DNA of 64,000 nucleotides, taken from positions 648,761 through 712,760 of the forward strand of contig NZ_AQXZ01000019.1 of NCBI RefSeq assembly GCF_000380645.1, given 5' to 3'. A model generated the notes under the pieces. That model made no database searches, was not told the origin of the DNA, and saw only the letters and a list, made by a program, of their open reading frames with translations. Position numbers and translations under genes: made by a program. Positions 1-64,000 of the stretch are shown here, in pieces; position 1 is the stretch's first letter, and each line of letters opens with the position of its first letter. Source of the stretch: Smaragdicoccus niigatensis DSM 44881 = NBRC 103563 (GTDB lineage Bacteria > Actinomycetota > Actinomycetes > Mycobacteriales > Mycobacteriaceae).

Positions 1-1031
1 ATGGGTTTGTCGAGAGGGAGCTCCGCAAGGGCCTCACCCGAGAGGATGCGGTCCTTGGGAATGAGCGTCGCGCCCGGGATCCGGACGATGTCCCACTCGA
101 CGGGTTCGCGCACATCGATGATCGCGATGTCCTTGCCGGAGCGAACCATCTCGTCGAGTTCGCGGGCCGTGATCGTGGATTCAGCTGCGGCGGCCTGCCC
201 CTCCTCCGAGACGACACCGCAGAACTCCTCGTAGTCGATGAGTTCGGTGATCGGCTGGCGGTCGGGATCGCGGCGCAGCCGGATCGTGCGGTAGCTCATC
301 TCGAGCGCGTCGTAGACCATGAGACGGCCGAGCAGCGGCTCGCCGGTACCGGTGATGAGCTTGATCGCCTCAGTGACCATGATCGAGCCGATCGATGCGC
401 ACAGCACACCGAGCACGCCACCCTCGGCGCACGACGGGACCATGCCGGGCGGCGGCGGCTCCGGGTAGAGGTCGCGGTAGTTCAGTCCCTGCTCGTCCGG
501 CGCGGCTTCCCAGAAGACCGATGCCTGACCCTCAAACCGGTAGATCGAGCCCCACACGTAGGGCTTGCCGGCCAGGACAGCAGCGTCGTTGACGAGGTAG
601 CGCGTGGCGAAGTTGTCCGTGCCGTCGAGGATGAGGTCGTACTGCGCGAACAGCTCGACCGCGTTCTCGGGCTCGAGCCGGTCGGTGTGCAGCACGACGT
701 TGACCAGCGAGTTGATATTCCGGATCGAGTCGCGAGCCGACTCCGCCTTGGGCCGGCCGACGTCGGGTTCGCCGTGGATGACCTGACGCTGGAGGTTCGA
801 CTCATCGACGACGTCGAACTCGACGATGCCGATGGTGCCGACCCCAGCCGCGGCCAGGTACAGCAGAGCGGGTGAACCGAGCCCGCCCGCACCGATGACC
901 AGCACCTTGGCGTTCTTGAGCCGCTTCTGCCCCACCACACCGATGTCCGGAATGATGAGGTGACGGCTGTAGCGGGCGATTTCATCCCGCGTCAGCTCGG
1001 CAGCTGGCTCCACCAACGGTGGCAATGACAT
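1..1031 (-). CDS. moeZ: Adenylyltransferase/sulfurtransferase MoeZ (3' end cut by window edge)
   Basis: E1-like enzyme that adenylates the C-terminal glycine of ubiquitin-like sulfur carriers (MoaD, CysO family) and then passes sulfur to them through a rhodanese domain. The frame begins at ATG 1031 with a GAGGAG ribosome site a few bases upstream and stays open to base 1 (343 codons). The N-terminal ThiF domain shows the nucleotide loop GAGGLGSPAL, the LQRQ motif and the PSCAEGGVLG active-cysteine segment. A rhodanese domain begins near residue 280 (DVREPVEWDIVRIPGA); its catalytic loop lies beyond the edge. The M. tuberculosis protein is about 390 residues, so roughly 50 are missing. Followed on the same strand pattern by DUF3152 upstream, as in Rv3206c-Rv3207c. 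Confidence 0.93.
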   Translation of the reverse strand, partial: MSLPPLVEPAAELTRDEIARYSRHLIIPDIGVVGQKRLKNAKVLVIGAGGLGSPALLYLAAAGVGTIGIVEFDVVDESNLQRQVIHGEPDVGRPKAESARDSIRNINSLVNVVLHTDRLEPENAVELFAQYDLILDGTDNFATRYLVNDAAVLAGKPYVWGSIYRFEGQASVFWEAAPDEQGLNYRDLYPEPPPPGMVPSCAEGGVLGVLCASIGSIMVTEAIKLITGTGEPLLGRLMVYDALEMSYRTIRLRRDPDRQPITELIDYEEFCGVVSEEGQAAAAESTITARELDEMVRSGKDIAIIDVREPVEWDIVRIPGATLIPKDRILSGEALAELPLDKP

Positions 1032-1161
1032 TGAGGGCTCCTCACAGCGATGTCGCAACGCCCATACGGGTAACCGCGCGTTTCATTTGAGATCAACGCA
1101 TAAGTGCGGCGCAAACTTCCCGGTCATTGTCACGCAGACGCCGGGGCGAGCCAAACCGCGG

Positions 1162-2055
1162 TTACTTCGCCGGGACCGGATACGGCCAGGCGTTCGGCTT
1201 ACATTCCTTGCCATCCTTGGGCACGACGCCGGCCGGGTCGAGGTTGTAGACCTCGTTGTTCGCGGTGCCGAACGTCTGCTGCATCATGACCGGCGCGAGG
1301 CCACCGTCGGTATCGCACGGCGCATGCTGGTGGAACCCGATCGCGTGTCCGACCTCGTGGTTGATGACATACCGACGGTATGCGCCGATGTCACCGTCGA
1401 AGGCGACCGCACCACGAACCCATCGCGGCGCCGTGATGACGACTCGGTTGTTGTCCTGGTCGTAGCACGAGGTGTCGACCGGAACGTCGAAGCCGCAGAT
1501 CTTGCGCGCAGTGGTCTGCGCGGCGAACGAGATGCGGAAGTCGGGTGTACCGCTGTCGATACGCTGGAATCCGAACTTCTTGTCCTTGGTCCAACTCTTG
1601 GGGTCCGCGAGAGTGTCGTCGACGATTTTCGCGAACTTCTCATCGCCACCCAACGCAGTGGTGTCGTTGCCGTCTTCGACCTCGACCATGTACGTGAAGA
1701 CGTGTCCACCGCCGACCTGCTTTGTCGTGCCCGGAACGGTGTGCCAGGTGCCATCACCGAACACCTCGAACGAGGCACCGTCTGGCAAGGCATACGACGG
1801 CGTTGCCGGGTTGAAGGGCCCGTCCGCCTTCGGGCCGATGATGCCGGTTTCCTTGGCCGCGACAACGGTCGGCGGCGGCGTCCCATTCTTCTTTGCGTCC
1901 GAGCTGCCCCACAGCGTGTCGGCGAGGACCAAGAGCGTCACCACGGCGAGAACCGGGATCGCGTAAATGCGCCAGCCGTACAAATCGATGTTCCGGCGCA
2001 GCCATCCCTTTCGCGGCGTCTCAGTCGGCGACGGGTCGAGGTCGGTCACCCACAC
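1162..2055 (-). CDS. DUF3152 membrane-anchored zincin-like protein (Rv3207c-like)
   Basis: Starts at GTG 2055. One N-terminal membrane segment (about residues 29-45) follows a short basic cytoplasmic tail; the rest should lie outside the membrane. The C-terminal half carries a zinc-peptidase-like HEVGH motif followed by PVMMQQT, which resembles a Met-turn. The third histidine position expected eleven residues into the motif is shifted: the sequence reads HEVGHAIGFHQH. Two cysteine pairs may form disulfides. DUF3152 is widespread in Mycobacteriales; no substrate is known to me. It lies between moeZ and a divergently transcribed TetR gene, the conserved Rv3206c-Rv3208 order. Protease activity is an inference from the motif. 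Confidence 0.88.
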   Translation of the reverse strand: MWVTDLDPSPTETPRKGWLRRNIDLYGWRIYAIPVLAVVTLLVLADTLWGSSDAKKNGTPPPTVVAAKETGIIGPKADGPFNPATPSYALPDGASFEVFGDGTWHTVPGTTKQVGGGHVFTYMVEVEDGNDTTALGGDEKFAKIVDDTLADPKSWTKDKKFGFQRIDSGTPDFRISFAAQTTARKICGFDVPVDTSCYDQDNNRVVITAPRWVRGAVAFDGDIGAYRRYVINHEVGHAIGFHQHAPCDTDGGLAPVMMQQTFGTANNEVYNLDPAGVVPKDGKECKPNAWPYPVPAK

Positions 2056-2114
2056 AGAATGTCATGTCGCCGCCCGAACCGGACCACCAGCCACGCGGTT
2101 ATCATGGACAAACC

Positions 2115-2136
2115 CCGCTCGAAGAGTCTCGAGCGG
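2115..2136. promoter_or_regulatory. Stem-loop / dyad in the DUF3152-TetR divergent region
   Basis: Arms CCGCTCGA (2115-2122) and TCGAGCGG (2129-2136) are exactly complementary around a 6-base loop. The dyad lies between the start codons of two divergent genes, so it may be the operator of the neighbouring TetR regulator or a hairpin in its leader. Nothing in the sequence decides between these. Confidence 0.35.
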
Positions 2137-2181
2137 CCTGAGTCGACGGGACGATTGCGCGTGACAGAGGTAGGCAACCGA

Positions 2182-2823
2182 ATGTTTTCGGAGCCGGGGA
2201 ACACGCAACGCAAGGGTGGTCGCCTTCCTCGCGAGGAGCGTCGTAACCAATTGCTGGCCGCCGCCACTGAGATATTCGTGACGCGGGGCTACCACGCCGC
2301 CCAGATGGATGAGATCTCCGAACGCGCCGGAGTCAGCAAGCCTGTTCTCTACCAACACTTCCCGGGCAAACTCGACCTCTACATCGCGGTCCAGGAGCGC
2401 TACCTCGACAGCTTGTTGAGCGGCGTGCGCAATGCCCTCGCCTCGACGACCGACAACCGAGAGCGCATTCGCGCCGCGATCGCGGCCTACTACGAGTTCG
2501 TCGACCACGAGTCGGAGGGATTCCGTCTGGTCTTCGAATCCGATATCCGCAGCGAACCGACGGTGTCCAAGCGCGTCGATGAAACGCTCACCGCCTGCGG
2601 AGACGAGATCTTCCGCCTGATCTCGGAAGACTCGGGCCTCGACGCCGCCCGCTCTCGCATCATCGCCGAGGCGCTCGTCGGTATGAGCCAGCAGACCGCT
2701 CGCTGGTGGCTAGACGCGGACCGCCCCATCACCAAGAACGAAGCGGTCGACATGACAGTCCTGCTGGCCTGGGGTGGCATGGCCCGGGTGCCGTTGCAGC
2801 ACCCCGGCCACGCGCTGCAGTAA
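2182..2823 (+). CDS. TetR/AcrR family transcriptional regulator (Rv3208-like)
   Basis: A 213-residue one-component repressor. The N-terminal helix-turn-helix is clear: a TetR first helix (NQLLAAATEIFVTRGY), then MDEISERAGVSKPVLYQHFPGKLDLY, which is the recognition helix region at about residues 37-62. The remaining helical domain would bind an unknown ligand. I place the start at ATG 2182 because GAGGTAGG lies about eight bases upstream; the open frame runs much further up, and GTG 2161 is the alternative. It is divergent from the DUF3152 gene and its stop touches the convergent DUF3107 gene with no spacer. Synteny matches Rv3208. Target genes are not visible. Confidence 0.9.
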   Translation: MFSEPGNTQRKGGRLPREERRNQLLAAATEIFVTRGYHAAQMDEISERAGVSKPVLYQHFPGKLDLYIAVQERYLDSLLSGVRNALASTTDNRERIRAAIAAYYEFVDHESEGFRLVFESDIRSEPTVSKRVDETLTACGDEIFRLISEDSGLDAARSRIIAEALVGMSQQTARWWLDADRPITKNEAVDMTVLLAWGGMARVPLQHPGHALQ

Positions 2824-3057
2824 CTAGGAGACCGGCGCGAATCCGACGCGGCCACCGTGGGCAGGTCCGATCTCGACGTACGAGATCTTTCCGGCCTGAA
2901 TGAGGTACTTGCGACCCTTCTCATCGGTCAGCGACAGCACGCCCTCGCCCGTGCCGGACAGTGCCGCGGAGACGATCTTCTCGACCTCTTCGGGAGTCTG
3001 GATGCTCGAGATGACGAGCTCGCGCGGGCTCTCCGAAATACCGACCTTGACCTCCAC
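2824..3057 (-). CDS. DUF3107 family small protein (Rv3208A/TB9.4-like)
   Basis: A 77-residue protein starting at GTG 3057, with AGGAGGGG as a strong ribosome site just upstream. It is compact, with no membrane segment or signal peptide, and opens MEVKVGISESPREL. The family is conserved across Mycobacteriales next to the same TetR gene; its function is unknown to me. The stop codon abuts the TetR stop (adjacent convergent genes, zero spacer), so transcription from the two strands must meet here. The upstream neighbour on the same strand is the ferritin-like gene, 58 bases away, and the two could be one transcript. Confidence 0.88.
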   Translation of the reverse strand: MEVKVGISESPRELVISSIQTPEEVEKIVSAALSGTGEGVLSLTDEKGRKYLIQAGKISYVEIGPAHGGRVGFAPVS

Positions 3058-3115
3058 GAGAAGCCCCTCCTGACGACGTTGGTGTGTACGCCAGTCAGGC
3101 TATCCCAGGACTAGG

Positions 3116-3790
3116 TCAGCCCAACCCAAGCGTGACCATACGTTCGCTATGGGCCGATTCCATGCGGTCGAACAGCCGGACGATGTTGTTGAGGTCGCCC
3201 GTCGCGCTGATGAGGAGTTCGGTCAACTCCATCCGCTGCGCCATGATCATCTGCGCCTGAGTGACGGCCTCACCGAGCAGACGGCGGCCCCACAGAACCA
3301 GACGATCGCGCTCGGCGGTGTCGTTCTCGACGAGGGCACGAACTTCTTCGATGACGAACTCCGAGCTCGCCGTGCTTTCGAGGACCTCACGCACGATGGC
3401 GGCGACCTTCTTCGGCAGCGCCGATGCGATCTCCGCGTAGAAGTCGGCCGCAAGTCCGTCGGCGACGTAGAACTTGACGAGCGATTCGCCCCACGTCGAA
3501 GGGTTCGTCGCGGCGTGGTAGTCGTCGATCGCGGCGACGAACGGTTCCATCGCCGAAAGGGCGTCGCCACCGCGTTCGGCGATGGCCTTCTCGAGCATGG
3601 TGAAGTGCGACAACTCCGAGGCCGCCATCTTCGCGACCGCTACTCGGCCACGCAGCGACGGGGCCTGCTGCGCCTCTTCAGCCAGGCGATAGAAGGCCGA
3701 AACCTCGCCGTAGGCAAGGACAGCAAAGAGGTCCGCGATGCCCGGATGTTCGGTCGAAATCTGCGGGCCGGTCGCCTGTTCAGCTGTCAT
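3116..3790 (-). CDS. Ferritin-like fold protein (Rv3210c-like)
   Basis: A 224-residue, mostly helical cytoplasmic protein. The segment ADLFAVLAYGEVSAFYRLAE and the later AASELSHFTMLEKAI resemble the paired Glu/His helices of ferritin-like diiron proteins, and FYVADGLAADFYAEIA supplies a further helix. The family resembles tRNA-(ms2io6A) hydroxylase folds, but I cannot confirm a complete diiron ligand set by eye. ATG start at 3790. It sits between the DUF3107 gene and the divergent helicase rhlE, as Rv3210c does beside Rv3211. Role not established; a redox or RNA-modification role would be a guess. Confidence 0.82.
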   Translation of the reverse strand: MTAEQATGPQISTEHPGIADLFAVLAYGEVSAFYRLAEEAQQAPSLRGRVAVAKMAASELSHFTMLEKAIAERGGDALSAMEPFVAAIDDYHAATNPSTWGESLVKFYVADGLAADFYAEIASALPKKVAAIVREVLESTASSEFVIEEVRALVENDTAERDRLVLWGRRLLGEAVTQAQMIMAQRMELTELLISATGDLNNIVRLFDRMESAHSERMVTLGLG

Positions 3791-4008
3791 GGTCAGTGAG
3801 CCTATCGGGTCTCTTCGAAGTTCCAGACAATGGCACGATAGGATGCAGGCGGGGTTACGCTGCGGTTTTCCTGTATTTCACCTGGTCTGTTTTCTTACTA
3901 CCGGCCAGTCGAGATTCGCAGATCACTCAGCGCCCCCACGTCATTGCGCGCGCACGCCTTTTTTGGATGTAGCGAATCGGTGAGCTCCCTTAAGTCGGAG
4001 CCCCGCTT
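3791..4008. other. Intergenic region upstream of rhlE
   Basis: 218 bases between the divergent ferritin-like gene and the helicase. It must carry both promoters and any long leader of rhlE. An AT-rich stretch lies around 3880-3900 (tttcttacta). I see no convincing ORF, tRNA or strong hairpin. Confidence 0.4.
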
Positions 4009-5634
4009 TTGCCCAGCGAGCGCGCACCCATAGGAAGGCCAGGAACGCTGAGCAAGATCGCCATTTCGACCGAGGTTCTGGACACCACGCCAGACGCTGA
4101 GGGAACCCCGGTTCTCGAAGCCGAGTTCGATGAAACACACACCACCCCCACCTTCGCTGAGCTGGGCGTTCGCGAGGAAATCGTCCGCGCGCTGTCCGAC
4201 ATGCGCATCGAGCGCACCTTCGCGATCCAAGAACTGACACTCCCCCTCGCACTCGCCGGCGAGGACCTCATCGGCCAGGCCCGCACGGGCATGGGCAAGA
4301 CGTTCGGTTTCGCCGTTCCGTTGCTGCACCGGATCAGCACCGCGAGCGGCGCACTTGCCCCGCTGGACGGCACGCCGCGCGCGATCATCATCGTGCCGAC
4401 GCGTGAACTGTGCCTCCAGGTCAGCGAAGACATCGTCAATGCGACCAAGCACCTGCCCGAGGTCCGCAGCCTCGCCATCTACGGCGGCCGGCCGTACGAG
4501 CAGCAGATCGCGGCACTCAGGTCTGGCGTCGATGTCGTCATCGGAACCCCGGGCCGCCTTCTCGACCTCGCCAACCAGGGTCACCTGATCCTCGGCAAGA
4601 TCGGCGTTCTCGTGCTCGACGAAGCCGACGAGATGCTCGACCTCGGATTCCTTCCGGATATCGAGCGCATCCTCAACATGGTTCCGGACAAGCGTCAGAC
4701 GATGCTGTTCTCGGCGACCATGCCGGGCCCGATCATCACGCTCGCGCGCACGTTCCTCACCAAGCCGACCCACATCCGGGCCGAAGAGGCGCACGAGTCA
4801 TCGGTTCACGACCGCACCGAGCAGTTCATCTACCGCGCGCACTCGCTCGACAAGGCCGAGCTGGTCGCACGTGTCCTGCAGGCCGAGAGCCGCGGCGCGA
4901 CGATGATCTTCACGCGGACGAAGCGCACCGCGCAGAGCGTTGCCGACGATCTCGCCGATCGCGGTTTCTCGGTCGGCGCCGTGCACGGTGACCTCAACCA
5001 GGTCGCCCGCGAGAAGGCGCTGAACCGCTTCCGGGACGGCAAGATCGACGTGCTGGTCTGCACCGATGTCGCCGCTCGCGGTATCGACATCGACGACGTC
5101 ACCCACGTCATCAACTACCAGTGCCCCGAAGACGACAAGACTTTCGTCCACCGCATCGGGCGTACCGGCCGCGCCGGCCGGACCGGCGTCGCGATCACGC
5201 TCGTGGACTGGGATGACATCCCCCGCTGGCAGTCGATCGATCACGCGCTCAAGCTCGATATCCCGGATCCGGTCGAGACCTACTCGAGTTCGCCGCATCT
5301 GTTCAGCGACCTCGGTATCCCGGCCGACGCCAAGGGACGGCTCCGCAAGGCCGCCTCGGAGGCTCCGAAGCCCGAAGGCGAAAAGGCCGAGCCAGCCGAG
5401 CGTCCGGCGCGTAACCGCAACCGCACCCGGCAGCGCACCCGTGCCGGAAAGCCGGCTGGGGACGCCGCACCGGCCACTGCCGAAACTCCCGAAGTGGAAG
5501 AAGCAGTCGCGGACGCTCCGTCCGAGGAAGGCGACGCGACCGGAGCACCGAAGCGCCGTCGTCGACGTCGTGGTCGCGGCCGGGGACCCGGCGCCGAGGC
5601 CTCGACGGAATCGGTTGCCGCGTCGGCAGAGTAG
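4009..5634 (+). CDS. rhlE: DEAD-box ATP-dependent RNA helicase RhlE
   Basis: RNA helicase of the DEAD-box family, probably acting in ribosome assembly or mRNA turnover. Visible motifs in order: the Q-motif region RTFAIQELTLPLALAGEDLI, motif I QARTGMGKT, Ia PTREL, GG, TPGR, DEAD (VLDEADEMLDLGF), SAT, then in domain 2 IFTRTK, TDVAARGID and HRIGRTGRAG. The C-terminal 110 residues are a low-complexity tail rich in Arg, Ala, Glu and Pro, ending in arginine clusters likely to bind RNA. The first in-frame start is TTG 4009, but AGGAAGG at 4032-4038 is placed for a CTG at 4048, which gives a start nearer that of relatives. Matches Rv3211. Confidence 0.95.
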   Translation: MPSERAPIGRPGTLSKIAISTEVLDTTPDAEGTPVLEAEFDETHTTPTFAELGVREEIVRALSDMRIERTFAIQELTLPLALAGEDLIGQARTGMGKTFGFAVPLLHRISTASGALAPLDGTPRAIIIVPTRELCLQVSEDIVNATKHLPEVRSLAIYGGRPYEQQIAALRSGVDVVIGTPGRLLDLANQGHLILGKIGVLVLDEADEMLDLGFLPDIERILNMVPDKRQTMLFSATMPGPIITLARTFLTKPTHIRAEEAHESSVHDRTEQFIYRAHSLDKAELVARVLQAESRGATMIFTRTKRTAQSVADDLADRGFSVGAVHGDLNQVAREKALNRFRDGKIDVLVCTDVAARGIDIDDVTHVINYQCPEDDKTFVHRIGRTGRAGRTGVAITLVDWDDIPRWQSIDHALKLDIPDPVETYSSSPHLFSDLGIPADAKGRLRKAASEAPKPEGEKAEPAERPARNRNRTRQRTRAGKPAGDAAPATAETPEVEEAVADAPSEEGDATGAPKRRRRRRGRGRGPGAEASTESVAASAE

Positions 5635-5643
5635 CCTGCATTC

Positions 5644-6852
5644 GTGCTGGCACCGGAACGACGGACTCGGACCGATCTCGCAGTAGCGCTTGCGATCGGA
5701 GTTGTGGTCGCGCTCTTCGTCGGGTTGATGTGGTGGACGAGCGATTCGCGGAACACCACCTCGACTCCGATGGAAACCACGCTCCCCCCGCTGCCCTCGG
5801 CATCGGCGGTACCCGACGCGGTGTCCGAGCTGTGGCATGCGAAGAGCACCCGCACACCGGCAGCCATCGCCGTGCGGGGCTCGGTCGTCACCGCAGACGG
5901 CAGCACGATCGTCGGCCACGATGCGGCCACCGGACGTGAGCTGTGGCGGTATGCCGGGCCGGAACCTCTGTGCGACGTCATTGGGACGTGGTCATCGACG
6001 CTCGCCGTCTACCGGAACTCACTCGGTTGCGGCGACGTCATCGTGCTCAAGGGTGAAAACGGCGCGCGCGATGTCACGCGAAACAGCGACGCCGACGATC
6101 CGGTGGAACTGACGTCCGACGGCACCTACGTCGTGTCCCGCGGCAGTACGCGGATGGAAGTGTGGCGCAGCGACCTCGTCCGCACGCTCGAATACGGCCG
6201 CGTCGACGATCAGAACGTGTCGAACGCACAGCCACGCACTGGTTGTGCCTTGGTGTCGGCGGTGTCGTCGAGCGCGAAGTTGGCGCTGGTCGAGGACTGC
6301 GCGAGCGACGCCGGACTGCGGCTGAGCATCCTCGACCCCGCGCCGAAGGATGCGGCGAAACCAGAGGAGTTGGCGTCGACGATCATCCCGGACGTCGATC
6401 CCGATGACGCGACGGTTCGGCTCCTGGCGGCTGGCTCGGATCGGTTCGCGGCCTACATCGCCGAGCCTGGCAAGCCTGCGCGGATCGTCTATTTCGATGC
6501 GAAGGGCGAGCCGGACGGCGAGAAGGTGCTGCCGTCGGCGTTCACCGCCGATCCCGTCACCGCGAAGGTAGGTTCGGTCGTCATGGTCTGGGGCGGTTCG
6601 GACGTCTACGCCCTCGACACGACAACGCTCGACGTGCGGTGGTCTCGCGCGGGCGCCTTGGGGCCCGGTGCACTGATGGCCCACGACCTGCTGCTCCCCG
6701 TCAAGGACGGAATCGCGGTCATCGATCCCGAGACGGGCAAGGAGAAGCGGATCATGCGCGTACAGCGGGATTCGAACGCGCTCGTCACGACCGCCGTGGC
6801 GGGGAACGTGATCGTCGAGCAGCGGGGAACGGACGTCGTCGCGCTGCGTTGA
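5644..6852 (+). CDS. Membrane-anchored beta-propeller-like protein (Rv3212-like)
   Basis: A 402-residue protein starting at GTG 5644, ten bases after the rhlE stop, so probably cotranscribed with it. One N-terminal transmembrane helix (residues 12-31) precedes a Ser/Thr/Pro-rich linker and an extracytoplasmic domain whose repeated segments (DGSTIVGHDAATGRELWRY, DVYALDTTTLDVRW, DGIAVIDPETGKEKR) resemble blades of PQQ-type propellers. No enzyme motif is visible. The order rhlE then this gene matches Rv3211-Rv3212. An envelope scaffolding or binding role is a guess. Confidence 0.82.
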   Translation: MLAPERRTRTDLAVALAIGVVVALFVGLMWWTSDSRNTTSTPMETTLPPLPSASAVPDAVSELWHAKSTRTPAAIAVRGSVVTADGSTIVGHDAATGRELWRYAGPEPLCDVIGTWSSTLAVYRNSLGCGDVIVLKGENGARDVTRNSDADDPVELTSDGTYVVSRGSTRMEVWRSDLVRTLEYGRVDDQNVSNAQPRTGCALVSAVSSSAKLALVEDCASDAGLRLSILDPAPKDAAKPEELASTIIPDVDPDDATVRLLAAGSDRFAAYIAEPGKPARIVYFDAKGEPDGEKVLPSAFTADPVTAKVGSVVMVWGGSDVYALDTTTLDVRWSRAGALGPGALMAHDLLLPVKDGIAVIDPETGKEKRIMRVQRDSNALVTTAVAGNVIVEQRGTDVVALR

Positions 6853-6867
6853 TTTCGGAATCGCGGC

Positions 6868-8256
6868 CTAGATGAACACGTCCAGCAACATGACCATCCC
6901 GAGCCCGAACACCGACAGCACGGTCTCCATGAGCGACCACGTCTTGATCGTCTGCCCGACGCCGAGGCGGAAGTACTCCTTGACCAGCCAGAATCCGGCG
7001 TCGTTGACGTGCGAGAAGAACAGCGAGCCCGCCCCGATCGCGAGAACGACAAGCGACACCTGACCGCTGTCCATCCCGCCGACCAAGCCGAGGATGAGCG
7101 AGGACGCGGTGATCGTGGCGACGGTCGCCGAACCGGTCGCGAGGCGAATGAGCACGGCGAGCACCCACGCCAGCAGGATCACCGAGATCGAGACGCCTTC
7201 GGCCCATCGAGCCAGCATCGTGCCGATTCCGCTGTCGACGAGGACCTGCTTGAATCCCCCGCCGGCCGCAACGATGAGAATGATCCCGGCGACGGCAGGC
7301 AGTCCGGATTCGACCGACTTCATGATGGCATGGCGACTGAGCCCCGCACCCCGGCCCAACGTGAACATCCCGACCACCACTGCGATGAGCAGCGCGATCA
7401 GTGGCGTGCCGAGAGCATCGAAAACCTGCCGGACCGTGTTCTTCTGGTCGTCGATGAAGATGTCGACCAGGGCCTTGCCGAGCATCAACGCGACTGGCAG
7501 CAGGACCGAGAACATCGTCAGTGCGAACGACGGCCGCTTACGTTCTTCCTCGTCTCCGTCGGATGCCTCGAACGTGTCCGGCGCCGAGACGACGACCCAC
7601 TTGCCGGCCAGACGTCCGAACAGCGGACCGGCCACGATGATCGTCGGAATCGCGACGACGACACCCAGCGCCAGCGTGACGCCGAGGTCGGCGCCCAGGA
7701 GTCCGACGGCGGTCAGCGGTCCCGGGTGCGGCGGGACGAACCCGTGCATCGCGGACAGGCCGGCGAGTGCCGGGATACCGATCGTGATGAGCGACTGCTG
7801 CGAACGCCGAGACACGAGGTAAATGACCGGCATCAACAGCACGAGTCCGATTTCGAAGAACATCGGCAACCCGATGATGGCTCCGACCAGCGCCATTGCC
7901 CAGGGCAGTGCCCGCGGAGAGGCCGCCCCGACGATGGTGTCGACGATTTCGTCCGCGCCGCCGGAGTCGGCGAGCAATTTGGCGAACATCGCACCGAGCG
8001 CGATGAGGATGCCGACGCCGGCCGCGGTCGAGCCGAAGCCGTCGGTGAACGACTTGAGCACCGTCGTGAGGTTCTCGCCGGCCACGATTCCAACCGTCAG
8101 ACCACCGAAGATCAGTGCCAGGAACGGGTGCAACTTCGCGACCGTGATGAGAATGACGATGACCGCGATACCAGCGAGGAAAGCCGCGATGAGCTGCCAC
8201 GATGAGGCTACCGGCTCGACGATCTTCGGGGCGTCGGCGGCAAGAATGGTGATCAT
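6868..8256 (-). CDS. gntP: Gluconate:H+ symporter, GntP family
   Basis: A 462-residue polytopic inner-membrane permease for gluconate or a related sugar acid, with about a dozen hydrophobic helices. Family features include AKLHPFLALIFGGL near the N terminus and the loop SAMHGFVPPHPGPLTAVGLL. The C-terminal half shows SATVATITASSLIL and FFSHVNDAGFWLVKEYF, both typical of GntP. Starts at ATG 8256; the gene upstream, gluconokinase, ends at 8253, so the two overlap by ATGA and are translationally coupled. The pair imports gluconate and traps it as 6-phosphogluconate for the pentose phosphate pathway. No GntR regulator is adjacent. Convergent with the propeller gene, with only 15 bases between the stop codons. 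Confidence 0.95.
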   Translation of the reverse strand: MITILAADAPKIVEPVASSWQLIAAFLAGIAVIVILITVAKLHPFLALIFGGLTVGIVAGENLTTVLKSFTDGFGSTAAGVGILIALGAMFAKLLADSGGADEIVDTIVGAASPRALPWAMALVGAIIGLPMFFEIGLVLLMPVIYLVSRRSQQSLITIGIPALAGLSAMHGFVPPHPGPLTAVGLLGADLGVTLALGVVVAIPTIIVAGPLFGRLAGKWVVVSAPDTFEASDGDEEERKRPSFALTMFSVLLPVALMLGKALVDIFIDDQKNTVRQVFDALGTPLIALLIAVVVGMFTLGRGAGLSRHAIMKSVESGLPAVAGIILIVAAGGGFKQVLVDSGIGTMLARWAEGVSISVILLAWVLAVLIRLATGSATVATITASSLILGLVGGMDSGQVSLVVLAIGAGSLFFSHVNDAGFWLVKEYFRLGVGQTIKTWSLMETVLSVFGLGMVMLLDVFI

Positions 8257-8753
8257 CGGTTCTCCCGTCCGATCTTCGACAGGTATTCCTCGACGATCGT
8301 GTCGATGGATTGGTCGACGTCGATGACAACGCCGTGCTCATCGGCATCGAGCGGTTCGAGGGTGGCGAACTGCGAAGCGAGGAGTGACGCCGGCATGAAG
8401 TGGCCGGGCCGACTGGCCTGACGTGCGGCGATGACTTCCGGCGTGCCACTCAGGTGCAATACCTCGAGGTCTGGGCAGTGCCGCCGTAGCTGATCCCGGT
8501 ACTTCCGTTTGAGCGCCGAACAGCTCATGACCCCGCCGTCCGGGTGGTCGGCCAGCCACTGCCCGACCTTCTCGAGCCAGGGATGGCGATCGTCATCGTC
8601 GAGTGGATGCCCGGCCGACATCTTCGCGATGTTGGCCGCCGGATGCAGGTCGTCGGCGTCTTCGAACGGCACCCGCAAACGTTGCGCCAACGCCGCTCCG
8701 ACGGTCGACTTTCCGGAGCCGGAGACCCCCATGACCACTATCTGCGACGCCAT
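8253..8753 (-). CDS. gntK: Gluconokinase
   Basis: ATP-dependent phosphorylation of gluconate to 6-phosphogluconate in the cytoplasm. The 166-residue protein has the P-loop GVSGSGKST at residues 8-16, DADDLHPAANIAKMSAGHPLDDDDRHPWL for substrate contact, SCSALKRKYRDQLR and HLSGTPEVIAARQASRPGHFMP, all standard for the GntK/IdnK family; length is normal. ATG 8753 has an AAGGGAAA purine run about eleven bases upstream. First gene of the gntK-gntP operon, divergent from the two-component regulator gene at 8859. Confidence 0.95.
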   Translation of the reverse strand: MASQIVVMGVSGSGKSTVGAALAQRLRVPFEDADDLHPAANIAKMSAGHPLDDDDRHPWLEKVGQWLADHPDGGVMSCSALKRKYRDQLRRHCPDLEVLHLSGTPEVIAARQASRPGHFMPASLLASQFATLEPLDADEHGVVIDVDQSIDTIVEEYLSKIGRENR

Positions 8754-8792
8754 ACGTCAATCATTTCCCTTGGTAGCCAACCTAAACAGCGA

Positions 8793-8822
8793 AACTCTTC
8801 ACGAGTTCTCCACAAGTTCTCC
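8793..8822 (+). promoter_or_regulatory. Phased direct repeats upstream of the OmpR-type regulator
   Basis: AGTTCTCC occurs exactly at 8804-8811 and again at 8815-8822, an 11-base period, and a degenerate copy (5 of 8 matches) lies in the same phase at 8793-8800. OmpR/PhoB-family regulators bind tandem sites with about this period. The array lies in the 105-base gap between gntK and the response-regulator start, so it may mediate autoregulation or control of gntK-gntP. Binding is inferred. Confidence 0.45.
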
Positions 8823-8858
8823 CCGAAGCCTTCGTGCCCCGCCTCATAGGCTTCTCGT

Positions 8859-9542
8859 ATGCCTCCAGCAACCGTGCTCGTCGTCGAGGACGACCCCACG
8901 ATCAACCAGGCACTCACTGATCGCCTGACCGCCGAGGGGTTCGTCGTCCATCAGGCGTTCGACGGGCCGTCAGCGGTCACCGCCGCTGCCACCCACAATC
9001 CGGACGCCGTGATCCTCGACGTCATGCTGCCGGGATTCGACGGGCTCGAAGTGTGCCGCCGCATCCAGGCCACGCGCGCCGTGCCGGTCCTCATGCTGAC
9101 CGCTCGCGACGACGAGACGGACCTGATCATCGGGCTCGGCGTCGGGGCCGACGACTACGTGACCAAACCCTTCCGCATGCGCGAGGTCGTTGCCCGAGTG
9201 CATGCACTGCTTCGACGCGTCGACCGTGCGCGAACCATGTCGTCCGCTGGCGAGACCGTGACGATTCACGGCCTCACCGTCGATCGCAGCAGCCGCCGAG
9301 TGCAGGTCGACGGTTCCCCGGTGCACCTCACTCCCCTCGAATTCGATCTTCTCGTCGCGCTCATCGAGGAACCCGGCGTCGTCCGGACCCACGACGACCT
9401 CATGCGCGAGGTGTGGGGCTGGCCGGACACCTCCGGCACTCGCACGCTGGCGAGCCACATCAAGGCTCTGCGCGCGAAGATCGGGCCGCAGCGAGTCCGC
9501 ACGGTGCATGGCGTGGGTTACGCGTTCGAGGTTCAGTCATGA
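8859..9542 (+). CDS. OmpR/PhoB-family response regulator
   Basis: DNA-binding output of a two-component system. Receiver domain residues 5-118 with acidic pair DD at 11-12, phospho-acceptor Asp54 (VILDVMLPG), Thr81 and Lys103 (YVTKPF). The C-terminal winged helix (about 130-225) contains LTPLEFDLLVALIEEPG and the closing VRTVHGVGYAFE typical of OmpR proteins. The start is ATG 8859. The stop TGA overlaps the start of the kinase gene by ATGA, so the pair is translationally coupled. It is divergent from gntK, and the phased repeats upstream are a candidate own binding site. The signal and regulon are unknown. Confidence 0.94.
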   Translation: MPPATVLVVEDDPTINQALTDRLTAEGFVVHQAFDGPSAVTAAATHNPDAVILDVMLPGFDGLEVCRRIQATRAVPVLMLTARDDETDLIIGLGVGADDYVTKPFRMREVVARVHALLRRVDRARTMSSAGETVTIHGLTVDRSSRRVQVDGSPVHLTPLEFDLLVALIEEPGVVRTHDDLMREVWGWPDTSGTRTLASHIKALRAKIGPQRVRTVHGVGYAFEVQS

Positions 9543-12079
9543 ATACCGACCGCCCGCTCGACGGCTTCCGCTCGATCAAGGTCAAACTCGGAATTCTCGT
9601 GGGCGCGAGCATCGTCGCCGCGGCACTGATCGCCGAAGCCGCCGATCGTTCCGGTGTTTCCGCGTTGCTGACGATCCCCGTGACGGTGGCCATCGCCCTC
9701 TTCGTCACGCAGTGGCTGGCTCGCGGAATGACCTCGCCGTTGCGTGAGATGACGGCGGCCACTTCCGTGATGGCGACGGGTGACTACTCGCGGCGCGTCG
9801 CTGCGACGTCTCTTGATGAGGTTGGTGAGCTGGGCCGGGCGTTCAATGCGATGGCCGCCGAACTCGCCGCGTCCGACCAGCAACGCCGGCAACTTGTCGC
9901 GACGGTGTCGCACGAACTTCGCACACCGTTGACCGCCCAGCAGGCGCTTCTCGAGAACCTCGTCGACGGTGTCATATCGCCGGATTCGGCGGCACTCCAC
10001 ACTGCCCTCACACAGGCCGAACGTCTCAGTTCGCTCGTCTCCGACCTTCTCGACCTCAGTCGGGTCGACGGTGGATTGACCCGACTGCATCTCGTCCCGG
10101 TGTCCGTCGAAGCGATCATCGAGCAAGCGGTCGCCGAGGCACGCACGGGTGGCGCGGAGAGTCGTAGTGTGGAATTCGCGGTCGACGTGGAGCCCTCACT
10201 CGAGGTCACCGCAGATGCCGGCCGTCTCGCCCAGGTCGTCACGAACCTGCTCGACAATGCGGTTCGCCATTCGCCACCCAGCGGTGTCGTGACCGTGCGC
10301 GCGGGCCGTAAGAACCCGGACCGCTGGGTTCTCGAGGTTCAGGACGAGGGCCCCGGAATCCCGCCCGATCGCACCGAACACGTTTTCACCCGATTCGGAT
10401 CGTGGACGGAATCCGGTGGCAGCACCGGACTCGGCCTCGCAATCGCCAGTTGGGTGTGTGAACTACACGGCGGCTCCATTGCCGTAGCTCCGAGCGAAAC
10501 CGGCGCACTGCTACGTGCCGTGCTGCCGATCAACCCCGCGCCTAGGGCGCACATCCCGAAGGAGGAACCGGCGATGCATTCCGCCGTCACCACACCACCC
10601 ACACCGCCGCCGGCCGAGCCGGAACACGACGCTGCGATGGATTCGTTGTTCGGCGACTTGTGGCCCGAGACCGATCGCCGGGTGCGCCCCGGGGTGTTGC
10701 TGGCCGCGGCGTCCGTCGGCTTGCTCGCCGCGATCCTCTACCCGCTCCGAAACAGCCTCGGACTGACCGACATCATCGTGTTCCTCGCGGCCGGGGCGAC
10801 CGTGCTGACGGTCGCCAAGCGGCGCCGTGAGAAATGGACGCTCGTCCTTACCGCGATCTGCCTGGCGCTCGGCTCGTTGGTGGCCCTGCGCGCGGCCGAG
10901 TGGGTCGCGGTCCTGTCCATGTTCATCGTGCTCATCCTGACGACCTCCGGACTCACCGCCGCGCGCTCGGTGCCGGGCATGGTCGCCGCCTTCGTCTCCT
11001 GGGGCCTCGGGGGTATCCGCGGACTGCCGCTTCTCGGGCGCACGCTGGGCTCGCTGTCCAAGCACTCGTCGCTGTGGCCCGTGGTCCGGACCGTCGCGAT
11101 CTCGTTGTTGCTGCTCGTCGTGTTCGGTGGTCTGTTCGCCTCGGGCGACGCGGTCTTCGGATCGTGGACGGACGCGATCATCCCGGACATCAACGTCGAC
11201 GGCTTCGTCCAGCGCGCCTTCATCTGGTTCTTCATCGGTGGCATCGTGCTGGCCGCCACCTACGTCGCAATCAACCCACCGAACGTCGACAAGTTGTCGC
11301 TCGGCCAGGGCAAACCACTGAGCCGGACGTTCGAATGGGCGGTACCGCTGGGATTTGTCATCGCGGTGTTCGCCGCGTTCGTCGCCGCCCAGGCCACGGC
11401 GATGTGGGGCGGGCACGACTACGTGCAGCGCACCACGGGCCTCACGTACGCCGACTATGTGCACCAAGGATTCGGACAGCTCACTGCGGCGACCTTCCTG
11501 ACGCTCGTCACGGTCGCACTTATCAGCCGTAAGGCACCGCGAGACCTCGCGCTGCTGCGCGGTGGCATCGGACTGCTGTGCACGCTCGCGCTGGCGGTCG
11601 TCGCTTCTGCACTGTTCCGGATGCACGTCTACCAGCAGGCCTACGGCTGGACGGTCATGCGCATGCTCGTCGACGCCTTCGAACTCTGGATGGGACTCAT
11701 CCTGGTCTTCGTCATCGTGACGCGCGTGATTCAGCGAGAGAGTGCGGCCTGGCTGCCGCGGGCAGCGCTGTTGTCCGGTGCGATGTTCGTCCTGGTCATG
11801 GGCGCAGCGAACCCGGAGGCGTGGGTCGCGCAGCAGAACATCGACCGGTATCGCGACACCGGCAAGCTCGACCTCGACTACCTGCGGTCACTCGGCGACG
11901 ACGCGATACCGACCATCATCGATGGTCTCCCGCTCAACATCGCCCAGTGCATCGTGAACAAGCCGGAACCAGCCAAGTCCATCCTGGACTGGAACCTCGG
12001 CCGCGAGCGAGCCGTCGACGCGACGAGGGACTTCCCCGCAGAGCCGACGACCTGCCCGGTTATTTCGCAGTCGAAGTAA
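9539..12079 (+). CDS. Sensor histidine kinase in continuous frame with a DUF4173 membrane protein
   Basis: Residues 1-345 form a HAMP sensor kinase: two membrane helices (about 18-35 and 43-60), HAMP (about 60-112), phospho-acceptor His125 in [12 protein letters not shown] box NLLDNAVRHS near 238, and G boxes DEGPGIPPD and GGSTGLGLAI. Without any stop the frame continues into a roughly 500-residue polytopic DUF4173 protein (residues 346-846), with helices from about 380 onward and the family segment GLTYADYVHQGFGQLTAATF. At the junction AAGGAGGA (10559-10566) is ideally spaced before ATG 10574, in the same frame. The DNA can therefore encode a fusion and a separate DUF4173 product. In related genomes I expect kinase and DUF4173 as separate neighbouring genes (recollection, unchecked). 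The 3' end overlaps the convergent parA by 20 bases. Confidence 0.85.
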   Translation: MNTDRPLDGFRSIKVKLGILVGASIVAAALIAEAADRSGVSALLTIPVTVAIALFVTQWLARGMTSPLREMTAATSVMATGDYSRRVAATSLDEVGELGRAFNAMAAELAASDQQRRQLVATVSHELRTPLTAQQALLENLVDGVISPDSAALHTALTQAERLSSLVSDLLDLSRVDGGLTRLHLVPVSVEAIIEQAVAEARTGGAESRSVEFAVDVEPSLEVTADAGRLAQVVTNLLDNAVRHSPPSGVVTVRAGRKNPDRWVLEVQDEGPGIPPDRTEHVFTRFGSWTESGGSTGLGLAIASWVCELHGGSIAVAPSETGALLRAVLPINPAPRAHIPKEEPAMHSAVTTPPTPPPAEPEHDAAMDSLFGDLWPETDRRVRPGVLLAAASVGLLAAILYPLRNSLGLTDIIVFLAAGATVLTVAKRRREKWTLVLTAICLALGSLVALRAAEWVAVLSMFIVLILTTSGLTAARSVPGMVAAFVSWGLGGIRGLPLLGRTLGSLSKHSSLWPVVRTVAISLLLLVVFGGLFASGDAVFGSWTDAIIPDINVDGFVQRAFIWFFIGGIVLAATYVAINPPNVDKLSLGQGKPLSRTFEWAVPLGFVIAVFAAFVAAQATAMWGGHDYVQRTTGLTYADYVHQGFGQLTAATFLTLVTVALISRKAPRDLALLRGGIGLLCTLALAVVASALFRMHVYQQAYGWTVMRMLVDAFELWMGLILVFVIVTRVIQRESAAWLPRAALLSGAMFVLVMGAANPEAWVAQQNIDRYRDTGKLDLDYLRSLGDDAIPTIIDGLPLNIAQCIVNKPEPAKSILDWNLGRERAVDATRDFPAEPTTCPVISQSK
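10559..10576 (+). promoter_or_regulatory. Internal ribosome site and ATG at the kinase/DUF4173 junction
   Basis: AAGGAGGA at 10559-10566 followed after seven bases by ATG 10574 is the best ribosome binding site in this operon. It lies inside the open frame, exactly where the kinase domain ends and the DUF4173 part begins, and suggests independent translation of the membrane protein. Confidence 0.6.
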
Positions 12080-12836
12080 GCCCGAACTCGCCCAGCAGCG
12101 ATCCCGCCACCTCGAAGTACGCCTGCGCGCCCTTGTTCTTCCGTCCCGCGAGGACGGTCGCACCAGACGCGCTGGCCTCTGCGAATCGAACGGTGCGCGG
12201 GATCGGCGGCGTCAGGACAGGCAGTCCGTAGCGGTCGGTCACGTCCGCAAGAACGTCACGCGTGTGCAGCGAGCGGGCGTCGTAGAGGGTCGGGAGCGCA
12301 CCGAGGATCTTGAGATCCGGGTTGGTGATCTCCTTGACCTCGTTGACCGTCCGCATCAGCTGGCCGACGCCGCGGTGCGCGAGGGTCTCGCACTGCATCG
12401 GCACGAGCACGGCGTCCGCGGCGGTCAGGCCGTTGAGCGTCATGATTCCGAGCGACGGCGGGCAGTCGATGATGATGACGTCGAACTGGTCCTTCACCTT
12501 CGCCAGCGCCCGCTTGAGGCTGTATTCGCGGCCCGGGCGCATGAGGAGCACCGCGTCCGCACCGGCCAGGTCGATGGTCGCCGGAAGCAACGTGACGCCG
12601 TCGGTGGTGTCAAGCAGAACCTCCTTGACCTCGACACCAGCGGTTAGCACGTCGTGCACGGACTTCGTGATTCGATCGGGGTTATGTCCGAGGGAGAAGG
12701 TCAGGCATCCCTGCGGATCGAGGTCGACGACCAGGACACGCTGGCCGTGCGCGACAAACGCCGCACCGAGAGACGCCACCGTAGTGGTCTTGGCGACTCC
12801 GCCTTTTTGATTTGCGACAGCAAGTACCGTGGTCAC
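12060..12836 (-). CDS. ParA/MinD-family ATPase (Rv3213c-like)
   Basis: A 258-residue deviant Walker ATPase of the ParA/Soj family. The P-loop KGGVAKTTT is near the N terminus, with VDLDPQG (Walker A') and IIIDCPPSLG (Walker B) following, then PIPRTVRFAEASASG, as in chromosomal Soj-like proteins. It is not next to parB or an origin, so it is probably an orphan cargo-positioning or regulatory ATPase rather than the chromosome segregation ParA. GTG 12836 gives a start just before VLAVANQKGG, as in relatives; an in-frame GTG at 12866 would add ten residues. Convergent with the DUF4173 gene, overlapping its last 20 bases. Position matches Rv3213c. Confidence 0.9.
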   Translation of the reverse strand: MTTVLAVANQKGGVAKTTTVASLGAAFVAHGQRVLVVDLDPQGCLTFSLGHNPDRITKSVHDVLTAGVEVKEVLLDTTDGVTLLPATIDLAGADAVLLMRPGREYSLKRALAKVKDQFDVIIIDCPPSLGIMTLNGLTAADAVLVPMQCETLAHRGVGQLMRTVNEVKEITNPDLKILGALPTLYDARSLHTRDVLADVTDRYGLPVLTPPIPRTVRFAEASASGATVLAGRKNKGAQAYFEVAGSLLGEFGLTSTAK

Positions 12837-12987
12837 GGCCTCGATCTTCGCGCAGATGAGCGACACATGCGATCACCGTCACACTGCGTGTCCGCCCCGT
12901 TAGACACTTCAGAAACAAATCTTCCACAGAAATGGCGTTCCGAGCAAAGGCCCACTACACGCCGTCGTCGACCGGCATCATTGGCGC

Positions 12988-13584
12988 ATGGCGCGTTCGA
13001 AACCCAGGCTTATCCTCCTACGCCACGGCGAGACCGAGTGGTCGAAGTCCGGACAACACACTGGACGCACCGATCTGCCGCTCACTGCGGAGGGTATCGA
13101 GCAGGCACGAGCCACGGGACTCGCCGTGAGCAAGCTGAACCTGCACAATCCGATTGTCTTCACCAGTCCTCGGCAGCGCGCGATCGTGACTGCCGAACTC
13201 GCCGGCCTGGTCCCGGACCACACGACGGAACTGCTCGCCGAATGGGATTACGGCGAGTACGAAGGCATCACCACCAAGGAGATTCGAAAGACCGTTCCCG
13301 GCTGGACGGTGTGGACCCACCCGTGCCCGGGCGGCGAAACCCACGAGGAGGTGGCGGCTCGGGCGGATGATGCGCTCACCCTGTTCGAGCCGATGATGGA
13401 GGACCGGGACGTCGTCCTCGTCGGCCACGGGCACTTCTCGCGCGTCCTCGTCGCGCGCTGGACCGGAATGCCGCCCTCGTGCGGCGTCGCCTTTGCGATG
13501 TCACCCGCGGGCTGCACGATCTTGGGCTACGAGCGGAAGACGCGCCAGATCCATACCCTCAACGCAACGTTTTACAGTCAGTAG
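12988..13584 (+). CDS. Histidine phosphatase, phosphoglycerate mutase family (Rv3214/Gpm2-like)
   Basis: A 198-residue cytoplasmic histidine phosphatase. The phosphohistidine motif LILLRHGETEW is at residues 8-18, the second arginine lies in TSPRQRAIVTAE, and the proton-donor glutamate in EWDYGEYEG; VLVGHGHFSRVL supplies the second catalytic histidine. The M. tuberculosis homologue was annotated as a mutase but described as an acid phosphatase, so a broad phosphatase is the safer call. ATG 12988 lacks a clear ribosome site and may be leaderless. Its stop overlaps the convergent membrane gene by seven bases. Confidence 0.92.
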   Translation: MARSKPRLILLRHGETEWSKSGQHTGRTDLPLTAEGIEQARATGLAVSKLNLHNPIVFTSPRQRAIVTAELAGLVPDHTTELLAEWDYGEYEGITTKEIRKTVPGWTVWTHPCPGGETHEEVAARADDALTLFEPMMEDRDVVLVGHGHFSRVLVARWTGMPPSCGVAFAMSPAGCTILGYERKTRQIHTLNATFYSQ

Positions 13585-13991
13585 ATTTCGGCAGCCCAAC
13601 GCGTCGACGACGGCAGGAACACCAGCACGAGCGTCGCGACTGCGGCGAGTGCCAACGGGATGCCGTACAGCAGCTGCTGTGACGAGATGACCATCCACGC
13701 CACCGGCAGCATCACGATCTGGCTGACCACCGCGATCGAGCGGCCCCACCGATGACCGAGGAACAGCGCTACACCAGCCGCCGCGACGCCTCCGCCAAGG
13801 ATGATGAACCACACCGCCTCGGCCACCCCGTTCGCGATCGTCTGATCGGCGCCAAATGCGGCGCGAATGACGAGCACCAACGCGAGGACGACTCCCACGA
13901 CGCCCTCGAGCGCAACGAGTCCGCCGGCCACCTTGATGGTGTTCGGCGTCGACGTCGCGACGGAATCGGTGAGTTCACGATCATCTGGCAC
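13578..13991 (-). CDS. Small integral membrane protein (Rv3217c-like)
   Basis: 137 residues with four hydrophobic helices (about 20-45, 55-80, 85-102, 108-127) and short hydrophilic ends; no enzymatic motif. GTG start at 13991. The order phosphatase, this gene, diacylglycerol kinase and whiB1 matches Rv3214-Rv3219, except that homologues of Rv3215 (isochorismate synthase) and Rv3216 are missing here. The 3' end overlaps the phosphatase stop. Function unknown. Confidence 0.83.
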   Translation of the reverse strand: MPDDRELTDSVATSTPNTIKVAGGLVALEGVVGVVLALVLVIRAAFGADQTIANGVAEAVWFIILGGGVAAAGVALFLGHRWGRSIAVVSQIVMLPVAWMVISSQQLLYGIPLALAAVATLVLVFLPSSTRWAAEIY

Positions 13992-14071
13992 GCCTCAAGG
14001 GTAATGGTGTCGGGCCGGAGCGAAGTCTCCGAAGCGACCAAACGGCTCGGCGGACGCTAGGCTGATGCCCC

Positions 14072-15025
14072 GTGCGCGCTCTGCTGATCGTCAACCCCTT
14101 CGCGACCACGACTGTGGCGAAGTGCGGTGAAATTCTGGCGCACGCTCTCGGCGACAAAGTGCACTTCGAGGTCCGCACGACCTCCCACCGGGGCCACGCC
14201 TCCGAGATCGCAGCGCAGGCCGCGAAAGACGGCATCGACCTCGTGGTCGTGCACGGCGGCGACGGCACGATCAACGAAGTGGTGAACGGCATGGTGCCCG
14301 CCCCGGTTGACGGCAAAGTCCCGACCGCTTCGATCCCCATGCTGGCGATCCTCCCCGGCGGTTCGGCCAACGTGTTCGCCCGCTCACTCGGAATCCCGAG
14401 TTCGCCCGGGAAAGCCGCACAACAGTTGGCGCACCTGCTCGTCGCCGGCGAAGACCGCCGCGTAGGCCTCGGCTGGGCCGAAACACAGTGGTTCACCTTC
14501 GCGGCTGGTCTCGGTTTCGATGCCGCGGTGTGCGAGCTCATCGACCAACAGCGCGCCCACGGAAAGTCCGCGAATCCGCTTCGCTACGTCCGCACCGCGT
14601 TCCGGGCGTTCTTCGCCTCCGACCGCGAGAAGCCGTCGCTGACCATCTACCGGCCAGGCCATCCACCCGCACCGGATCTGTTCTTCGCGTTCATCTCCAA
14701 CACCTCGCCGTGGACCTACTTCGGGCTGCTGCCGGTCCACACCAACGCCACGACGCGCATCGAGAGCGGCCTGGGCGTCTTTGCGCTGCGGACGATGGAT
14801 CTGTTCCCGATCCTGGCCACGGCGGGTCAGATGCTCGCTCTTCCGGGCGGGCCGGCGACGAAACAGATCCTGCGTGACGACAACGTAAACAGCGTGCGCC
14901 TGTCATCCACGCGGCCGTTGCCCTTCCAGCTCGATGGGGACTTCATCGACAACCGCGCCGAAATCGAGTTTTTTGCGGTCCCCGACACACTGACGGTCGT
15001 AGCTCCGTCTAAAACCGCAGGTTAG
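14072..15025 (+). CDS. Diacylglycerol kinase-family lipid kinase (Rv3218-like)
   Basis: A 317-residue ATP-dependent lipid kinase of the DagK/LCB5 family, phosphorylating diacylglycerol or a related lipid at the inner membrane face. Motifs: LLIVNPFATTT at the N terminus, the nucleotide loop VVHGGDGTINEVVNG (about 56-72), LPGGSANVFARSLG (about 94-107), and the C-terminal LDGDFIDN shared by the family. GTG start at 14072. Upstream is the divergent membrane gene and downstream whiB1, as in M. tuberculosis. Substrate choice cannot be read from sequence. Confidence 0.9.
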   Translation: MRALLIVNPFATTTVAKCGEILAHALGDKVHFEVRTTSHRGHASEIAAQAAKDGIDLVVVHGGDGTINEVVNGMVPAPVDGKVPTASIPMLAILPGGSANVFARSLGIPSSPGKAAQQLAHLLVAGEDRRVGLGWAETQWFTFAAGLGFDAAVCELIDQQRAHGKSANPLRYVRTAFRAFFASDREKPSLTIYRPGHPPAPDLFFAFISNTSPWTYFGLLPVHTNATTRIESGLGVFALRTMDLFPILATAGQMLALPGGPATKQILRDDNVNSVRLSSTRPLPFQLDGDFIDNRAEIEFFAVPDTLTVVAPSKTAG

Positions 15026-15042
15026 AGCGCTGTCGTTACCAT

Positions 15043-15061
15043 TTTGTAGGCAAACCTAACT
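15043..15061. promoter_or_regulatory. Weak DtxR/IdeR-like element
   Basis: TAGGCAAACCTAA matches one half of the iron-box consensus well (8 of 9) but the other half poorly, about 13 of 19 overall by hand alignment. It is a candidate only; many such partial matches occur by chance. Confidence 0.2.
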
Positions 15062-15062
15062 T

Positions 15063-15078
15063 AGTGAGCTTCTTCACC
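15063..15078. promoter_or_regulatory. Distal CRP-like site upstream of whiB1
   Basis: AGTGA, six bases, TCACC: the dyad TGTGA-N6-TCACA of CRP-family regulators with one change in each outer position. M. tuberculosis whiB1 is known to be controlled by the cAMP receptor protein Rv3676 through two sites, which supports the call. Confidence 0.55.
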
Positions 15079-15111
15079 TCGCGCCGTTTTCCTCTTGACT
15101 TATCCCTGGTT

Positions 15112-15127
15112 CGTGAAAGCATTCACA
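15112..15127. promoter_or_regulatory. Proximal CRP-like site upstream of whiB1
   Basis: CGTGA, six bases, TCACA: only one base differs from the CRP dyad. Its centre is 49 bases from that of the distal site and 135 bases before the whiB1 start codon. Confidence 0.65.
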
Positions 15128-15254
15128 AGCAACCGCGTGGAAACGTGGGCTAACCGGGATGTAAACAAACACCCCATAGCCCCATCCACACGATGAACGA
15201 CAAACCCTCGTCGCATAAGGCTGGCGCCCGCGCGCGCAAATAAGGAGCATTTGG

Positions 15255-15509
15255 ATGGACTGGCGTCACAAAGCAATCTGTCGCGACGAAGACCCGGAGC
15301 TGTTCTTTCCTGTGGGCACCTCGGGTCCGGCGATCGCGCAGATCGCCGAGGCGAAGCTGGTATGCAACCGCTGCCCTGTGACCGCTGAGTGCCTCTCCTG
15401 GGCCCTCAAGTCGGGTCAGGACGCAGGCGTGTGGGGCGGCATGAGCGAGGACGAGCGTCGCGCTCTCAAGCGTCGCACCTCCCGCACCCGGGCACGCAGC
15501 ACCGTCTAA
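15255..15509 (+). CDS. whiB1: Iron-sulfur transcription factor WhiB1
   Basis: An 84-residue Wbl protein that binds a [4Fe-4S] cluster through Cys9, Cys37, Cys40 and Cys46; in mycobacteria the cluster reacts with nitric oxide and WhiB1 contacts the primary sigma factor. The turn GVWGG lies at 58-62 and a basic DNA-binding tail (RRALKRRTSRTRARS) ends the protein. ATG 15255 has TAAGGAG upstream. The promoter carries two CRP-like dyads and a strong terminator follows, so it is a single-gene transcript. WhiB1 is essential in M. tuberculosis. Size and cysteine spacing are exactly those of the family. Confidence 0.97.
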   Translation: MDWRHKAICRDEDPELFFPVGTSGPAIAQIAEAKLVCNRCPVTAECLSWALKSGQDAGVWGGMSEDERRALKRRTSRTRARSTV

Positions 15510-15522
15510 CTGACGATCGAGT

Positions 15523-15553
15523 AGAACCCGGCACGAATTTCGTGCCGGGTTCT
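15523..15553 (+). terminator. whiB1 terminator hairpin
   Basis: A perfect 14-bp stem: AGAACCCGGCACGA (15523-15536) pairs with 15540-15553 across a 3-base loop, starting 14 bases after the whiB1 stop. The right arm is followed by a T-containing run (tcgttgtc) rather than a pure T tract. Confidence 0.85.
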
Positions 15554-15589
15554 TCGTTGTCATAACTATCTGCGCCGAGTCCTCGCCTC

Positions 15590-15649
15590 AGCTTCATGGC
15601 CTGCCGTCCACAGCACCTGATCAGGCGCTCTCAACGGCACGTCATGCAC
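15590..15649. repeat. Left copy of a 60-bp direct repeat with palindromic core
   Basis: Matches 16638-16697 at 53 of 60 positions in the same orientation. Inside it, 15602-15639 is a decayed version of the 38-nt palindrome seen in the right copy (outer arms TGCCGT and ACGGCA, centre CCTGATCAGG). It lies after the whiB1 terminator and before the AbiEi-like gene. Confidence 0.85.
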
Positions 15650-15701
15650 TCGTGGGATCCGGACCTTGGTCCCGTCGCGCTCACACCCGCAGGATCATCG
15701 C

Positions 15702-16634
15702 GTGGAACCGATCTTTCGCGCCCGAGCGCTCCGCGACGGAATCTCCGACGAACGGCTACAAGCCGCCACCGCACGAAACGAGCTGATCCGTATTCGGAGC
15801 GGCGTCTACGTCCCGGCATCTGACTTCCGGGCAATGCACCTTGAGGACAGACATCGGACAGTCGTCATTGGTGGCGTTCCGCGGCTCCATGAGGATTCCG
15901 TTCTCAGTCATATCTCGGCCGCGGTACTTCACGGACTTCCGCTGTGGCGGACCGACGTCAGCCGCGTGCATGTCACCAGGCTCGGAGCAACGACCCGCAC
16001 GACTAAGCGCACCCGGTTCTCCGGCGCCCCGCTCACCCTCGACGAAGTCACGTGGATCGACGGCTATCGCGTCACCTCACTCGATCGCACGGTTCTGGAC
16101 ATCGCCCGGTCGCTTCCCTTCGAGCAGGCGGTCGTGGTTGGCGATGCCGGAATCCACAAGGGTGCCCAGGTGAAAGCGGTTCCGGACGTGCGCAGCGAAC
16201 AGGCACGACGGATTCTGGCGTTCCTCGATGGTCGAGCGGAGAGCCCGGGCGAATCGCGCAGCCGGGTCCTGATGGACCGGCTCCGCATCGCCAAGCCCCA
16301 ATCGCAGATCACCATTCTCGACATGGCCGGCCGGTTCATCGCTCGAGTCGACTTCTGCTGGCCTGAGTTCGGGCTGGTCGGCGAGTTCGACGGGTTGCTC
16401 AAGTACAAGGCCGTGCATGGCGAGGATTCGTCGGCCGTAGTCGCCGACGAGAAGCGCCGCGAGGACCGCCTGCGCGCGGCGGTGGCACGTCGTGCGCTGG
16501 GTGTGGGACGACCTCGACCAACCGACACAGATGCTGGCGGACCTACGAAGCCACCTGCGCGAGCGGGTCGCTGCGCCGTCACCGTGGCAGGTCTAGGAAT
16601 TCATGGGTTGCGGGATCGAGCATCGACTACCTAG
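15702..16634 (+). pseudogene. AbiEi-type antitoxin/nuclease-like gene, frameshifted near its 3' end
   Basis: The N-terminal part resembles the winged-helix AbiEi-like domain common in actinobacteria (ALRDGISDERLQAATARNELIRIRSGVYVP), followed by a C-terminal region like DUF559-type nuclease folds (FGLVGEFDGLLKYKA, then EKRREDRLRA). At about 16479-16483 the frame breaks: bases from 16483 read WHVVRWVWDDLDQPTQML in another frame and end at TAG 16594-16596, exactly as intact relatives do. Restoring two bases would give a 298-residue protein. As it stands, frame 0 runs to 16634 with an unrelated tail. GTG 15702 has AGGA nine bases upstream; TTG 15666 is the alternative. The gene interrupts the whiB1-pdtaS order and is bracketed by 60-bp repeats. 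Confidence 0.7.
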
Positions 16635-16637
16635 CCC

Positions 16638-16697
16638 AGCTGCATGGCCTGCCGTTGACAGCACCTGATCAGGCGCTGTCAACGGCAAGCCACGCAC
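16638..16697. repeat. Right copy of the 60-bp direct repeat with near-perfect palindrome
   Basis: Contains 16650-16687, a 38-nt palindrome with 18 of 19 base pairs matched (arms TGCCGTTGACAGC and GCTGTCAACGGCA around CCTGATCAGG). It lies between the 3' ends of the AbiEi-like gene and pdtaS, so it could also end transcription from both sides, although no T tract follows. Confidence 0.88.
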
Positions 16698-16708
16698 CCA
16701 AGAAAGAA

Positions 16709-18202
16709 CTACCGCCCCGAGCGTCGGCCCAACGGCACCCGCACGACGGCATCGGTTCCACCGTCTTCGGCGGGGTGCAGGCCGATCGAACCGCCGAGTT
16801 CGGCGGTCACCAGCGTGCGAACGATTTGAAGTCCCAGGCGGTCCGAGCGCTCGAGACTGAATCCCACCGGCAAGCCACGCCCGTCATCGTGCACCACCAC
16901 GTCGAGCCAGCGCGCCGAACGTTCGGCCCGCATCGTCACGGTGCCGGTCACACCGGGTTCGAAGGCGTGCTCGATCGCGTTCTGCACGAGTTCGGTCAGG
17001 ACCATGACCAGCGGAGTCGCGCGCTCGGCACTGAACACTCCAAGACTGCCGAGGCGACGGATCTTGACCGGGGTACTGACGGTCGCGACGTCGGACATCA
17101 TCGGGACGAGTCGATCGACGACCTCGTCGAGGTTGACGTCTTCGTCCACGGACATCGACAAGACGTCGTGCACCGCGGCGATCGACTGAACGCGTGCGAC
17201 GGACTCGGCGAGTGCCACGCGCGCTTCCTCGTTCTCAGTTCGCCGGGCCTGCAGCCGAAGCAAGGCCGCCACCGTCTGGAGATTGTTCTTCACGCGGTGG
17301 TGGATCTCGCGGATCGTCGCGTCCTTCGACAACAGCGCGCGGTCACGTCGCTTGACCTCGGTGACGTCACGGACGAGTACGGCGGCACCGGCCGGTTGCT
17401 CGGCGAGCCGAAGAACGAGCGTTCGCAGCAGGACCGTCGCACCGTGGGCGTCCACCTCCATCCGGCGTCCCGTGCGGCCCGCGAGGGCAGCACGAATGTC
17501 GTTGGCGACTTCCTGGGCGTCGAAGGGGTCGGTCACCAGGGCACGGGTCAGCGCGGCGAGATCCTGACCGGTGAGATCGCTCGTGAATCCCATGCGGTGA
17601 TAAGCAGACTGAGCGTTCGGGCTCGCGTAACTGACGAGTCCATCGTCGTCGAGACGGATGAAACCGTCGCCCGGACGGGGGCTGGAGTGCGTGGCGGCGC
17701 GGTCTTCCGGCGTCGGAAACGTGCCCTCGCCGATCATCTGGCACAGGTCGTCAGCGCACCGCAGATAGGCAGACTCGAGCGGGCTGTTCATGCGGCCGCG
17801 CACGATCGCCGAGTCGCGACTGATCACGGCGATGACGTCACCGTCGCATCGGACCGGGATCGCAATGCAGGTCGTGCAGTCTTCGCATCGCTTGCACTCG
17901 GCGCCGAGATACTCGACTTCGTGACTCACCAATGCGCGAATGACGTGTGGATGCTCGCTCGAGTGCGCGATCGAACCGACCGCGTCTTCCGGGATCACGG
18001 TCGGTGCGGTGGTGGGCCGGCATTGTGCGACACATACGACGTCACTACCGGACGTGACTGGACCGACGCCGACCCACAGGAGCAAATCGGCGAACGCCAG
18101 ATCAGCGAGGAGTTGCCAGTCGCCGACGACGCGTTGCAGGTGGTCAACGGCCTTACCTGGTAGGTCAGTGTGTTCGGCGAGGAGCTCACTCAGTGTCGCC
18201 AT
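16709..18202 (-). CDS. pdtaS: Sensor histidine kinase PdtaS
   Basis: A cytosolic 497-residue kinase of the HisKA_2 type that phosphorylates the ANTAR-type RNA-binding regulator PdtaR. N-terminal GAF domain (about 1-150), PAS-like domain (about 175-285), phospho-acceptor region IREIHHRVKNNLQT with His301/His302, and an ATPase domain with N box ELVQNAIEHAF and G box DDGRGLP. The GAF region has Cys57 and Cys61 plus a cluster Cys103-Cys106-Cys109-Cys112 and Cys119, probably metal- or NO-reactive; the M. tuberculosis protein is reported to sense copper and nitric oxide. ATG 18202 has GAGGGAG upstream. Position matches Rv3220c. The partner PdtaR gene is not in the window. Confidence 0.95.
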   Translation of the reverse strand: MATLSELLAEHTDLPGKAVDHLQRVVGDWQLLADLAFADLLLWVGVGPVTSGSDVVCVAQCRPTTAPTVIPEDAVGSIAHSSEHPHVIRALVSHEVEYLGAECKRCEDCTTCIAIPVRCDGDVIAVISRDSAIVRGRMNSPLESAYLRCADDLCQMIGEGTFPTPEDRAATHSSPRPGDGFIRLDDDGLVSYASPNAQSAYHRMGFTSDLTGQDLAALTRALVTDPFDAQEVANDIRAALAGRTGRRMEVDAHGATVLLRTLVLRLAEQPAGAAVLVRDVTEVKRRDRALLSKDATIREIHHRVKNNLQTVAALLRLQARRTENEEARVALAESVARVQSIAAVHDVLSMSVDEDVNLDEVVDRLVPMMSDVATVSTPVKIRRLGSLGVFSAERATPLVMVLTELVQNAIEHAFEPGVTGTVTMRAERSARWLDVVVHDDGRGLPVGFSLERSDRLGLQIVRTLVTAELGGSIGLHPAEDGGTDAVVRVPLGRRSGR

Positions 18203-18363
18203 CCGCGCTCCCTCTTCTCAGGAAAAACTGCTCGCGACGCTCGAGCCGCTGGCGCCTAGAACACTAATCGAACGGGGCGACAAGATGGCCGATGCCGGTC
18301 CAGCCAACCACACATGAAAAGATGGTGTGCAACGCAGGTAGACCGAGACGCGAGGAGGACCTC
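18203..18363. other. Divergent promoter region of pdtaS and the bL37 gene
   Basis: 161 bases between divergent starts. It carries the pdtaS ribosome site (GAGGGAG on the minus strand) and GAGGAGG at 18352-18358 for the small ribosomal gene. No strong dyad was found. Confidence 0.5.
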
Positions 18364-18438
18364 ATGGGTAAGCGTGGCCGCAAGAAGAAGGCACGTAAGG
18401 GAAACGCAGCCAACCACGGTAAGCGACCAAACAGCTAA
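18364..18438 (+). CDS. Ribosomal protein bL37 (24 residues)
   Basis: A very short, highly basic protein starting MGKRGRKKKARKG and ending ANHGKRPNS. It matches what I recall of the actinobacterial 24-residue large-subunit protein bL37 seen in mycobacterial ribosome structures. GAGGAGG lies five bases before ATG 18364, and a strong terminator with T tract follows nine bases after the stop, so it is a complete single-gene unit. Eleven of 24 residues are Lys or Arg. It lies between divergent pdtaS and convergent rshA-sigH. Automatic callers usually miss it because of its length. Confidence 0.9.
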   Translation: MGKRGRKKKARKGNAANHGKRPNS

Positions 18439-18446
18439 GACGTCAG

Positions 18447-18480
18447 AACGCCGGCCTCCACTTGGGAGACCGGCGTTTTT
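18447..18480 (+). terminator. Intrinsic terminator after bL37
   Basis: Stem AACGCCGGCCTCC (18447-18459) pairs with GGAGACCGGCGTT (18465-18477) with one mismatch and a 5-base loop, followed by TTTTTCTTT. It can also serve the convergent rshA transcript weakly. Confidence 0.9.
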
Positions 18481-18492
18481 CTTTGCCAGAAT

Positions 18493-18762
18493 TCAGCTTT
18501 CGCCGCGAATGGTCAGCGACCGGATGTTGATCTGAAGTCGGGAACGCAGACCCTCCGGCGCGCGCTCACCACCGCATTTGCGTCCGATCAGGCGCTTGAC
18601 CTGCTCTTCGATTCCGTACGCCTCGAGACACGGCCCACAGTGATCCATGTGATGGCGAAGCGTGTCGCGAATGGACTCGCTGCACTCGTTGTCGAGGAGT
18701 TGGGAAATGTCCGCGAGAACCGCCGCACAGTCGATGTCGTCGTGGTCGTGGTCGACACTCAT
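18493..18762 (-). CDS. rshA: Zinc anti-sigma factor of SigH (RshA-like)
   Basis: An 89-residue ZAS-domain protein that binds and inactivates the adjacent sigma factor under reducing conditions. The zinc motif HxxxCxxC is present as HMDHCGPC (His38, Cys42, Cys45), with an upstream His-rich N terminus. Oxidation or heat is known to release SigH from RshA in mycobacteria. The start codon at 18762 overlaps the sigH stop by ATGA, so the two are translationally coupled. In M. tuberculosis the biotinylated TB7.3 gene lies close by; it is absent here. Confidence 0.93.
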
Positions 18763-19418
18763 CGGGTTACTCCTTGCTCCGAGCGTCCGGTGTTGAAGCC
18801 GCGCTCGCGTGCCACATCCGCGAGCAGTTCGCGCAATTGCTTGCGGCCGCGGTGCAACCGCGACATGACGGTTCCGATCGGGGTTCCCATGATTTCGGCG
18901 ATCTCCTTGTACGGGAATCCTTCGACGTCGGCGTAATACACCGCCATCCGGAATTCCTCCGGCAATGCCTGCAACGCGGCTTTGATCTCCTCGTCGGGCA
19001 GGGCGTCGAGCGCCTCCACCTCAGCCGAACGCAGGCCTTGCGACGTGTGTTCCGCAGCAGCTGCGAGCTGCCAGTCGGTGATCTCGTCGGTCGGGTACTG
19101 CGCAGGCTGACGCTGCTTCTTCCGGTATGTGTTGATGTAGGTGTTGGTGAGGATGCGGTACAGCCAGGCACGCAGATTCGTACCCTCGGTGAACGACGCG
19201 AACGCCGAGTAGGCCTTGGCGTACGTCTCCTGGACGAGATCTTCCGCATCGGCGGGGTTGCGCGTCATGCGCAGAGCCGCGCCATAGAGCTGATCGAGCA
19301 GAGGCAGAGCCTCGGTCTCGAACCGCGTGGCAAGATCTGCCGACGCGCTCTTGGAAGGGCGACCGGAATCGTCGACAGCGTCTTCTGGTTGCTTCGCAGG
19401 CTGCGCTCCGCTAGTCAA
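18759..19418 (-). CDS. sigH: ECF RNA polymerase sigma factor SigH
   Basis: A 219-residue group-4 sigma factor for oxidative and heat stress. Sigma-2 region: [21 protein letters not shown], then [20 protein letters not shown]; sigma-4 region: [46 protein letters not shown]. These agree closely with mycobacterial SigH. The start is TTG 19418: GGAGGA at 19425-19430 (minus strand) stands six bases before it, and the resulting N terminus has the family length. The longer open frame to 19625 would overlap the next gene and has no ribosome site. SigH normally transcribes its own operon with rshA. Confidence 0.93.
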
Positions 19419-19596
19419 ACTATTTCCTCCGGTTGGCGTGGTCTTCAAATCTACTCGGACAACCACACGCGGAATCACTGAAGGACGGCTTGCCGCCATC
19501 GTCGTCGCCGCTGCCATTACGCCATGCACCTCGCTCCGCCTCCCTTCCGTGGACAGGTAGTGCAACGCCGCAATGTACGACCCTGTTCCCCGCGGG
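19419..19596 (-). promoter_or_regulatory. sigH upstream region
   Basis: 178 bases between the SRAP gene stop and the sigH TTG start. It must contain the sigH promoter. I looked for the SigH-type GGAAT/GTT pattern on the minus strand and found no convincing well-spaced pair. Confidence 0.4.
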
Positions 19597-20358
19597 TCAG
19601 AAAAGTGTGTCGTGACCTGCGTCATCCGCCGGGAGCAGCAGGTCAGGCGAATTGTTCTTAACGCTGTTGACCGCCGGCGAGACGTCCCGGATCTCGATTT
19701 GGGCGACCAATTCCGGGTCGATTCCGGCGACCAAACGCTTCTCCGGACGATGGTCCGGGTCGAGCCATGCCGCCCACTCCGATTCTGCGAGCAGCAGTGG
19801 CATCCGGTTGTGCACGGCCGTCAGCCGGTCGACGGCGTCAGTCGTAAGGATCGTGCAACTCAGTACTGGTTTCGTGCCGGCGCCGCCCCGCCAGACCGAC
19901 CACAGTCCCGCCGCATACAACCGGCCACCGTCCGCCCGGTGCATGTAATGCGGAGTTTTCGTGCCCGAATTCGAAACGGTCCATTCGAACCAACCGTCCA
20001 TCGGAACGAGGCATCGACGCGAGGTAAACGAATCCCGAAATGCCGCAGTTGTCGCGGCCGCTTCGGCGCGGGCATTGAACAACGGTTTACCGCGCTCCGG
20101 AACACCCGGCGACGACTCCTTGGTCCAGTGCGGAATCAGCCCCCAACGCATTCGGCGAATCCGGCGCGACGCCGGATCGTCCGGATGGTCACGATCGTGC
20201 CGATCGACGACCGCCAGGACCTTCGTCGTCGGCGCAACGTTGTAGTTGGGCCCGGCTTCGACATCGAGGAGCGTTTCGGTGGGGTCCGTCTCGTCGAGCG
20301 CATCGAGTTCAGCAGCCAAATCCGCAGGTCCGACCGTGGTTGCATACCGTCCACACAC
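19597..20358 (-). CDS. SRAP-domain abasic-site protein (YedK/HMCES family, Rv3226c-like)
   Basis: A 253-residue SOS-response-associated peptidase. After removal of the initiator methionine, Cys2 forms a covalent link with abasic sites in single-stranded DNA, shielding them. Visible features: MCGRYA at the start (GTG 20358), [34 protein letters not shown] with the catalytic glutamate, and VHNRMPLLL with the catalytic histidine. Length and motifs are complete. Located upstream of sigH on the same strand but with its own 3' gap; position matches Rv3226c. Confidence 0.94.
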
Positions 20359-20550
20359 GCCTCAATCGTGCCATGTCAACTACCGCAGGGCTGTGACGTA
20401 TCCCACTCAACTCGTGTAACCAGTGATAAAGCTGTTATCAACTTGTGAGAATTGTGATCATTCCGCGACATATCTCGACGCGGTTGCGAGATGATCATGA
20501 AACGATCAAACGACTTCGAGTTCAACGGGCTCGATGAAGGGCGGTTCACA
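20359..20550. other. Intergenic region upstream of the CAP-domain gene
   Basis: 192 bases holding the SRAP and CAP-gene promoters. One inverted repeat, TGATAA (20424-20429) and TTATCA (20435-20440), could be a regulator site. The open frame extends up to ATG 20491, but those first residues do not look like a signal peptide. No riboswitch recognised. Confidence 0.35.
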
Positions 20551-21081
20551 ATGTTTGCCTCAGTTCTTCGCGTCAATTCCCGTCGGGCGCTCGCCGCTGT
20601 CGGTGCATGCGCCGCGGTCGCAACTGGAGCTCTTCTGGCCCCTGGCCAGGCCTTGGGTGACACGCCATTCGACATGAATTCCTTCATGGCTTCGGCCGGC
20701 GGAAATCAGTTGAAGGTAGTCACCCTCACCAATAACGAACGCGCCAAAGCCGGCTGCGGGTCACTGACGACGTCAAGCAACCTCAACGTCGTCGCACAGG
20801 GACACGCTAGCGACATGGCAATCAACAACTACTTCAGCCACAACTCGCAGAACGGCGACACGCCGTTCGACCGAATGCGCGCCGCCGGAGCCGCCGGCTC
20901 GGGCTACATGGGCGAGAACATCGCGTGGGGTCAGACGTCGCCGGAGCAGGTCGTCGCGGCCTGGATGGCCAGCGCCGGCCACCGTAAGAACATCCTCAAC
21001 TGCAACTTCAAGGGAATCGGCATCGGTTACGCCGTCGGAGCGGACGGCAAGACGTACTGGGTTCAGGACTTCAACGGCTAG
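20551..21081 (+). CDS. Secreted CAP-domain protein (YkwD/SCP-like)
   Basis: A 176-residue exported protein. The signal peptide is MFASVLRVNSRRALAAVGAC and a following hydrophobic stretch, with likely cleavage after PGQALG. The CAP domain covers about residues 50-176, with NNERAKAGCGSLTTS, HASDMAINNYFSHNS, GENIAWGQTSPEQVV and AGHRKNILNCNFKGIGIGYA, including the paired histidine and glutamate residues of the fold. Bacterial CAP proteins are linked to the cell wall and sporulation; the function here is unknown. I choose ATG 20551 over ATG 20491 because the signal peptide then begins at residue 1. Single gene upstream of aroA. Confidence 0.87.
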   Translation: MFASVLRVNSRRALAAVGACAAVATGALLAPGQALGDTPFDMNSFMASAGGNQLKVVTLTNNERAKAGCGSLTTSSNLNVVAQGHASDMAINNYFSHNSQNGDTPFDRMRAAGAAGSGYMGENIAWGQTSPEQVVAAWMASAGHRKNILNCNFKGIGIGYAVGADGKTYWVQDFNG

Positions 21082-21135
21082 CGCATGGGCCCATTGTCGG
21101 TTGATTAGTTTTGCCAGCCACGCAAGGATCGGTGC

Positions 21136-22398
21136 GTGAGTCTCTGGAGCGCGCCCGTGGCCGCCGAATCCATCGTTGCCACGGTCGAACTCCCGGGTTC
21201 GAAATCGATCACCAACCGGGCGCTCGTCCTCGCCGCACTTGCGGACGGCGAGTCGACGGTTCGAGGCACCCTTCGTAGTCGCGATACCGATCTCATGCTC
21301 GGGGCTTTGGCCGCGATGGGGATCGGTATCGATTACGTCGGTGCGCCGGAGAGTGCGACAACTGTCGTTGTTCGGCCCAATCCTCTGACGGGCGGACACG
21401 TCCACTGCGGGCTCGCAGGCACCGTGATGCGCTTCGTCCCGCCCGTCGCCGCACTTGCCGACGGTATCGTCACCTTCGATGCCGACGAGCAGGCCTACCA
21501 GCGTCCGATGGGCACCGTCATCGGCGCCCTCCGCGAACTCGGCGCTCTCATCGACAGCGACCACCTGCCGTTCTCGGTGCACGGCCACGGCCGCTTGCTC
21601 GGTGGCAGTGTCACCATCGACGCGTCGAGTTCGTCGCAGTTCGTCTCGGCTCTGCTCCTGGCCGGCGCGCGCTACGACCTGGGCGTCAACGTCAAGCATG
21701 TCGGCCCGCAGGTGCCCTCCCAACCGCACATCGACATGACGGTCGAGATGTTGCGCGACGCAGGTGTCTCGGTCGACGTCAACGGTTCGAATTGGCACGT
21801 ATCCCCCGGCCCCATCAAGGCGCGCGAGTGGGTGATCGAGCCCGACCTTTCCAACGCCACCTCGTTCCTCGCCGCCGCGGCAGTGACCGGCGGCCGCATG
21901 ACCGTCCCGCACTGGCCCTCGGCGACGACCCAGGCCGGCGACGCGATCCGCGGCATCCTCGCGGACATGGGGGCCGACGTTTCCCTTGACTCGGACGGCC
22001 TCACTGTGGTCGGCACGTCGCTCCACGGAATTGATGCCGATCTACATGACGTCGGTGAACTGACTCCCACCATCGCGGCCCTCGCCGCGCTCGCCGACGG
22101 TCCGACGACGCTGCGCGGTATCGCCCACCTGCGCGGCCACGAGACCGACCGACTCGCCGCGCTGTGCACCGAGATCAACGCGCTCGGCGGTGATTGCACC
22201 CAAACCGCGGACGGCCTGCACATCACACCGCAGCCACTCCATGGCGGCGTTTGGCACAGCTACGCTGATCACCGGATGGCGACCGCGGGCGCGATCATCG
22301 GCCTCCGGGTACCCGGCGTCGACGTCGAGAACATCGAGACGACCAGCAAGACTCTGCCGACCTTCGTCGACCTGTGGAATGGAATGTTCCAAGGATGA
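21136..22398 (+). CDS. aroA: 3-phosphoshikimate 1-carboxyvinyltransferase (EPSP synthase)
   Basis: Sixth step of the shikimate pathway: joins phosphoenolpyruvate to shikimate-3-phosphate. The 420-residue enzyme shows [20 protein letters not shown] near the N terminus, [23 protein letters not shown], and the C-terminal [18 protein letters not shown]. Starts at GTG 21136 with AAGGAT nearby. Followed after ten bases by rsgA, as in Rv3227-Rv3228, so probably one transcript. Length is normal and all family motifs are intact. Confidence 0.96.
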
Positions 22399-22408
22399 TC
22401 GAACGCCG

Positions 22409-23401
22409 ATGAGAAGCCGCGACTACGACGAGTCCGACGTCCGGGTACGCCCGGGCAAGAGCTCGCGTCCGCGCACCAAGGTTCGACCCACCCACGACAG
22501 CGCCGAGTCGGCGATGGTGATCTCCGTCGACCGCGGGCGTTGGGGTTGCGTTCTCGGGGGTGATCCTGAGCGCCTCGTCGTCGCGATGCGTGCCCGCGAA
22601 CTCGGCCGAACGCCGATCGTCGTCGGCGACAGCGTGGACATCGTGGGCGACCTCAGCGGCCGGTCCGACACCCTCGCTCGCATCATTCGCGTCGCCGATC
22701 GGACCAGTGTCTTGCGCCGCACCGCCGACGACACCGATCCGTTCGAGCGCATCGTCGTCGCCAACGCCCAACAGTTGCTGATCGTGGTGGCTCTCGCCGA
22801 TCCGCCGCCTCGGTCCGGATTCGTCGAGCGCACGCTGATCGCTGCGTACACCGGTGGGCTGACACCGGTTCTCGCACTTACGAAGGGCGACCTGGCGAAC
22901 GCCGCGGAATTCGCCCAGCTATTCGAAGATCTCGGACTGACAGTCGTCAACGCTGGTATCGAGGACCCGATCGAGCCGATCAACGACCTCCTCGACGGCA
23001 AGGTGACGGCACTGATCGGCCACTCCGGGGTCGGTAAGTCGACCATGGTCAACCGGATCATCCCGGACGCCTTCCGGCCCGTCGGAGACGTCACCGGCGT
23101 GGGCAAAGGCCGTCACACGTCGACGCAGTCCGTCGCCTTTCCGCTGCCGAGCGGCCGCGGGTGGGTCATCGACACGCCTGGCGTTCGGTCGTTCGGCCTC
23201 GCTCACATCTCCTCGAACGACGTGATCACGCCGTTCGCGGACCTGGCCGACGCCATCGAGAACTGCCCGCGTGGTTGCACCCATCTGGGTCCGCCCGCTG
23301 ACCCGGAATGCGAACTCGACAAACTCGAAGGTCAGTCGGCTCGCCGCGTCGCCGCCGTTCGAATCATGCTCACCAGCCTCATCGCAAACGAAACCTACTG
23401 A
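22409..23401 (+). CDS. rsgA: Ribosome small-subunit GTPase RsgA
   Basis: Circularly permuted GTPase that checks late 30S subunit maturation. The 330-residue protein has an OB-like N-terminal domain (about 35-100), then G4 TKGDL, G1 GHSGVGKST, G2/G3 DVTGVGKGRHTSTQ and DTPGV, in the permuted order, and a C-terminal zinc knuckle CPRGCTHLGPPADPEC. The chosen start, ATG 22409, gives MRSRDYDESDVRVRPG, as in mycobacterial relatives. The basic N-terminal tail probably touches rRNA. The 3' end overlaps the convergent NmrA-like gene by seven bases. Confidence 0.94.
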   Translation: MRSRDYDESDVRVRPGKSSRPRTKVRPTHDSAESAMVISVDRGRWGCVLGGDPERLVVAMRARELGRTPIVVGDSVDIVGDLSGRSDTLARIIRVADRTSVLRRTADDTDPFERIVVANAQQLLIVVALADPPPRSGFVERTLIAAYTGGLTPVLALTKGDLANAAEFAQLFEDLGLTVVNAGIEDPIEPINDLLDGKVTALIGHSGVGKSTMVNRIIPDAFRPVGDVTGVGKGRHTSTQSVAFPLPSGRGWVIDTPGVRSFGLAHISSNDVITPFADLADAIENCPRGCTHLGPPADPECELDKLEGQSARRVAAVRIMLTSLIANETY

Positions 23402-24231
23402 TTCGCCAGGAAATCACGGAAGCTGCGCGGCGGTTTCCCGACCAACATCTCGACGTCCGTCGTGACCAGCGCGGTTTCCCCGTTCGCGATCGACGCATAC
23501 GAGCTGACCCAACCTTCGACCTCCCACGCCTCGGCGCCGTACTGGGCACGTGAGTCGTACGCTTCGTCGAAGGTCTCCGCCTTGTAGGTTGTCGGCTTGC
23601 CGGTCACCTCGGTGATGAGTGCGGCGACCTCGGCCATCGTGAGAGCCTCGGGCCCGGTGAGCGTGTAGGTCTGCCCCGTTCGGGAGTCGTCCAGGGCAGC
23701 GGCAGCGATCGCCGCAGCGCTATCGTCCCGGGCCACGGCGGCGACTCGGCCTTGTGCGGCAGGGCCCGCGATCACGCCGTCCGGGCCGCCGAAGTGCACG
23801 AGAACGTCTTGGTAGAAGTTGTTGCGCAGAATGACGAACTCCATGCCGCTGCCGACGATCGCCTGCTCGGTGTGCCAGTGGTCGCGTCCGAAGGTGAACG
23901 TGCAGTCCGGGGCCGCGCCTACGAAGCTGACGTAGACGACGCGCTGGACGCCGGCCGCCGCTGCCGCCTCGATCACCGAGACCTGCTGCCGCGCTCGATA
24001 CTTCGACTCCGGCAGCGAGACGAACACGAAGGTGTCGACGCCCGCGAGCTGCCGCCGGGTCCCCGACGCATCCGTCAGGTCGACCGGCTCCGCTTCCGAA
24101 TGGGGCAGCCGCGGAACTCGGGACGGGTCGCGAACGAGAAGTCGTTGATGGGCGCCGCTCGCCGAAATCAGGCGCGCAATCCGCCCACCCAGCTGACCCG
24201 TGGAACCGTTGACCGCGATGAGCCCGCCCAT
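23395..24231 (-). CDS. NmrA-like NAD(P)-binding reductase
   Basis: A 278-residue atypical short-chain dehydrogenase of the NmrA/QOR2 type. The nucleotide loop near the N terminus is AVNGSTGQLGGRIARL; FVFVSLPES and RVVYVSFVGA follow. No Tyr-x-x-x-Lys pair is obvious, as is usual in NmrA-like proteins, which may act as quinone reductases or redox sensors. Not part of the core M. tuberculosis order at this point, so probably an accessory gene. Convergent with rsgA; upstream is the desA-type gene on the same strand, 26 bases away, so they could share a transcript. Confidence 0.85.
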   Translation of the reverse strand: MGGLIAVNGSTGQLGGRIARLISASGAHQRLLVRDPSRVPRLPHSEAEPVDLTDASGTRRQLAGVDTFVFVSLPESKYRARQQVSVIEAAAAAGVQRVVYVSFVGAAPDCTFTFGRDHWHTEQAIVGSGMEFVILRNNFYQDVLVHFGGPDGVIAGPAAQGRVAAVARDDSAAAIAAAALDDSRTGQTYTLTGPEALTMAEVAALITEVTGKPTTYKAETFDEAYDSRAQYGAEAWEVEGWVSSYASIANGETALVTTDVEMLVGKPPRSFRDFLANQ

Positions 24232-24256
24232 GCAGCGGAGTCTAGAGCGTTCTCCG

Positions 24257-25480
24257 CTAACGAGTTACGAGATGACCGCGGTGCTCTCTCAATGCCGTCC
24301 GGAGTCCGCGTCGACGTCCGGTCCCCGAGTTGACCGCTCCCCGCTCGATCTGCCCGAACATCCGCTCCGAATGTGTCTCCGGCGCATTGTCGGCAGAGTC
24401 TTTGAGGTACTTGTTCGGCACCGACAGCTTGAAGATCGTGCGCCAGGCCTTCCCGTACTGCACGAGCAGCGGTCCGGTCGTGTACGGCAGGTCGTACTTC
24501 TCGGTCAGCGCGCGAACGCGCACCGCGACCTCGCGGTAGCGGTTGCTCGGAATATCCGGGAAGAGATGGTGCTCGATCTGGTGGTCGAGATTGCCGGTCA
24601 TGAACGTCATCAACCGTCCGCCACTGATGTTGGCGCTGCCGAGCATCTGGCGGAGGTACCACTGCCCCTTGGTCTCATTCCGCAGGTCGTGGCGGGTGAA
24701 CTTCTCGGCGCCGTCCGGGAAGTGACCACAGAAGATCACCATGTTCGACCACACGTTGCGGATGGCGTTCGCGAGGAGATTCGCGGTCAGCGTCGTGCGC
24801 CACGCGGGACCGGTGAGCGCTGGGTAGATCACGTAGTCCTTGGTGATCTGCTTACTCGCCTTCGACAGGACGGCCGCCCGACGGCGCTCGAACTCGACCT
24901 GGTCCCGACGTCGCGCGTTGACGTTGTGCAACTGCAGGTACTGAATCGCGACGCCGTACTCGAAGAGCAGTTGGAGGACGAGGTTGTACACCGGATTGCC
25001 CAAGTGGAAGCGGCGCCACGGCTGGTCCCGGGTGACGCGCAGAACGCCGTATCCGACGTCGTCGTCCATGCCCAGAACGTTCGTGAACTTGTGATGGATG
25101 TGGTTGTGGACCTGCTTCCAGTGGGCCGACGGATCCGGGTTGTCCCACTCCCAGGTCGACGAATGGATCTCGGGGTCGTTCATCCAGTCCCATTGACCGT
25201 GCATGACGTTATGCCCGATCTCCATGTTCTCGACGATCTTCGCGACGCCGAGCGTACCGGCGCCGAGCCACCACGCACCGCGACGGCGACTGGCGAACAG
25301 CAGGAGTCGAGCAGAAACCTCGAGCCCGCGCTGGAACCGAATGACGGATCGGATGTAGCGCGCGTCCCGATCACCACGATCTGCTTCGACGTCCCTGCGG
25401 ATTTGGTCGAGCTCGACCGCCAACGCCTCGACGTCGGCATCGGACAGGTGCGCAAAAGCGCGAATGTTGGTGATTGCCAT
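24257..25480 (-). CDS. DesA3-type membrane fatty-acid desaturase, copy 1
   Basis: A 407-residue membrane acyl-CoA desaturase of the DesA3 family; relatives introduce the delta-9 double bond in stearoyl-CoA. Histidine boxes: HNVMHGQ (about 90-96), HNHIHH (125-130) and HQIEHH near 300, giving the diiron ligands. Start at ATG 25480 (MAITNIRAFAHL) with GAGGGG upstream; the frame extends eleven codons further without a ribosome site. It is a tandem paralogue of the next gene, matching in the N-terminal segment and all boxes; M. tuberculosis has a single copy here (Rv3229c). Electrons probably come from the reductase gene at 26894-28009. Confidence 0.93.
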   Translation of the reverse strand: MAITNIRAFAHLSDADVEALAVELDQIRRDVEADRGDRDARYIRSVIRFQRGLEVSARLLLFASRRRGAWWLGAGTLGVAKIVENMEIGHNVMHGQWDWMNDPEIHSSTWEWDNPDPSAHWKQVHNHIHHKFTNVLGMDDDVGYGVLRVTRDQPWRRFHLGNPVYNLVLQLLFEYGVAIQYLQLHNVNARRRDQVEFERRRAAVLSKASKQITKDYVIYPALTGPAWRTTLTANLLANAIRNVWSNMVIFCGHFPDGAEKFTRHDLRNETKGQWYLRQMLGSANISGGRLMTFMTGNLDHQIEHHLFPDIPSNRYREVAVRVRALTEKYDLPYTTGPLLVQYGKAWRTIFKLSVPNKYLKDSADNAPETHSERMFGQIERGAVNSGTGRRRGLRTALREHRGHLVTR

Positions 25481-25561
25481 GTAAACCCCTCGAGGAACGT
25501 GCCGTCGCTCCAATGGTTACGGCTCCGTTACCGGCTTCGTTGAAGGGTAAACAGATCAAGG

Positions 25562-26866
25562 TCAATGCCGCAGGGATTCCGCCCGACTCTTGAACTCGGC
25601 CTTCTTGTCCTTGGCCTGCGCCTTCAGAGAAGCCTTCTTCTCGCGGGCCTGCTGCTTGACCTTCTCCATCGCCGAACGCAGTCCCTCGCGTCGATCGTTG
25701 TCCGGGTCGAGGCGGTTTGCCATGTTCGTCAGCACGTCGGCGAACTTGCGCTCCGACGACGTCTCCGGAGCGTCGTCCGCGGTGCGGCGCAGCCACTGGT
25801 CCGGCAGCGCGAGCTTGTGGATCGTGCGGAAAGCCAGCAGGTACTGCTTCATCATTGAGCCGGTCGTGTACGGAAGGTCGTACTTGTCGCACAACTCCTG
25901 GACCCGGACCGAGATCTCGGCGTAGCGATTGCTCGGCAGGTCCGGGAACATGTGGTGCTCGATCTGGTAGCTCAGATTGCCGCTGAGGAACGCCATCGCG
26001 GGACCGGCCTTGAAATTCGCACTGCCGAGCATCTGGCGCAGGTACCACTCGGCGTGTGTCTCGTTCTCGTACTGCTCCTTGGTGAACTTCTCGGCACCAT
26101 CGGGGAAGTGACCGCAGAAGATGACGGCATACGTCCACAGGTTCCGTGCGAGGTTGGCCGTGGCATTGGCGACCATCGTGCGCTTCCACACCGGACCCGA
26201 GAGCGCCGGATAGATCACGTAGTCCTTGCTGAGCTGGCGCGCAGCCTTCATCCAGAACTGCTTATCGGCCTCGGACCAACGCTGAGTGGGCGGGACACCG
26301 TCCTTCAGCTTCTGCGCATGCAGGTCGTGCAGGGCGATGCCCCACTCGAAGGTCGCCGCGAGCAGGATATTCGCCAGCGGCTGAGCGAGATGCTTGGGCT
26401 CCCACTTGACGTCGCGGGTCATGCGCAGGATGCCGAAGCCCAGATCCTCGTCCATGTCGAGGACGTTCGTGTACAGGTGGTGCGAGTAGTTGTGGGCGCG
26501 CTTCCACTGCTCGGACGAGCCCGCCATATCCCACTCCCACGAGGTCGAGTGGATCTCCGGATCGTTCATCCAGTCCCACTGCCCGTGGCTCACGTTGTGG
26601 CCGAGCTCCATGTTCTCGATGATCTTCGAGAGCGCGAGCGCGACGGTGCCCGCAACCCAGGCGGTACGGCTCTTGCCAGCGAAGATCGTCGCACGCCCCG
26701 CCAGTTCCAGCAGGCGCTGCGTACGAATCGCCCGGCGGATATAACGTGCATCCCGCTCACCACGGCTGCTTTCGATGTCGCGACGGATCGCGTCGAGTTC
26801 GGCGCCCAGCGCTTCGACATCGGCGTCAGTCAGGTGCGCATACGTTTTGATATCGGTGATGGCCAC
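25562..26866 (-). CDS. DesA3-type membrane fatty-acid desaturase, copy 2
   Basis: A 434-residue paralogue of the preceding desaturase, with boxes HNVSHGQ, HNYSHH and HQIEHH and the same DYVIYPALSGP and FCGHFPDGAEKFT segments. A C-terminal tail of about 45 residues rich in Lys, Ala and Glu (a charged helix) is absent from copy 1. GTG 26866 has GGAGGAC upstream. The two copies are 81 bases apart on one strand and follow the ferredoxin reductase, 27 bases away, an operon of reductase-desaturase-desaturase. Known relatives require the Rv3230c reductase as partner. Confidence 0.94.
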   Translation of the reverse strand: MAITDIKTYAHLTDADVEALGAELDAIRRDIESSRGERDARYIRRAIRTQRLLELAGRATIFAGKSRTAWVAGTVALALSKIIENMELGHNVSHGQWDWMNDPEIHSTSWEWDMAGSSEQWKRAHNYSHHLYTNVLDMDEDLGFGILRMTRDVKWEPKHLAQPLANILLAATFEWGIALHDLHAQKLKDGVPPTQRWSEADKQFWMKAARQLSKDYVIYPALSGPVWKRTMVANATANLARNLWTYAVIFCGHFPDGAEKFTKEQYENETHAEWYLRQMLGSANFKAGPAMAFLSGNLSYQIEHHMFPDLPSNRYAEISVRVQELCDKYDLPYTTGSMMKQYLLAFRTIHKLALPDQWLRRTADDAPETSSERKFADVLTNMANRLDPDNDRREGLRSAMEKVKQQAREKKASLKAQAKDKKAEFKSRAESLRH

Positions 26867-26893
26867 GCGGCCAGTCCTCCATGGATTGTTTTG

Positions 26894-28009
26894 CTAGACG
26901 TCAAGAGCACAGTCGCCCGCGGCGACCGATATGCATGTCTGAATTCTCTCACCCTCGTGGTGGGTCGCACCAGAACGCAAGTCGCGAACTGCACCCGCGG
27001 TCAACGTCACCACACAGGTCTGACAGATGCCCATCCGGCACCCGAACGGCATTTGAACTCCCGCCGACTCCCCTGCGTGCAGCAACGGAGTTGCCCCGTC
27101 GGCGTGGATTTCGCGACCCGATCGCGCGAACGCCACCGTTCCGCCCTGGCCACCTGCACCCACGCGCGAGATTTCGAATCGCTCGGTGTGCAGCTTGTCC
27201 GCGATCCCTTCGCGCAGCCAGCGCTGCTCGATCTCCTCCAGCATGGCAATCGGCCCACAAGCCCACGTCTGCCGCTCTCGCCAGTCGGGGTAGAGCTGGT
27301 CCAGCGAATCGAGCGAGAAGCGCCCCTGGGAGCGCGTCAGCTGAAGATGGCTGACGATGTTGGGATGCGACGCGGCGAGAGCCTTGAGCTCATCGCCGAA
27401 CAGAACGTCGTCGGCAGTCGGCGCGGAGTGCACATGGACGACGTCGGGTAGCTGCCCACGGCGGTCCATGGTCCGCAGCATCGCGATGACCGGAGTGAGG
27501 CCACTGCCCGCGGTGAGGAACAGGATCTTCTCCGGCGGTGGTGCCGGCAGAGCGAAGTTTCCCTTCGGTGCGGCGAGCCGAACGATGGTTCCCTCCGGAA
27601 CGCCGTTGACCAGGTGCGATGACAGCTGACCCTCGGGCATCGCCTTGACCGTGATCGAGATGAGCTTGCCCTCGGGATGCGGCGGCGACGTCAGCGAATA
27701 GGAGCGCCAATTCCACCGCCCGTCGAGGAGCACCCCGATGCCGATGTACTGCCCCGGCTGGTACCGGAAGTTGAAGCCCCACCCCGGCTTGATGAACAGG
27801 GTCGCGGAATCGTGCGTCTCGCGGCGTACGTCCATGACCCGGCCGCGCAACTCCCGGGCGGACCACAACGGGTTCACCAAGTGGAGGTAGTCGTCCGGAA
27901 GCAGTGGAGTCGTCACCCGTGAGGCGATTCCACGCAAAACGTTCAGCCGCGGTCGACCGGGTGCCGCAACGGCAGCCGCCGGTGCCTCCAGCCAGTCGCG
28001 CAAACCCAT
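26894..28009 (-). CDS. Ferredoxin/flavodoxin-type reductase, DesA3 partner (Rv3230c-like)
   Basis: A 371-residue flavo-iron-sulfur reductase passing electrons from NADPH to the desaturases. The FAD domain shows [24 protein letters not shown] (RxYS motif); the nucleotide domain [19 protein letters not shown] and [13 protein letters not shown]; the C-terminal 2Fe-2S domain CRMGICQTC plus a distant Cys (IQTC). This is the class I three-domain order seen in Rv3230c. ATG 28009 has GAGGAGAG upstream. First gene of the operon with the two desaturases. Confidence 0.93.
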
Positions 28010-28086
28010 CGTTGTCTCTCCTCTACGCGAAACTCGCCATCAGGCTACGGCATCGTAGGTGACCTGTCGCCACGTCGTCTCGACGA

Positions 28087-28665
28087 TCAGAGAACCTTGG
28101 CCATTTCCAGTGCACCCAGGAGTGCGCCGAGCGAAGCGTCGCGCAGCTGCGCACGAGAAAACGCGTCGTCAGTCAGCCATTCGACCGTGAGAACCCGAAC
28201 GAACACCAGCCAGCTCATGACGACGGACGACAGCATCTGGCGGTGTTCGGCGTCGACGCCACTGACATCGATCAAGCGGCGTCGAAGTTCGTCGAGCTCC
28301 CCCTCGATGATCGACTGGATGATCGGGTCCCCGGCGAGCGTGCGGTTGGCCGCGAGCACGGTGTTTCGGTTGGCGGCGAAGTAGTCGATGTGTGCCTCGA
28401 GGCCGGCGGCGATCTGCTCGGCGAGCGGCGTCGAGGTATCTAACTCCGTTTTCGCGAGGAGCCCGTCCGCGGCCTGTCGATAAATCGCGGCAAAGAGGTC
28501 CCGCTTCGTCGGAAAGTGCCGGTAGAGCAGGGCGCGAGAGATCTGCCCACGTTCGGCGATGTCCTCCATCGAGACGTCGTCGTACGGCTTCACGGCGAAG
28601 AGGCTTGCGCCGACATCGACGAGTTGTCGCCGCCGTTCCTCGGCGGTCAGCCGGGTTCTCGTCAT
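28087..28665 (-). CDS. TetR-family regulator next to a dyad operator
   Basis: A 192-residue TetR protein. N-terminal DNA-binding domain: RRRQLVDVGASLFAVKPYDDVSMEDIAERGQISRALLYRHFPTKRDLF. The rest is helical and ligand binding. ATG 28665. Its start lies 12 bases from a 51-bp inverted-repeat region (28678-28728), and the gene on the other side encodes a membrane protein, so the usual divergent repressor-target arrangement applies. It could also control the desaturase operon, which lies downstream on the same strand, but no matching site is visible there. Confidence 0.91.
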   Translation of the reverse strand: MTRTRLTAEERRRQLVDVGASLFAVKPYDDVSMEDIAERGQISRALLYRHFPTKRDLFAAIYRQAADGLLAKTELDTSTPLAEQIAAGLEAHIDYFAANRNTVLAANRTLAGDPIIQSIIEGELDELRRRLIDVSGVDAEHRQMLSSVVMSWLVFVRVLTVEWLTDDAFSRAQLRDASLGALLGALEMAKVL

Positions 28666-28677
28666 CCGTCCAGCGTA

Positions 28678-28728
28678 GTTGACATGTGTCTACTTGCCGT
28701 CGTAGCGTCGTTGTAGACACATGTCAAC
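28678..28728. promoter_or_regulatory. Inverted 16-bp operator pair between divergent TetR and membrane genes
   Basis: GTTGACATGTGTCTAC (28678-28693) and its exact complement (28713-28728) are separated by 19 bases. Each arm contains TTGACA, a plausible -35 element for the transcript running inward toward the opposite gene, so a bound repressor would cover both promoters. Arm spacing puts the centres 35 bases apart. Confidence 0.8.
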
Positions 28729-28745
28729 TTAGGTTGGTGTTCGCC

Positions 28746-29210
28746 ATGCAGAGGCCTTTTGTGAGCTGGACCCTCGCCCAATGGGGTCTTCTCGTCATCG
28801 CACTCATCCACGTTCCGTGGGCCATCGCCGGATTCATCGCGGAGCCGAGCTTCGCCATCGGGCCGGACGCGCGCACGGCCAGCGTTCTCGGGATGGACTA
28901 CAACGGCTGGCATGCGGTCGCGGGTCTGGTGCTTTTCGTCCCAGGTCTGTTCTTCGCGGTACGCAACTCGTGGTCCGTGCTGTATCTGCTGTTCGCGGGC
29001 GTGAGCGGCGGCCTATCCGGAGTGTGGGCGCTGGCGTCGTCACGCGTGCTCTACGTACTCCACATGCCGAACCACATTCCCGACGCGATACTCCACCTCG
29101 TCACGGCGACGATCATGGTGGCCATCGCCGTCCTTCAGGTACGGCGGGACGGCGGCTGGCGAAACACGTTACGGGACCTGCCATGGCGGCCGATCCGGTC
29201 CGCTACATGA
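28746..29210 (+). CDS. DUF4383-like small membrane protein
   Basis: A 154-residue protein with four hydrophobic helices (about 13-30, 49-68, 72-92, 112-130) and a basic C-terminal tail. The pattern YNGWHAVAGLVLFVPGLFF and NHIPDAILHLVTATI resembles DUF4383 proteins; I am moderately sure of the family. ATG 28746 follows the operator by 17 bases. It is the likely target of the divergent TetR regulator. Function unknown. Its 3' end overlaps the convergent DUF6912 gene by eight bases. Confidence 0.75.
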   Translation: MQRPFVSWTLAQWGLLVIALIHVPWAIAGFIAEPSFAIGPDARTASVLGMDYNGWHAVAGLVLFVPGLFFAVRNSWSVLYLLFAGVSGGLSGVWALASSRVLYVLHMPNHIPDAILHLVTATIMVAIAVLQVRRDGGWRNTLRDLPWRPIRSAT

Positions 29211-29706
29211 GCTCCAGCAGGAACGGCAGCTCCTGCTGCGCGTACCACGCGAGCGCATGGTCGGCGGCGGTGCTCACCACAAACTCGGCATCCGGATCAC
29301 CGAGGTCCGCCTCGTCAACGGCCATGACCGCGGCCTCGACGTCCTCGGTCGCGTCCGCGGTGTCGAGATGGGCCGACGCCACCTGATCGAGCCGAACCGG
29401 GTCGGATACGCGGACGACGGCGTCGTCGAGGTCGGGTCGCAGCACGGCATTCGGTACGTCCGCCGCAATCACCGCCCGCCGGAAGACGACGGGGTTGCCC
29501 GAAGCATGTTCACCCGAGATCAGCCGCAGGGACGCCCGCGCCGCCTCCTCGAGTGCGATTTCCGAGAGTTCTTCGTCGTCGCCCTCCGCATACGACTCCC
29601 GGAGAGCGGGCGTCACCGCGAACGCGGTACCGGACAGCGGAAAGAACTGCCCGTCAGCGACGAGCTGCTCGAGCACCGACACCGTGGCCGGGACGTAGAT
29701 CCTCAT
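29203..29706 (-). CDS. DUF6912 family protein (Rv3231c-like)
   Basis: A 167-residue soluble acidic protein starting MRIYVPATVSVLEQL, with no membrane helix or known catalytic motif. Family members occur across Mycobacteriales in this neighbourhood. ATG 29706 overlaps the stop of the upstream acyltransferase gene by ATGA, so it is translationally coupled to it. Function unknown; the coupling hints at lipid metabolism but proves nothing. Confidence 0.8.
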   Translation of the reverse strand: MRIYVPATVSVLEQLVADGQFFPLSGTAFAVTPALRESYAEGDDEELSEIALEEAARASLRLISGEHASGNPVVFRRAVIAADVPNAVLRPDLDDAVVRVSDPVRLDQVASAHLDTADATEDVEAAVMAVDEADLGDPDAEFVVSTAADHALAWYAQQELPFLLELM

Positions 29707-31097
29707 CGCTCGTCACACACCCGCAGCAACTCCTCCAACGATTCACGCAGCAGACTGCGCAACACCTCGATGTCGGGCATGGCGTCCCGATCCGCGTTGA
29801 GTCCGTAGTACACCGAGCCGTCATAGGACGTCATGCCGATGCTCAGCGCCTGATCGCGCAGCAACGGCGACACCGGGAACATGTCGACCATCTGCGCCCC
29901 ACCGATGTACATCGGGACCTGCGGCCCGGGTGCGTTCGTGATCATGACGTTGAAGGCTCCGGGCTCGAAGCCGACGGCGGCCCGAACACTCATGGCATGC
30001 AGGCTCGCGGGCGCAAAACCCGCGAGCCGGACGAGCGTGCGAGCGCGAACAGGCTTGCGACGGTTTCCATTACGCGTCGCATGCGCGACGTGCGACAAGC
30101 GGATCACGGGATTCGGTTCCCCGACCGGCAGGTCGATGAGGAACGACGACACCTCGCTGGGACCCGAGTCCGCCGAATCTCCGACGTACACCGACATCGG
30201 CACGAGGCCGCGCAGGGTCGTCGAAGCGGTCAGAAGTTCGCCGCGCGAATACATCCAGTTCCGGAGAGCGCCGGCGACGACCGCGAGAATGACGTCGTTG
30301 ATCGTGCATTCGAAGCGCTCGCGAATGCGCCGGTAATCCGACAGCGGCGTCTTCACGACCGCGAACCGCCGATGCAGCGAGTTCGGGACATTGAGCGGGC
30401 TGGTGGGAACCGACCGCGTGACCGTCGAGAAGTTTGCGATGGGCTTCGCGAGGTCTTTCAGCGTCGACTTCACGGACTTGCCGACTTCCTCGGCCGCCCG
30501 CTTGACCAGTACATTTCCCAGTCCCGGACGGAGTGCTATCTCAGCGAGTGCACCGACGGCAAGACCGACACCGGACGGCTCGCGATCCGGATGCCACTGG
30601 TCATCGGCGATCGCGCGCGGCGACCGGCTCGCGTCGAGAATGACGTGTCCGATGTCGAGACTGACCTCACCGTCGACCAAACCCGAATGCGACTTCGTGT
30701 AGATGGCGAGACGATCGTTCGACAATCCCTCGATGAGGTACATCTCCCAGAGCGGACGGGACCGGTCGAGACGCTGCGACGACAGCCGAGAAACGAGGTC
30801 GTACAGCTGATCGTCCGTGCCCGGACTCGGCAGCGCGGACCGCCGGATGTGATAGGTCAGGTCGAAGTCACGATCGTCGACCCACACCGGACGGCTGAGG
30901 CTGAGTGGAACGGTACGAACCTTCTGGCGGTAACGAGGAACCAACGCCAGGCGTCGCTCGACAATTTCGATGAGCCGGTCGTACGTCAGCTCGCCGGACG
31001 AATTGTCCACGATCGCAAGGGAACCGATGTGCATGGGCACCGTGGCGGTCTCGTGCAGGAGGAAAGAAGCGTCCTGCAGCGTCAGCCTCGATACCAT
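29703..31097 (-). CDS. WS/DGAT-family acyltransferase with altered catalytic motif
   Basis: A 464-residue member of the bacterial wax ester synthase/diacylglycerol acyltransferase family (M. tuberculosis Rv3233c/Rv3234c region). Both halves are present: N-terminal chloramphenicol-acetyltransferase-like fold with PLWEMYLIEGL and the C-terminal DUF1298 segment with FNVMITNAPGPQVPMYIGGA. The canonical HHxxxDG is changed: residues 137-143 read HSGLVDG, so Ser138 replaces the second histidine (codon TCG on the minus strand, checked by hand). Activity may be reduced, changed or lost. ATG 31097 has AAGGGG upstream. Coupled to the DUF6912 gene downstream. Confidence 0.9.
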   Translation of the reverse strand: MVSRLTLQDASFLLHETATVPMHIGSLAIVDNSSGELTYDRLIEIVERRLALVPRYRQKVRTVPLSLSRPVWVDDRDFDLTYHIRRSALPSPGTDDQLYDLVSRLSSQRLDRSRPLWEMYLIEGLSNDRLAIYTKSHSGLVDGEVSLDIGHVILDASRSPRAIADDQWHPDREPSGVGLAVGALAEIALRPGLGNVLVKRAAEEVGKSVKSTLKDLAKPIANFSTVTRSVPTSPLNVPNSLHRRFAVVKTPLSDYRRIRERFECTINDVILAVVAGALRNWMYSRGELLTASTTLRGLVPMSVYVGDSADSGPSEVSSFLIDLPVGEPNPVIRLSHVAHATRNGNRRKPVRARTLVRLAGFAPASLHAMSVRAAVGFEPGAFNVMITNAPGPQVPMYIGGAQMVDMFPVSPLLRDQALSIGMTSYDGSVYYGLNADRDAMPDIEVLRSLLRESLEELLRVCDER

Positions 31098-31188
31098 CGG
31101 ACCCCTTCCCCGCGACGCTGATTCTGCGGTAGCCGCAGAGTGTGCCTTGTCCCGTGCGCCCCCACCCTATCGCGGGATCCGGAACTCG

Positions 31189-31701
31189 GTGAGGGGGGTC
31201 TGGGCATGGCACCCTCGCCGCGTGACCCCCGAGATCAGCCGGCGTCCCGCGGTGACCCCCGCACCTGCGCTCGAGCCCGAGATGGGCAACCCGACGCCCT
31301 GCATGCCACGTCGATTCGCACCTCGTGCGTCACCGCATGACGGACGATCCGGGCACCCACTCCCCGATCGGGTGATCAATGAGTTCGAGGTAGCGGCGCG
31401 CGTTTTCGCCGAAGGCGTCTTTCGCACACTCCTGGAGGTCATGGACCGGCGCCGCGCGTTCGCCCAGCTCCACCCACATCTCGATCCCGCGATTCGCGAA
31501 TCCATCCAGAATCGCCTCACCGCGCGGCGGCCGAGTACCAGCGTCGCCGCCCTGCGGCGGGTGCGAGTGCAAGCGGTCAGCCGCGGCGTCGCGGAGGCAT
31601 TCGGCACGTTCTCGCGCGGAAACCGCGTGCACGCCATCGCCGCCCGCATCACACAGGACTCGGACGGGCGATGGTTGCTCAGCGCGTTGGCGCTGCCGTG
31701 A
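31189..31701 (+). CDS. Rv3235/DUF6459 family protein
   Basis: A 170-residue protein whose C-terminal half is conserved in the family: FEVAARVFAEGVFRTLLEVMDRRRAFAQLHPHLDP, then RVHAIAARITQDSDGRWLLSAL. The N-terminal part is Pro/Arg-rich and poorly conserved. Start uncertain: GTG 31189 or GTG 31222, neither with a strong ribosome site. Divergent from the acyltransferase and convergent with the DUF5994 gene, which overlaps its last 23 bases. Function unknown; conserved near secA1 in M. tuberculosis. Confidence 0.78.
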   Translation: MRGVWAWHPRRVTPEISRRPAVTPAPALEPEMGNPTPCMPRRFAPRASPHDGRSGHPLPDRVINEFEVAARVFAEGVFRTLLEVMDRRRAFAQLHPHLDPAIRESIQNRLTARRPSTSVAALRRVRVQAVSRGVAEAFGTFSRGNRVHAIAARITQDSDGRWLLSALALP

Positions 31702-32116
31702 GTCCTCCATGCGCGGAAGGCGAACCCAGTCGAACCAGACGGTCGGTCTTGGCCGATAAGGTGCCTGCGGGCACCACGACGAGCGCCAACCGGGCAGCCC
31801 GGCCGAATACGTACATGACTCCATCCGGCTGGTCGAACGATGGCGGACACAACCGCACCCCGTCCGCCGGCTCGATTGTCGGCTGCCGACGGTTCACGTC
31901 ATTCCAGCGGAAACTCACCTGAGTGACGGTGCCTGTTCGGAATGTCACGGCGTTGATGAGATCGTGCAGCTCAACGACCAGACTCGTCGTCCACGGCCAC
32001 CACACTCCATCGACTCGTCCGACCGCGGGTTCCGACGCCTTCCGCAGCAGCAGGCGCGGTGTTCGGTTGGTTTCGGCATAGGGGTGCCGTCGGGCCGATT
32101 CTCCGCTGTGCGTCAC
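31679..32116 (-). CDS. DUF5994 family protein
   Basis: A 145-residue soluble protein with the family opening RLLLRKASEPAVGRVDGVWWPWTTSLVVELHDLI, and VSFRWNDVNRRQPTIEPADGVRL. No catalytic residues recognised. In many actinomycetes this family occurs as small scattered copies of unknown function. Overlaps the DUF6459 gene tail-to-tail by 23 bases. 132 bases separate it from the secA1 stop. Confidence 0.8.
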   Translation of the reverse strand: MTHSGESARRHPYAETNRTPRLLLRKASEPAVGRVDGVWWPWTTSLVVELHDLINAVTFRTGTVTQVSFRWNDVNRRQPTIEPADGVRLCPPSFDQPDGVMYVFGRAARLALVVVPAGTLSAKTDRLVRLGSPSAHGGLTAAPTR

Positions 32117-32221
32117 TACGACGGCTCCCTACGGCTAGGCGAGACTAGCCAGGCACTCGAATCAGCGACGGCGCGACCTTGATTGGCCGACGCACGAAGT
32201 GCCACCGATGCCCCGACTCTA

Positions 32222-32239
32222 CGCCGAGCCCTCTCGGCG
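32222..32239 (-). terminator. Hairpin after secA1
   Basis: CGCCGAG (32222-32228) and CTCGGCG (32233-32239) pair across a 4-base loop, 9 bases beyond the secA1 stop codon on the minus strand. No T tract follows, so termination strength is uncertain. Confidence 0.45.
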
Positions 32240-32248
32240 CTGCCGTGA

Positions 32249-35041
<2,793 letters not shown>

Positions 35042-35132
35042 GATTCCCCATGTTAGGCGTTCGCCCGGAGAGGCACAGGATGTGCCTGGCGCCCGGTGTG
35101 CCCAAGCTTCGCAAAATGACGTGAAACACGAG

Positions 35133-35161
35133 GGCCGGGCACCTCATCGAGATGCCCGGCC
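35133..35161 (-). terminator. Strong hairpin between hpf and secA1
   Basis: GGCCGGGCA (35133-35141) pairs exactly with 35153-35161, and the 11-base loop can fold further (CTC/GAG). It follows the hpf stop by 18 bases on the minus strand. Without a T tract on either side it may be a weak terminator or processing site. Confidence 0.6.
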
Positions 35162-35178
35162 GCTACCAAACGTGACAA

Positions 35179-35865
35179 CTACGCGAGCCGAATAAGCCCG
35201 TAGTCGAATGCGTGCCGCCGATAGACGACACTCGGACGGTCTGTCTCCTTGTCATGGAAGAGGAAGAAGTCGTGACCGACGAGCTCCATTGCGGAGAGTG
35301 CCTCGTCGACTGTCATGGGATTGTCGGGGTGCTCCTTGACTCGCACCACGCGACCCGGCCCGTCCGGAAGGGGCTCACGCTTCTTCTTTTTGTTGATGGG
35401 TGCGGACATCTCGGACGCTTCTTGCCCATCCATCGCGAGAGTCGCGGTGGCCTCGGCAACCGAGATGAGTTTCTTTCCGCCGTAGTGAACCTGCCGCCGG
35501 TCCTTGGCTCGGCGCAGTCTGGACTCGAGCTTGGCGCACACCGCTTCGAGTGCGGCATAGAAGCTGTCGGCCGCTGCTTCGGCGCGGACTACCGGGCCTT
35601 TGCGACGGACGGTGATCTCGACATGCTGACAGCTCTTGCGCTGACGACGATTGCGCTCGTGAAAAAGCTCGACGTCGTAGAGATGGATGGATGGGTCAAA
35701 CCGCTGAAGCCGGGATAGTTTCTCCGAGACGTAAATTCGAAAGTGATCTGGTACCTCGACGTTGCGACCTTTAACGACGATCTCGACGTCTGGCGATTCA
35801 GGAGTCTGTTCCAGCGTTTCGTCCGCTGGAGCCTCGAAAACCGGTGATTCAGAAACGGTTGTCAC
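35179..35865 (-). CDS. hpf: Long-form ribosome hibernation promoting factor (Rv3241c-like)
   Basis: A 228-residue long HPF that dimerises and inactivates ribosomes in stationary phase. The N-terminal domain (about 25-135) carries VEIVVKGRNVEVPDHFRIYVSEKLSRL and the conserved basic strand-helix core; a linker rich in Lys follows, and the C-terminal dimer domain has NPMTVDEALSAMELVGHDFFLFHDKETDRPSVVYRRH. GTG 35865 with GGGGAGG upstream. The 258-base upstream region probably contains a growth-phase promoter. Order comF-hpf-secA1 matches the M. tuberculosis order. Confidence 0.93.
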   Translation of the reverse strand: MTTVSESPVFEAPADETLEQTPESPDVEIVVKGRNVEVPDHFRIYVSEKLSRLQRFDPSIHLYDVELFHERNRRQRKSCQHVEITVRRKGPVVRAEAAADSFYAALEAVCAKLESRLRRAKDRRQVHYGGKKLISVAEATATLAMDGQEASEMSAPINKKKKREPLPDGPGRVVRVKEHPDNPMTVDEALSAMELVGHDFFLFHDKETDRPSVVYRRHAFDYGLIRLA

Positions 35866-36123
35866 TCGTACCTCCCCGAATGCGATTACGTCTAAACAGC
35901 TTTCGCCGATTTCGTGGCGAATGTCTGCACATTTCAGACGTATCTAGGAACTGGATGACGTGCCAACTGGGCATGCGCGCCCGGCACTAGAGAATGGGCA
36001 CCACCTCCCACCGTGCATCGGGTGTGTGAACCGAAGGTAGTCCCCTTTTGCAGGCAAATCCAGCGCTTCTGTGGACTTCGCACAATTCTGTTACGAGGTT
36101 TTAAACAACTCCCCAGCATCGAA
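35866..36123. other. Upstream region of hpf
   Basis: 258 bases from the comF stop to the hpf start. A nested dyad lies at 35960-35987 (outer arms GTGCC and GGCAC, inner GGGC and GCCC), which could shape the hpf leader or end comF transcription. AT-rich bases at about 36090-36110 (ggttttaaac) could form a promoter. No ORF seen. Confidence 0.4.
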
Positions 36124-36771
36124 TTACGTGCGGGCCAACACCAAGATCGCCGTGACGTGCACGCCCGTCGTGGACAAAGCGGACACCGATTCCGCGGTCG
36201 TCGCACCGGTGGTCAGAACGTCATCGAGCAGCACGACGTTGGCGTCCTTCGCGTCCGGAATTTCGCGAGCTCGCACGTGCCCAACCAGGTTTCGGGCACG
36301 GGAACGGGCCGATAGACCTGACGAATCCGACACCCCCTTGGTGAGCGACAACACCGGCTCCACCGTCGCCCCGACGCGCGCTGCAGCCTCCTGTGCGGCC
36401 CGGGTCACCGGGTCACCACCGCGCCGCCGGGCGGCACGTTTCGAACTCGGTGCGGGAATGAGAATGAGCGGCGCAAGCTCCGGCGGATCGAGCTCGCCGA
36501 AGGTCCGCATCCAACCGATCGCCGCCGCATACAGCCGGCCGAACGCCGGCGCGGTCTCCCGGCGGCCGTGGTCCTTGCCCGCCAGGATGGCCCGACGCAG
36601 CGGTCCGCCGTAGTCACCCATCGCCCAGCACGGCGCGCCGGCATCGTGCCGAGCTCGCACCTGCCGTGGCTGCGGCCACAAGCTCCCCTGGCACCGGTCA
36701 CAGAAGACCGCACCGGGCCGATCACAACCCGCGCAGATCTGCGGAAGAACGAGATCGAGGAGCGCGCGCAT
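36124..36771 (-). CDS. ComF-family phosphoribosyltransferase-like protein
   Basis: A 215-residue protein with an N-terminal zinc-like CAGCDRPGAVFCDRC and a C-terminal phosphoribosyltransferase signature VVLLDDVLTTGATTAES. The ComF family is linked to DNA uptake in naturally competent bacteria, but actinomycete copies are usually orphans with an unproven role. ATG 36771 overlaps the lpqB stop (TGATG), so it is coupled to lpqB. The longer open frame upstream is out of phase with lpqB and not coding. Corresponds to Rv3242c. Confidence 0.9.
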   Translation of the reverse strand: MRALLDLVLPQICAGCDRPGAVFCDRCQGSLWPQPRQVRARHDAGAPCWAMGDYGGPLRRAILAGKDHGRRETAPAFGRLYAAAIGWMRTFGELDPPELAPLILIPAPSSKRAARRRGGDPVTRAAQEAAARVGATVEPVLSLTKGVSDSSGLSARSRARNLVGHVRAREIPDAKDANVVLLDDVLTTGATTAESVSALSTTGVHVTAILVLART

Positions 36772-38540
36772 CAGCCGGGCAGCACGGGGATCGCCCGAGT
36801 GCCCGCCAGTCCCGGAACTTCCCGCCACTCTCGATCGCCAGCGGAGTCGTTGTTGTTGAGCGAATAAACCGAGCGCGCATCGACGACGAACTCGGTCGTC
36901 TGCGAAGCGTCGATGGCCAGCACCGGAGCTTCGAGGTTGCGGGTCGGCAACGCGTCGAGGCGGGCGCCGTCGATCGACGAGACGAGTACCGGAACGTCCG
37001 ATGTCGCCCGCGCGATGACGATCGTCTCCGCAGTGGCCCAATCCAAGGCGAGAGCCGCGCTGCCGAGTTCGCGCGCGATCTGTCGCGGCGCGGTCAGCGA
37101 GACCCCGCCGCCGCTCTGCGGTACCACCGTGGCGAGGTACACCTTGCCGTCGATGATGAGCGCGGCACGGACGCCGTCCCGCGCGAGCCGGAGCTCGGTG
37201 ATCGAGCCGGGGAGGTCATTGAACTCGTGGGTGTCGACCTCCGCGAGCGAAATCGCACCGTTGTTCCGGTCGCGGGTCGCGGCGATGACCCGACGGCCAT
37301 CGACCACCGCCCAGGCGGTCGCGCCGTCGGCTGTCCACGTCGGACGCGAAATCGTCGATCCCGCCACGACCGTATCCGCAACCGGCGACTGCCCGCCGAG
37401 CATGAGCGCACGCGCCGGTTCCGGCTGGGATCGCCCGGTTTCCGACACCGCCGCGATGAGCGATCCGTCGTGGTTGATCGCGGCCGATCGCAGGCTCGTC
37501 GTGCTCCCGAAGTACCCCGGGACGGGTTCCAGACGGCTGCCGTTCACCGTCACGAGCTGTCCACCGGCGAGCGCATGCAGCCCGACTTCGGCCTCGGCCG
37601 CGCGAACGGGGTCGAACTCGGACACGTCCGTCGTCGACCAGCCCGAGGCATGGGCCGGGTCGAGAGGCTCGCCGTCCGCGAGGATCACGTACGGACCCGA
37701 CACTTCGGCCTTGGCGAGGGTCCAGACGATTTGCGCGGCAGCGAGGCGGCGGGTGTCCGGGTTGGCGTTGCCGAGCCCACCGAGATCGATCCGCACGCCG
37801 CTTCCCGGCGCAGCAGCCGCCATCGACTCGCCGGCCGCGTTCGTGACGTCGCCCCGAATCGAGACTCCCTCGAGTGCATTTTCCAAGGCCGGACGAAGCA
37901 CGTCACGAGGTCCGCCGACGAGGAGCGCCATCAGTGCCCCTGCCGTCTGTGGCCGGCTTACCGAAATCCACCGCTGATCCGGCACCGGGATCTGCCCAGC
38001 AGCATTGAAGTAGTACAGAGTCCGGCGCTGGTAGGTGTTGAGGAACTGCGACCGCTCGACCAGCACACCCGGCGGCAGCGACGAGACGCGCCACTCCCCA
38101 TCGGCCTTCGCCAGCGAGACCCGCACTTCGAGGCGTGAGTCGTCCGGCTTGTAGATACCGCCGGAACGCAGTTCGCCAACCTTGTGGGCTCGCACGACGA
38201 ACGTTGCGTTGTCGCCGGTGCGGCCGTCCGCCACCACGTCGACACTCTCGATGAGCGTCACCGAACCGGCGTCGTCCCAACCCTGCGCAACCCCGGGCAG
38301 AAGGAAGCGCCGGGCGGCGGCATGCCGATCGGTCGGATCGCCGCTGGCGCGGATGAAGTCACGCAGTAGCGCCTCCGGCTTCGCGCCCGGCGTCGGCTCG
38401 GCGAAATTCGTGCCGACAGCGCCCGGCACAGTCCCCACGGCCTGCGGGGTGGAGGTGTCCGGAAGGCTCGCGCACCCGGCGGTAGACAACGCAAACGCGA
38501 CGACTGCTGCGATCGCAGCAGTCGACTTCAGGGGGTTCAC
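36771..38540 (-). CDS. lpqB: Lipoprotein LpqB, MtrAB accessory factor
   Basis: A 589-residue secreted lipoprotein that interacts with the MtrB sensor domain. The signal peptide ([20 protein letters not shown]) ends in lipobox STAGC, with the acylated cysteine at about residue 23. The body has a GerMN-like domain and a C-terminal beta-propeller-like region. GTG 38540 overlaps the mtrB stop by GTGA. A longer frame is open to 38711 but lies within mtrB. Order lpqB-mtrB-mtrA is the standard mycobacterial cluster. Confidence 0.94.
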
Positions 38541-40219
38541 GAATGGTGCTCCGGAATACGCACATCCAAGGTCTGCTGATCCGCGTCGATCGCAGCCGGC
38601 AGCGGTCGGCGGACCGGCGGCTTGAGCGGCAACGGCGACCCGAGGACCTTGCGGCCGCGCTGACGCGGGAGGGTCAGGCGGAAGACCGAACCCTGGCCGG
38701 GCTCGCCCCATGCCTCGAGCTTACCGTCGTGAAGGTGCGCGTCCTCGACGCTGATCGCCAGCCCGAGACCGGTACCGCCCGAACGGCGCACGCGCGACGG
38801 GTCCGCACGCCAGAAACGGTTGAAGACGAGCTTCTCTTCGCCAGGGCGAAGGCCGACACCTTGGTCGCGCACGATGATCGCGGCCGCATTGTCGTTGGCG
38901 CGAAGCCGGATGAGCACCGGTTTCCCTTCGCTGTGGTCGATGGCATTCGCAAGAAGATTGCGCAGGATTCGTTCGACGCGACGCGGGTCGACAGCGACCA
39001 TGACGCCCTGCGGCGGCACATCCACGATGAGCTCGGTCGATGAGTCGATGGCCAGCTGTCGCACCGTCGCGACGGCAGCGTTGACGCACATGCGCAGGTC
39101 CAGCAGCTCGACCGAGAGTTCGGCGACACCCGCATCGTGACGTGAGATCTCCAGCAGGTCGCCCAGCAACGACTCGAAGCGGTCGAGTTCGTTGACGAGC
39201 AGCTCCGAGGCGCGACCGAGACTCGGACTCAACTCGTCCTTGTCGTCGTAGATGAGGTCGGCCGCCATGCGGACCGTGGTAAGTGGAGTGCGCAGCTCAT
39301 GGCTGACATCGGAGGTGAAGCGTTTCTGCAGATTGCCGAACTCTTCGAGCTGCGTGATCTGTTTGGACAGACTCTCGGCCATCTGGTTGAACGACATCGC
39401 CAATCTGGCCATGTCATCTTCGCCCCGGACGGGCATTCGCTCTTTGAGGCGACCATCGGCAAAGCGGACGGCGATACGCGCGGCCGAACGGGTCGGAATG
39501 ACGACCTGCCTCGACACGAGCATCGAGATCGCCACGAGCAGCACCAGCAGCACGACGCCACCGATGAGCATCGTGCCGCGAATGAGCGTCAGGATCCGTT
39601 CTTCGCTGGCCAGCGGATAGATCAGATACAGCTCGAGACCGTCGACCTCACCGACCGTCGGCGTGCCCACGATGAGCGCGCGGCCGTTGTAGCCGTCGGG
39701 GTCCGAGACGGTCGCATACTGGCGCGTGATCTGACCGGCCTTGACGAAGTCTCGCAGCGCCTGCGGAATCTGATTGGCCGGACCGCTCGTGAGCGCGGGG
39801 CTCGTCGCACTCGCCGGAACAATCAACACCGGCTCGAACGTGCCGGCCGCACTCGACTCCTGGCTACCGTCCGGTGAGGGACTGGTCAGCGCGGCGCGCG
39901 CACTCTCGAGGCGTGCCTCCGGGGCATCGAGAACGTCTGGTCCCGCGAGTTTCGCCTCGACGGCGTTACGGGCCCGGTCGAGCTCCTCGATGGCGGCGTT
40001 GATTTTCGCCTCGAGGAGTCGATCGGTGATCTGGCTGGTGAGAACGACGCCGAGGACGCTGATGACGATCAGCGACAACGTCAGCGTCGATACCACCACA
40101 CGCAGCTGCAGCGACCGGCGCCAAGCCCGCCCCATCGATCCGCCGAGGTTCTGGAACCACCGCATGAAGGGGGCAAGAGCACGGTCGACCCGTCGCTGCA
40201 GCCTAGAAAGTCCCAGCAT
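38537..40219 (-). CDS. mtrB: Sensor histidine kinase MtrB
   Basis: A 560-residue membrane sensor kinase controlling cell division and wall metabolism through MtrA. Two transmembrane helices (about 42-61 and 216-236) flank an extracytoplasmic domain (about 62-215); a HAMP domain (about 237-290) leads to His307 in [16 protein letters not shown] box [12 protein letters not shown] and G boxes [10 protein letters not shown] and [10 protein letters not shown] Pro/Arg-rich tail ends the protein. The start near 40219 follows mtrA by three bases. All catalytic residues are intact. Confidence 0.96.
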
Positions 40220-40222
40220 TTC

Positions 40223-40900
40223 TTACGGCGGGCCGGCCTTGTAACCAACGCCGCGGACCGTGAGGACGACTTCCGGGTTTTCCGGGTCCTTCTCGACCTT
40301 CGCGCGAAGACGCTGCACGTGGACGTTCACCAGACGCGTGTCGGCAGCGTGGCGGTAACCCCACACCTGCTCCAACAGCACCTCACGAGTGAACACCTGA
40401 CGCGGCTTGCGAGCGAGCGCGACCAGGAGGTCGAACTCGAGCGGCGTCAGGGAGATGAGCTTGTCGTCGCGCGTGACCTTGTGCGCCGGCACGTCGATCA
40501 CCACGTCCGCGATCGAGAGAACCTCGGAAGGCTCCTCCTCGGTCCGACGAAGGCGCGCACGCACGCGAGCAACGAGCTCCTTCGGCTTGAACGGCTTGAC
40601 GATGTAATCGTCAGCACCTGATTCAAGACCGAGAACAACATCGACGGTGTCCGTCTTCGCCGTCAGCATGACGATCGGAACACCGGAATCAGCCCGTAGA
40701 ACCCGGCAGACATCGATGCCGTTCATACCGGGCAACATGAGGTCGAGCAGCACCAGGTCAGGACGGGTCTCTCGAACGGCGGCCAGAGCCTGCGATCCAT
40801 CCCCGACGACGAAAGGCTCAAAGCCCTCGCCGCGAAGGACGATCGTCAGCATCTCCGCTAATGCTGTGTCGTCGTCGACAACCAGAATCCTTGGTTTCAT
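40223..40900 (-). CDS. mtrA: Response regulator MtrA
   Basis: A 225-residue OmpR-type regulator. Receiver with DDD at 9-11, phospho-acceptor Asp53 (LLDLMLPG), and Lys in YIVKPFKPKELVARVRARLRR; winged helix with SLTPLEFDLLVALARKP and VQRLRAKVEKDPE before the final VLTVRGVGYKAG. In mycobacteria MtrA binds the origin and cell-wall genes. ATG 40900. First gene of mtrA-mtrB-lpqB-comF on the minus strand, downstream of tmk by 19 bases. Confidence 0.97.
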   Translation of the reverse strand: MKPRILVVDDDTALAEMLTIVLRGEGFEPFVVGDGSQALAAVRETRPDLVLLDLMLPGMNGIDVCRVLRADSGVPIVMLTAKTDTVDVVLGLESGADDYIVKPFKPKELVARVRARLRRTEEEPSEVLSIADVVIDVPAHKVTRDDKLISLTPLEFDLLVALARKPRQVFTREVLLEQVWGYRHAADTRLVNVHVQRLRAKVEKDPENPEVVLTVRGVGYKAGPP

Positions 40901-40919
40901 GTCTCAATCGTGTCACTCA

Positions 40920-41570
40920 TCAGGCCTGGAATAGCTGATTGACCAGTTCATTCGCGTGTTGCGTCGCGTCTGCCGTGTTATCAACGGTTTGCCACGGGCT
41001 GATCCAGCCCTGTTCGGCAAGCTGACCGTAGATCGCGGCGGTGCGGGCCTGCAAGTCTGAATCCCGTTCGTAACTGTCCCGCGCACGGTCCGAATCGGTT
41101 TCCTCACGCTGGCGCGCACGCGCCTGTGCGATTTCGACCGGAACCGAAACCAGAAGCTGCAGATCCGGTTTCGGCAGACCGAAGCGCTCGAACTCGAGTT
41201 CGCGGATCCATTTGACGACCGTGCCCTCCGCATCCTGCCGAAGCCGGGCGGCGCTGTACGCCGCGTTCGAGGCGACGTAGCGATCGAGGATCACCACGTC
41301 GTGGCGGTTGATTTGGCGCTGTAGCTCGCCGAGTGCCGCGTGCCGATCGAGCGCAAACATTGTCGCCATCGCATAAACGCTGTCGGCGAGGTCTCCGTGC
41401 TCTCCGCGGAGCGCTTCGGCCGCCAAGTCGGCGTGAACGGATTCTCCATAGCGCGGGAAGCCCACGCGGATGACGTCCTTGCCGCGATCTTCGAGTTCGC
41501 GCGCAATCGCTCGCGTCAGCGTCTGCTTGCCTGCCCCGTCGACGCCTTCGATGGCGATGAGAATGCCCAC
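40920..41570 (-). CDS. tmk: Thymidylate kinase
   Basis: A 216-residue nucleoside monophosphate kinase making dTDP from dTMP. P-loop IEGVDGAGKQTLTR, with Gln where many bacterial enzymes have Ser/Thr; the DR(Y/H) motif as LDRYVASNAAYSAA; and LID region ARQREETDSDRARDSYERD. Start set at GTG 41570 (MGILIAIEGVDGAG); an open frame runs to 41624 without support. Placed just upstream of mtrA as in M. tuberculosis. Key residues are present. Confidence 0.93.
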   Translation of the reverse strand: MGILIAIEGVDGAGKQTLTRAIARELEDRGKDVIRVGFPRYGESVHADLAAEALRGEHGDLADSVYAMATMFALDRHAALGELQRQINRHDVVILDRYVASNAAYSAARLRQDAEGTVVKWIRELEFERFGLPKPDLQLLVSVPVEIAQARARQREETDSDRARDSYERDSDLQARTAAIYGQLAEQGWISPWQTVDNTADATQHANELVNQLFQA

Positions 41571-41643
41571 TTGCGCATCGTAGGCTCCGCACCACCCGAT
41601 TAAGGGGCGGATGCCCGACCGCAATCGGTTCGGCGGTGGTCCG

Positions 41644-42816
41644 TCACATCATCGAGAGCTGATCCGCGAAGGTGCGATTTCGACCCGCTCGCTTCGCGAG
41701 GTACAGCTGGCGATCCGCCTCGCCCAGAACCGAGGCCACCGAAGCGCCCGCAGCGACTGCGGCGACACCGAAACTCGCGGTGACCCGCGCCTGCGGAGCG
41801 ATGTCGTCGAGACTCTCCTCGATGAGCGCTGTCCGCAGCCGCTCGGCCAGGGCGAAACCGCCCGCCAGGTCGACGTCTCGGGCGAGAATCGCGAACTCTT
41901 CACCACCGACCCGACCGACGACGTCTCCGAGCCGCACGGAAGCGTTCAGGAGCACGCCAAACCGGCGCAGGACCGCGTCGCCGGCCGCATGGCCGAATTT
42001 GTCGTTGACGGCCTTGAAATGGTCGATGTCGCACACGATCATCACGTGTCCGCGCGAGCTGAAGGCGCGAAGTTCCTGCGCGGCGAGAGCCTCGAATCCG
42101 CCGCGGTTCAGCACGCCGGTGAGCATGTCGGCATCGCGCTCCCGCCGCAGACCAGCGACGACATCGCCGAGATAGGCGGCCCAGATCGCACCCGTGAGTG
42201 CTGCGCCGAGCAGTGCCATCACCAGGTGCATGACGACCCAGAGAAGGGTCCCGACCGAGTACGGGTCCTCACCCGACTTGGCGAGCTCGACCATGATGGC
42301 GGTGCGCGGCACGAACTGGAGCGCGAAAATCGTCAGCACCCAGTTGAGGACCGTGTCGACCGAGCGATGGGTGCGCAAGAGCCACAAGCGGCAGGCGGCG
42401 ACAAGCAGGACAAATCCACAACTGGCACTGCGCAGATAGATCTCGGCCGCGGTCTGGGGATCGAAGTAGACGAGCGCGCCACAGCCGCCGGTCACGACGG
42501 CCAGCACCCCGACGCAGAACCGCATCGGGAACGCGAGTTGGCTCCTCTTCAGAATGCCTTGGGCGAGAAGAAGAACCGATCCGATGATGGCGGTATCGGA
42601 GAGGACGGCGTTGAGCGCCGGGTTGGCCGGTTCGTCGAAGATCCGGATCAGAACACCGATCGAGAACACGAAGGGCGCGATCCCGATCAGGCGCAGATAG
42701 GTCCGCTGCCGGTCGAGAAACCACGCCCAGCAGAAGAAGAGGCCGAACACGGAAAGAACGGCAGGCGCGAGCAGAGCGATGGTGACGGCCCCGCTGGAAT
42801 CGTTCAACGGAGTCAC
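41644..42816 (-). CDS. Membrane-bound diguanylate cyclase (GGDEF)
   Basis: A 390-residue protein: a roughly 210-residue N-terminal membrane part with six to seven hydrophobic helices, then a GGDEF domain with GGEEF active site that would make cyclic di-GMP from two GTP. The inhibitory I-site RxxD is present five residues before it (RLGDVVGRVGGEEF), so product inhibition is expected. No EAL domain. Not in the M. tuberculosis tmk-sahH interval, so an insertion. Located between tmk and sahH on the same strand as both; own promoter probable. Confidence 0.93.
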   Translation of the reverse strand: MTPLNDSSGAVTIALLAPAVLSVFGLFFCWAWFLDRQRTYLRLIGIAPFVFSIGVLIRIFDEPANPALNAVLSDTAIIGSVLLLAQGILKRSQLAFPMRFCVGVLAVVTGGCGALVYFDPQTAAEIYLRSASCGFVLLVAACRLWLLRTHRSVDTVLNWVLTIFALQFVPRTAIMVELAKSGEDPYSVGTLLWVVMHLVMALLGAALTGAIWAAYLGDVVAGLRRERDADMLTGVLNRGGFEALAAQELRAFSSRGHVMIVCDIDHFKAVNDKFGHAAGDAVLRRFGVLLNASVRLGDVVGRVGGEEFAILARDVDLAGGFALAERLRTALIEESLDDIAPQARVTASFGVAAVAAGASVASVLGEADRQLYLAKRAGRNRTFADQLSMM

Positions 42817-42877
42817 CTCATCTCAATCGCGAACGCACAGCTAATTGTCGCGAGCGAGACACCGACACGCCAACCCA

Positions 42878-42903
42878 GTGTGTCCTTCATCAAAGGGACA
42901 CAC
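42878..42903 (-). terminator. Inverted repeat between sahH and the diguanylate cyclase
   Basis: GTGTGTCC (42878-42885) and GGACACAC (42896-42903) pair across ten bases, 21 bases after the sahH stop. It could end the sahH transcript or be an operator of the cyclase gene downstream; there is no T tract. Confidence 0.45.
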
Positions 42904-42923
42904 CGGGGTGACGTTGGCCACGG

Positions 42924-44411
<1,488 letters not shown>

Positions 44412-44461
44412 GGCAGACAGGCTATCGGGCAATTCGCCCCGGTGGAACAAATGGCCGACAC

Positions 44462-45055
44462 TTAATCCTGAGGTTTGTCCAACAAAGAGTGGATAAACGG
44501 GGTCAGTATGGCTGCGAAGTCCGCAGCGGGGTCCGCATCCGGCTCTGGCGGCATCGCGATGTAGCTCATCGCCATCCGCACCGCCATCCGCGCGAACTGC
44601 TTTGATTCGACGGCGGGAGGGTTGACCCAACTGTCCCGTAGGACACCGTCGAGGCGTTCGCTCGCGTTGACGAGGATCGGCTCGCTGTTGACCGTGACCA
44701 GCCGCAGGAGCTCGCCGTTCTTCTCACCGAGCAACAGTGATCGAACCATCGGGTTCGCCGCCGCGTCGAGGAAGAATCCCTGGACCGCGTGCGTCAATCC
44801 GAGCTCGAGATCGCCCTGGTGCGACTCAATCGCCACCTCGACATGGTCGACGAAGCCTTCGGCCAGACGCACGGCGTAAGCCTGCGCCAACCCCGTGCGA
44901 TTTCCGAACTCGTTGTACAGCGTCTGGCGGCTGATCCCCACCGATTTGGCGACGTCTCCCAGCGTGATCTTCGACCATTCGTTGGCTTCGAGCAGTCGAT
45001 GCAAAGCGTCGAGGACGTGGGTCCGCAGCAACTGCTGCTGGCGTTCAGCTCGCAC
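44462..45055 (-). CDS. TetR-family regulator, AlkX/Rv3249c-like
   Basis: A 197-residue TetR protein with [60 protein letters not shown] (HTH about 20-60). Resembles the regulator beside alkB-rubA-rubB in mycobacteria and rhodococci, but those alkane hydroxylase genes are absent here: manA follows directly. GTG 45055 overlaps the manA stop by 11 bases; an ATG at 45100 would overlap more. Downstream is sahH. What it regulates without the alk genes is unclear. Confidence 0.85.
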
Positions 45056-46268
45056 CGGTTGCGACCCCGTCTGCCGCACAGAAGAGCACCGCGGCATCAT
45101 CTGCCGACGCAGTCACCGCACCGTTGGCCGCCGGCAGCCAGGCCGACTGGCCCGGAGCGAGGTCCAGCGTGGAGTTTCGGTCCTTCAGCCGGACGTTGCC
45201 CTCGGTGCACACCACGATCCGAGGTCCGTCGGCCGGGAGATCGGAGTCGACGCCGGGTTCGATGTCGACGCGATACAGCGCGAATTCCGGCGCCGGTGTT
45301 TCATATCGAGCCAGGCCGCGGCCGCACTGGACGGGCACCGCGATCGGCGGGTCGATCGGTCGGAAGTCGAGAACCTTCAACAACTCTGGGACGTCGATGT
45401 GCTTCGGCGTCAGGCCCCCACGCAGCACGTTGTCCGAGTTCGCCATGAGCTCGACACCCAGGCCGCGCAAGTACGCGTGGAGGTTTCCGGCCGCAAGGAA
45501 CAATCCCTCGCCCGCCTGCAACTGGACGCGGTTGAGCAACATGACGCCCAGAACGCCGGCATCACCGGGATAGATGTTTGCGATTTCCAGGACGAGGCGG
45601 ACGTCTTGGGCATACTCACGCGAGGTTCCGGACAGATACTTCACGCAGCCGTCGAGAACTTGCGCGATGAGCGCCTCCATCGCGGGGGGCGGCATCGTGA
45701 TCCACGTCGTGAACACCGCGCGCAGGCCGGACTCGTCGGGCGCCCCGGCCAGCAGATCGATGTAGGTCTGCAGAGCGGGCACCTCGAGTGCGGCGAGCAA
45801 CGCGATGGTCCGGTGAGGGTCGCGGAAGCCCGCGAGCGCGTCGAAGGGACTCAAGGCCACGATCAGTTCGGGCTTGTGGCTCTCGTCCTTGTAGTTGCGG
45901 ACGGGCGAATCGATCGGAACTCCGGCGCGATTCTCCCTGGTGAATCCCTCTTTCGCTTGTGCCAGGCTCGGATGCGCCTGCAGCGACAGCGGCTCATCGG
46001 CGGCGAGAATCTTCAGCAGATACGGCAGCCGAGGTCCGAACGCCGGCAGCACCTGGGTTCCGAGCGAGGACTCGGGAGATGTCGCGATGACATCGAGCAG
46101 CGACGTTCGCGCTCCGTCGGATACGACGAACGCCGGGTCTCCCGGATGCGCACCGAGCCAAAGTTCGGCTTCCGGGTGCTTGGACGGCGACGGCCGGCCA
46201 CACAGATCAGCGATCGCGGTGCGCGAACCCCACGCGTAGGACCTCAACGCTCCTTCGAGTAGTTGCAC
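45045..46268 (-). CDS. manA: Mannose-6-phosphate isomerase, class I
   Basis: Interconverts fructose-6-phosphate and mannose-6-phosphate, feeding GDP-mannose for lipoarabinomannan and related glycolipids. The 407-residue enzyme shows YAWGSRTAIADLCGRPSPSKHPEAELWLGAHPG at the N terminus, LLKILAADEPLSLQAHPS with zinc-binding residues, and KPELIVALSPFDALAGF. The final part folds as a cupin-like barrel. GTG 46268 overlaps the TobH-like gene stop by one base (TAGTG). Matches Rv3255c. Confidence 0.94.
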   Translation of the reverse strand: MQLLEGALRSYAWGSRTAIADLCGRPSPSKHPEAELWLGAHPGDPAFVVSDGARTSLLDVIATSPESSLGTQVLPAFGPRLPYLLKILAADEPLSLQAHPSLAQAKEGFTRENRAGVPIDSPVRNYKDESHKPELIVALSPFDALAGFRDPHRTIALLAALEVPALQTYIDLLAGAPDESGLRAVFTTWITMPPPAMEALIAQVLDGCVKYLSGTSREYAQDVRLVLEIANIYPGDAGVLGVMLLNRVQLQAGEGLFLAAGNLHAYLRGLGVELMANSDNVLRGGLTPKHIDVPELLKVLDFRPIDPPIAVPVQCGRGLARYETPAPEFALYRVDIEPGVDSDLPADGPRIVVCTEGNVRLKDRNSTLDLAPGQSAWLPAANGAVTASADDAAVLFCAADGVATGAS

Positions 46269-47365
46269 TACCGTCCACCTACCAATTCGGAATATGCCGC
46301 TGTCAGTTCGAGACGAATCGTCAACATCGCCAAGTCGATCAACCGTCCTCCCGGTTTGGGCACCGCCATCGCCGCGACCGCGTCGGCCCCGTCCTCGGCA
46401 GTCACGAGCGCGACGTCGGGCAGGGCCGCTGTGCGGCGGCGAACGCCCGCGAAATCCGGCCCCAGGGTCAAGACGAACACTCGTGCCGGGTCTTGCGGGC
46501 GCGGACCATCGATCTCGTCATCGTGGAAAATCGGGTCATAGTCATCGGAAATGCCGCCACCAGTGCCGCCGAGTCCGCCAGCCCCGACGAGCACATCATT
46601 CATGTGCGCATCCGCGGCGAGAACACCCGAGCGCAGCAGCATCTGCGCACCGTGTGACGCGATGATGACAGTCGCGGGGTCGTCACCAGCGAGGACCACT
46701 CGACGATTCTGCATCCGCGCAGCCAGCGACTTGGCCGGATTGCGGAACACTTCGTTGGCCGGACGATCGAGCATCGCCTCACCGTCGATCGCGTCCGCGA
46801 GCTCATCGAGCGTCGGAAGGACGCTCGCTCCACGCGGGTCGATCGCGGCGAGGACCGCACACGCGCACGCCAGGAATCGGAGCATCGTGTTGTCTTCACG
46901 AACCGTGACGCGGGGCGGCAACGACATCGCACGACCGGCACCGACGGCCCGCAGCGGCCCTTCATCCGGTCCGGCCACCACGACCTCTGCGCCGCGGCGC
47001 AGGGCTGCGTCGACCGCCTCGATCATTCGCGGATCGGCCGCGTCGTCGCCGGCCACGAGGACGACGTCGAGCGGACCGACCCAGGGCGGGGTGTTCGGTA
47101 AATGGACAATCGGCACGCCAGACACCGAACCAGCAATGGCGACAAGCAGTTTCGCCGCATCTTCGGCGCGCGAATTGCCGGTCACGATCAGCATGCTGCG
47201 CGGACGCATCCCCGCCAGCGGCGAGAGAGCGCCTTCGGCGACAGCGGCGCCCGCGGCGCGTACCTGGGCTCCGCCGGATGCCGCCGAGCGCAGAATTCCC
47301 CGGCGATCCGCAGCTTCGATCGCAGCAACATCGTCGAGATCGTGGACAGGAGACAGTGCGTTCAC
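46268..47365 (-). CDS. TobH-like / SIS-fold protein (Rv3256c-like)
   Basis: A 365-residue protein with weak similarity to sugar isomerase (SIS) domains: MRPRSMLIVTGNSRAEDAAKLLVAIAG near residue 53 and VVLVAGDDAADPRMIEAVDAALRRGAEVVVAG. A Gly-rich insertion (LVGAGGLGGTGGGISDDYDP) is low complexity. It lies between manB and manA, as Rv3256c does, and may take part in the mannose pathway; no activity is established as far as I know. ATG 47365. Translationally coupled to manA. Confidence 0.86.
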   Translation of the reverse strand: MNALSPVHDLDDVAAIEAADRRGILRSAASGGAQVRAAGAAVAEGALSPLAGMRPRSMLIVTGNSRAEDAAKLLVAIAGSVSGVPIVHLPNTPPWVGPLDVVLVAGDDAADPRMIEAVDAALRRGAEVVVAGPDEGPLRAVGAGRAMSLPPRVTVREDNTMLRFLACACAVLAAIDPRGASVLPTLDELADAIDGEAMLDRPANEVFRNPAKSLAARMQNRRVVLAGDDPATVIIASHGAQMLLRSGVLAADAHMNDVLVGAGGLGGTGGGISDDYDPIFHDDEIDGPRPQDPARVFVLTLGPDFAGVRRRTAALPDVALVTAEDGADAVAAMAVPKPGGRLIDLAMLTIRLELTAAYSELVGGR

Positions 47366-47456
47366 GACTGGTCACCGCCCCTTTCCTCGTCGATCGAGCC
47401 GCGCCAAACTACATGAAAATACCGACCTTTGTTGCCTCTTACTACAACTATTCCAG

Positions 47457-48821
47457 CTATCCGCGAACGATGGACAAGATCTCCTTGACAAGATCATCGG
47501 TCGCCTGCTTGGAGGGCGACTCCGCGTTGAGGCGAAGCAGCGGCTCGGTGTTCGAGGCGCGCAGGTTGAACCACGTGCCGTTGCCGAGCTCGACCGTGAG
47601 GCCATCGAGTTCATCGGTCGACACCGTGCGGTCGGCAAACGCGGCCCGAACCGCTTCCGTGCGTGCCTTGGCGTCGTCGACCGTCGAGTTGATCTCCCCC
47701 GACGCCACGTAGCGCTCGTACTTCGCACCGAGGTCGGACAGCTTCTGTTCCTTCTCGCCAAGTGCCGACAGCACGTGCATTGCGGCCAGCATGCCCGAGT
47801 CGGCGCCCCAGAAGTCGCGGAAGTAGTAGTGCGCCGAGTGCTCGCCGCCGAACACCGCGCCCGTCTCCGCCATCTGCTGCTTGATGAACGAGTGGCCCAC
47901 GCGCGTCCGGACCACCTTTCCACCGAGCTCGGTGACGATCTCCGGCACCGCGTGTGAGGTGATCAGGTTGTGGATGATCGTGGCGCCGGGCTCTTTCGCG
48001 AGCTCGCGCTCGGCGACGAGGGCGGTGATCGCCGAGGGAGACACCGGGTCGCCCTTTTCATCGACGACGAAGCAGCGGTCGGCGTCGCCGTCAAAGGCAA
48101 TGCCGATGTCTGCGCCGCATTCGACCGTCAGCTTCTGCAGATCGACGAGGTTCTTCGGGTCGAGCGGGTTGGCCTCGTGGTTCGGGAACGAGCCGTCGAG
48201 TTCGAAGTACAGCGGCACGATTTCCATGTCCAGGGGTCCGAGGACCTCGGGAACGGTGTAGCCGCCCATGCCGTTGCCCGCGTCGACCGCGACCTTCAGG
48301 TGGCGCAGCCCGGAGAGGTCGACCTGTTCGCGAATGAACTCGGCGTAGTCAGAGAGAACGTTGACCTCACGCGAGGTTCCCGGTTCGCCGTCGTAGGCGG
48401 GAACGCCTTCGATGATCTCGGCGGAAATCGCCCGCAGGCCGGTGTCCTGGCCGACCGGCTTGGCACCGGCGTAACACATCTTGATGCCGTTGTACTTGGC
48501 CGGATTGTGGCTGGCGGTGAACATTGCGCCGGGGCAGTCGAACTTTCCCGATGCGTAATACAGCTGGTCGGTCGACGCGAGGCCGATGTGCACGACGTTG
48601 AGGCCCTGCGACTGCGCGCCCTCGCCGAACGCGCGAGAAAGCGCCGGCGACGAATCGCGCATGTCATGACCGATGACGATCTCGGTTGCCTTATCGCGAA
48701 CGAGTCGGGCGAATGAGGCGCCTACGTCGCGGACAAGCTCTTCGGTGATCTGCTCGCCGACGACGCCTCGCACGTCGTAAGCCTTGATCGTGGCACTGAC
48801 CAGTTCGCTTGAATGACCCAC
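47457..48821 (-). CDS. manB: Phosphomannomutase/phosphoglucomutase
   Basis: Converts mannose-6-phosphate to mannose-1-phosphate for GDP-mannose synthesis. The 454-residue alpha-D-phosphohexomutase has the active serine loop MFTASHNPAKYNG, the metal loop FDGDADRCFVVDEKG, the sugar loop GGEHSAHYYFRD, and the phosphate loop RASNTEPLLRLN near the end. GTG 48821 follows a GGAG-type purine run. Begins the minus-strand set manB, TobH-like, manA, TetR, sahH. Corresponds to Rv3257c. Confidence 0.95.
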   Translation of the reverse strand: MGHSSELVSATIKAYDVRGVVGEQITEELVRDVGASFARLVRDKATEIVIGHDMRDSSPALSRAFGEGAQSQGLNVVHIGLASTDQLYYASGKFDCPGAMFTASHNPAKYNGIKMCYAGAKPVGQDTGLRAISAEIIEGVPAYDGEPGTSREVNVLSDYAEFIREQVDLSGLRHLKVAVDAGNGMGGYTVPEVLGPLDMEIVPLYFELDGSFPNHEANPLDPKNLVDLQKLTVECGADIGIAFDGDADRCFVVDEKGDPVSPSAITALVAERELAKEPGATIIHNLITSHAVPEIVTELGGKVVRTRVGHSFIKQQMAETGAVFGGEHSAHYYFRDFWGADSGMLAAMHVLSALGEKEQKLSDLGAKYERYVASGEINSTVDDAKARTEAVRAAFADRTVSTDELDGLTVELGNGTWFNLRASNTEPLLRLNAESPSKQATDDLVKEILSIVRG

Positions 48822-48999
48822 GGAATTCCGCTCCCCCGCCTACAACCCAGCCGATGTGACAGGGGTCAGCCTAGCGAGAAAGCGTGCGGTTGGGGCCCCA
48901 AGCGCAAGGAGGACGAGTGAGCATCGCAGCGACGAAGGAGCGAGGAGCGGAGCGAAGGACGGTGCGCGCTGAGGCGCTAGAGCGATTGAGGAGCCAAGC
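48822..48999. other. Intergenic region with purine-rich repeats upstream of manB
   Basis: 178 bases with a polypurine stretch at about 48900-48960 made of reiterated GAAGGAGCGAGGAGCGGAGCG-like units (each copy imperfect). Such reiterations recur between genes of related genera. No ORF and no canonical promoter could be identified. Confidence 0.5.
48900..48970. repeat. Imperfect GGAGCGA-type purine reiterations
   Basis: Short units such as AAGGAGCG, AGGAGCGG and AGCGAAGG follow one another with small changes over about 70 bases. They lie between the DUF3499 stop and the manB start. On the minus strand the motif reads as CGCTCC-type pyrimidine repeats, upstream of manB. Confidence 0.5.
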
Positions 49000-49398
49000 T
49001 CAGATGGAAGGATCGGGCAAGACCCGGAGGTGGCCGCGGCGGCCCGTTCGGACGGCCGGCCCAGCGTGCGGCATGACCGGAGAGAAATCGGTGTGCGCGA
49101 CCGCGGCCCGCGCGGCTTCGACGCGGGGACGACCAGCTTCGCGAACCGCTTCCGCGAGGGCGGTCAGGTCGTCTTCGTCCTGGGAGTTGGCGGAGAATCC
49201 GCCCTCGTGTCGGACGAGCGCCCAGCCCTTCGGAGCGGTGATCCGGGAGGCGTGCACATCGCACAGATCCCACGAATGCGGCTCCGCGACAGTGGCTAAC
49301 GGACCGACCACAGCGGTCGAATCTGAGTAGACATACGTCAGCGTCGCAACGGCGGTGTTTTTGCACGCTGGCCTGCAGCAACGACGAGCAAGTCTCAC
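49000..49398 (-). CDS. DUF3499 family protein (Rv3258c-like)
   Basis: A 132-residue protein beginning MRLARRCCRPACKNTAVATLTYVYSDSTAVVGPLA, the family signature. Cysteines near 7, 8 and 12 and a later LCDVHA segment could bind a metal. The C-terminal part is Ala/Arg-rich and variable. Function unknown. It lies upstream of manB on the same strand, as in M. tuberculosis, and divergent from the metallopeptidase-fold gene at 49546. Confidence 0.88.
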   Translation of the reverse strand: MRLARRCCRPACKNTAVATLTYVYSDSTAVVGPLATVAEPHSWDLCDVHASRITAPKGWALVRHEGGFSANSQDEDDLTALAEAVREAGRPRVEAARAAVAHTDFSPVMPHAGPAVRTGRRGHLRVLPDPSI

Positions 49399-49545
49399 AA
49401 AGGGGAGATTATCTGTCTCTCAGGAACTATCGCGTTGGACACACCGGGCATGCGCTCGGCATGCGTCTCAACTGCATAAACATGCCTACCGCGATTAACG
49501 CATGCACCGTTACACGGTGCTGGATGCGCTGGGTATTCTCCGACC
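49399..49545. other. Divergent intergenic region
   Basis: 147 bases between the DUF3499 and metallopeptidase-fold starts. TTAACG and several GCAT repeats appear, and short ORFs overlap it, but none has a ribosome site. Nothing else recognisable. Confidence 0.35.
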
Positions 49546-50022
49546 ATGCCTCCGCGTTCCCGCCGCCGTCCGATCACCACTCGGAGCATCGCGCGGCGCG
49601 GTCGAGGCCTGCGCGGTCAGCTGTTGCCGCAGACTCTTCCCGGCTGGCGGACCCGTGGCGAGAAGTTCGACGAACTCGTTCTCGAAGCCTTCAGTCCGAT
49701 CGACTCGCGCTGGCACGACCGGCTCACCAAGCTCGATATCGCCGTCGACGATGTGCCCAAGATCCGCCCGATCGACCCGGAAAGCGTCACGTGGCCGGAG
49801 GAAGTCGTCGCGGACGGGCCCGTCCCGTTGTCACGGCTGATTCCGCCCGGCAAGGACAAGAACGGTCAGGCGACCCGGGCGCGGATCGTCATCTTCCGGC
49901 GTCCGCTGGAACTTCGCGCCAAGGATCCGGACGACATGGCGGACCTGCTGCACGACATCCTCGTGCAGCAGGTCGCGACCTATCTGCGGGTCGACCCGGA
50001 CATCATCGATCCGGACCTGTAG
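49546..50022 (+). CDS. Metallopeptidase-fold protein without zinc motif (Rv3259-like)
   Basis: A 158-residue protein of the small 'metallopeptidase family' found in actinobacteria. Basic N terminus (MPPRSRRRPITTRSIARRGRG), then FDELVLEAFSPIDSRW, RARIVIFRRPLELRA and DLLHDILVQQVATYLRVDPDIID. In active relatives the HExxH zinc site lies in the last segment; here it reads HDILVQ, lacking the glutamate and second histidine. Enzyme activity is therefore unlikely and the protein may have a structural or regulatory role. ATG 49546. Corresponds to Rv3259. Confidence 0.84.
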   Translation: MPPRSRRRPITTRSIARRGRGLRGQLLPQTLPGWRTRGEKFDELVLEAFSPIDSRWHDRLTKLDIAVDDVPKIRPIDPESVTWPEEVVADGPVPLSRLIPPGKDKNGQATRARIVIFRRPLELRAKDPDDMADLLHDILVQQVATYLRVDPDIIDPDL

Positions 50023-50031
50023 ACCGGCGAT

Positions 50032-50454
50032 TCAGCCGACCACCGCCAACACGCCAGCCAGAACCACGGTCACCAGAGCCACGCCAATTGCGGTTGTGGT
50101 GGCCGCATTCCGCGTCCGGGCCCGCACTGCCGCCGCGACTGCGGCCGACGCCAGCACCGACGGCAGCCCCGCCCAGAACACCGCCAGACTCAGAAAGCCG
50201 ATCCCGGCCAGAACGAGGGCCACCGTAGCGGTGGAGAAGCGAACCGCCACCGCGACGGCAATCGCCGCGGCGATGACCGTGATCGCCGCCCCGACCAGGT
50301 ACTCGAACACACCCTGCGAATTGGCCGGGTCGTCGTTTCCCATCACGTCCCAGAACGTGCCGATCGCGGTGAAGATCAGAGACAGCGCGACTCCGATGAC
50401 CGCCAGGAGCGGCCAGCTCGGTGCGCTGGTCCGTTCGATCGTGGTGCTTGCCAT
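50032..50454 (-). CDS. Small integral membrane protein divergent from a two-component system
   Basis: A 140-residue protein with four hydrophobic helices (about 15-35, 52-72, 75-95, 110-138) and short loops, no known motif. ATG 50454 (MASTTIERTSAPSWPLL) has GGAGGAA just upstream; the open frame runs to 50493. It lies in an island between the Rv3259-like gene and whiB2 that M. tuberculosis lacks, and faces the sensor kinase gene across a 161-base region with palindromes. It is a probable target of that system. Confidence 0.8.
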   Translation of the reverse strand: MASTTIERTSAPSWPLLAVIGVALSLIFTAIGTFWDVMGNDDPANSQGVFEYLVGAAITVIAAAIAVAVAVRFSTATVALVLAGIGFLSLAVFWAGLPSVLASAAVAAAVRARTRNAATTTAIGVALVTVVLAGVLAVVG

Positions 50455-50615
50455 GTTTCCTCCAAGAGTTGTCAGTGGGTGAGGTGTCACCACACTGACT
50501 CCCCGGCCGTCCCGTCGAGAAGGTGCGCGCGACCGGCGGGGGCCGGGCAGTCTGCCCGGTCAAACCGGGACAAAAGCCCATGACAACCAGGGCCTCGGTC
50601 ACCCACACTTGCGCC
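50455..50615. promoter_or_regulatory. Divergent regulatory region of the NarL-type system
   Basis: Contains the exact palindrome CCGGGCAGTCTGCCCGG at 50543-50559 and, closer to the membrane gene, an imperfect inverted repeat around 50473-50496 (CAGTGGGTGA against TCACCACACTG). Either may be bound by the NarL-type regulator encoded downstream. Confidence 0.5.
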
Positions 50616-52571
50616 ATGACTGTGAGCGACCGAGGCGCGAGAGCCGCGGCGATGACGCTGTTCGCGGTCACCACCGCACTGGTCATCTCCTACGTGCTGC
50701 TGTCCGACGGGATCGGCAACGAGCCGCCGCTCCAGCCCGGCACCACAGCTCTGGACGTCGGGACCGCCACCTCGGCGATGTCGGCGGCTGCTGTGGGACT
50801 CGTGATCACCTGGTTCCGCCCGCGAAATCCCGTTGGATGGCTGGTCAGCCTTCCCGGGTTCCTGTTGGCGCTGTGCGATGCCGGCCAGCAGTACGGCGCG
50901 CGGGCCGCGGCTTTTCCCGACAGCGGCCTTCCGCTTCGGGACTGGGCGCTGGCGGTCAGCGCACCACTGTGGATCCCGGCGCTCACAATTCCCGCCACGG
51001 CCCTGCTCGTCCGGTACCCCAACGGCAACATCGAGAACCGCCCCGCACGCTGGTTCAACGGCATGTACGCCGTCGGTATGCCCCTCGGAGTCGTCCTGTA
51101 CATGGGTTCTGACAACTCGGTGAGCGACGTGATCATCGGCGGACACAGCCCGATCAACGCCGACGGCATGCCGGGGTGGCTGTGGCTCACCTTGATCTGC
51201 GTGGCCGTTGGATTGTGCTCGGTCGCTGCGGTCGGAATCATCGGCGACGCCGCGTACCGAGCACTGCGCAGCCCACGCCCGCAACGCGTTTCGCTGCTGT
51301 TGCTCCTTCCGACCGCGGTGCTCGCCGTGGTCCTGGTAGTCCTGGGACCGTGGGAGTGGCTCGGCTCGCTCGCCTATTTCCTGGTTCTCGCCGCGATCGC
51401 CGTGGGCGTGCTCCAGTTCGGCGCCACCGGCATCGAAGAGGTTGTCCGGCGCAGTCTCCTGTACGTCGTACTCACCGGACTGGTGCTCGGTGCCTTTGTC
51501 GCGGTGGCAGCCGGGCTGGCGTGGGTGCTGCCGAGCGGACCCACACCGCAGATCGTCGCCGCGGCACTCGTCGCCGTGTGTCTGGGCCCGGCACGCGATC
51601 GCGTGCAGCGCACCATCGACCGCCTGCTGTACGGCGATCGCGGCGATCCGATCGCCGCAATGCAACGCCTCGCTCTTCCGGTCGGGACCGAGAGACCTGA
51701 CCTGGTGCCGGACGTCCTCACGGCTCTGGCCGAAGCCGTTCGGGCTGACTCGGCCACCCTGATCCCGCCCGGCGGCGACGGCATCGCATTGCGTTTCGGT
51801 GGCGACGAACTCGGCCGCCTCGTCGTGACGCCGGGAGACGGGGCCACGACACTTCGACGAGCCGACCGAATTCTCGTCGAAGCCGTAGCGCCGATGGTCG
51901 CGGCCGTCGTCCACGCCGCAGCGCTTGCGGAGGATCTGGAGATCGAGCGAAACCGCGTCGTCGCAGCCACGCAGGAAGAACGGGAGCGGCTCCGCCGGGA
52001 ACTGCATGACGGCCTCGGTCCCTCACTCACCGGTATCGGGCTGGCGCTCGCCGCGGCCCGCCGGTCGAGCGCGACAGCTGAATTGCTCGACCGCCTGCAT
52101 GCGGAGTCCCTCTCGGCGCTGGAAGAAGTTCGCCGCATCATCGACGACCTGAGCCCGACCGCGCTCGATCATCGCAGCCTGGGTGCGGCCATCCGGCATC
52201 GAAGCGAGCAACTGGCGACGACCGTCGACATCCAGGTCGAGGCGTCGGAGTGCGGCACGGTCCCGCCGCGGTTGGTCACCGCGCTGTACCGGATCGCCGA
52301 TGAGGCGCTGACGAACGTCGTACGACACTCAGGTGCACGCTCGTGCCGCGTCCGCCTCACCGTCGCCGATCGCGTCGTGCTCGAAGTCGCCGACGACGGC
52401 ACGGGCCCCGGAACACTACGACCCGGAGGCATCGGATTGATGTCCATGCGAGAGCGCACGGAACGTCTCGGGGGACGGTTTACGCTCGTTGCCACCACGC
52501 CTGGCACGACGCTCCGTGCAGACTTCCCCTTGATGGGGTCCACCGAATTCGGAATCGAGGACATTCCATGA
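50616..52571 (+). CDS. NarL-family sensor histidine kinase (HisKA_3)
   Basis: A 651-residue membrane kinase. About eight hydrophobic helices fill residues 5-320, so the input domain is in the membrane and may sense a lipid or small molecule. A GAF-like segment follows, then the HisKA_3 phospho-acceptor ERERLRRELHDGLGPSLTGIGLAL with the active histidine in ELHDG, and the ATPase domain with IADEALTNVVRHSGA and GIGLMSMRERTERLGG. No ribosome site before ATG 50616; ATG 50580 is an alternative. The stop overlaps the regulator start by ATGA. Confidence 0.93.
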   Translation: MTVSDRGARAAAMTLFAVTTALVISYVLLSDGIGNEPPLQPGTTALDVGTATSAMSAAAVGLVITWFRPRNPVGWLVSLPGFLLALCDAGQQYGARAAAFPDSGLPLRDWALAVSAPLWIPALTIPATALLVRYPNGNIENRPARWFNGMYAVGMPLGVVLYMGSDNSVSDVIIGGHSPINADGMPGWLWLTLICVAVGLCSVAAVGIIGDAAYRALRSPRPQRVSLLLLLPTAVLAVVLVVLGPWEWLGSLAYFLVLAAIAVGVLQFGATGIEEVVRRSLLYVVLTGLVLGAFVAVAAGLAWVLPSGPTPQIVAAALVAVCLGPARDRVQRTIDRLLYGDRGDPIAAMQRLALPVGTERPDLVPDVLTALAEAVRADSATLIPPGGDGIALRFGGDELGRLVVTPGDGATTLRRADRILVEAVAPMVAAVVHAAALAEDLEIERNRVVAATQEERERLRRELHDGLGPSLTGIGLALAAARRSSATAELLDRLHAESLSALEEVRRIIDDLSPTALDHRSLGAAIRHRSEQLATTVDIQVEASECGTVPPRLVTALYRIADEALTNVVRHSGARSCRVRLTVADRVVLEVADDGTGPGTLRPGGIGLMSMRERTERLGGRFTLVATTPGTTLRADFPLMGSTEFGIEDIP

Positions 52572-53212
52572 CAACCATCCGGGTCGTGGTCGCCGACGAC
52601 CATCCCATGGTTCGTTATGGCATCACGGCCGTTCTCGCCGGTGAACCCGATATCGAGGTGGTGGCCGAGGCCTCCGATGGCGAAGAGTTGGTGGCCGCGG
52701 TGACCCGCACCTACCCCGACCTGGTGATCACGGATCTCGCGATGCCCAAGCTGAACGGCATCGGTGCAATCGCCCGGCTGCGACACGCCGCACCCGACGC
52801 GCCAGTGCTGGTACTCACGATGCACGCCGATGACGAATCCGTCTTCGCGGCTTTGCGTGCCGGCGCGCGGGGCTACCTGATCAAAGGCACGGATGCTGCC
52901 GAACTGGTGCGGGCGATCCGGTCGGTGGCCGCGGGTGACGCGGTGTACGGCGCTCCGATCGCCGCTCGGCTCATCGCTTCCTTCACTGGGTCCGCACCGG
53001 CCGCGCAGCCTTTTGCGGACCTGACGCAACGCGAGAGGGAGGTCCTCGACCTCCTCGCCGCCGGGCTACGGAATCATGCCATCGCCGCACGCTTGGACCT
53101 AGCCGAGAAGACGGTGCGCAACCATGTTTCGGCCGTTTTGATCAAGCTGCAGGTATCCGATCGGACGGCGGCTGCGATCAAGGCCCGGGAAGCCGGACTC
53201 GGCGATCACTGA
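52568..53212 (+). CDS. NarL/FixJ-family response regulator
   Basis: A 214-residue regulator. Receiver: VVVADDHPMVRYG at the N terminus, phospho-acceptor Asp in LVITDLAMPKLNG, Thr in VLVLTMHADDE, Lys in GYLIKG. The LuxR-type helix-turn-helix spans about 150-205: LTQREREVLDLLAAGLRNHAIAARLDLAEKTVRNHVSAVLIKLQVSDR. Translationally coupled to the kinase by ATGA. Followed by a bidirectional terminator. The palindrome upstream of the operon is a candidate site. Confidence 0.95.
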   Translation: MTTIRVVVADDHPMVRYGITAVLAGEPDIEVVAEASDGEELVAAVTRTYPDLVITDLAMPKLNGIGAIARLRHAAPDAPVLVLTMHADDESVFAALRAGARGYLIKGTDAAELVRAIRSVAAGDAVYGAPIAARLIASFTGSAPAAQPFADLTQREREVLDLLAAGLRNHAIAARLDLAEKTVRNHVSAVLIKLQVSDRTAAAIKAREAGLGDH

Positions 53213-53232
53213 GCCTGCTACGCCGCAAACGC

Positions 53233-53266
53233 AATCAGCCCCGGCTCATCTGAGCTGGGGCTGATT
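53233..53266. terminator. Bidirectional terminator between the NarL-type regulator and whiB2
   Basis: A 16-bp stem with one G-U pair: 53233-53248 (AATCAGCCCCGGCTCA) and 53251-53266, with a two-base loop. It lies between convergent genes, 20 bases after the regulator stop and 19 before the whiB2 stop. TTAATT and TCTATTT follow on the plus side. Confidence 0.85.
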
Positions 53267-53284
53267 AGCAGATTCTCTATTTAA

Positions 53285-53641
53285 TTAGCTGATGGTGCGC
53301 TTGAGGCGACGACGCTCACGTTCGGAGAGTCCGCCCCAAATACCAAAACGCTCGTCGTGAGCAAGTGCGTATTCCAGGCACTCGTCACGAACTTCGCAGC
53401 CCTGGCAAATGCGCTTGGCTTCGCGGGTCGATCCACCCTTTTCCGGAAAGAATGCCTCGGGGTCGGTCTGGGCACAGAGCGCACGCTCTTGCCAAGACTC
53501 AGGTTCGACCTCGAGCAGGTTCTCCATGCCCTCGACGATCAGGCTCAGGCGCGGTGCGCCGCCGACCTCAAGTCCATGGGTTTGCGGTACGCCGTCCACT
53601 CGGCTCGAGGGAGTGCCGATTCTCCCAAGGGCGATGGCCAT
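53285..53641 (-). CDS. whiB2: Iron-sulfur regulator WhiB2
   Basis: A 118-residue Wbl protein needed for septum formation and division in mycobacteria. Cluster cysteines Cys56, Cys79, Cys82 and Cys88, with GIWGG at 100-104 and a basic tail RERRRLKR. The N terminus is about 30 residues longer than the M. tuberculosis protein; GAGGAGG upstream of ATG 53641 supports this start, though a downstream GTG could also be used. Long leader and possible attenuator precede it. Faces fbiA divergently. Corresponds to Rv3260c. Confidence 0.95.
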   Translation of the reverse strand: MAIALGRIGTPSSRVDGVPQTHGLEVGGAPRLSLIVEGMENLLEVEPESWQERALCAQTDPEAFFPEKGGSTREAKRICQGCEVRDECLEYALAHDERFGIWGGLSERERRRLKRTIS

Positions 53642-53858
53642 CGCTCCGCCTCCTCACATTGTTAAGCAGTAAAAATTGGGGAAGAGCCCCCCGAAAGGGA
53701 CCAAGGTGCTGTCGCTTACGCGACGTTCGTGAGTGCAGGTCTGCCATCCAAGTGTGTTCGGAATGACATGGCTGTGATTATGGCACGGGTTAACACTGCC
53801 GGGTCAAGTAACGATGCAATTCCCTTACCATCTTGTGAACGCCCTAGGCTGTTGCCTT
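53642..53858. promoter_or_regulatory. Divergent promoter region of whiB2 and fbiA
   Basis: 217 bases. A candidate whiB2 promoter reads on the minus strand as TTGACC (53806-53801) and CATAAT (53781-53776), spacer 19. In the resulting leader of about 130 bases a GC-rich mini-hairpin (about 53677-53691) is followed by a T-rich run (AATTTTT on the minus strand), which could act as an attenuator. fbiA signals could not be assigned. Confidence 0.45.
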
Positions 53859-54839
53859 GTGTCACGGTCGAGTCTCAGTTCGAACCTCAAAATCACCGTC
53901 CTCGTCGGGGGCGTTGGTGGTGCAAAGTTCCTGGTAGGGCTACGTGAGCTGCTTCCAGAGCCCAGCCAGATCACCGCGTTGGTCAACGTCGGCGACGACA
54001 TCTGGCTTCATGGACTACGCATATGTCCCGATTTGGATACATGTATGTACACCCTGGGTGGAGGCGTAGACAAAGCCCGTGGTTGGGGCCAGGCGGACGA
54101 ATCCTGGACCGTCGGTGAGGAACTCGCGAGGTACAACGCAATTCCGGACTGGTTCTCCCTCGGCGACCGCGATATTGCCACCCACCTCATCCGCAGCCAG
54201 ATGCTTCGGGCCGGCTACGCGCTTGCGGACGTCACCGAGGCACTGTGTGCGCGGTGGAAGCCGGGCGTGCGACTGCTCCCCGTGTCGAACGATCGCGCCG
54301 AAACGCACGTCGTCGTCACCGATGCCGAAACCGGGAATCGGCAGGCGATCCATTTCCAGGAATGGTGGGTGCGCCACCGGACAAACATCCCGACGCACGA
54401 ATTTCTGAACATCGGATCAGACCAAGCAAAACCCGCCCCGGGCGTGTTGACCGCGATCGAGGAGGCCGATGTCGTGCTGTTCGCGCCGTCGAACCCGATC
54501 GTCAGCATCGATCCGATCCTCGCCATTCCGGGTGTGCGCGGTGCTCTGCGGAAGACCACGGCGAAGGTCGTCGGGCTGTCGCCGATCATCGGCGGTAAGC
54601 CTCTGCGCGGCATGGCGGACGCCTGCCTCGACGTCCTCGGCATCGAAACCAGCGCCGAGGCAGTGGGCCGCCACTTCGGTGGACGCTCCGAGGGCGGCGT
54701 TCTCGACGGCTGGCTCATCCACACGGGCGACACCGCGGAAGTTCTGGGCGTCGAGGTCCGGTCGGTCCCGTTGCTCATGACGGACCCCACCACGACCGCC
54801 GAGATGGCACGTCAAGCACTCGACCTGGCCGGCATCTGA
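53859..54839 (+). CDS. fbiA: 2-phospho-L-lactate/phosphoenolpyruvate transferase FbiA
   Basis: F420 biosynthesis: transfers a phospho-acid moiety to the deazaflavin Fo, giving F420-0 (or its dehydro form). The protein shows [21 protein letters not shown] at its start, [22 protein letters not shown], and [17 protein letters not shown], all family motifs. The start is unclear: GTG 53859 gives 326 residues, close to the 331 of the M. tuberculosis protein, while ATG 53814 is the longest; no good ribosome site exists for any. Overlaps fbiB by one base (TGATG), so the two are coupled. Corresponds to Rv3261. Confidence 0.92.
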
Positions 54840-56176
54840 TGACCGATCACGCCGCTGCTGAACTGCGCATTCGACCGATCACCGGGCTGCCGGAGTTCCG
54901 GCCGGGGGATGACGTCGCCTCGGCTATCGCGGCGGCCGCGCCGTGGCTTGCGGACGGCGACATCCTGGTCGTGACGAGCAAGATCATCTCGAAGTGCGAA
55001 GGTCGCATCGTCGCTGCGCCGTCGGACCCCGACGAGCGCGATGCTTTGCGCCGCGAACTGGTCGATGCGGAGGCCGTCCGCGTTCTCGCACAGTTCAAGC
55101 GCACTCTGATCACCGAGAACCGGCTCGGCATCGTGGCCGCGGCGTCCGGAGTCGACGGCTCGAATGTCGACACCGGAGAACTTGCGCTGCTACCCGTCGA
55201 TCCCGATGCCAGCGCGGCCGCACTCCGCGAGCGACTGCGCGAACTGCTGGGAATTTCTGTCGCGGTGATCATCACCGACACGATGGGGCGCGCCTGGCGC
55301 AACGGTCAGATCGATGCCGCGATCGGCTCTTCGGGGTTGCAGGTTCTGCACGGTTACGCGGGCACACAAGACCGTCACGGCAACGACCTCATGGTCACCG
55401 AGGTCGCGGTTGCCGATGAGCTCAGTGCCGCCGCTGACCTGGTCAAAGGCAAACTCGGCGGCGTCCCGGTCGCGGTCGTCAGCGGCTTTCCGACGCGCGA
55501 CGACGGCTCGACCGCAGCCGACCTGATTCGGCGAGAAGACGACCTGTTCTGGCTGGGTGCGGACGCGGCGATTGCCCGCGGCCGAACCGAGGCACTCCGC
55601 CTCCGAAAGTCCGTGCGCGAGTTCGCCGATGCACCCGTCGATCCGGAGTCGATCCGGCGTGCCGTGGCGCGCGCCTCCACGGCGCCGGCTCCGCACCACA
55701 CCCGCCCCGTGCGCTTCGTGTGGCTTCGCGATCCCGCCGTTCGCCGCACGCTCCTCGACGCCATGCGGGACAAGTGGCGCAACGATTTGTCAGGTGACGG
55801 ACGCACTCCGGAAAGCGTCGAGAAGCGCGTGAAGCGTGGCGACATCCTGTACCGCGCACCCGAAGTCGTGATCCCGTTCTGGGTCCCGGACGGTGCCCAC
55901 ACCTACCGTGACTCGGTTCGCCAGACCGCTGAGTCGACGATGTTCACGGTTGCCGCCGGCGCCGCAGTCCAGGCTCTACTCGTGGCGCTGGCGACCGACG
56001 GTGTCGGCAGTTGCTGGATCGGCTCCACGATCTTCACGCCCGACACCGTTCGCGAGGTTCTCGATCTGCCCGCAGACTGGAGCCCGCTGGGCGCCATCGC
56101 AATCGGTCACCCGACCGAACCCCTGACACCTCGCCCCGAACCCGCCGTGTGGGACGGACTGCTGACCGAACGATGA
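54839..56176 (+). CDS. fbiB: F420-0:gamma-glutamyl ligase/reductase FbiB
   Basis: A 445-residue bifunctional enzyme. The N-terminal domain (about 1-245) is the CofE-type glutamyl ligase ([55 protein letters not shown]). The C-terminal domain (about 255-445) is a nitroreductase-like FMN fold ([35 protein letters not shown]) that reduces dehydro-F420-0. ATG 54839 overlaps the fbiA stop. Two-domain form is typical of mycobacteria. Corresponds to Rv3262; followed by a NUDIX gene. Confidence 0.95.
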
Positions 56177-56186
56177 GGACTCACTC

Positions 56187-56735
56187 ATGAGCGCCCGCTC
56201 GCTGAACGAATCCGCCACTGCCCTGCTCACCGAATTTCGCGGCCGAAACGACGCCGAGGAGTCGCTGCGGCTCACACTGCTGGCCTTCCTCGGTTCCGCG
56301 CCCGACGGCTGCCTGCGCAAGCACGTCCCCGGCCACATCACCGCATCCGCGCTGGTCATGGACGACAACCACGAGAAGGTGCTGCTGACCCTGCACCCGA
56401 AGGTGGGCAAGTGGATTCAGCTCGGCGGCCACTGCGAGAAGAGCGACGAGACAATCGTCGACGCGGCTCTGCGGGAAGCGACCGAGGAGTCGGGCATCGA
56501 GGATTTGCGCATCGACCCGAAGTTGTTGCACCTCCACACGCACCCGATCACATGCTCACTCGGTGTACCGACCCGGCACCTCGATCTGCGCTTCCTCGTG
56601 CACGCACGTCCCGACGCCCAGCCGGTCATCAGCAATGAATCCGTCGACCTGGCATGGTGGCCGATCGATGCACTGCCGGAGAACCGCGAGGCGGGCGTCC
56701 TCGAGGACATGATCGCGCTGGCGAACGCGCGCTAG
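56187..56735 (+). CDS. NUDIX hydrolase
   Basis: A 182-residue nucleoside diphosphate-linked hydrolase. The NUDIX box GGHCEKSDETIVDAALREATEESGI fits Gx5Ex7REUxEExGU, placing the metal glutamates correctly. It opens after a helical N-terminal part and contains HVPGHITASALVMDDNHEKVLLT. Separated from fbiB by ten bases, so in the same transcript. Substrate unknown; linkage to F420 synthesis is only positional. Confidence 0.92.
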   Translation: MSARSLNESATALLTEFRGRNDAEESLRLTLLAFLGSAPDGCLRKHVPGHITASALVMDDNHEKVLLTLHPKVGKWIQLGGHCEKSDETIVDAALREATEESGIEDLRIDPKLLHLHTHPITCSLGVPTRHLDLRFLVHARPDAQPVISNESVDLAWWPIDALPENREAGVLEDMIALANAR

Positions 56736-56746
56736 CCCGGCCTTGG

Positions 56747-57988
56747 TCAAATGACCGGTGGTGCGGTGGATTCGTACGTGTGTCCGGTCGGTGTTTGGAT
56801 CTCGAACGTGTGCCGGTCACCGTCGATCGGCTTCTCCCTGACCCCGGGAGCCTCCTTGTTGTAGTTGCAAAGCGCACAGCGCCCGCACCCGTTGCAGCCC
56901 GAGGTCGGGCCACCGCACCGATCTGGGACGATGTGGTCGTGATGGCGGATCGGCGCCCCACAGTAGGGCGTACGGCACCGGTCATCACGAATGTCGAAGA
57001 ACTCGGCCATCGCCTTCGGGAACAGGCGCTGACGGGAGTCCATCGAGATCAACTCCCCCGTCGTCGGTGCGATGAAGAGCCGCCGAATCCACGCTTTCAC
57101 CTTGGCCGACTGCGCGACCCACAAGCGTGCGATCGCAGCCGGAATCGACCCGTACCCGGGAATGCGGGCCGGGTGATCATCATTGCCGAGCAACGCCAGA
57201 TCGGTCATCACCAGATTGACCGCAACCGGGATCTCATCCGCCTTGCTCACCCCGAGAACGCGTTCGACCAGCAGATCCGCCTCGTACTGCGCCGGCGTGC
57301 GCGGCTCTCCGTCGGTGATCCACTGCGCCGCCTTCGCCAGGCTCGCCTTCACCGCGATCGCCTGCTTGAGCGGCAGGAGTGCGGTCAGGTACGCCATCCC
57401 ATCCGCGGCCGGGTGGACCGTGACGCGACGCTGCGCTTCGGCCAGCTTGTTCCGTCGCAGGCGTGCCTCGACATCGAGCAGGTCCGCTGCTTTGCGGGTT
57501 TCAGTTTCGAACCGGTGGTCACTCCAACCGGCGAACGTGCTCGCGGAACTGCAGAGTGCGGTGTCGACCGCGGCACGGTCGATCGCATCGAGGTGGCTGA
57601 TGCCGCGCCGGATGATCTGGGCACGGTGTTCGCTGAGCGTGCCCTCACGCATGCGGGCCAGCGCGTTGGACATTTCGGTGTCCAAACAACGGGCCAGAGT
57701 CACGTGCGCTTGCCCCGCGGTCGGCGACTCCCGGCGCGCGAGAGCGACCTGCGCCGCGACACCCACGCCGTGCTTGTCTTTCGGCAACCCGAGCGCCGCG
57801 TGCTCGGCCCGCACCGCACGATCCAAGTCCGCCGCATCCATCGCCTGCGCCGCGCAGATCTGCGCCTTCAATTCCTCCATCTGCGCGACCCGATCGACCC
57901 GAGTCGCGTTATCCACAAGCCGATCCAACGCCACCAGGTGGCGCTGGAACTCGGTGATCACATCGCTTCGCACCATTCGAACATACAT
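56747..57988 (-). CDS. DUF222/HNH endonuclease family protein (13E12-type)
   Basis: A 413-residue protein of the actinobacterial DUF222 family, many of which are scattered repeat copies. The C-terminal HNH motif reads CRTPYCGAPIRHHDHIVPDRCGG with a second cysteine set GCNGCGRCALCNYNK, so zinc and nuclease residues look intact. Helical DUF222 region (about 30-300) precedes it. ATG 57988. Convergent with the NUDIX gene; no flanking repeats were noticed. Such genes are often mobile or phage-derived. Function in the host is unknown. Confidence 0.88.
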   Translation of the reverse strand: MYVRMVRSDVITEFQRHLVALDRLVDNATRVDRVAQMEELKAQICAAQAMDAADLDRAVRAEHAALGLPKDKHGVGVAAQVALARRESPTAGQAHVTLARCLDTEMSNALARMREGTLSEHRAQIIRRGISHLDAIDRAAVDTALCSSASTFAGWSDHRFETETRKAADLLDVEARLRRNKLAEAQRRVTVHPAADGMAYLTALLPLKQAIAVKASLAKAAQWITDGEPRTPAQYEADLLVERVLGVSKADEIPVAVNLVMTDLALLGNDDHPARIPGYGSIPAAIARLWVAQSAKVKAWIRRLFIAPTTGELISMDSRQRLFPKAMAEFFDIRDDRCRTPYCGAPIRHHDHIVPDRCGGPTSGCNGCGRCALCNYNKEAPGVREKPIDGDRHTFEIQTPTGHTYESTAPPVI

Positions 57989-58056
57989 GCGACTACCGAC
58001 AAGTTTCCGCAGGTCATGACCAATATTGCACGCGATCTAGAGTCAAACGCAGGACA

Positions 58057-58665
58057 TCACATTGCTATCCCCAGCAACTGAAGGCCGACCGCAATCATGT
58101 GGCCTTCGAACTCAGCCCTGGCCGTCGCGTCCAGGCGGGCCAGAATGCCCCGAGTCAGCGTGTGACCGATTGTCTCGGCGACAACCCGATTCGGAACTGT
58201 CGGCGAGATGAGCCCCGCCTGCAGTTGCCGGTCGAGGTACTTCGTGAACCGCAGGATCGGACGCTCGTTGATCTCGTCGGCGAGGGCTGCGATGGCCGGG
58301 TCCAGCACCGCCCGCTGCTCGATCAGCGTCAACAACGCGCCATGCGTGTGAACCGCCGCCGCGAAGGACCGGACCGTCACAGCCAGCATCTCCGCGGGCG
58401 AATCCGCAACGTGTTCAGGCTCCTGCGCCGCCAGAAAATCATCCCGAACGCGTGCGGCCAACGCCGCGAAGATCTCCTCGCGCGAGGCGAAGTAGACGTA
58501 GAACGTCGGACGAGATACGCCGGCTTGGGCAGTGATCGCTGCGGCGGTCGCGCCGGAGTACCCGCGCTCGACGAACACTCGTGCTGCGGCGTCGAGGAGG
58601 TCGAGGTGCCGGGGCGTGTCCGACCGCTCCCGCGCTTCTCGAACCGCCCAGTTCGCTTGAGCCAC
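58057..58665 (-). CDS. TetR-family repressor with 24-bp operator
   Basis: A 202-residue TetR protein. HTH: RHLDLLDAAARVFVERGYSGATAAAITAQAGVSRPTFYVYFASREEIFAALAARV. The C-terminal helices (about 75-200) would bind an acyl-CoA or other ligand. GTG 58665 lies 11 bases from a perfect palindrome (58677-58700), and the divergent operon makes a biotin carboxylase, so control of acyl-CoA carboxylation is likely. No ribosome site at the start: possible leaderless transcript. Confidence 0.91.
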   Translation of the reverse strand: MAQANWAVREARERSDTPRHLDLLDAAARVFVERGYSGATAAAITAQAGVSRPTFYVYFASREEIFAALAARVRDDFLAAQEPEHVADSPAEMLAVTVRSFAAAVHTHGALLTLIEQRAVLDPAIAALADEINERPILRFTKYLDRQLQAGLISPTVPNRVVAETIGHTLTRGILARLDATARAEFEGHMIAVGLQLLGIAM

Positions 58666-58676
58666 AGCGCCATCCT

Positions 58677-58700
58677 ATTGACATTGACGTCAATGTCAAT
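58677..58700. promoter_or_regulatory. Perfect 24-bp palindromic operator
   Basis: Arm ATTGACATTGAC followed directly by its exact complement, with no spacer. It lies 11 bases from the TetR start and 12 bases from the carboxylase start, so it overlaps both transcription start regions. Half-site contains two TTGAC units ten or fewer bases apart. Confidence 0.9.
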
Positions 58701-58712
58701 GAGGGTGAGATC

Positions 58713-61700
58713 GTGAATGCACTGCCACCAGTCGTCATCGCCAATCGCGGAGAGATCGCCGTTCGCGTGCTCCGAACGGCCCGGGAACTCGGCCACCGGG
58801 TGCGAGTTCTCCACTCCCCGGACGACCGGGACTCACTGGCGGTGCGGATGGCCGATGACGCTGTCGAACTGTCCGGTCGCGGACCCGCCGCCTACCTGGA
58901 CGTGGCCGGCGTGACCCGGGCGGCCGGCCACGAGGGCCTACTCCACCCCGGCTACGGATTCCTCAGCGAGAGCGCCGACCTCGCCGAAGAATGTGCGAAA
59001 ACCGGGCTCGTTTTCGTCGGACCCGCAGCTCATGTTCTGCGCACCTTCGGCGACAAAGTCGCGGCCCGCCAACAGGCCGTGGCGGCTGGCATCGACGTGC
59101 TCCCCGGGACGCCACCAGGATCCGGGTTCCCGGAGATCGCCGCCCTGCTCGCCGCCCACGCCGACGGAATCATGATCAAAGCCCTCGCCGGTGGCGGCGG
59201 GCGCGGAATGCGTGCAGTCACCGACCCGAATGACCTGAAGTCGGCGTACGAACGCTGCCGCTCCGAAGCATTGGCGGGATTCGGCGACGATTCCGTCTTC
59301 GCGGAAGTCCTCGCCCATAACGCGCGCCACATCGAAGTGCAGGTCGTTGCGGATGGCACCCTTGCGATCGCCGTCGGTGATCGCGACTGCAGCATCCAGC
59401 GGCGCCACCAGAAGTTGATCGAGATCGCCCCAGCACCATCGCTTTCCGACGCCCTGCGCGAGCGACTCCACAGCAATGCAGTTCGGATCATCGAATCGGT
59501 CGGGTATCGCGGGGTCGCCACTGTCGAGTTCCTTGTCCGGCGCGAGGAGGCGTACTTCCTCGAAGTAAACCCCCGCCTGCAGGTCGAGCACACCGTGACC
59601 GAGCAGGTCACCGGCATCGACCTTGTCGCGGTGCAGTTGGCGTTGGCCAGTGGTTCGACGCTCGCGGACCTGCAGCTTCAGCCGGTCCCCCGCGGCCACG
59701 CGATTCAAGCGCGAGTGAACGCCGAGCGCATCATGGCCAACGGAGACCTGGTACCGAGCGTCGGGACGCTCACCCGTTTCTCTCCGCCGACCGGGCCCGG
59801 AGTCCGAGTGGACACGGCCGGCTTTCCTGGCTTGGAGCAGAGTCCGATGTACGACTCGCTGTTGGCCAAGGTGATCACCAGCGGCGGCAGCCTGAACGCG
59901 GCGTTGCGGCGTTGTCTTCAGGCGCTCAGTGAGTTCGACATCTCAGGTGTCGAAACGAATCTCGGGCTGCTCCGAGCGTTGCTCGACGATCCCGCCTGGG
60001 GCGATTCGCAACCGATCACGACGACATGGCTTGCCGATCGGCTCCCGGATTTGGTGACGCATCCGGCGGAAGTCGCGAAGACGCCCGCCATCGCCGACGG
60101 CGAGTTCACCCTGCGCACCCACGTCACCGGTGTCGTTGTCTGGTTGCCGTCGCCGCATGCCACCATCGCCTCCGGCGACGAAGCCGCGGTCATCGAAGCG
60201 ATGAAGATGGAACACGTCGTTCGCGCCGAGCAGCCGCTCGAAGTTGTCCGGACGGTCATCGAACCCGGCACGGTCGTCGAAGCCGGCGCTCCCCTGTTCG
60301 TGTACCGACTGTCCAGCGAAACGGGAACCGGCGCAACATCTTCCGAGGTCGACCTGCACCGCCTTCGCGACGATCTCGCGGAGGTCGAGAACCGTCACCG
60401 GCTCACCCGCGACGAAGCTCGGTCAGCAGCGGTCGCGAAGCGCCATCGTCTCGGCCGGCGCACCGCCCGCGAGAACATCGCCGATCTCGTCGACGACGGC
60501 AGCTTCGTCGAGTACGGCGCACTGGCGATCGCTGCGCAACGCCTGCGCCGCAGCGAGGAAGACCTCATCGCGAACACGCCCGCCGACGGACTGGTCACCG
60601 GGATTGCCACGATCAATGGGGATCGCGCCGCGGTGTTGTCCTACGACTACACGGTGCTCGCCGGCACACAAGGAATGCGCAACCACGCGAAGACGGATCG
60701 GCTCCTCGATCTGGCGCACGACCAGAGTCTTCCGGTCGTCCTCTTTGCCGAAGGTGGGGGTGGACGCCCGGGCGACACCGACCAGGCGACCGTATCGGGC
60801 CTCGACCTCATGACCTTTCACACGATGGGCTCGCTGTCGGGTCGCGTACCACTCGTCGGAATCGTGTCGGGCCGTTGCTTCGCCGGAAACGCCGCTCTCC
60901 TGGGGACCTGTGATGTCGTCATCGCGACGCCGGACGCGAACGTCGGCATGGGTGGCCCGGCGATGATCGAGGGTGGTGGCCTCGGGGTTTTCGCGCCGGA
61001 GGACATCGGCCCGATCGACATCCAGCGCCGAAACGGTGTCGTCCATGTGGTCGCCGAGGACGAAGCCGACGCGGTCGACATTGCTCGGCGCTACCTGGGC
61101 TACTTCCAGGGTGCCCTGCCCGACTGGCAGGCTCCCGATCCTCGACTCGCCCGCCACGTGATTCCCGAGAATCGCCTGCGGTCGTATGACGTGCGCGCCG
61201 CGATCGACGCCATCGTCGACGCAGGATCGGTCCTCGAACTGCGCCGCGATTGGGGCGTCGGGGTCGTGACCGCGCTCGTCCGCGTCGAGGGACGTCCGTA
61301 CGGGCTGGTCGCGAACGACAACCACCATCTCGGCGGAGCGATCGATGCCCCGGCCGCCGACAAGCTGAGCGCATTTCTGCAGCTGTGCAATGCGCACCGG
61401 TTGCCGATCGTGTCCCTATGCGACACACCGGGATTCATGGTCGGTCCGGAGGCCGAGAAGCACGCCACGGTCACCAAGTTCAGCCGGCTCTTCATCGACG
61501 GTGCCAACTTGACGGTCCCGCTCGGAACGGTGATCCTGCGCAAGGGTTACGGGCTCGGCGCGATGGCGATGACCGCCGGGTCGTTCCGCGCTCCACGATT
61601 CGTGGTGGCGTGGCCAACCGGCGAGGTCGGCGGCATGGGGCTCGAAGGTGCGGTTCGGCTCGGCTTCCGCAAGGAACTCGAAGCGATTGCCGATCCAATC

Positions 61701-61850
61701 GAGCGGCAGACCGCGTTCGACAACCTCGTCGCCATGGCATACGCGAGCGGCAAGGCACTCACCGCCGCCTCCGTCCTGGAACTCGACGACGTCATCGACC
61801 CGGCCGAGACGCGGCGGTGGATTTCCACCCTGGCGGACGCACAAGGCTGA
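58713..61850 (+). CDS. Single-chain biotin-dependent acyl-CoA carboxylase (BC-BCCP-CT)
   Basis: A 1045-residue protein. Biotin carboxylase (about 1-445: IANRGEIAVRVLRTAREL, HPGYGFLSESADLAEEC, KALAGGGGRGM, EVNPRLQVEHTVTEQVTG), biotin carrier with biotinylated Lys498 in EAMKMEH, and carboxyltransferase (about 545-1045: LDLMTFHTMGSLSGRVPLVG, SLCDTPGFMVGPEAEKHATV). The order and size resemble single-chain long-chain acyl-CoA carboxylases described in mycobacteria; the substrate here is not proven. GTG 58713 with GAGGGTGAG upstream and the 24-bp operator before that. First gene of a three-gene operon. Confidence 0.93.
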   Translation: MNALPPVVIANRGEIAVRVLRTARELGHRVRVLHSPDDRDSLAVRMADDAVELSGRGPAAYLDVAGVTRAAGHEGLLHPGYGFLSESADLAEECAKTGLVFVGPAAHVLRTFGDKVAARQQAVAAGIDVLPGTPPGSGFPEIAALLAAHADGIMIKALAGGGGRGMRAVTDPNDLKSAYERCRSEALAGFGDDSVFAEVLAHNARHIEVQVVADGTLAIAVGDRDCSIQRRHQKLIEIAPAPSLSDALRERLHSNAVRIIESVGYRGVATVEFLVRREEAYFLEVNPRLQVEHTVTEQVTGIDLVAVQLALASGSTLADLQLQPVPRGHAIQARVNAERIMANGDLVPSVGTLTRFSPPTGPGVRVDTAGFPGLEQSPMYDSLLAKVITSGGSLNAALRRCLQALSEFDISGVETNLGLLRALLDDPAWGDSQPITTTWLADRLPDLVTHPAEVAKTPAIADGEFTLRTHVTGVVVWLPSPHATIASGDEAAVIEAMKMEHVVRAEQPLEVVRTVIEPGTVVEAGAPLFVYRLSSETGTGATSSEVDLHRLRDDLAEVENRHRLTRDEARSAAVAKRHRLGRRTARENIADLVDDGSFVEYGALAIAAQRLRRSEEDLIANTPADGLVTGIATINGDRAAVLSYDYTVLAGTQGMRNHAKTDRLLDLAHDQSLPVVLFAEGGGGRPGDTDQATVSGLDLMTFHTMGSLSGRVPLVGIVSGRCFAGNAALLGTCDVVIATPDANVGMGGPAMIEGGGLGVFAPEDIGPIDIQRRNGVVHVVAEDEADAVDIARRYLGYFQGALPDWQAPDPRLARHVIPENRLRSYDVRAAIDAIVDAGSVLELRRDWGVGVVTALVRVEGRPYGLVANDNHHLGGAIDAPAADKLSAFLQLCNAHRLPIVSLCDTPGFMVGPEAEKHATVTKFSRLFIDGANLTVPLGTVILRKGYGLGAMAMTAGSFRAPRFVVAWPTGEVGGMGLEGAVRLGFRKELEAIADPIERQTAFDNLVAMAYASGKALTAASVLELDDVIDPAETRRWISTLADAQG

Positions 61851-61885
61851 GGCAACGCGAACCGTCGTCCGATAACGTGGCGCAC

Positions 61886-63067
61886 GTGCGCGCAGCCCCA
61901 CTTGATGCCCTGAAGAAGCTCGGTCCCCGCAGTTCCAGCATGGTGACGCCCCCGCCTGCCGAGCCACTCGAGATCCCCGTACCGACGACGACCGACCTCG
62001 GCGCCGAGATCTCGACCCTCGACGTCATCCACGGCATCGACCACTCCGAAGGGCCGGGCGCCGCACTGCGGACCGCGCGACTGCGGGCCGCCGATTTCCG
62101 TCACGAGTTCGCCCAGACCGGTAAGCCGACCGCGGTCTCGACACATGACCTCGTGACGCTTCCCTACCCGACCAAGTTCGGATTGTGGCGTGCCCCGGCG
62201 TCGCCGACCCCGTTCTTGTTCATCACGAACCGCTTGGTGATCGTCCGCTGGACCGACTCCGACGGCCAGCAGCGAATCCTGTTATGGGAGCCGAGCGATG
62301 CCGAACTCGACGCGAACACCCCGTACTTCGCCTCGATCAGCCGCGGCATCCCCGAGCGCGTGCAGAACCTGGCGGTCAAAAGGTACGCGACGGTCATAGA
62401 ACGCGTCCGCGAAGCCGGTATCGATCCCGCCGATGTCGACTACCTCGCGTTCGATCACCTGCACACCCAGGATGTTCGCCGCCTCATCGGCACGACCCGG
62501 CCGCAGGCCGACATCTCGCCCGACTTCCCGGTCGAAGCCGCCTTCCCCAACGCCCGACTCGTCGTTCAGCGTCACGAGCTCGTCGCCATGCGCGACCTGC
62601 ACCCAATTCAGCGTCCGTGGTACCAGCCCGAGACGTTTGTCGACATCAACCCGGACCGTCTGCTCGTCATCGACGGTGACCGCCTGCTCGGACCAGGTGT
62701 GGCCATCGTCCGAACTCCGGGCCACGCGACCGGCAACCAGACTCTGGTGCTGAACACCGATTCGGGCGTGTGGGCGCTGTCGGAGAACGTCATCGCGACC
62801 GAGTGCCTCACGCCGGAATTGAGCAAGATTCCCGGCGTCTCGAGCTGGGCGAAGCACTGGGGTCAGGAGATCGTCCTCAATGCCAACACCATCGAGTCGA
62901 CGGCCACGCAGTACAACTTCTGCATTCTCGAGAAGACTCTCGTCGACCGGTCGGCCACGGACGAGCGATTCCTCCAGTTCTTCCCGACGAGCGAACTCAC
63001 CTCCAGCGTGCTGAGCCCGGGTACCGCGCCGACCTTCACCCACGGTTCGATCCGCCACGGCATCTGA
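61886..63067 (+). CDS. Metallo-beta-lactamase-fold-like protein
   Basis: A 393-residue protein. A degenerate metal motif FDHLHTQD (the HxHxDH pattern with one residue out of place) and IVRTPGHATGNQTLVLN, which resembles the third histidine loop of the fold, suggest an MBL-like domain at about 170-300. Later segment VWALSENVIATECLTPE fits the family. No signal peptide. Start GTG 61886 preferred (MRAAPLDALKKLGPR); GTG 61877 is possible. It follows the carboxylase by 35 bases, and its stop overlaps the next start (TGATG). Possibly a lactonase or thioesterase-like partner. Confidence 0.75.
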   Translation: MRAAPLDALKKLGPRSSSMVTPPPAEPLEIPVPTTTDLGAEISTLDVIHGIDHSEGPGAALRTARLRAADFRHEFAQTGKPTAVSTHDLVTLPYPTKFGLWRAPASPTPFLFITNRLVIVRWTDSDGQQRILLWEPSDAELDANTPYFASISRGIPERVQNLAVKRYATVIERVREAGIDPADVDYLAFDHLHTQDVRRLIGTTRPQADISPDFPVEAAFPNARLVVQRHELVAMRDLHPIQRPWYQPETFVDINPDRLLVIDGDRLLGPGVAIVRTPGHATGNQTLVLNTDSGVWALSENVIATECLTPELSKIPGVSSWAKHWGQEIVLNANTIESTATQYNFCILEKTLVDRSATDERFLQFFPTSELTSSVLSPGTAPTFTHGSIRHGI

Positions 63068-64000
63068 TGCGTGTTCTCGTCACGGGAGCCGGCGGATTCA
63101 TCGGCCGGACACTCGCCAACACGCTGCGGGAGCGCGGAGATGAGGTCATCGGACTCGACCTCATCGCCGGGCCAAACATCGTGGCCGGCAACGTCGCGGA
63201 AGCCGGCCCCTGGCAGGACAGCTTCGACTCCGTCGATCTCGTCATCCACACTGCGGCGCTGGTGTCGAACGTGCCGACGCTCGATGAAGCGTGGCGCGTC
63301 AACGTCGTGGGCACTCGCAACGTCCTCGACGCCGCCGTCCGCGCGGGCGTCCAGCGGTTCGTCCATTTCTCGTCGATTCGCGCGTTCTCCGACCTCGGAT
63401 TTCCGGACGGCGTCACCGAACACCACCCGGTCCGCCCCGATGGCAACCCCTACGTCGACACCCGAGTTGCCAGTGAACAGGTTGTGCTGCAAGCACATTC
63501 CGCTGGTGAAATCGCGGCGACGATCGTGCGCCCGGGGGACGTCTACGGCCCGGGATCACGCCCGTGGACGGTGCTCCCGATTCAGCTGATCAAGCAGAAC
63601 CTGTTCGTTTTGCCGGCTATGGGCAACGGCATCTTCTCGCCGATCTACATCGACGACCTCGTCGCCGGAGTCCTGCTCGCTGCGGACTCCCCGGCCGCGA
63701 TCGGGCAGGTGTTCACGATCAGCGGTGGAATCGGCATCACGACGAAGGAGTTCTTCGCCCACTACTACCGAATGCTGCACAAGCGCGGCCCGGTTGTCGT
63801 GCCGACGAGCGTCGCGATCGCGCTCTCGACCGGCTCCGCGCAGTTGTCGAAATTCACGAGCATCAACGCCGAACTCAGCCCGGTGAGCGTGAAGTACCTG
63901 TGCCGCACGGGTACCTACTCGATCGACAAAGCCCGGCAGATGCTGGGATTCGAACCGAAGATCGATCTCGAAACCGGCATGGCATTGACTCGGAAGTGGC
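63067..64000 (+). CDS. NAD-dependent epimerase/dehydratase (3' end cut by window edge)
   Basis: Extended short-chain dehydrogenase, 311 residues visible. The N-terminal NAD loop is VTGAGGFIGRTLA; HTAALVSNV and VRFSS-like HFSSIRAFS supply the serine position. The active pair is YVDTR: Tyr129 is present but the lysine at 133 is Arg (CGA at 63463), unlike typical epimerases. ATG 63067 overlaps the preceding stop (TGATG). The frame is open at base 64000. Third gene of the carboxylase operon; its substrate is probably a hydroxy- or keto-acyl compound. Confidence 0.88.
   Translation, partial: MRVLVTGAGGFIGRTLANTLRERGDEVIGLDLIAGPNIVAGNVAEAGPWQDSFDSVDLVIHTAALVSNVPTLDEAWRVNVVGTRNVLDAAVRAGVQRFVHFSSIRAFSDLGFPDGVTEHHPVRPDGNPYVDTRVASEQVVLQAHSAGEIAATIVRPGDVYGPGSRPWTVLPIQLIKQNLFVLPAMGNGIFSPIYIDDLVAGVLLAADSPAAIGQVFTISGGIGITTKEFFAHYYRMLHKRGPVVVPTSVAIALSTGSAQLSKFTSINAELSPVSVKYLCRTGTYSIDKARQMLGFEPKIDLETGMALTRKW

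Follow-up and report, generated by a model that had tools for sequence, protein, structure and literature searches.

Between whiB1 and pdtaS, the window (the whole stretch of 64,000 nucleotides of Smaragdicoccus niigatensis DNA analysed here) carries a single gene bracketed by two palindrome-bearing repeats, and this unit is probably an inactivated copy of a two-part system resembling a REPtron (RAYT/REP), with an unrelated predicted nuclease coupled to its own cognate palindrome. The first-pass annotation had described a palindrome-bracketed cassette at this place. It is not a single case: most related loci show the same arrangement, each with palindromes specific to its gene, and dispersed solo copies are the main form in which the palindrome occurs.

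The unit between whiB1 and pdtaS

The two repeats (Table 1) are 61 nt long each, share 89% identity and run in the same direction, as direct repeats, which agrees with the earlier description of two 60-bp repeats (53/60 identical) flanking an AbiEi-like gene; the 38-nt right palindrome and its decayed left counterpart were confirmed as well. When the left repeat was searched against its own genome, its own position scored E 2e-52 and the right repeat E 2e-15, and more copies turned up elsewhere, so the pair is not a chance resemblance. The distance from the pdtaS stop to the right repeat is 12 bp. Besides the AbiEi-like gene, no further gene is found between whiB1 and pdtaS, and no AbiEii toxin gene is present at this locus. 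A second repeat block at 47-48 kb was rejected, being the same palindromes read on the reverse strand.

Table 1. Features of the whiB1–pdtaS interval, in positions of the window
Feature	Position	Strand	Basis or remark
whiB1, conserved neighbour	15255..15509	+	ORF list; sister-species copy 96% identical
Terminator-like hairpin of whiB1, GAACCCGGCACGAATTTCGTGCCGGGTTC, outside the repeat-gene unit	15526..15554	+	Sister has hairpin at the same place
Left (upstream) repeat	15589..15649	+	Covariance-model match, 72.8 bits; holds decayed palindrome
Left palindrome, decayed	15602-15639		15/19 pairs
AbiEi-wHTH / DUF559-like nuclease pseudogene	15702..16596	+	GTG 15702 to ~16482, then +1 frame
Right (downstream) repeat	16637..16697	+	Core CCTGATCAGG; repeat comparison and covariance model
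Right palindrome, TGCCGTTGACAGCACCTGATCAGGCGCTGTCAACGGCA	16650-16687		18/19 pairs
pdtaS-type sensor kinase gene, conserved neighbour	16709..18202	-	ORF list; sister comparison

In the data set the genus consists of two genomes, this one (G000) and that of a sister species (G001). At the corresponding place in the sister (L025), whiB1 is followed by the terminator hairpin and then by pdtaS; neither the AbiEi-like gene nor either repeat is found in this interval, and the empty site holds no palindrome. A joint gain or loss of the gene with both palindromes, as one unit, is possible, whiB1–pdtaS being an example. This upholds the earlier idea that gene and repeats are present or absent together; the refuting case named there, a gene-less relative that still carries both repeats, is not what the sister shows, as it has both neighbours and no part of the unit.

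For the gene itself, the listed ORF (15666-16634) was rejected as a frame-shift artefact, the homologous frame starting at GTG 15702. The frame is broken near 16482, in the nuclease half, and the original stop (TAG, 16594-16596) lies in the +1 frame; since the +1 frame beyond 16482 still codes for the homologous C-terminus, the inactivation looks recent, or like a sequencing error. An intact paralogue (L030, contig C17) is 62% identical to the window gene, with the match split at residue 259/260, and is itself bracketed by two palindrome copies of a distinguishable subtype of the window palindrome family.

The first half of the window gene is AbiEi-like (PADLOC AbiEi, E 1e-13). Its clade is a diverged branch for which Pfam gives no significant DUF559 match, and it is joined to the DUF559 set (A4, 36 relatives) by profile comparison (E 6.6e-14); in the alignment with relatives the clade keeps the acidic residues (E, D, E-x-D), and H241 is not kept. 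The fold prediction covers a relative of the window protein from outside this diverged clade. AlphaFold2 on the 36-sequence alignment of relatives gives a two-part protein (pLDDT 91), in which the N-half (model of the Prescottella protein L113) matches AbiEi 6y8q (Foldseek E 4e-8) and also Rv2827c 1zel, and the C-half matches the catalytic domain of the homing endonuclease I-Bth0305I (3r3p, TM 0.83 of target) and, weakly, Vsr (1cw0). E196, D223, E234, D236, H241 and D250 are invariant in the 36 relatives, and the predicted fold of their C-half together with these residues appears compatible with an EDxHD nuclease. Among the 36 members Pfam found AbiEi, DUF559, MTES_1575 and Vsr (DUF559 and MTES_1575 in 36/36), and no Transposase_17/Y1 (PF01797). 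The earlier label of a defence-type gene was dropped because the window locus has no toxin partner; it also sits poorly with the Vsr/EDxHD fold of the relatives' C-half and with the broken state of the window gene. Phage records contained no copy of the gene, and of the plasmids 1/72,556 had it at full length, in line with the housekeeping-like behaviour of tnpAREP (PMC8266576).

Gene-specific palindromes at related loci

At six of the seven AbiEi/DUF559-like genes of this genome, the upstream and downstream segments match each other with a sequence specific to each gene (matched scores 18-44, mismatched maximum 15); no matching pair is found at L037 of this genome or at L036 of the sister. 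The wider survey comprised 80 loci from named genomes, in Mycobacteriales and Pseudonocardiales, picked by protein only (N-terminal AbiEi winged helix and C-terminal DUF559 domain of the Vsr/EDxHD nuclease fold). At 50/80 loci the upstream-downstream similarity in direct orientation exceeded that of 99% of mismatched pairs (null 1%), and 61/80 were matched in either orientation when the null was limited to dissimilar proteins, 31 of them direct, 13 inverted and 17 undecided. Palindromes on both sides (score cut-off 12 or more) occur at 23/80 loci and at 1/158 neighbouring genes on the same contigs (P 2e-11). These flanking palindromes are long, with arms of median 22, and among the 63 strong ones the terminal tag GTAG is present in 1 and CGTC in 7.

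Of 30 Mycobacterium loci that formed a second set, all six closest homologues have the pair, as do 1/24 of the others, which are 69-75% identical. The association of gene and palindrome is common but patchy, because just one of these 24 more distant homologues has the pair. Several of the homologues at 69-75% identity (L220-L243) have internal stops, and most are without a flanking pair, which points to decay or to the repeat partner having been lost.

The palindromes keep a regular position relative to the gene, with the upstream centre at a median of -68 from the start (IQR -74 to -64) and the downstream centre at +17 from the stop (9 to 24). The main rival explanation starts from the upstream copy, which occupies roughly -95 to -45 relative to the start, near a promoter: the palindromes would be operators through which the AbiEi winged helix represses its own gene, and the scattered copies a regulon or leftovers, without any protein-driven movement. 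There is a precedent in S. agalactiae, whose AbiEi binds inverted repeats in the promoter of its own gene and acts there as a repressor (PMC3985639). However, the upstream copy is matched in regularity by the downstream one just past the stop codon, and the conserved nuclease half would be needless for an operator. We regard this explanation as rather unlikely.

The palindromes also change together with the gene. Among the 93 locus pairs that share both neighbours and are taken as orthologous, similarity between upstream and downstream segments within a genome exceeded that across species in 10/10 non-overlapping pairs (P 0.001), a result of window comparison, the identities of best-matching segments being biased by segment choice. 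Palindromes resemble each other in 62% of locus pairs at protein identity of 80% or more, in 18% at 70-80% and in 2% at 60-70%, and in no pair below 60%. Such co-change of site and protein would also fit a drifting binding specificity on the operator explanation. In the orthologous genes L034 and L038 (one in each species, with the same neighbours), the ends of the palindromes are similar and the interiors differ, and within each species the two sides are alike.

Dispersed copies and their distribution

The genome-wide search that had been suggested for the repeat was carried out with a covariance model built from eight copies, and it locates 22 distinct sites here (44 matches on both strands), mostly solo, and five weaker sites in the sister. 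The palindrome TGCCGN6GCRCCTGATCAGGYGCN6CGGCA, with at most 2 mismatches, has 13 matches per strand in this genome and occurs in 0/400 other genomes of the family. When the sites were compared with the orthologous stretches of the sister, three were occupied in both species and at least four solo sites (L086, L076, L080 and L083) were plainly empty there; one further site carries another palindrome, and the remainder are too diverged to call. As the palindrome family is otherwise absent, gain of these sites seems more likely than loss. That at least four sites have been gained or lost between the two species also speaks against the operator explanation. At the empty sites no clear target duplication was seen, the sister's flanks being too diverged to fix the junctions. 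At one occupied pair (L081 and the sister's L089, C58:31490) the arms are kept in part, with the core CCTGATCAGG in L081 and ACCGAATTGGGT in L089, the sister's copy being nearly perfect. At the place of another solo copy (L077) the sister (L179) has a different palindrome, GATCGTGGACGGAACGCTTCGCC..., perhaps of its own family or a terminator.

Similar dispersal is found in other genera. In 15 named genomes, a search with the palindromes from 17 loci gave many extra copies, each genome holding chiefly its own family; with both strands counted, there are 69 and 60 matches in the two Lolliginicoccus and 60 in one Mycolicibacterium, with no match in the sister and two marginal ones in this genome. 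In the case of Mycobacterium, one palindrome is present in 6/249 species, in 5, 26, 32, 46, 51 and 52 copies, and the reversed-palindrome control gave zero. The protein occurs at 88-100% identity, as one gene each, in exactly the same six species, the next best being 75%. This co-occurrence (6/6 vs 0/243) has P 3e-12 uncorrected for kinship, a value that overstates independence because the six species may be one clade.

Where solo copies sit was followed in one Mycolicibacterium genome (G426), of which 91% is coding according to a simple gene caller. Here 19/22 copies are intergenic and lie mainly at 3' ends; as a rule they take up the space that separates two convergent genes, and each of the two stop codons is then often some 22-33 nt away from the palindrome centre. 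This location, away from promoters, is another point against operators, and it is what would be expected if the palindromes were bidirectional terminators or insulators that are copied around, with the gene being incidental. In the close pair G653 and G636 all five compared solo sites are shared with nearly unchanged arms, without insertion polymorphism among the five, and the arms look more conserved than the adjacent sequence; the shared sites with such arms are compatible with selection acting on the copies as well as with copying that still goes on. The earlier caution that the palindrome may be an ordinary terminator holds for the position of the solo copies at gene ends, but a T-tract follows the strong gene-flanking palindromes in just 1/63 cases. 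In addition, only one of the 158 neighbour genes has palindromes on both sides, and terminators leave both the gene-specific pairing and the co-occurrence in the six Mycobacterium species unexplained. We consider this account improbable. In one orthologous solo palindrome (L248 vs L256) the loop reads GGTCAG in one species and CTGACC, its reverse complement, in the other, which looks like an inversion in place.

Three solo copies of this genome (L007, L008 and L009) reach about 220 nt and are 87-91% identical, and their extra left flank is partly common to the right repeat of the window. They resemble mobilised units and, together with the block presence or absence at whiB1–pdtaS, they would suit a composite or MITE-like element whose repeats are its ends and which is moved in trans by an unrelated transposase. 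Against this, the repeats are mostly direct, they differ from gene to gene and would need a separate transposase for each, the gene often keeps its position between species (the 93 locus pairs above), and clear target duplications were not seen; such an origin is very unlikely.

A possible mechanism and the comparison with known systems

Gene-specific pairing and co-change strongly imply that each protein, probably acting as a dimer, recognises the palindrome belonging to its gene. The nuclease half would then nick or cut DNA at the palindrome, and repair would copy the palindrome to new intergenic sites; in this way the nuclease would spread the palindrome. The same repair would keep the two gene-flanking copies alike, while the gene itself would move rarely and be mostly inherited in place. 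These steps are shared by a second, more tentative reading, to which we give a less than even chance, namely a selfish homing-like class of bacterial repeat systems unrelated to RAYTs, in which a wHTH-EDxHD nuclease cuts its own palindrome, repair multiplies it, and the two change quickly together. On this reading a solo palindrome that is cut and repaired from the gene locus would receive the gene between two whole palindromes, which is exactly the layout seen.

RAYT/REP systems combine a gene and its flanking palindrome pair with dispersed intergenic copies and gene-specific pairing; their flanking palindromes change at fixed loci, and as a rule the gene is present in a single copy and is seldom carried by plasmids (PMC2817692, PMC8266576). 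The present system is like a REPtron in its flanking pair, dispersed copies, gene-specific pairing and co-change, in the gene being mostly single and seldom plasmid-borne, and in that the palindrome tracks the gene. It differs in the protein (AbiEi-wHTH and Vsr/EDxHD fold instead of HUH/Y1), in the near absence of the GTAG tag, in the length of the palindromes, and in the flanks, which are more often direct, whereas a REPtron has two REPs inverted to each other. Because HUH domain and GTAG tag were both looked for without being found as in RAYTs, the system is not filed as one.

With the AbiE type IV toxin–antitoxin system it shares the N-terminal winged helix and the AbiEi fold, and AbiEi too binds inverted repeats upstream; unlike AbiE, the window locus is without an adjacent AbiEii toxin, and the system has an extra C-terminal nuclease domain and downstream and dispersed palindromes. 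The relatives' predicted C-terminal fold matches I-Bth0305I and, weakly, Vsr, and their invariant E, D, H and D positions are compatible with EDxHD; I-Bth0305I dimerises on a target of near 60 bp (PMC3943268). Unlike a homing endonuclease gene, however, the gene lies outside any intron or intein, is flanked by two whole palindromes instead of interrupting a single site, leaves many intact candidate sites in the genome, and faces an empty site in the sister that holds no palindrome. As in MITEs and insertion sequences, there is short repeated intergenic DNA with block presence or absence, but the unit has no transposase and is generally without inverted terminal repeats, and a target duplication was not clearly seen. 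Untagged REP-like palindromes are dispersed in M. tuberculosis and D. radiodurans, with no associated protein named (PMC3733652); the dispersal without a conserved tag is alike, and here a cognate gene is proposed. In open full text no description or name was found for the pairing of an AbiEi/DUF559 gene with a palindrome or REP, which accords with the earlier statement that no named element has this form.

The question raised in PMC3733652, whether untagged palindromes are tied to particular binding proteins, becomes testable. If the interpretation is true, the large 'AbiEi antitoxin / DUF559' family of mycobacteria, rhodococci and relatives would gain a testable role, the likely binding site of each gene could be read from its own flanks, and two unrelated nucleases would have reached the same gene-plus-palindrome design.
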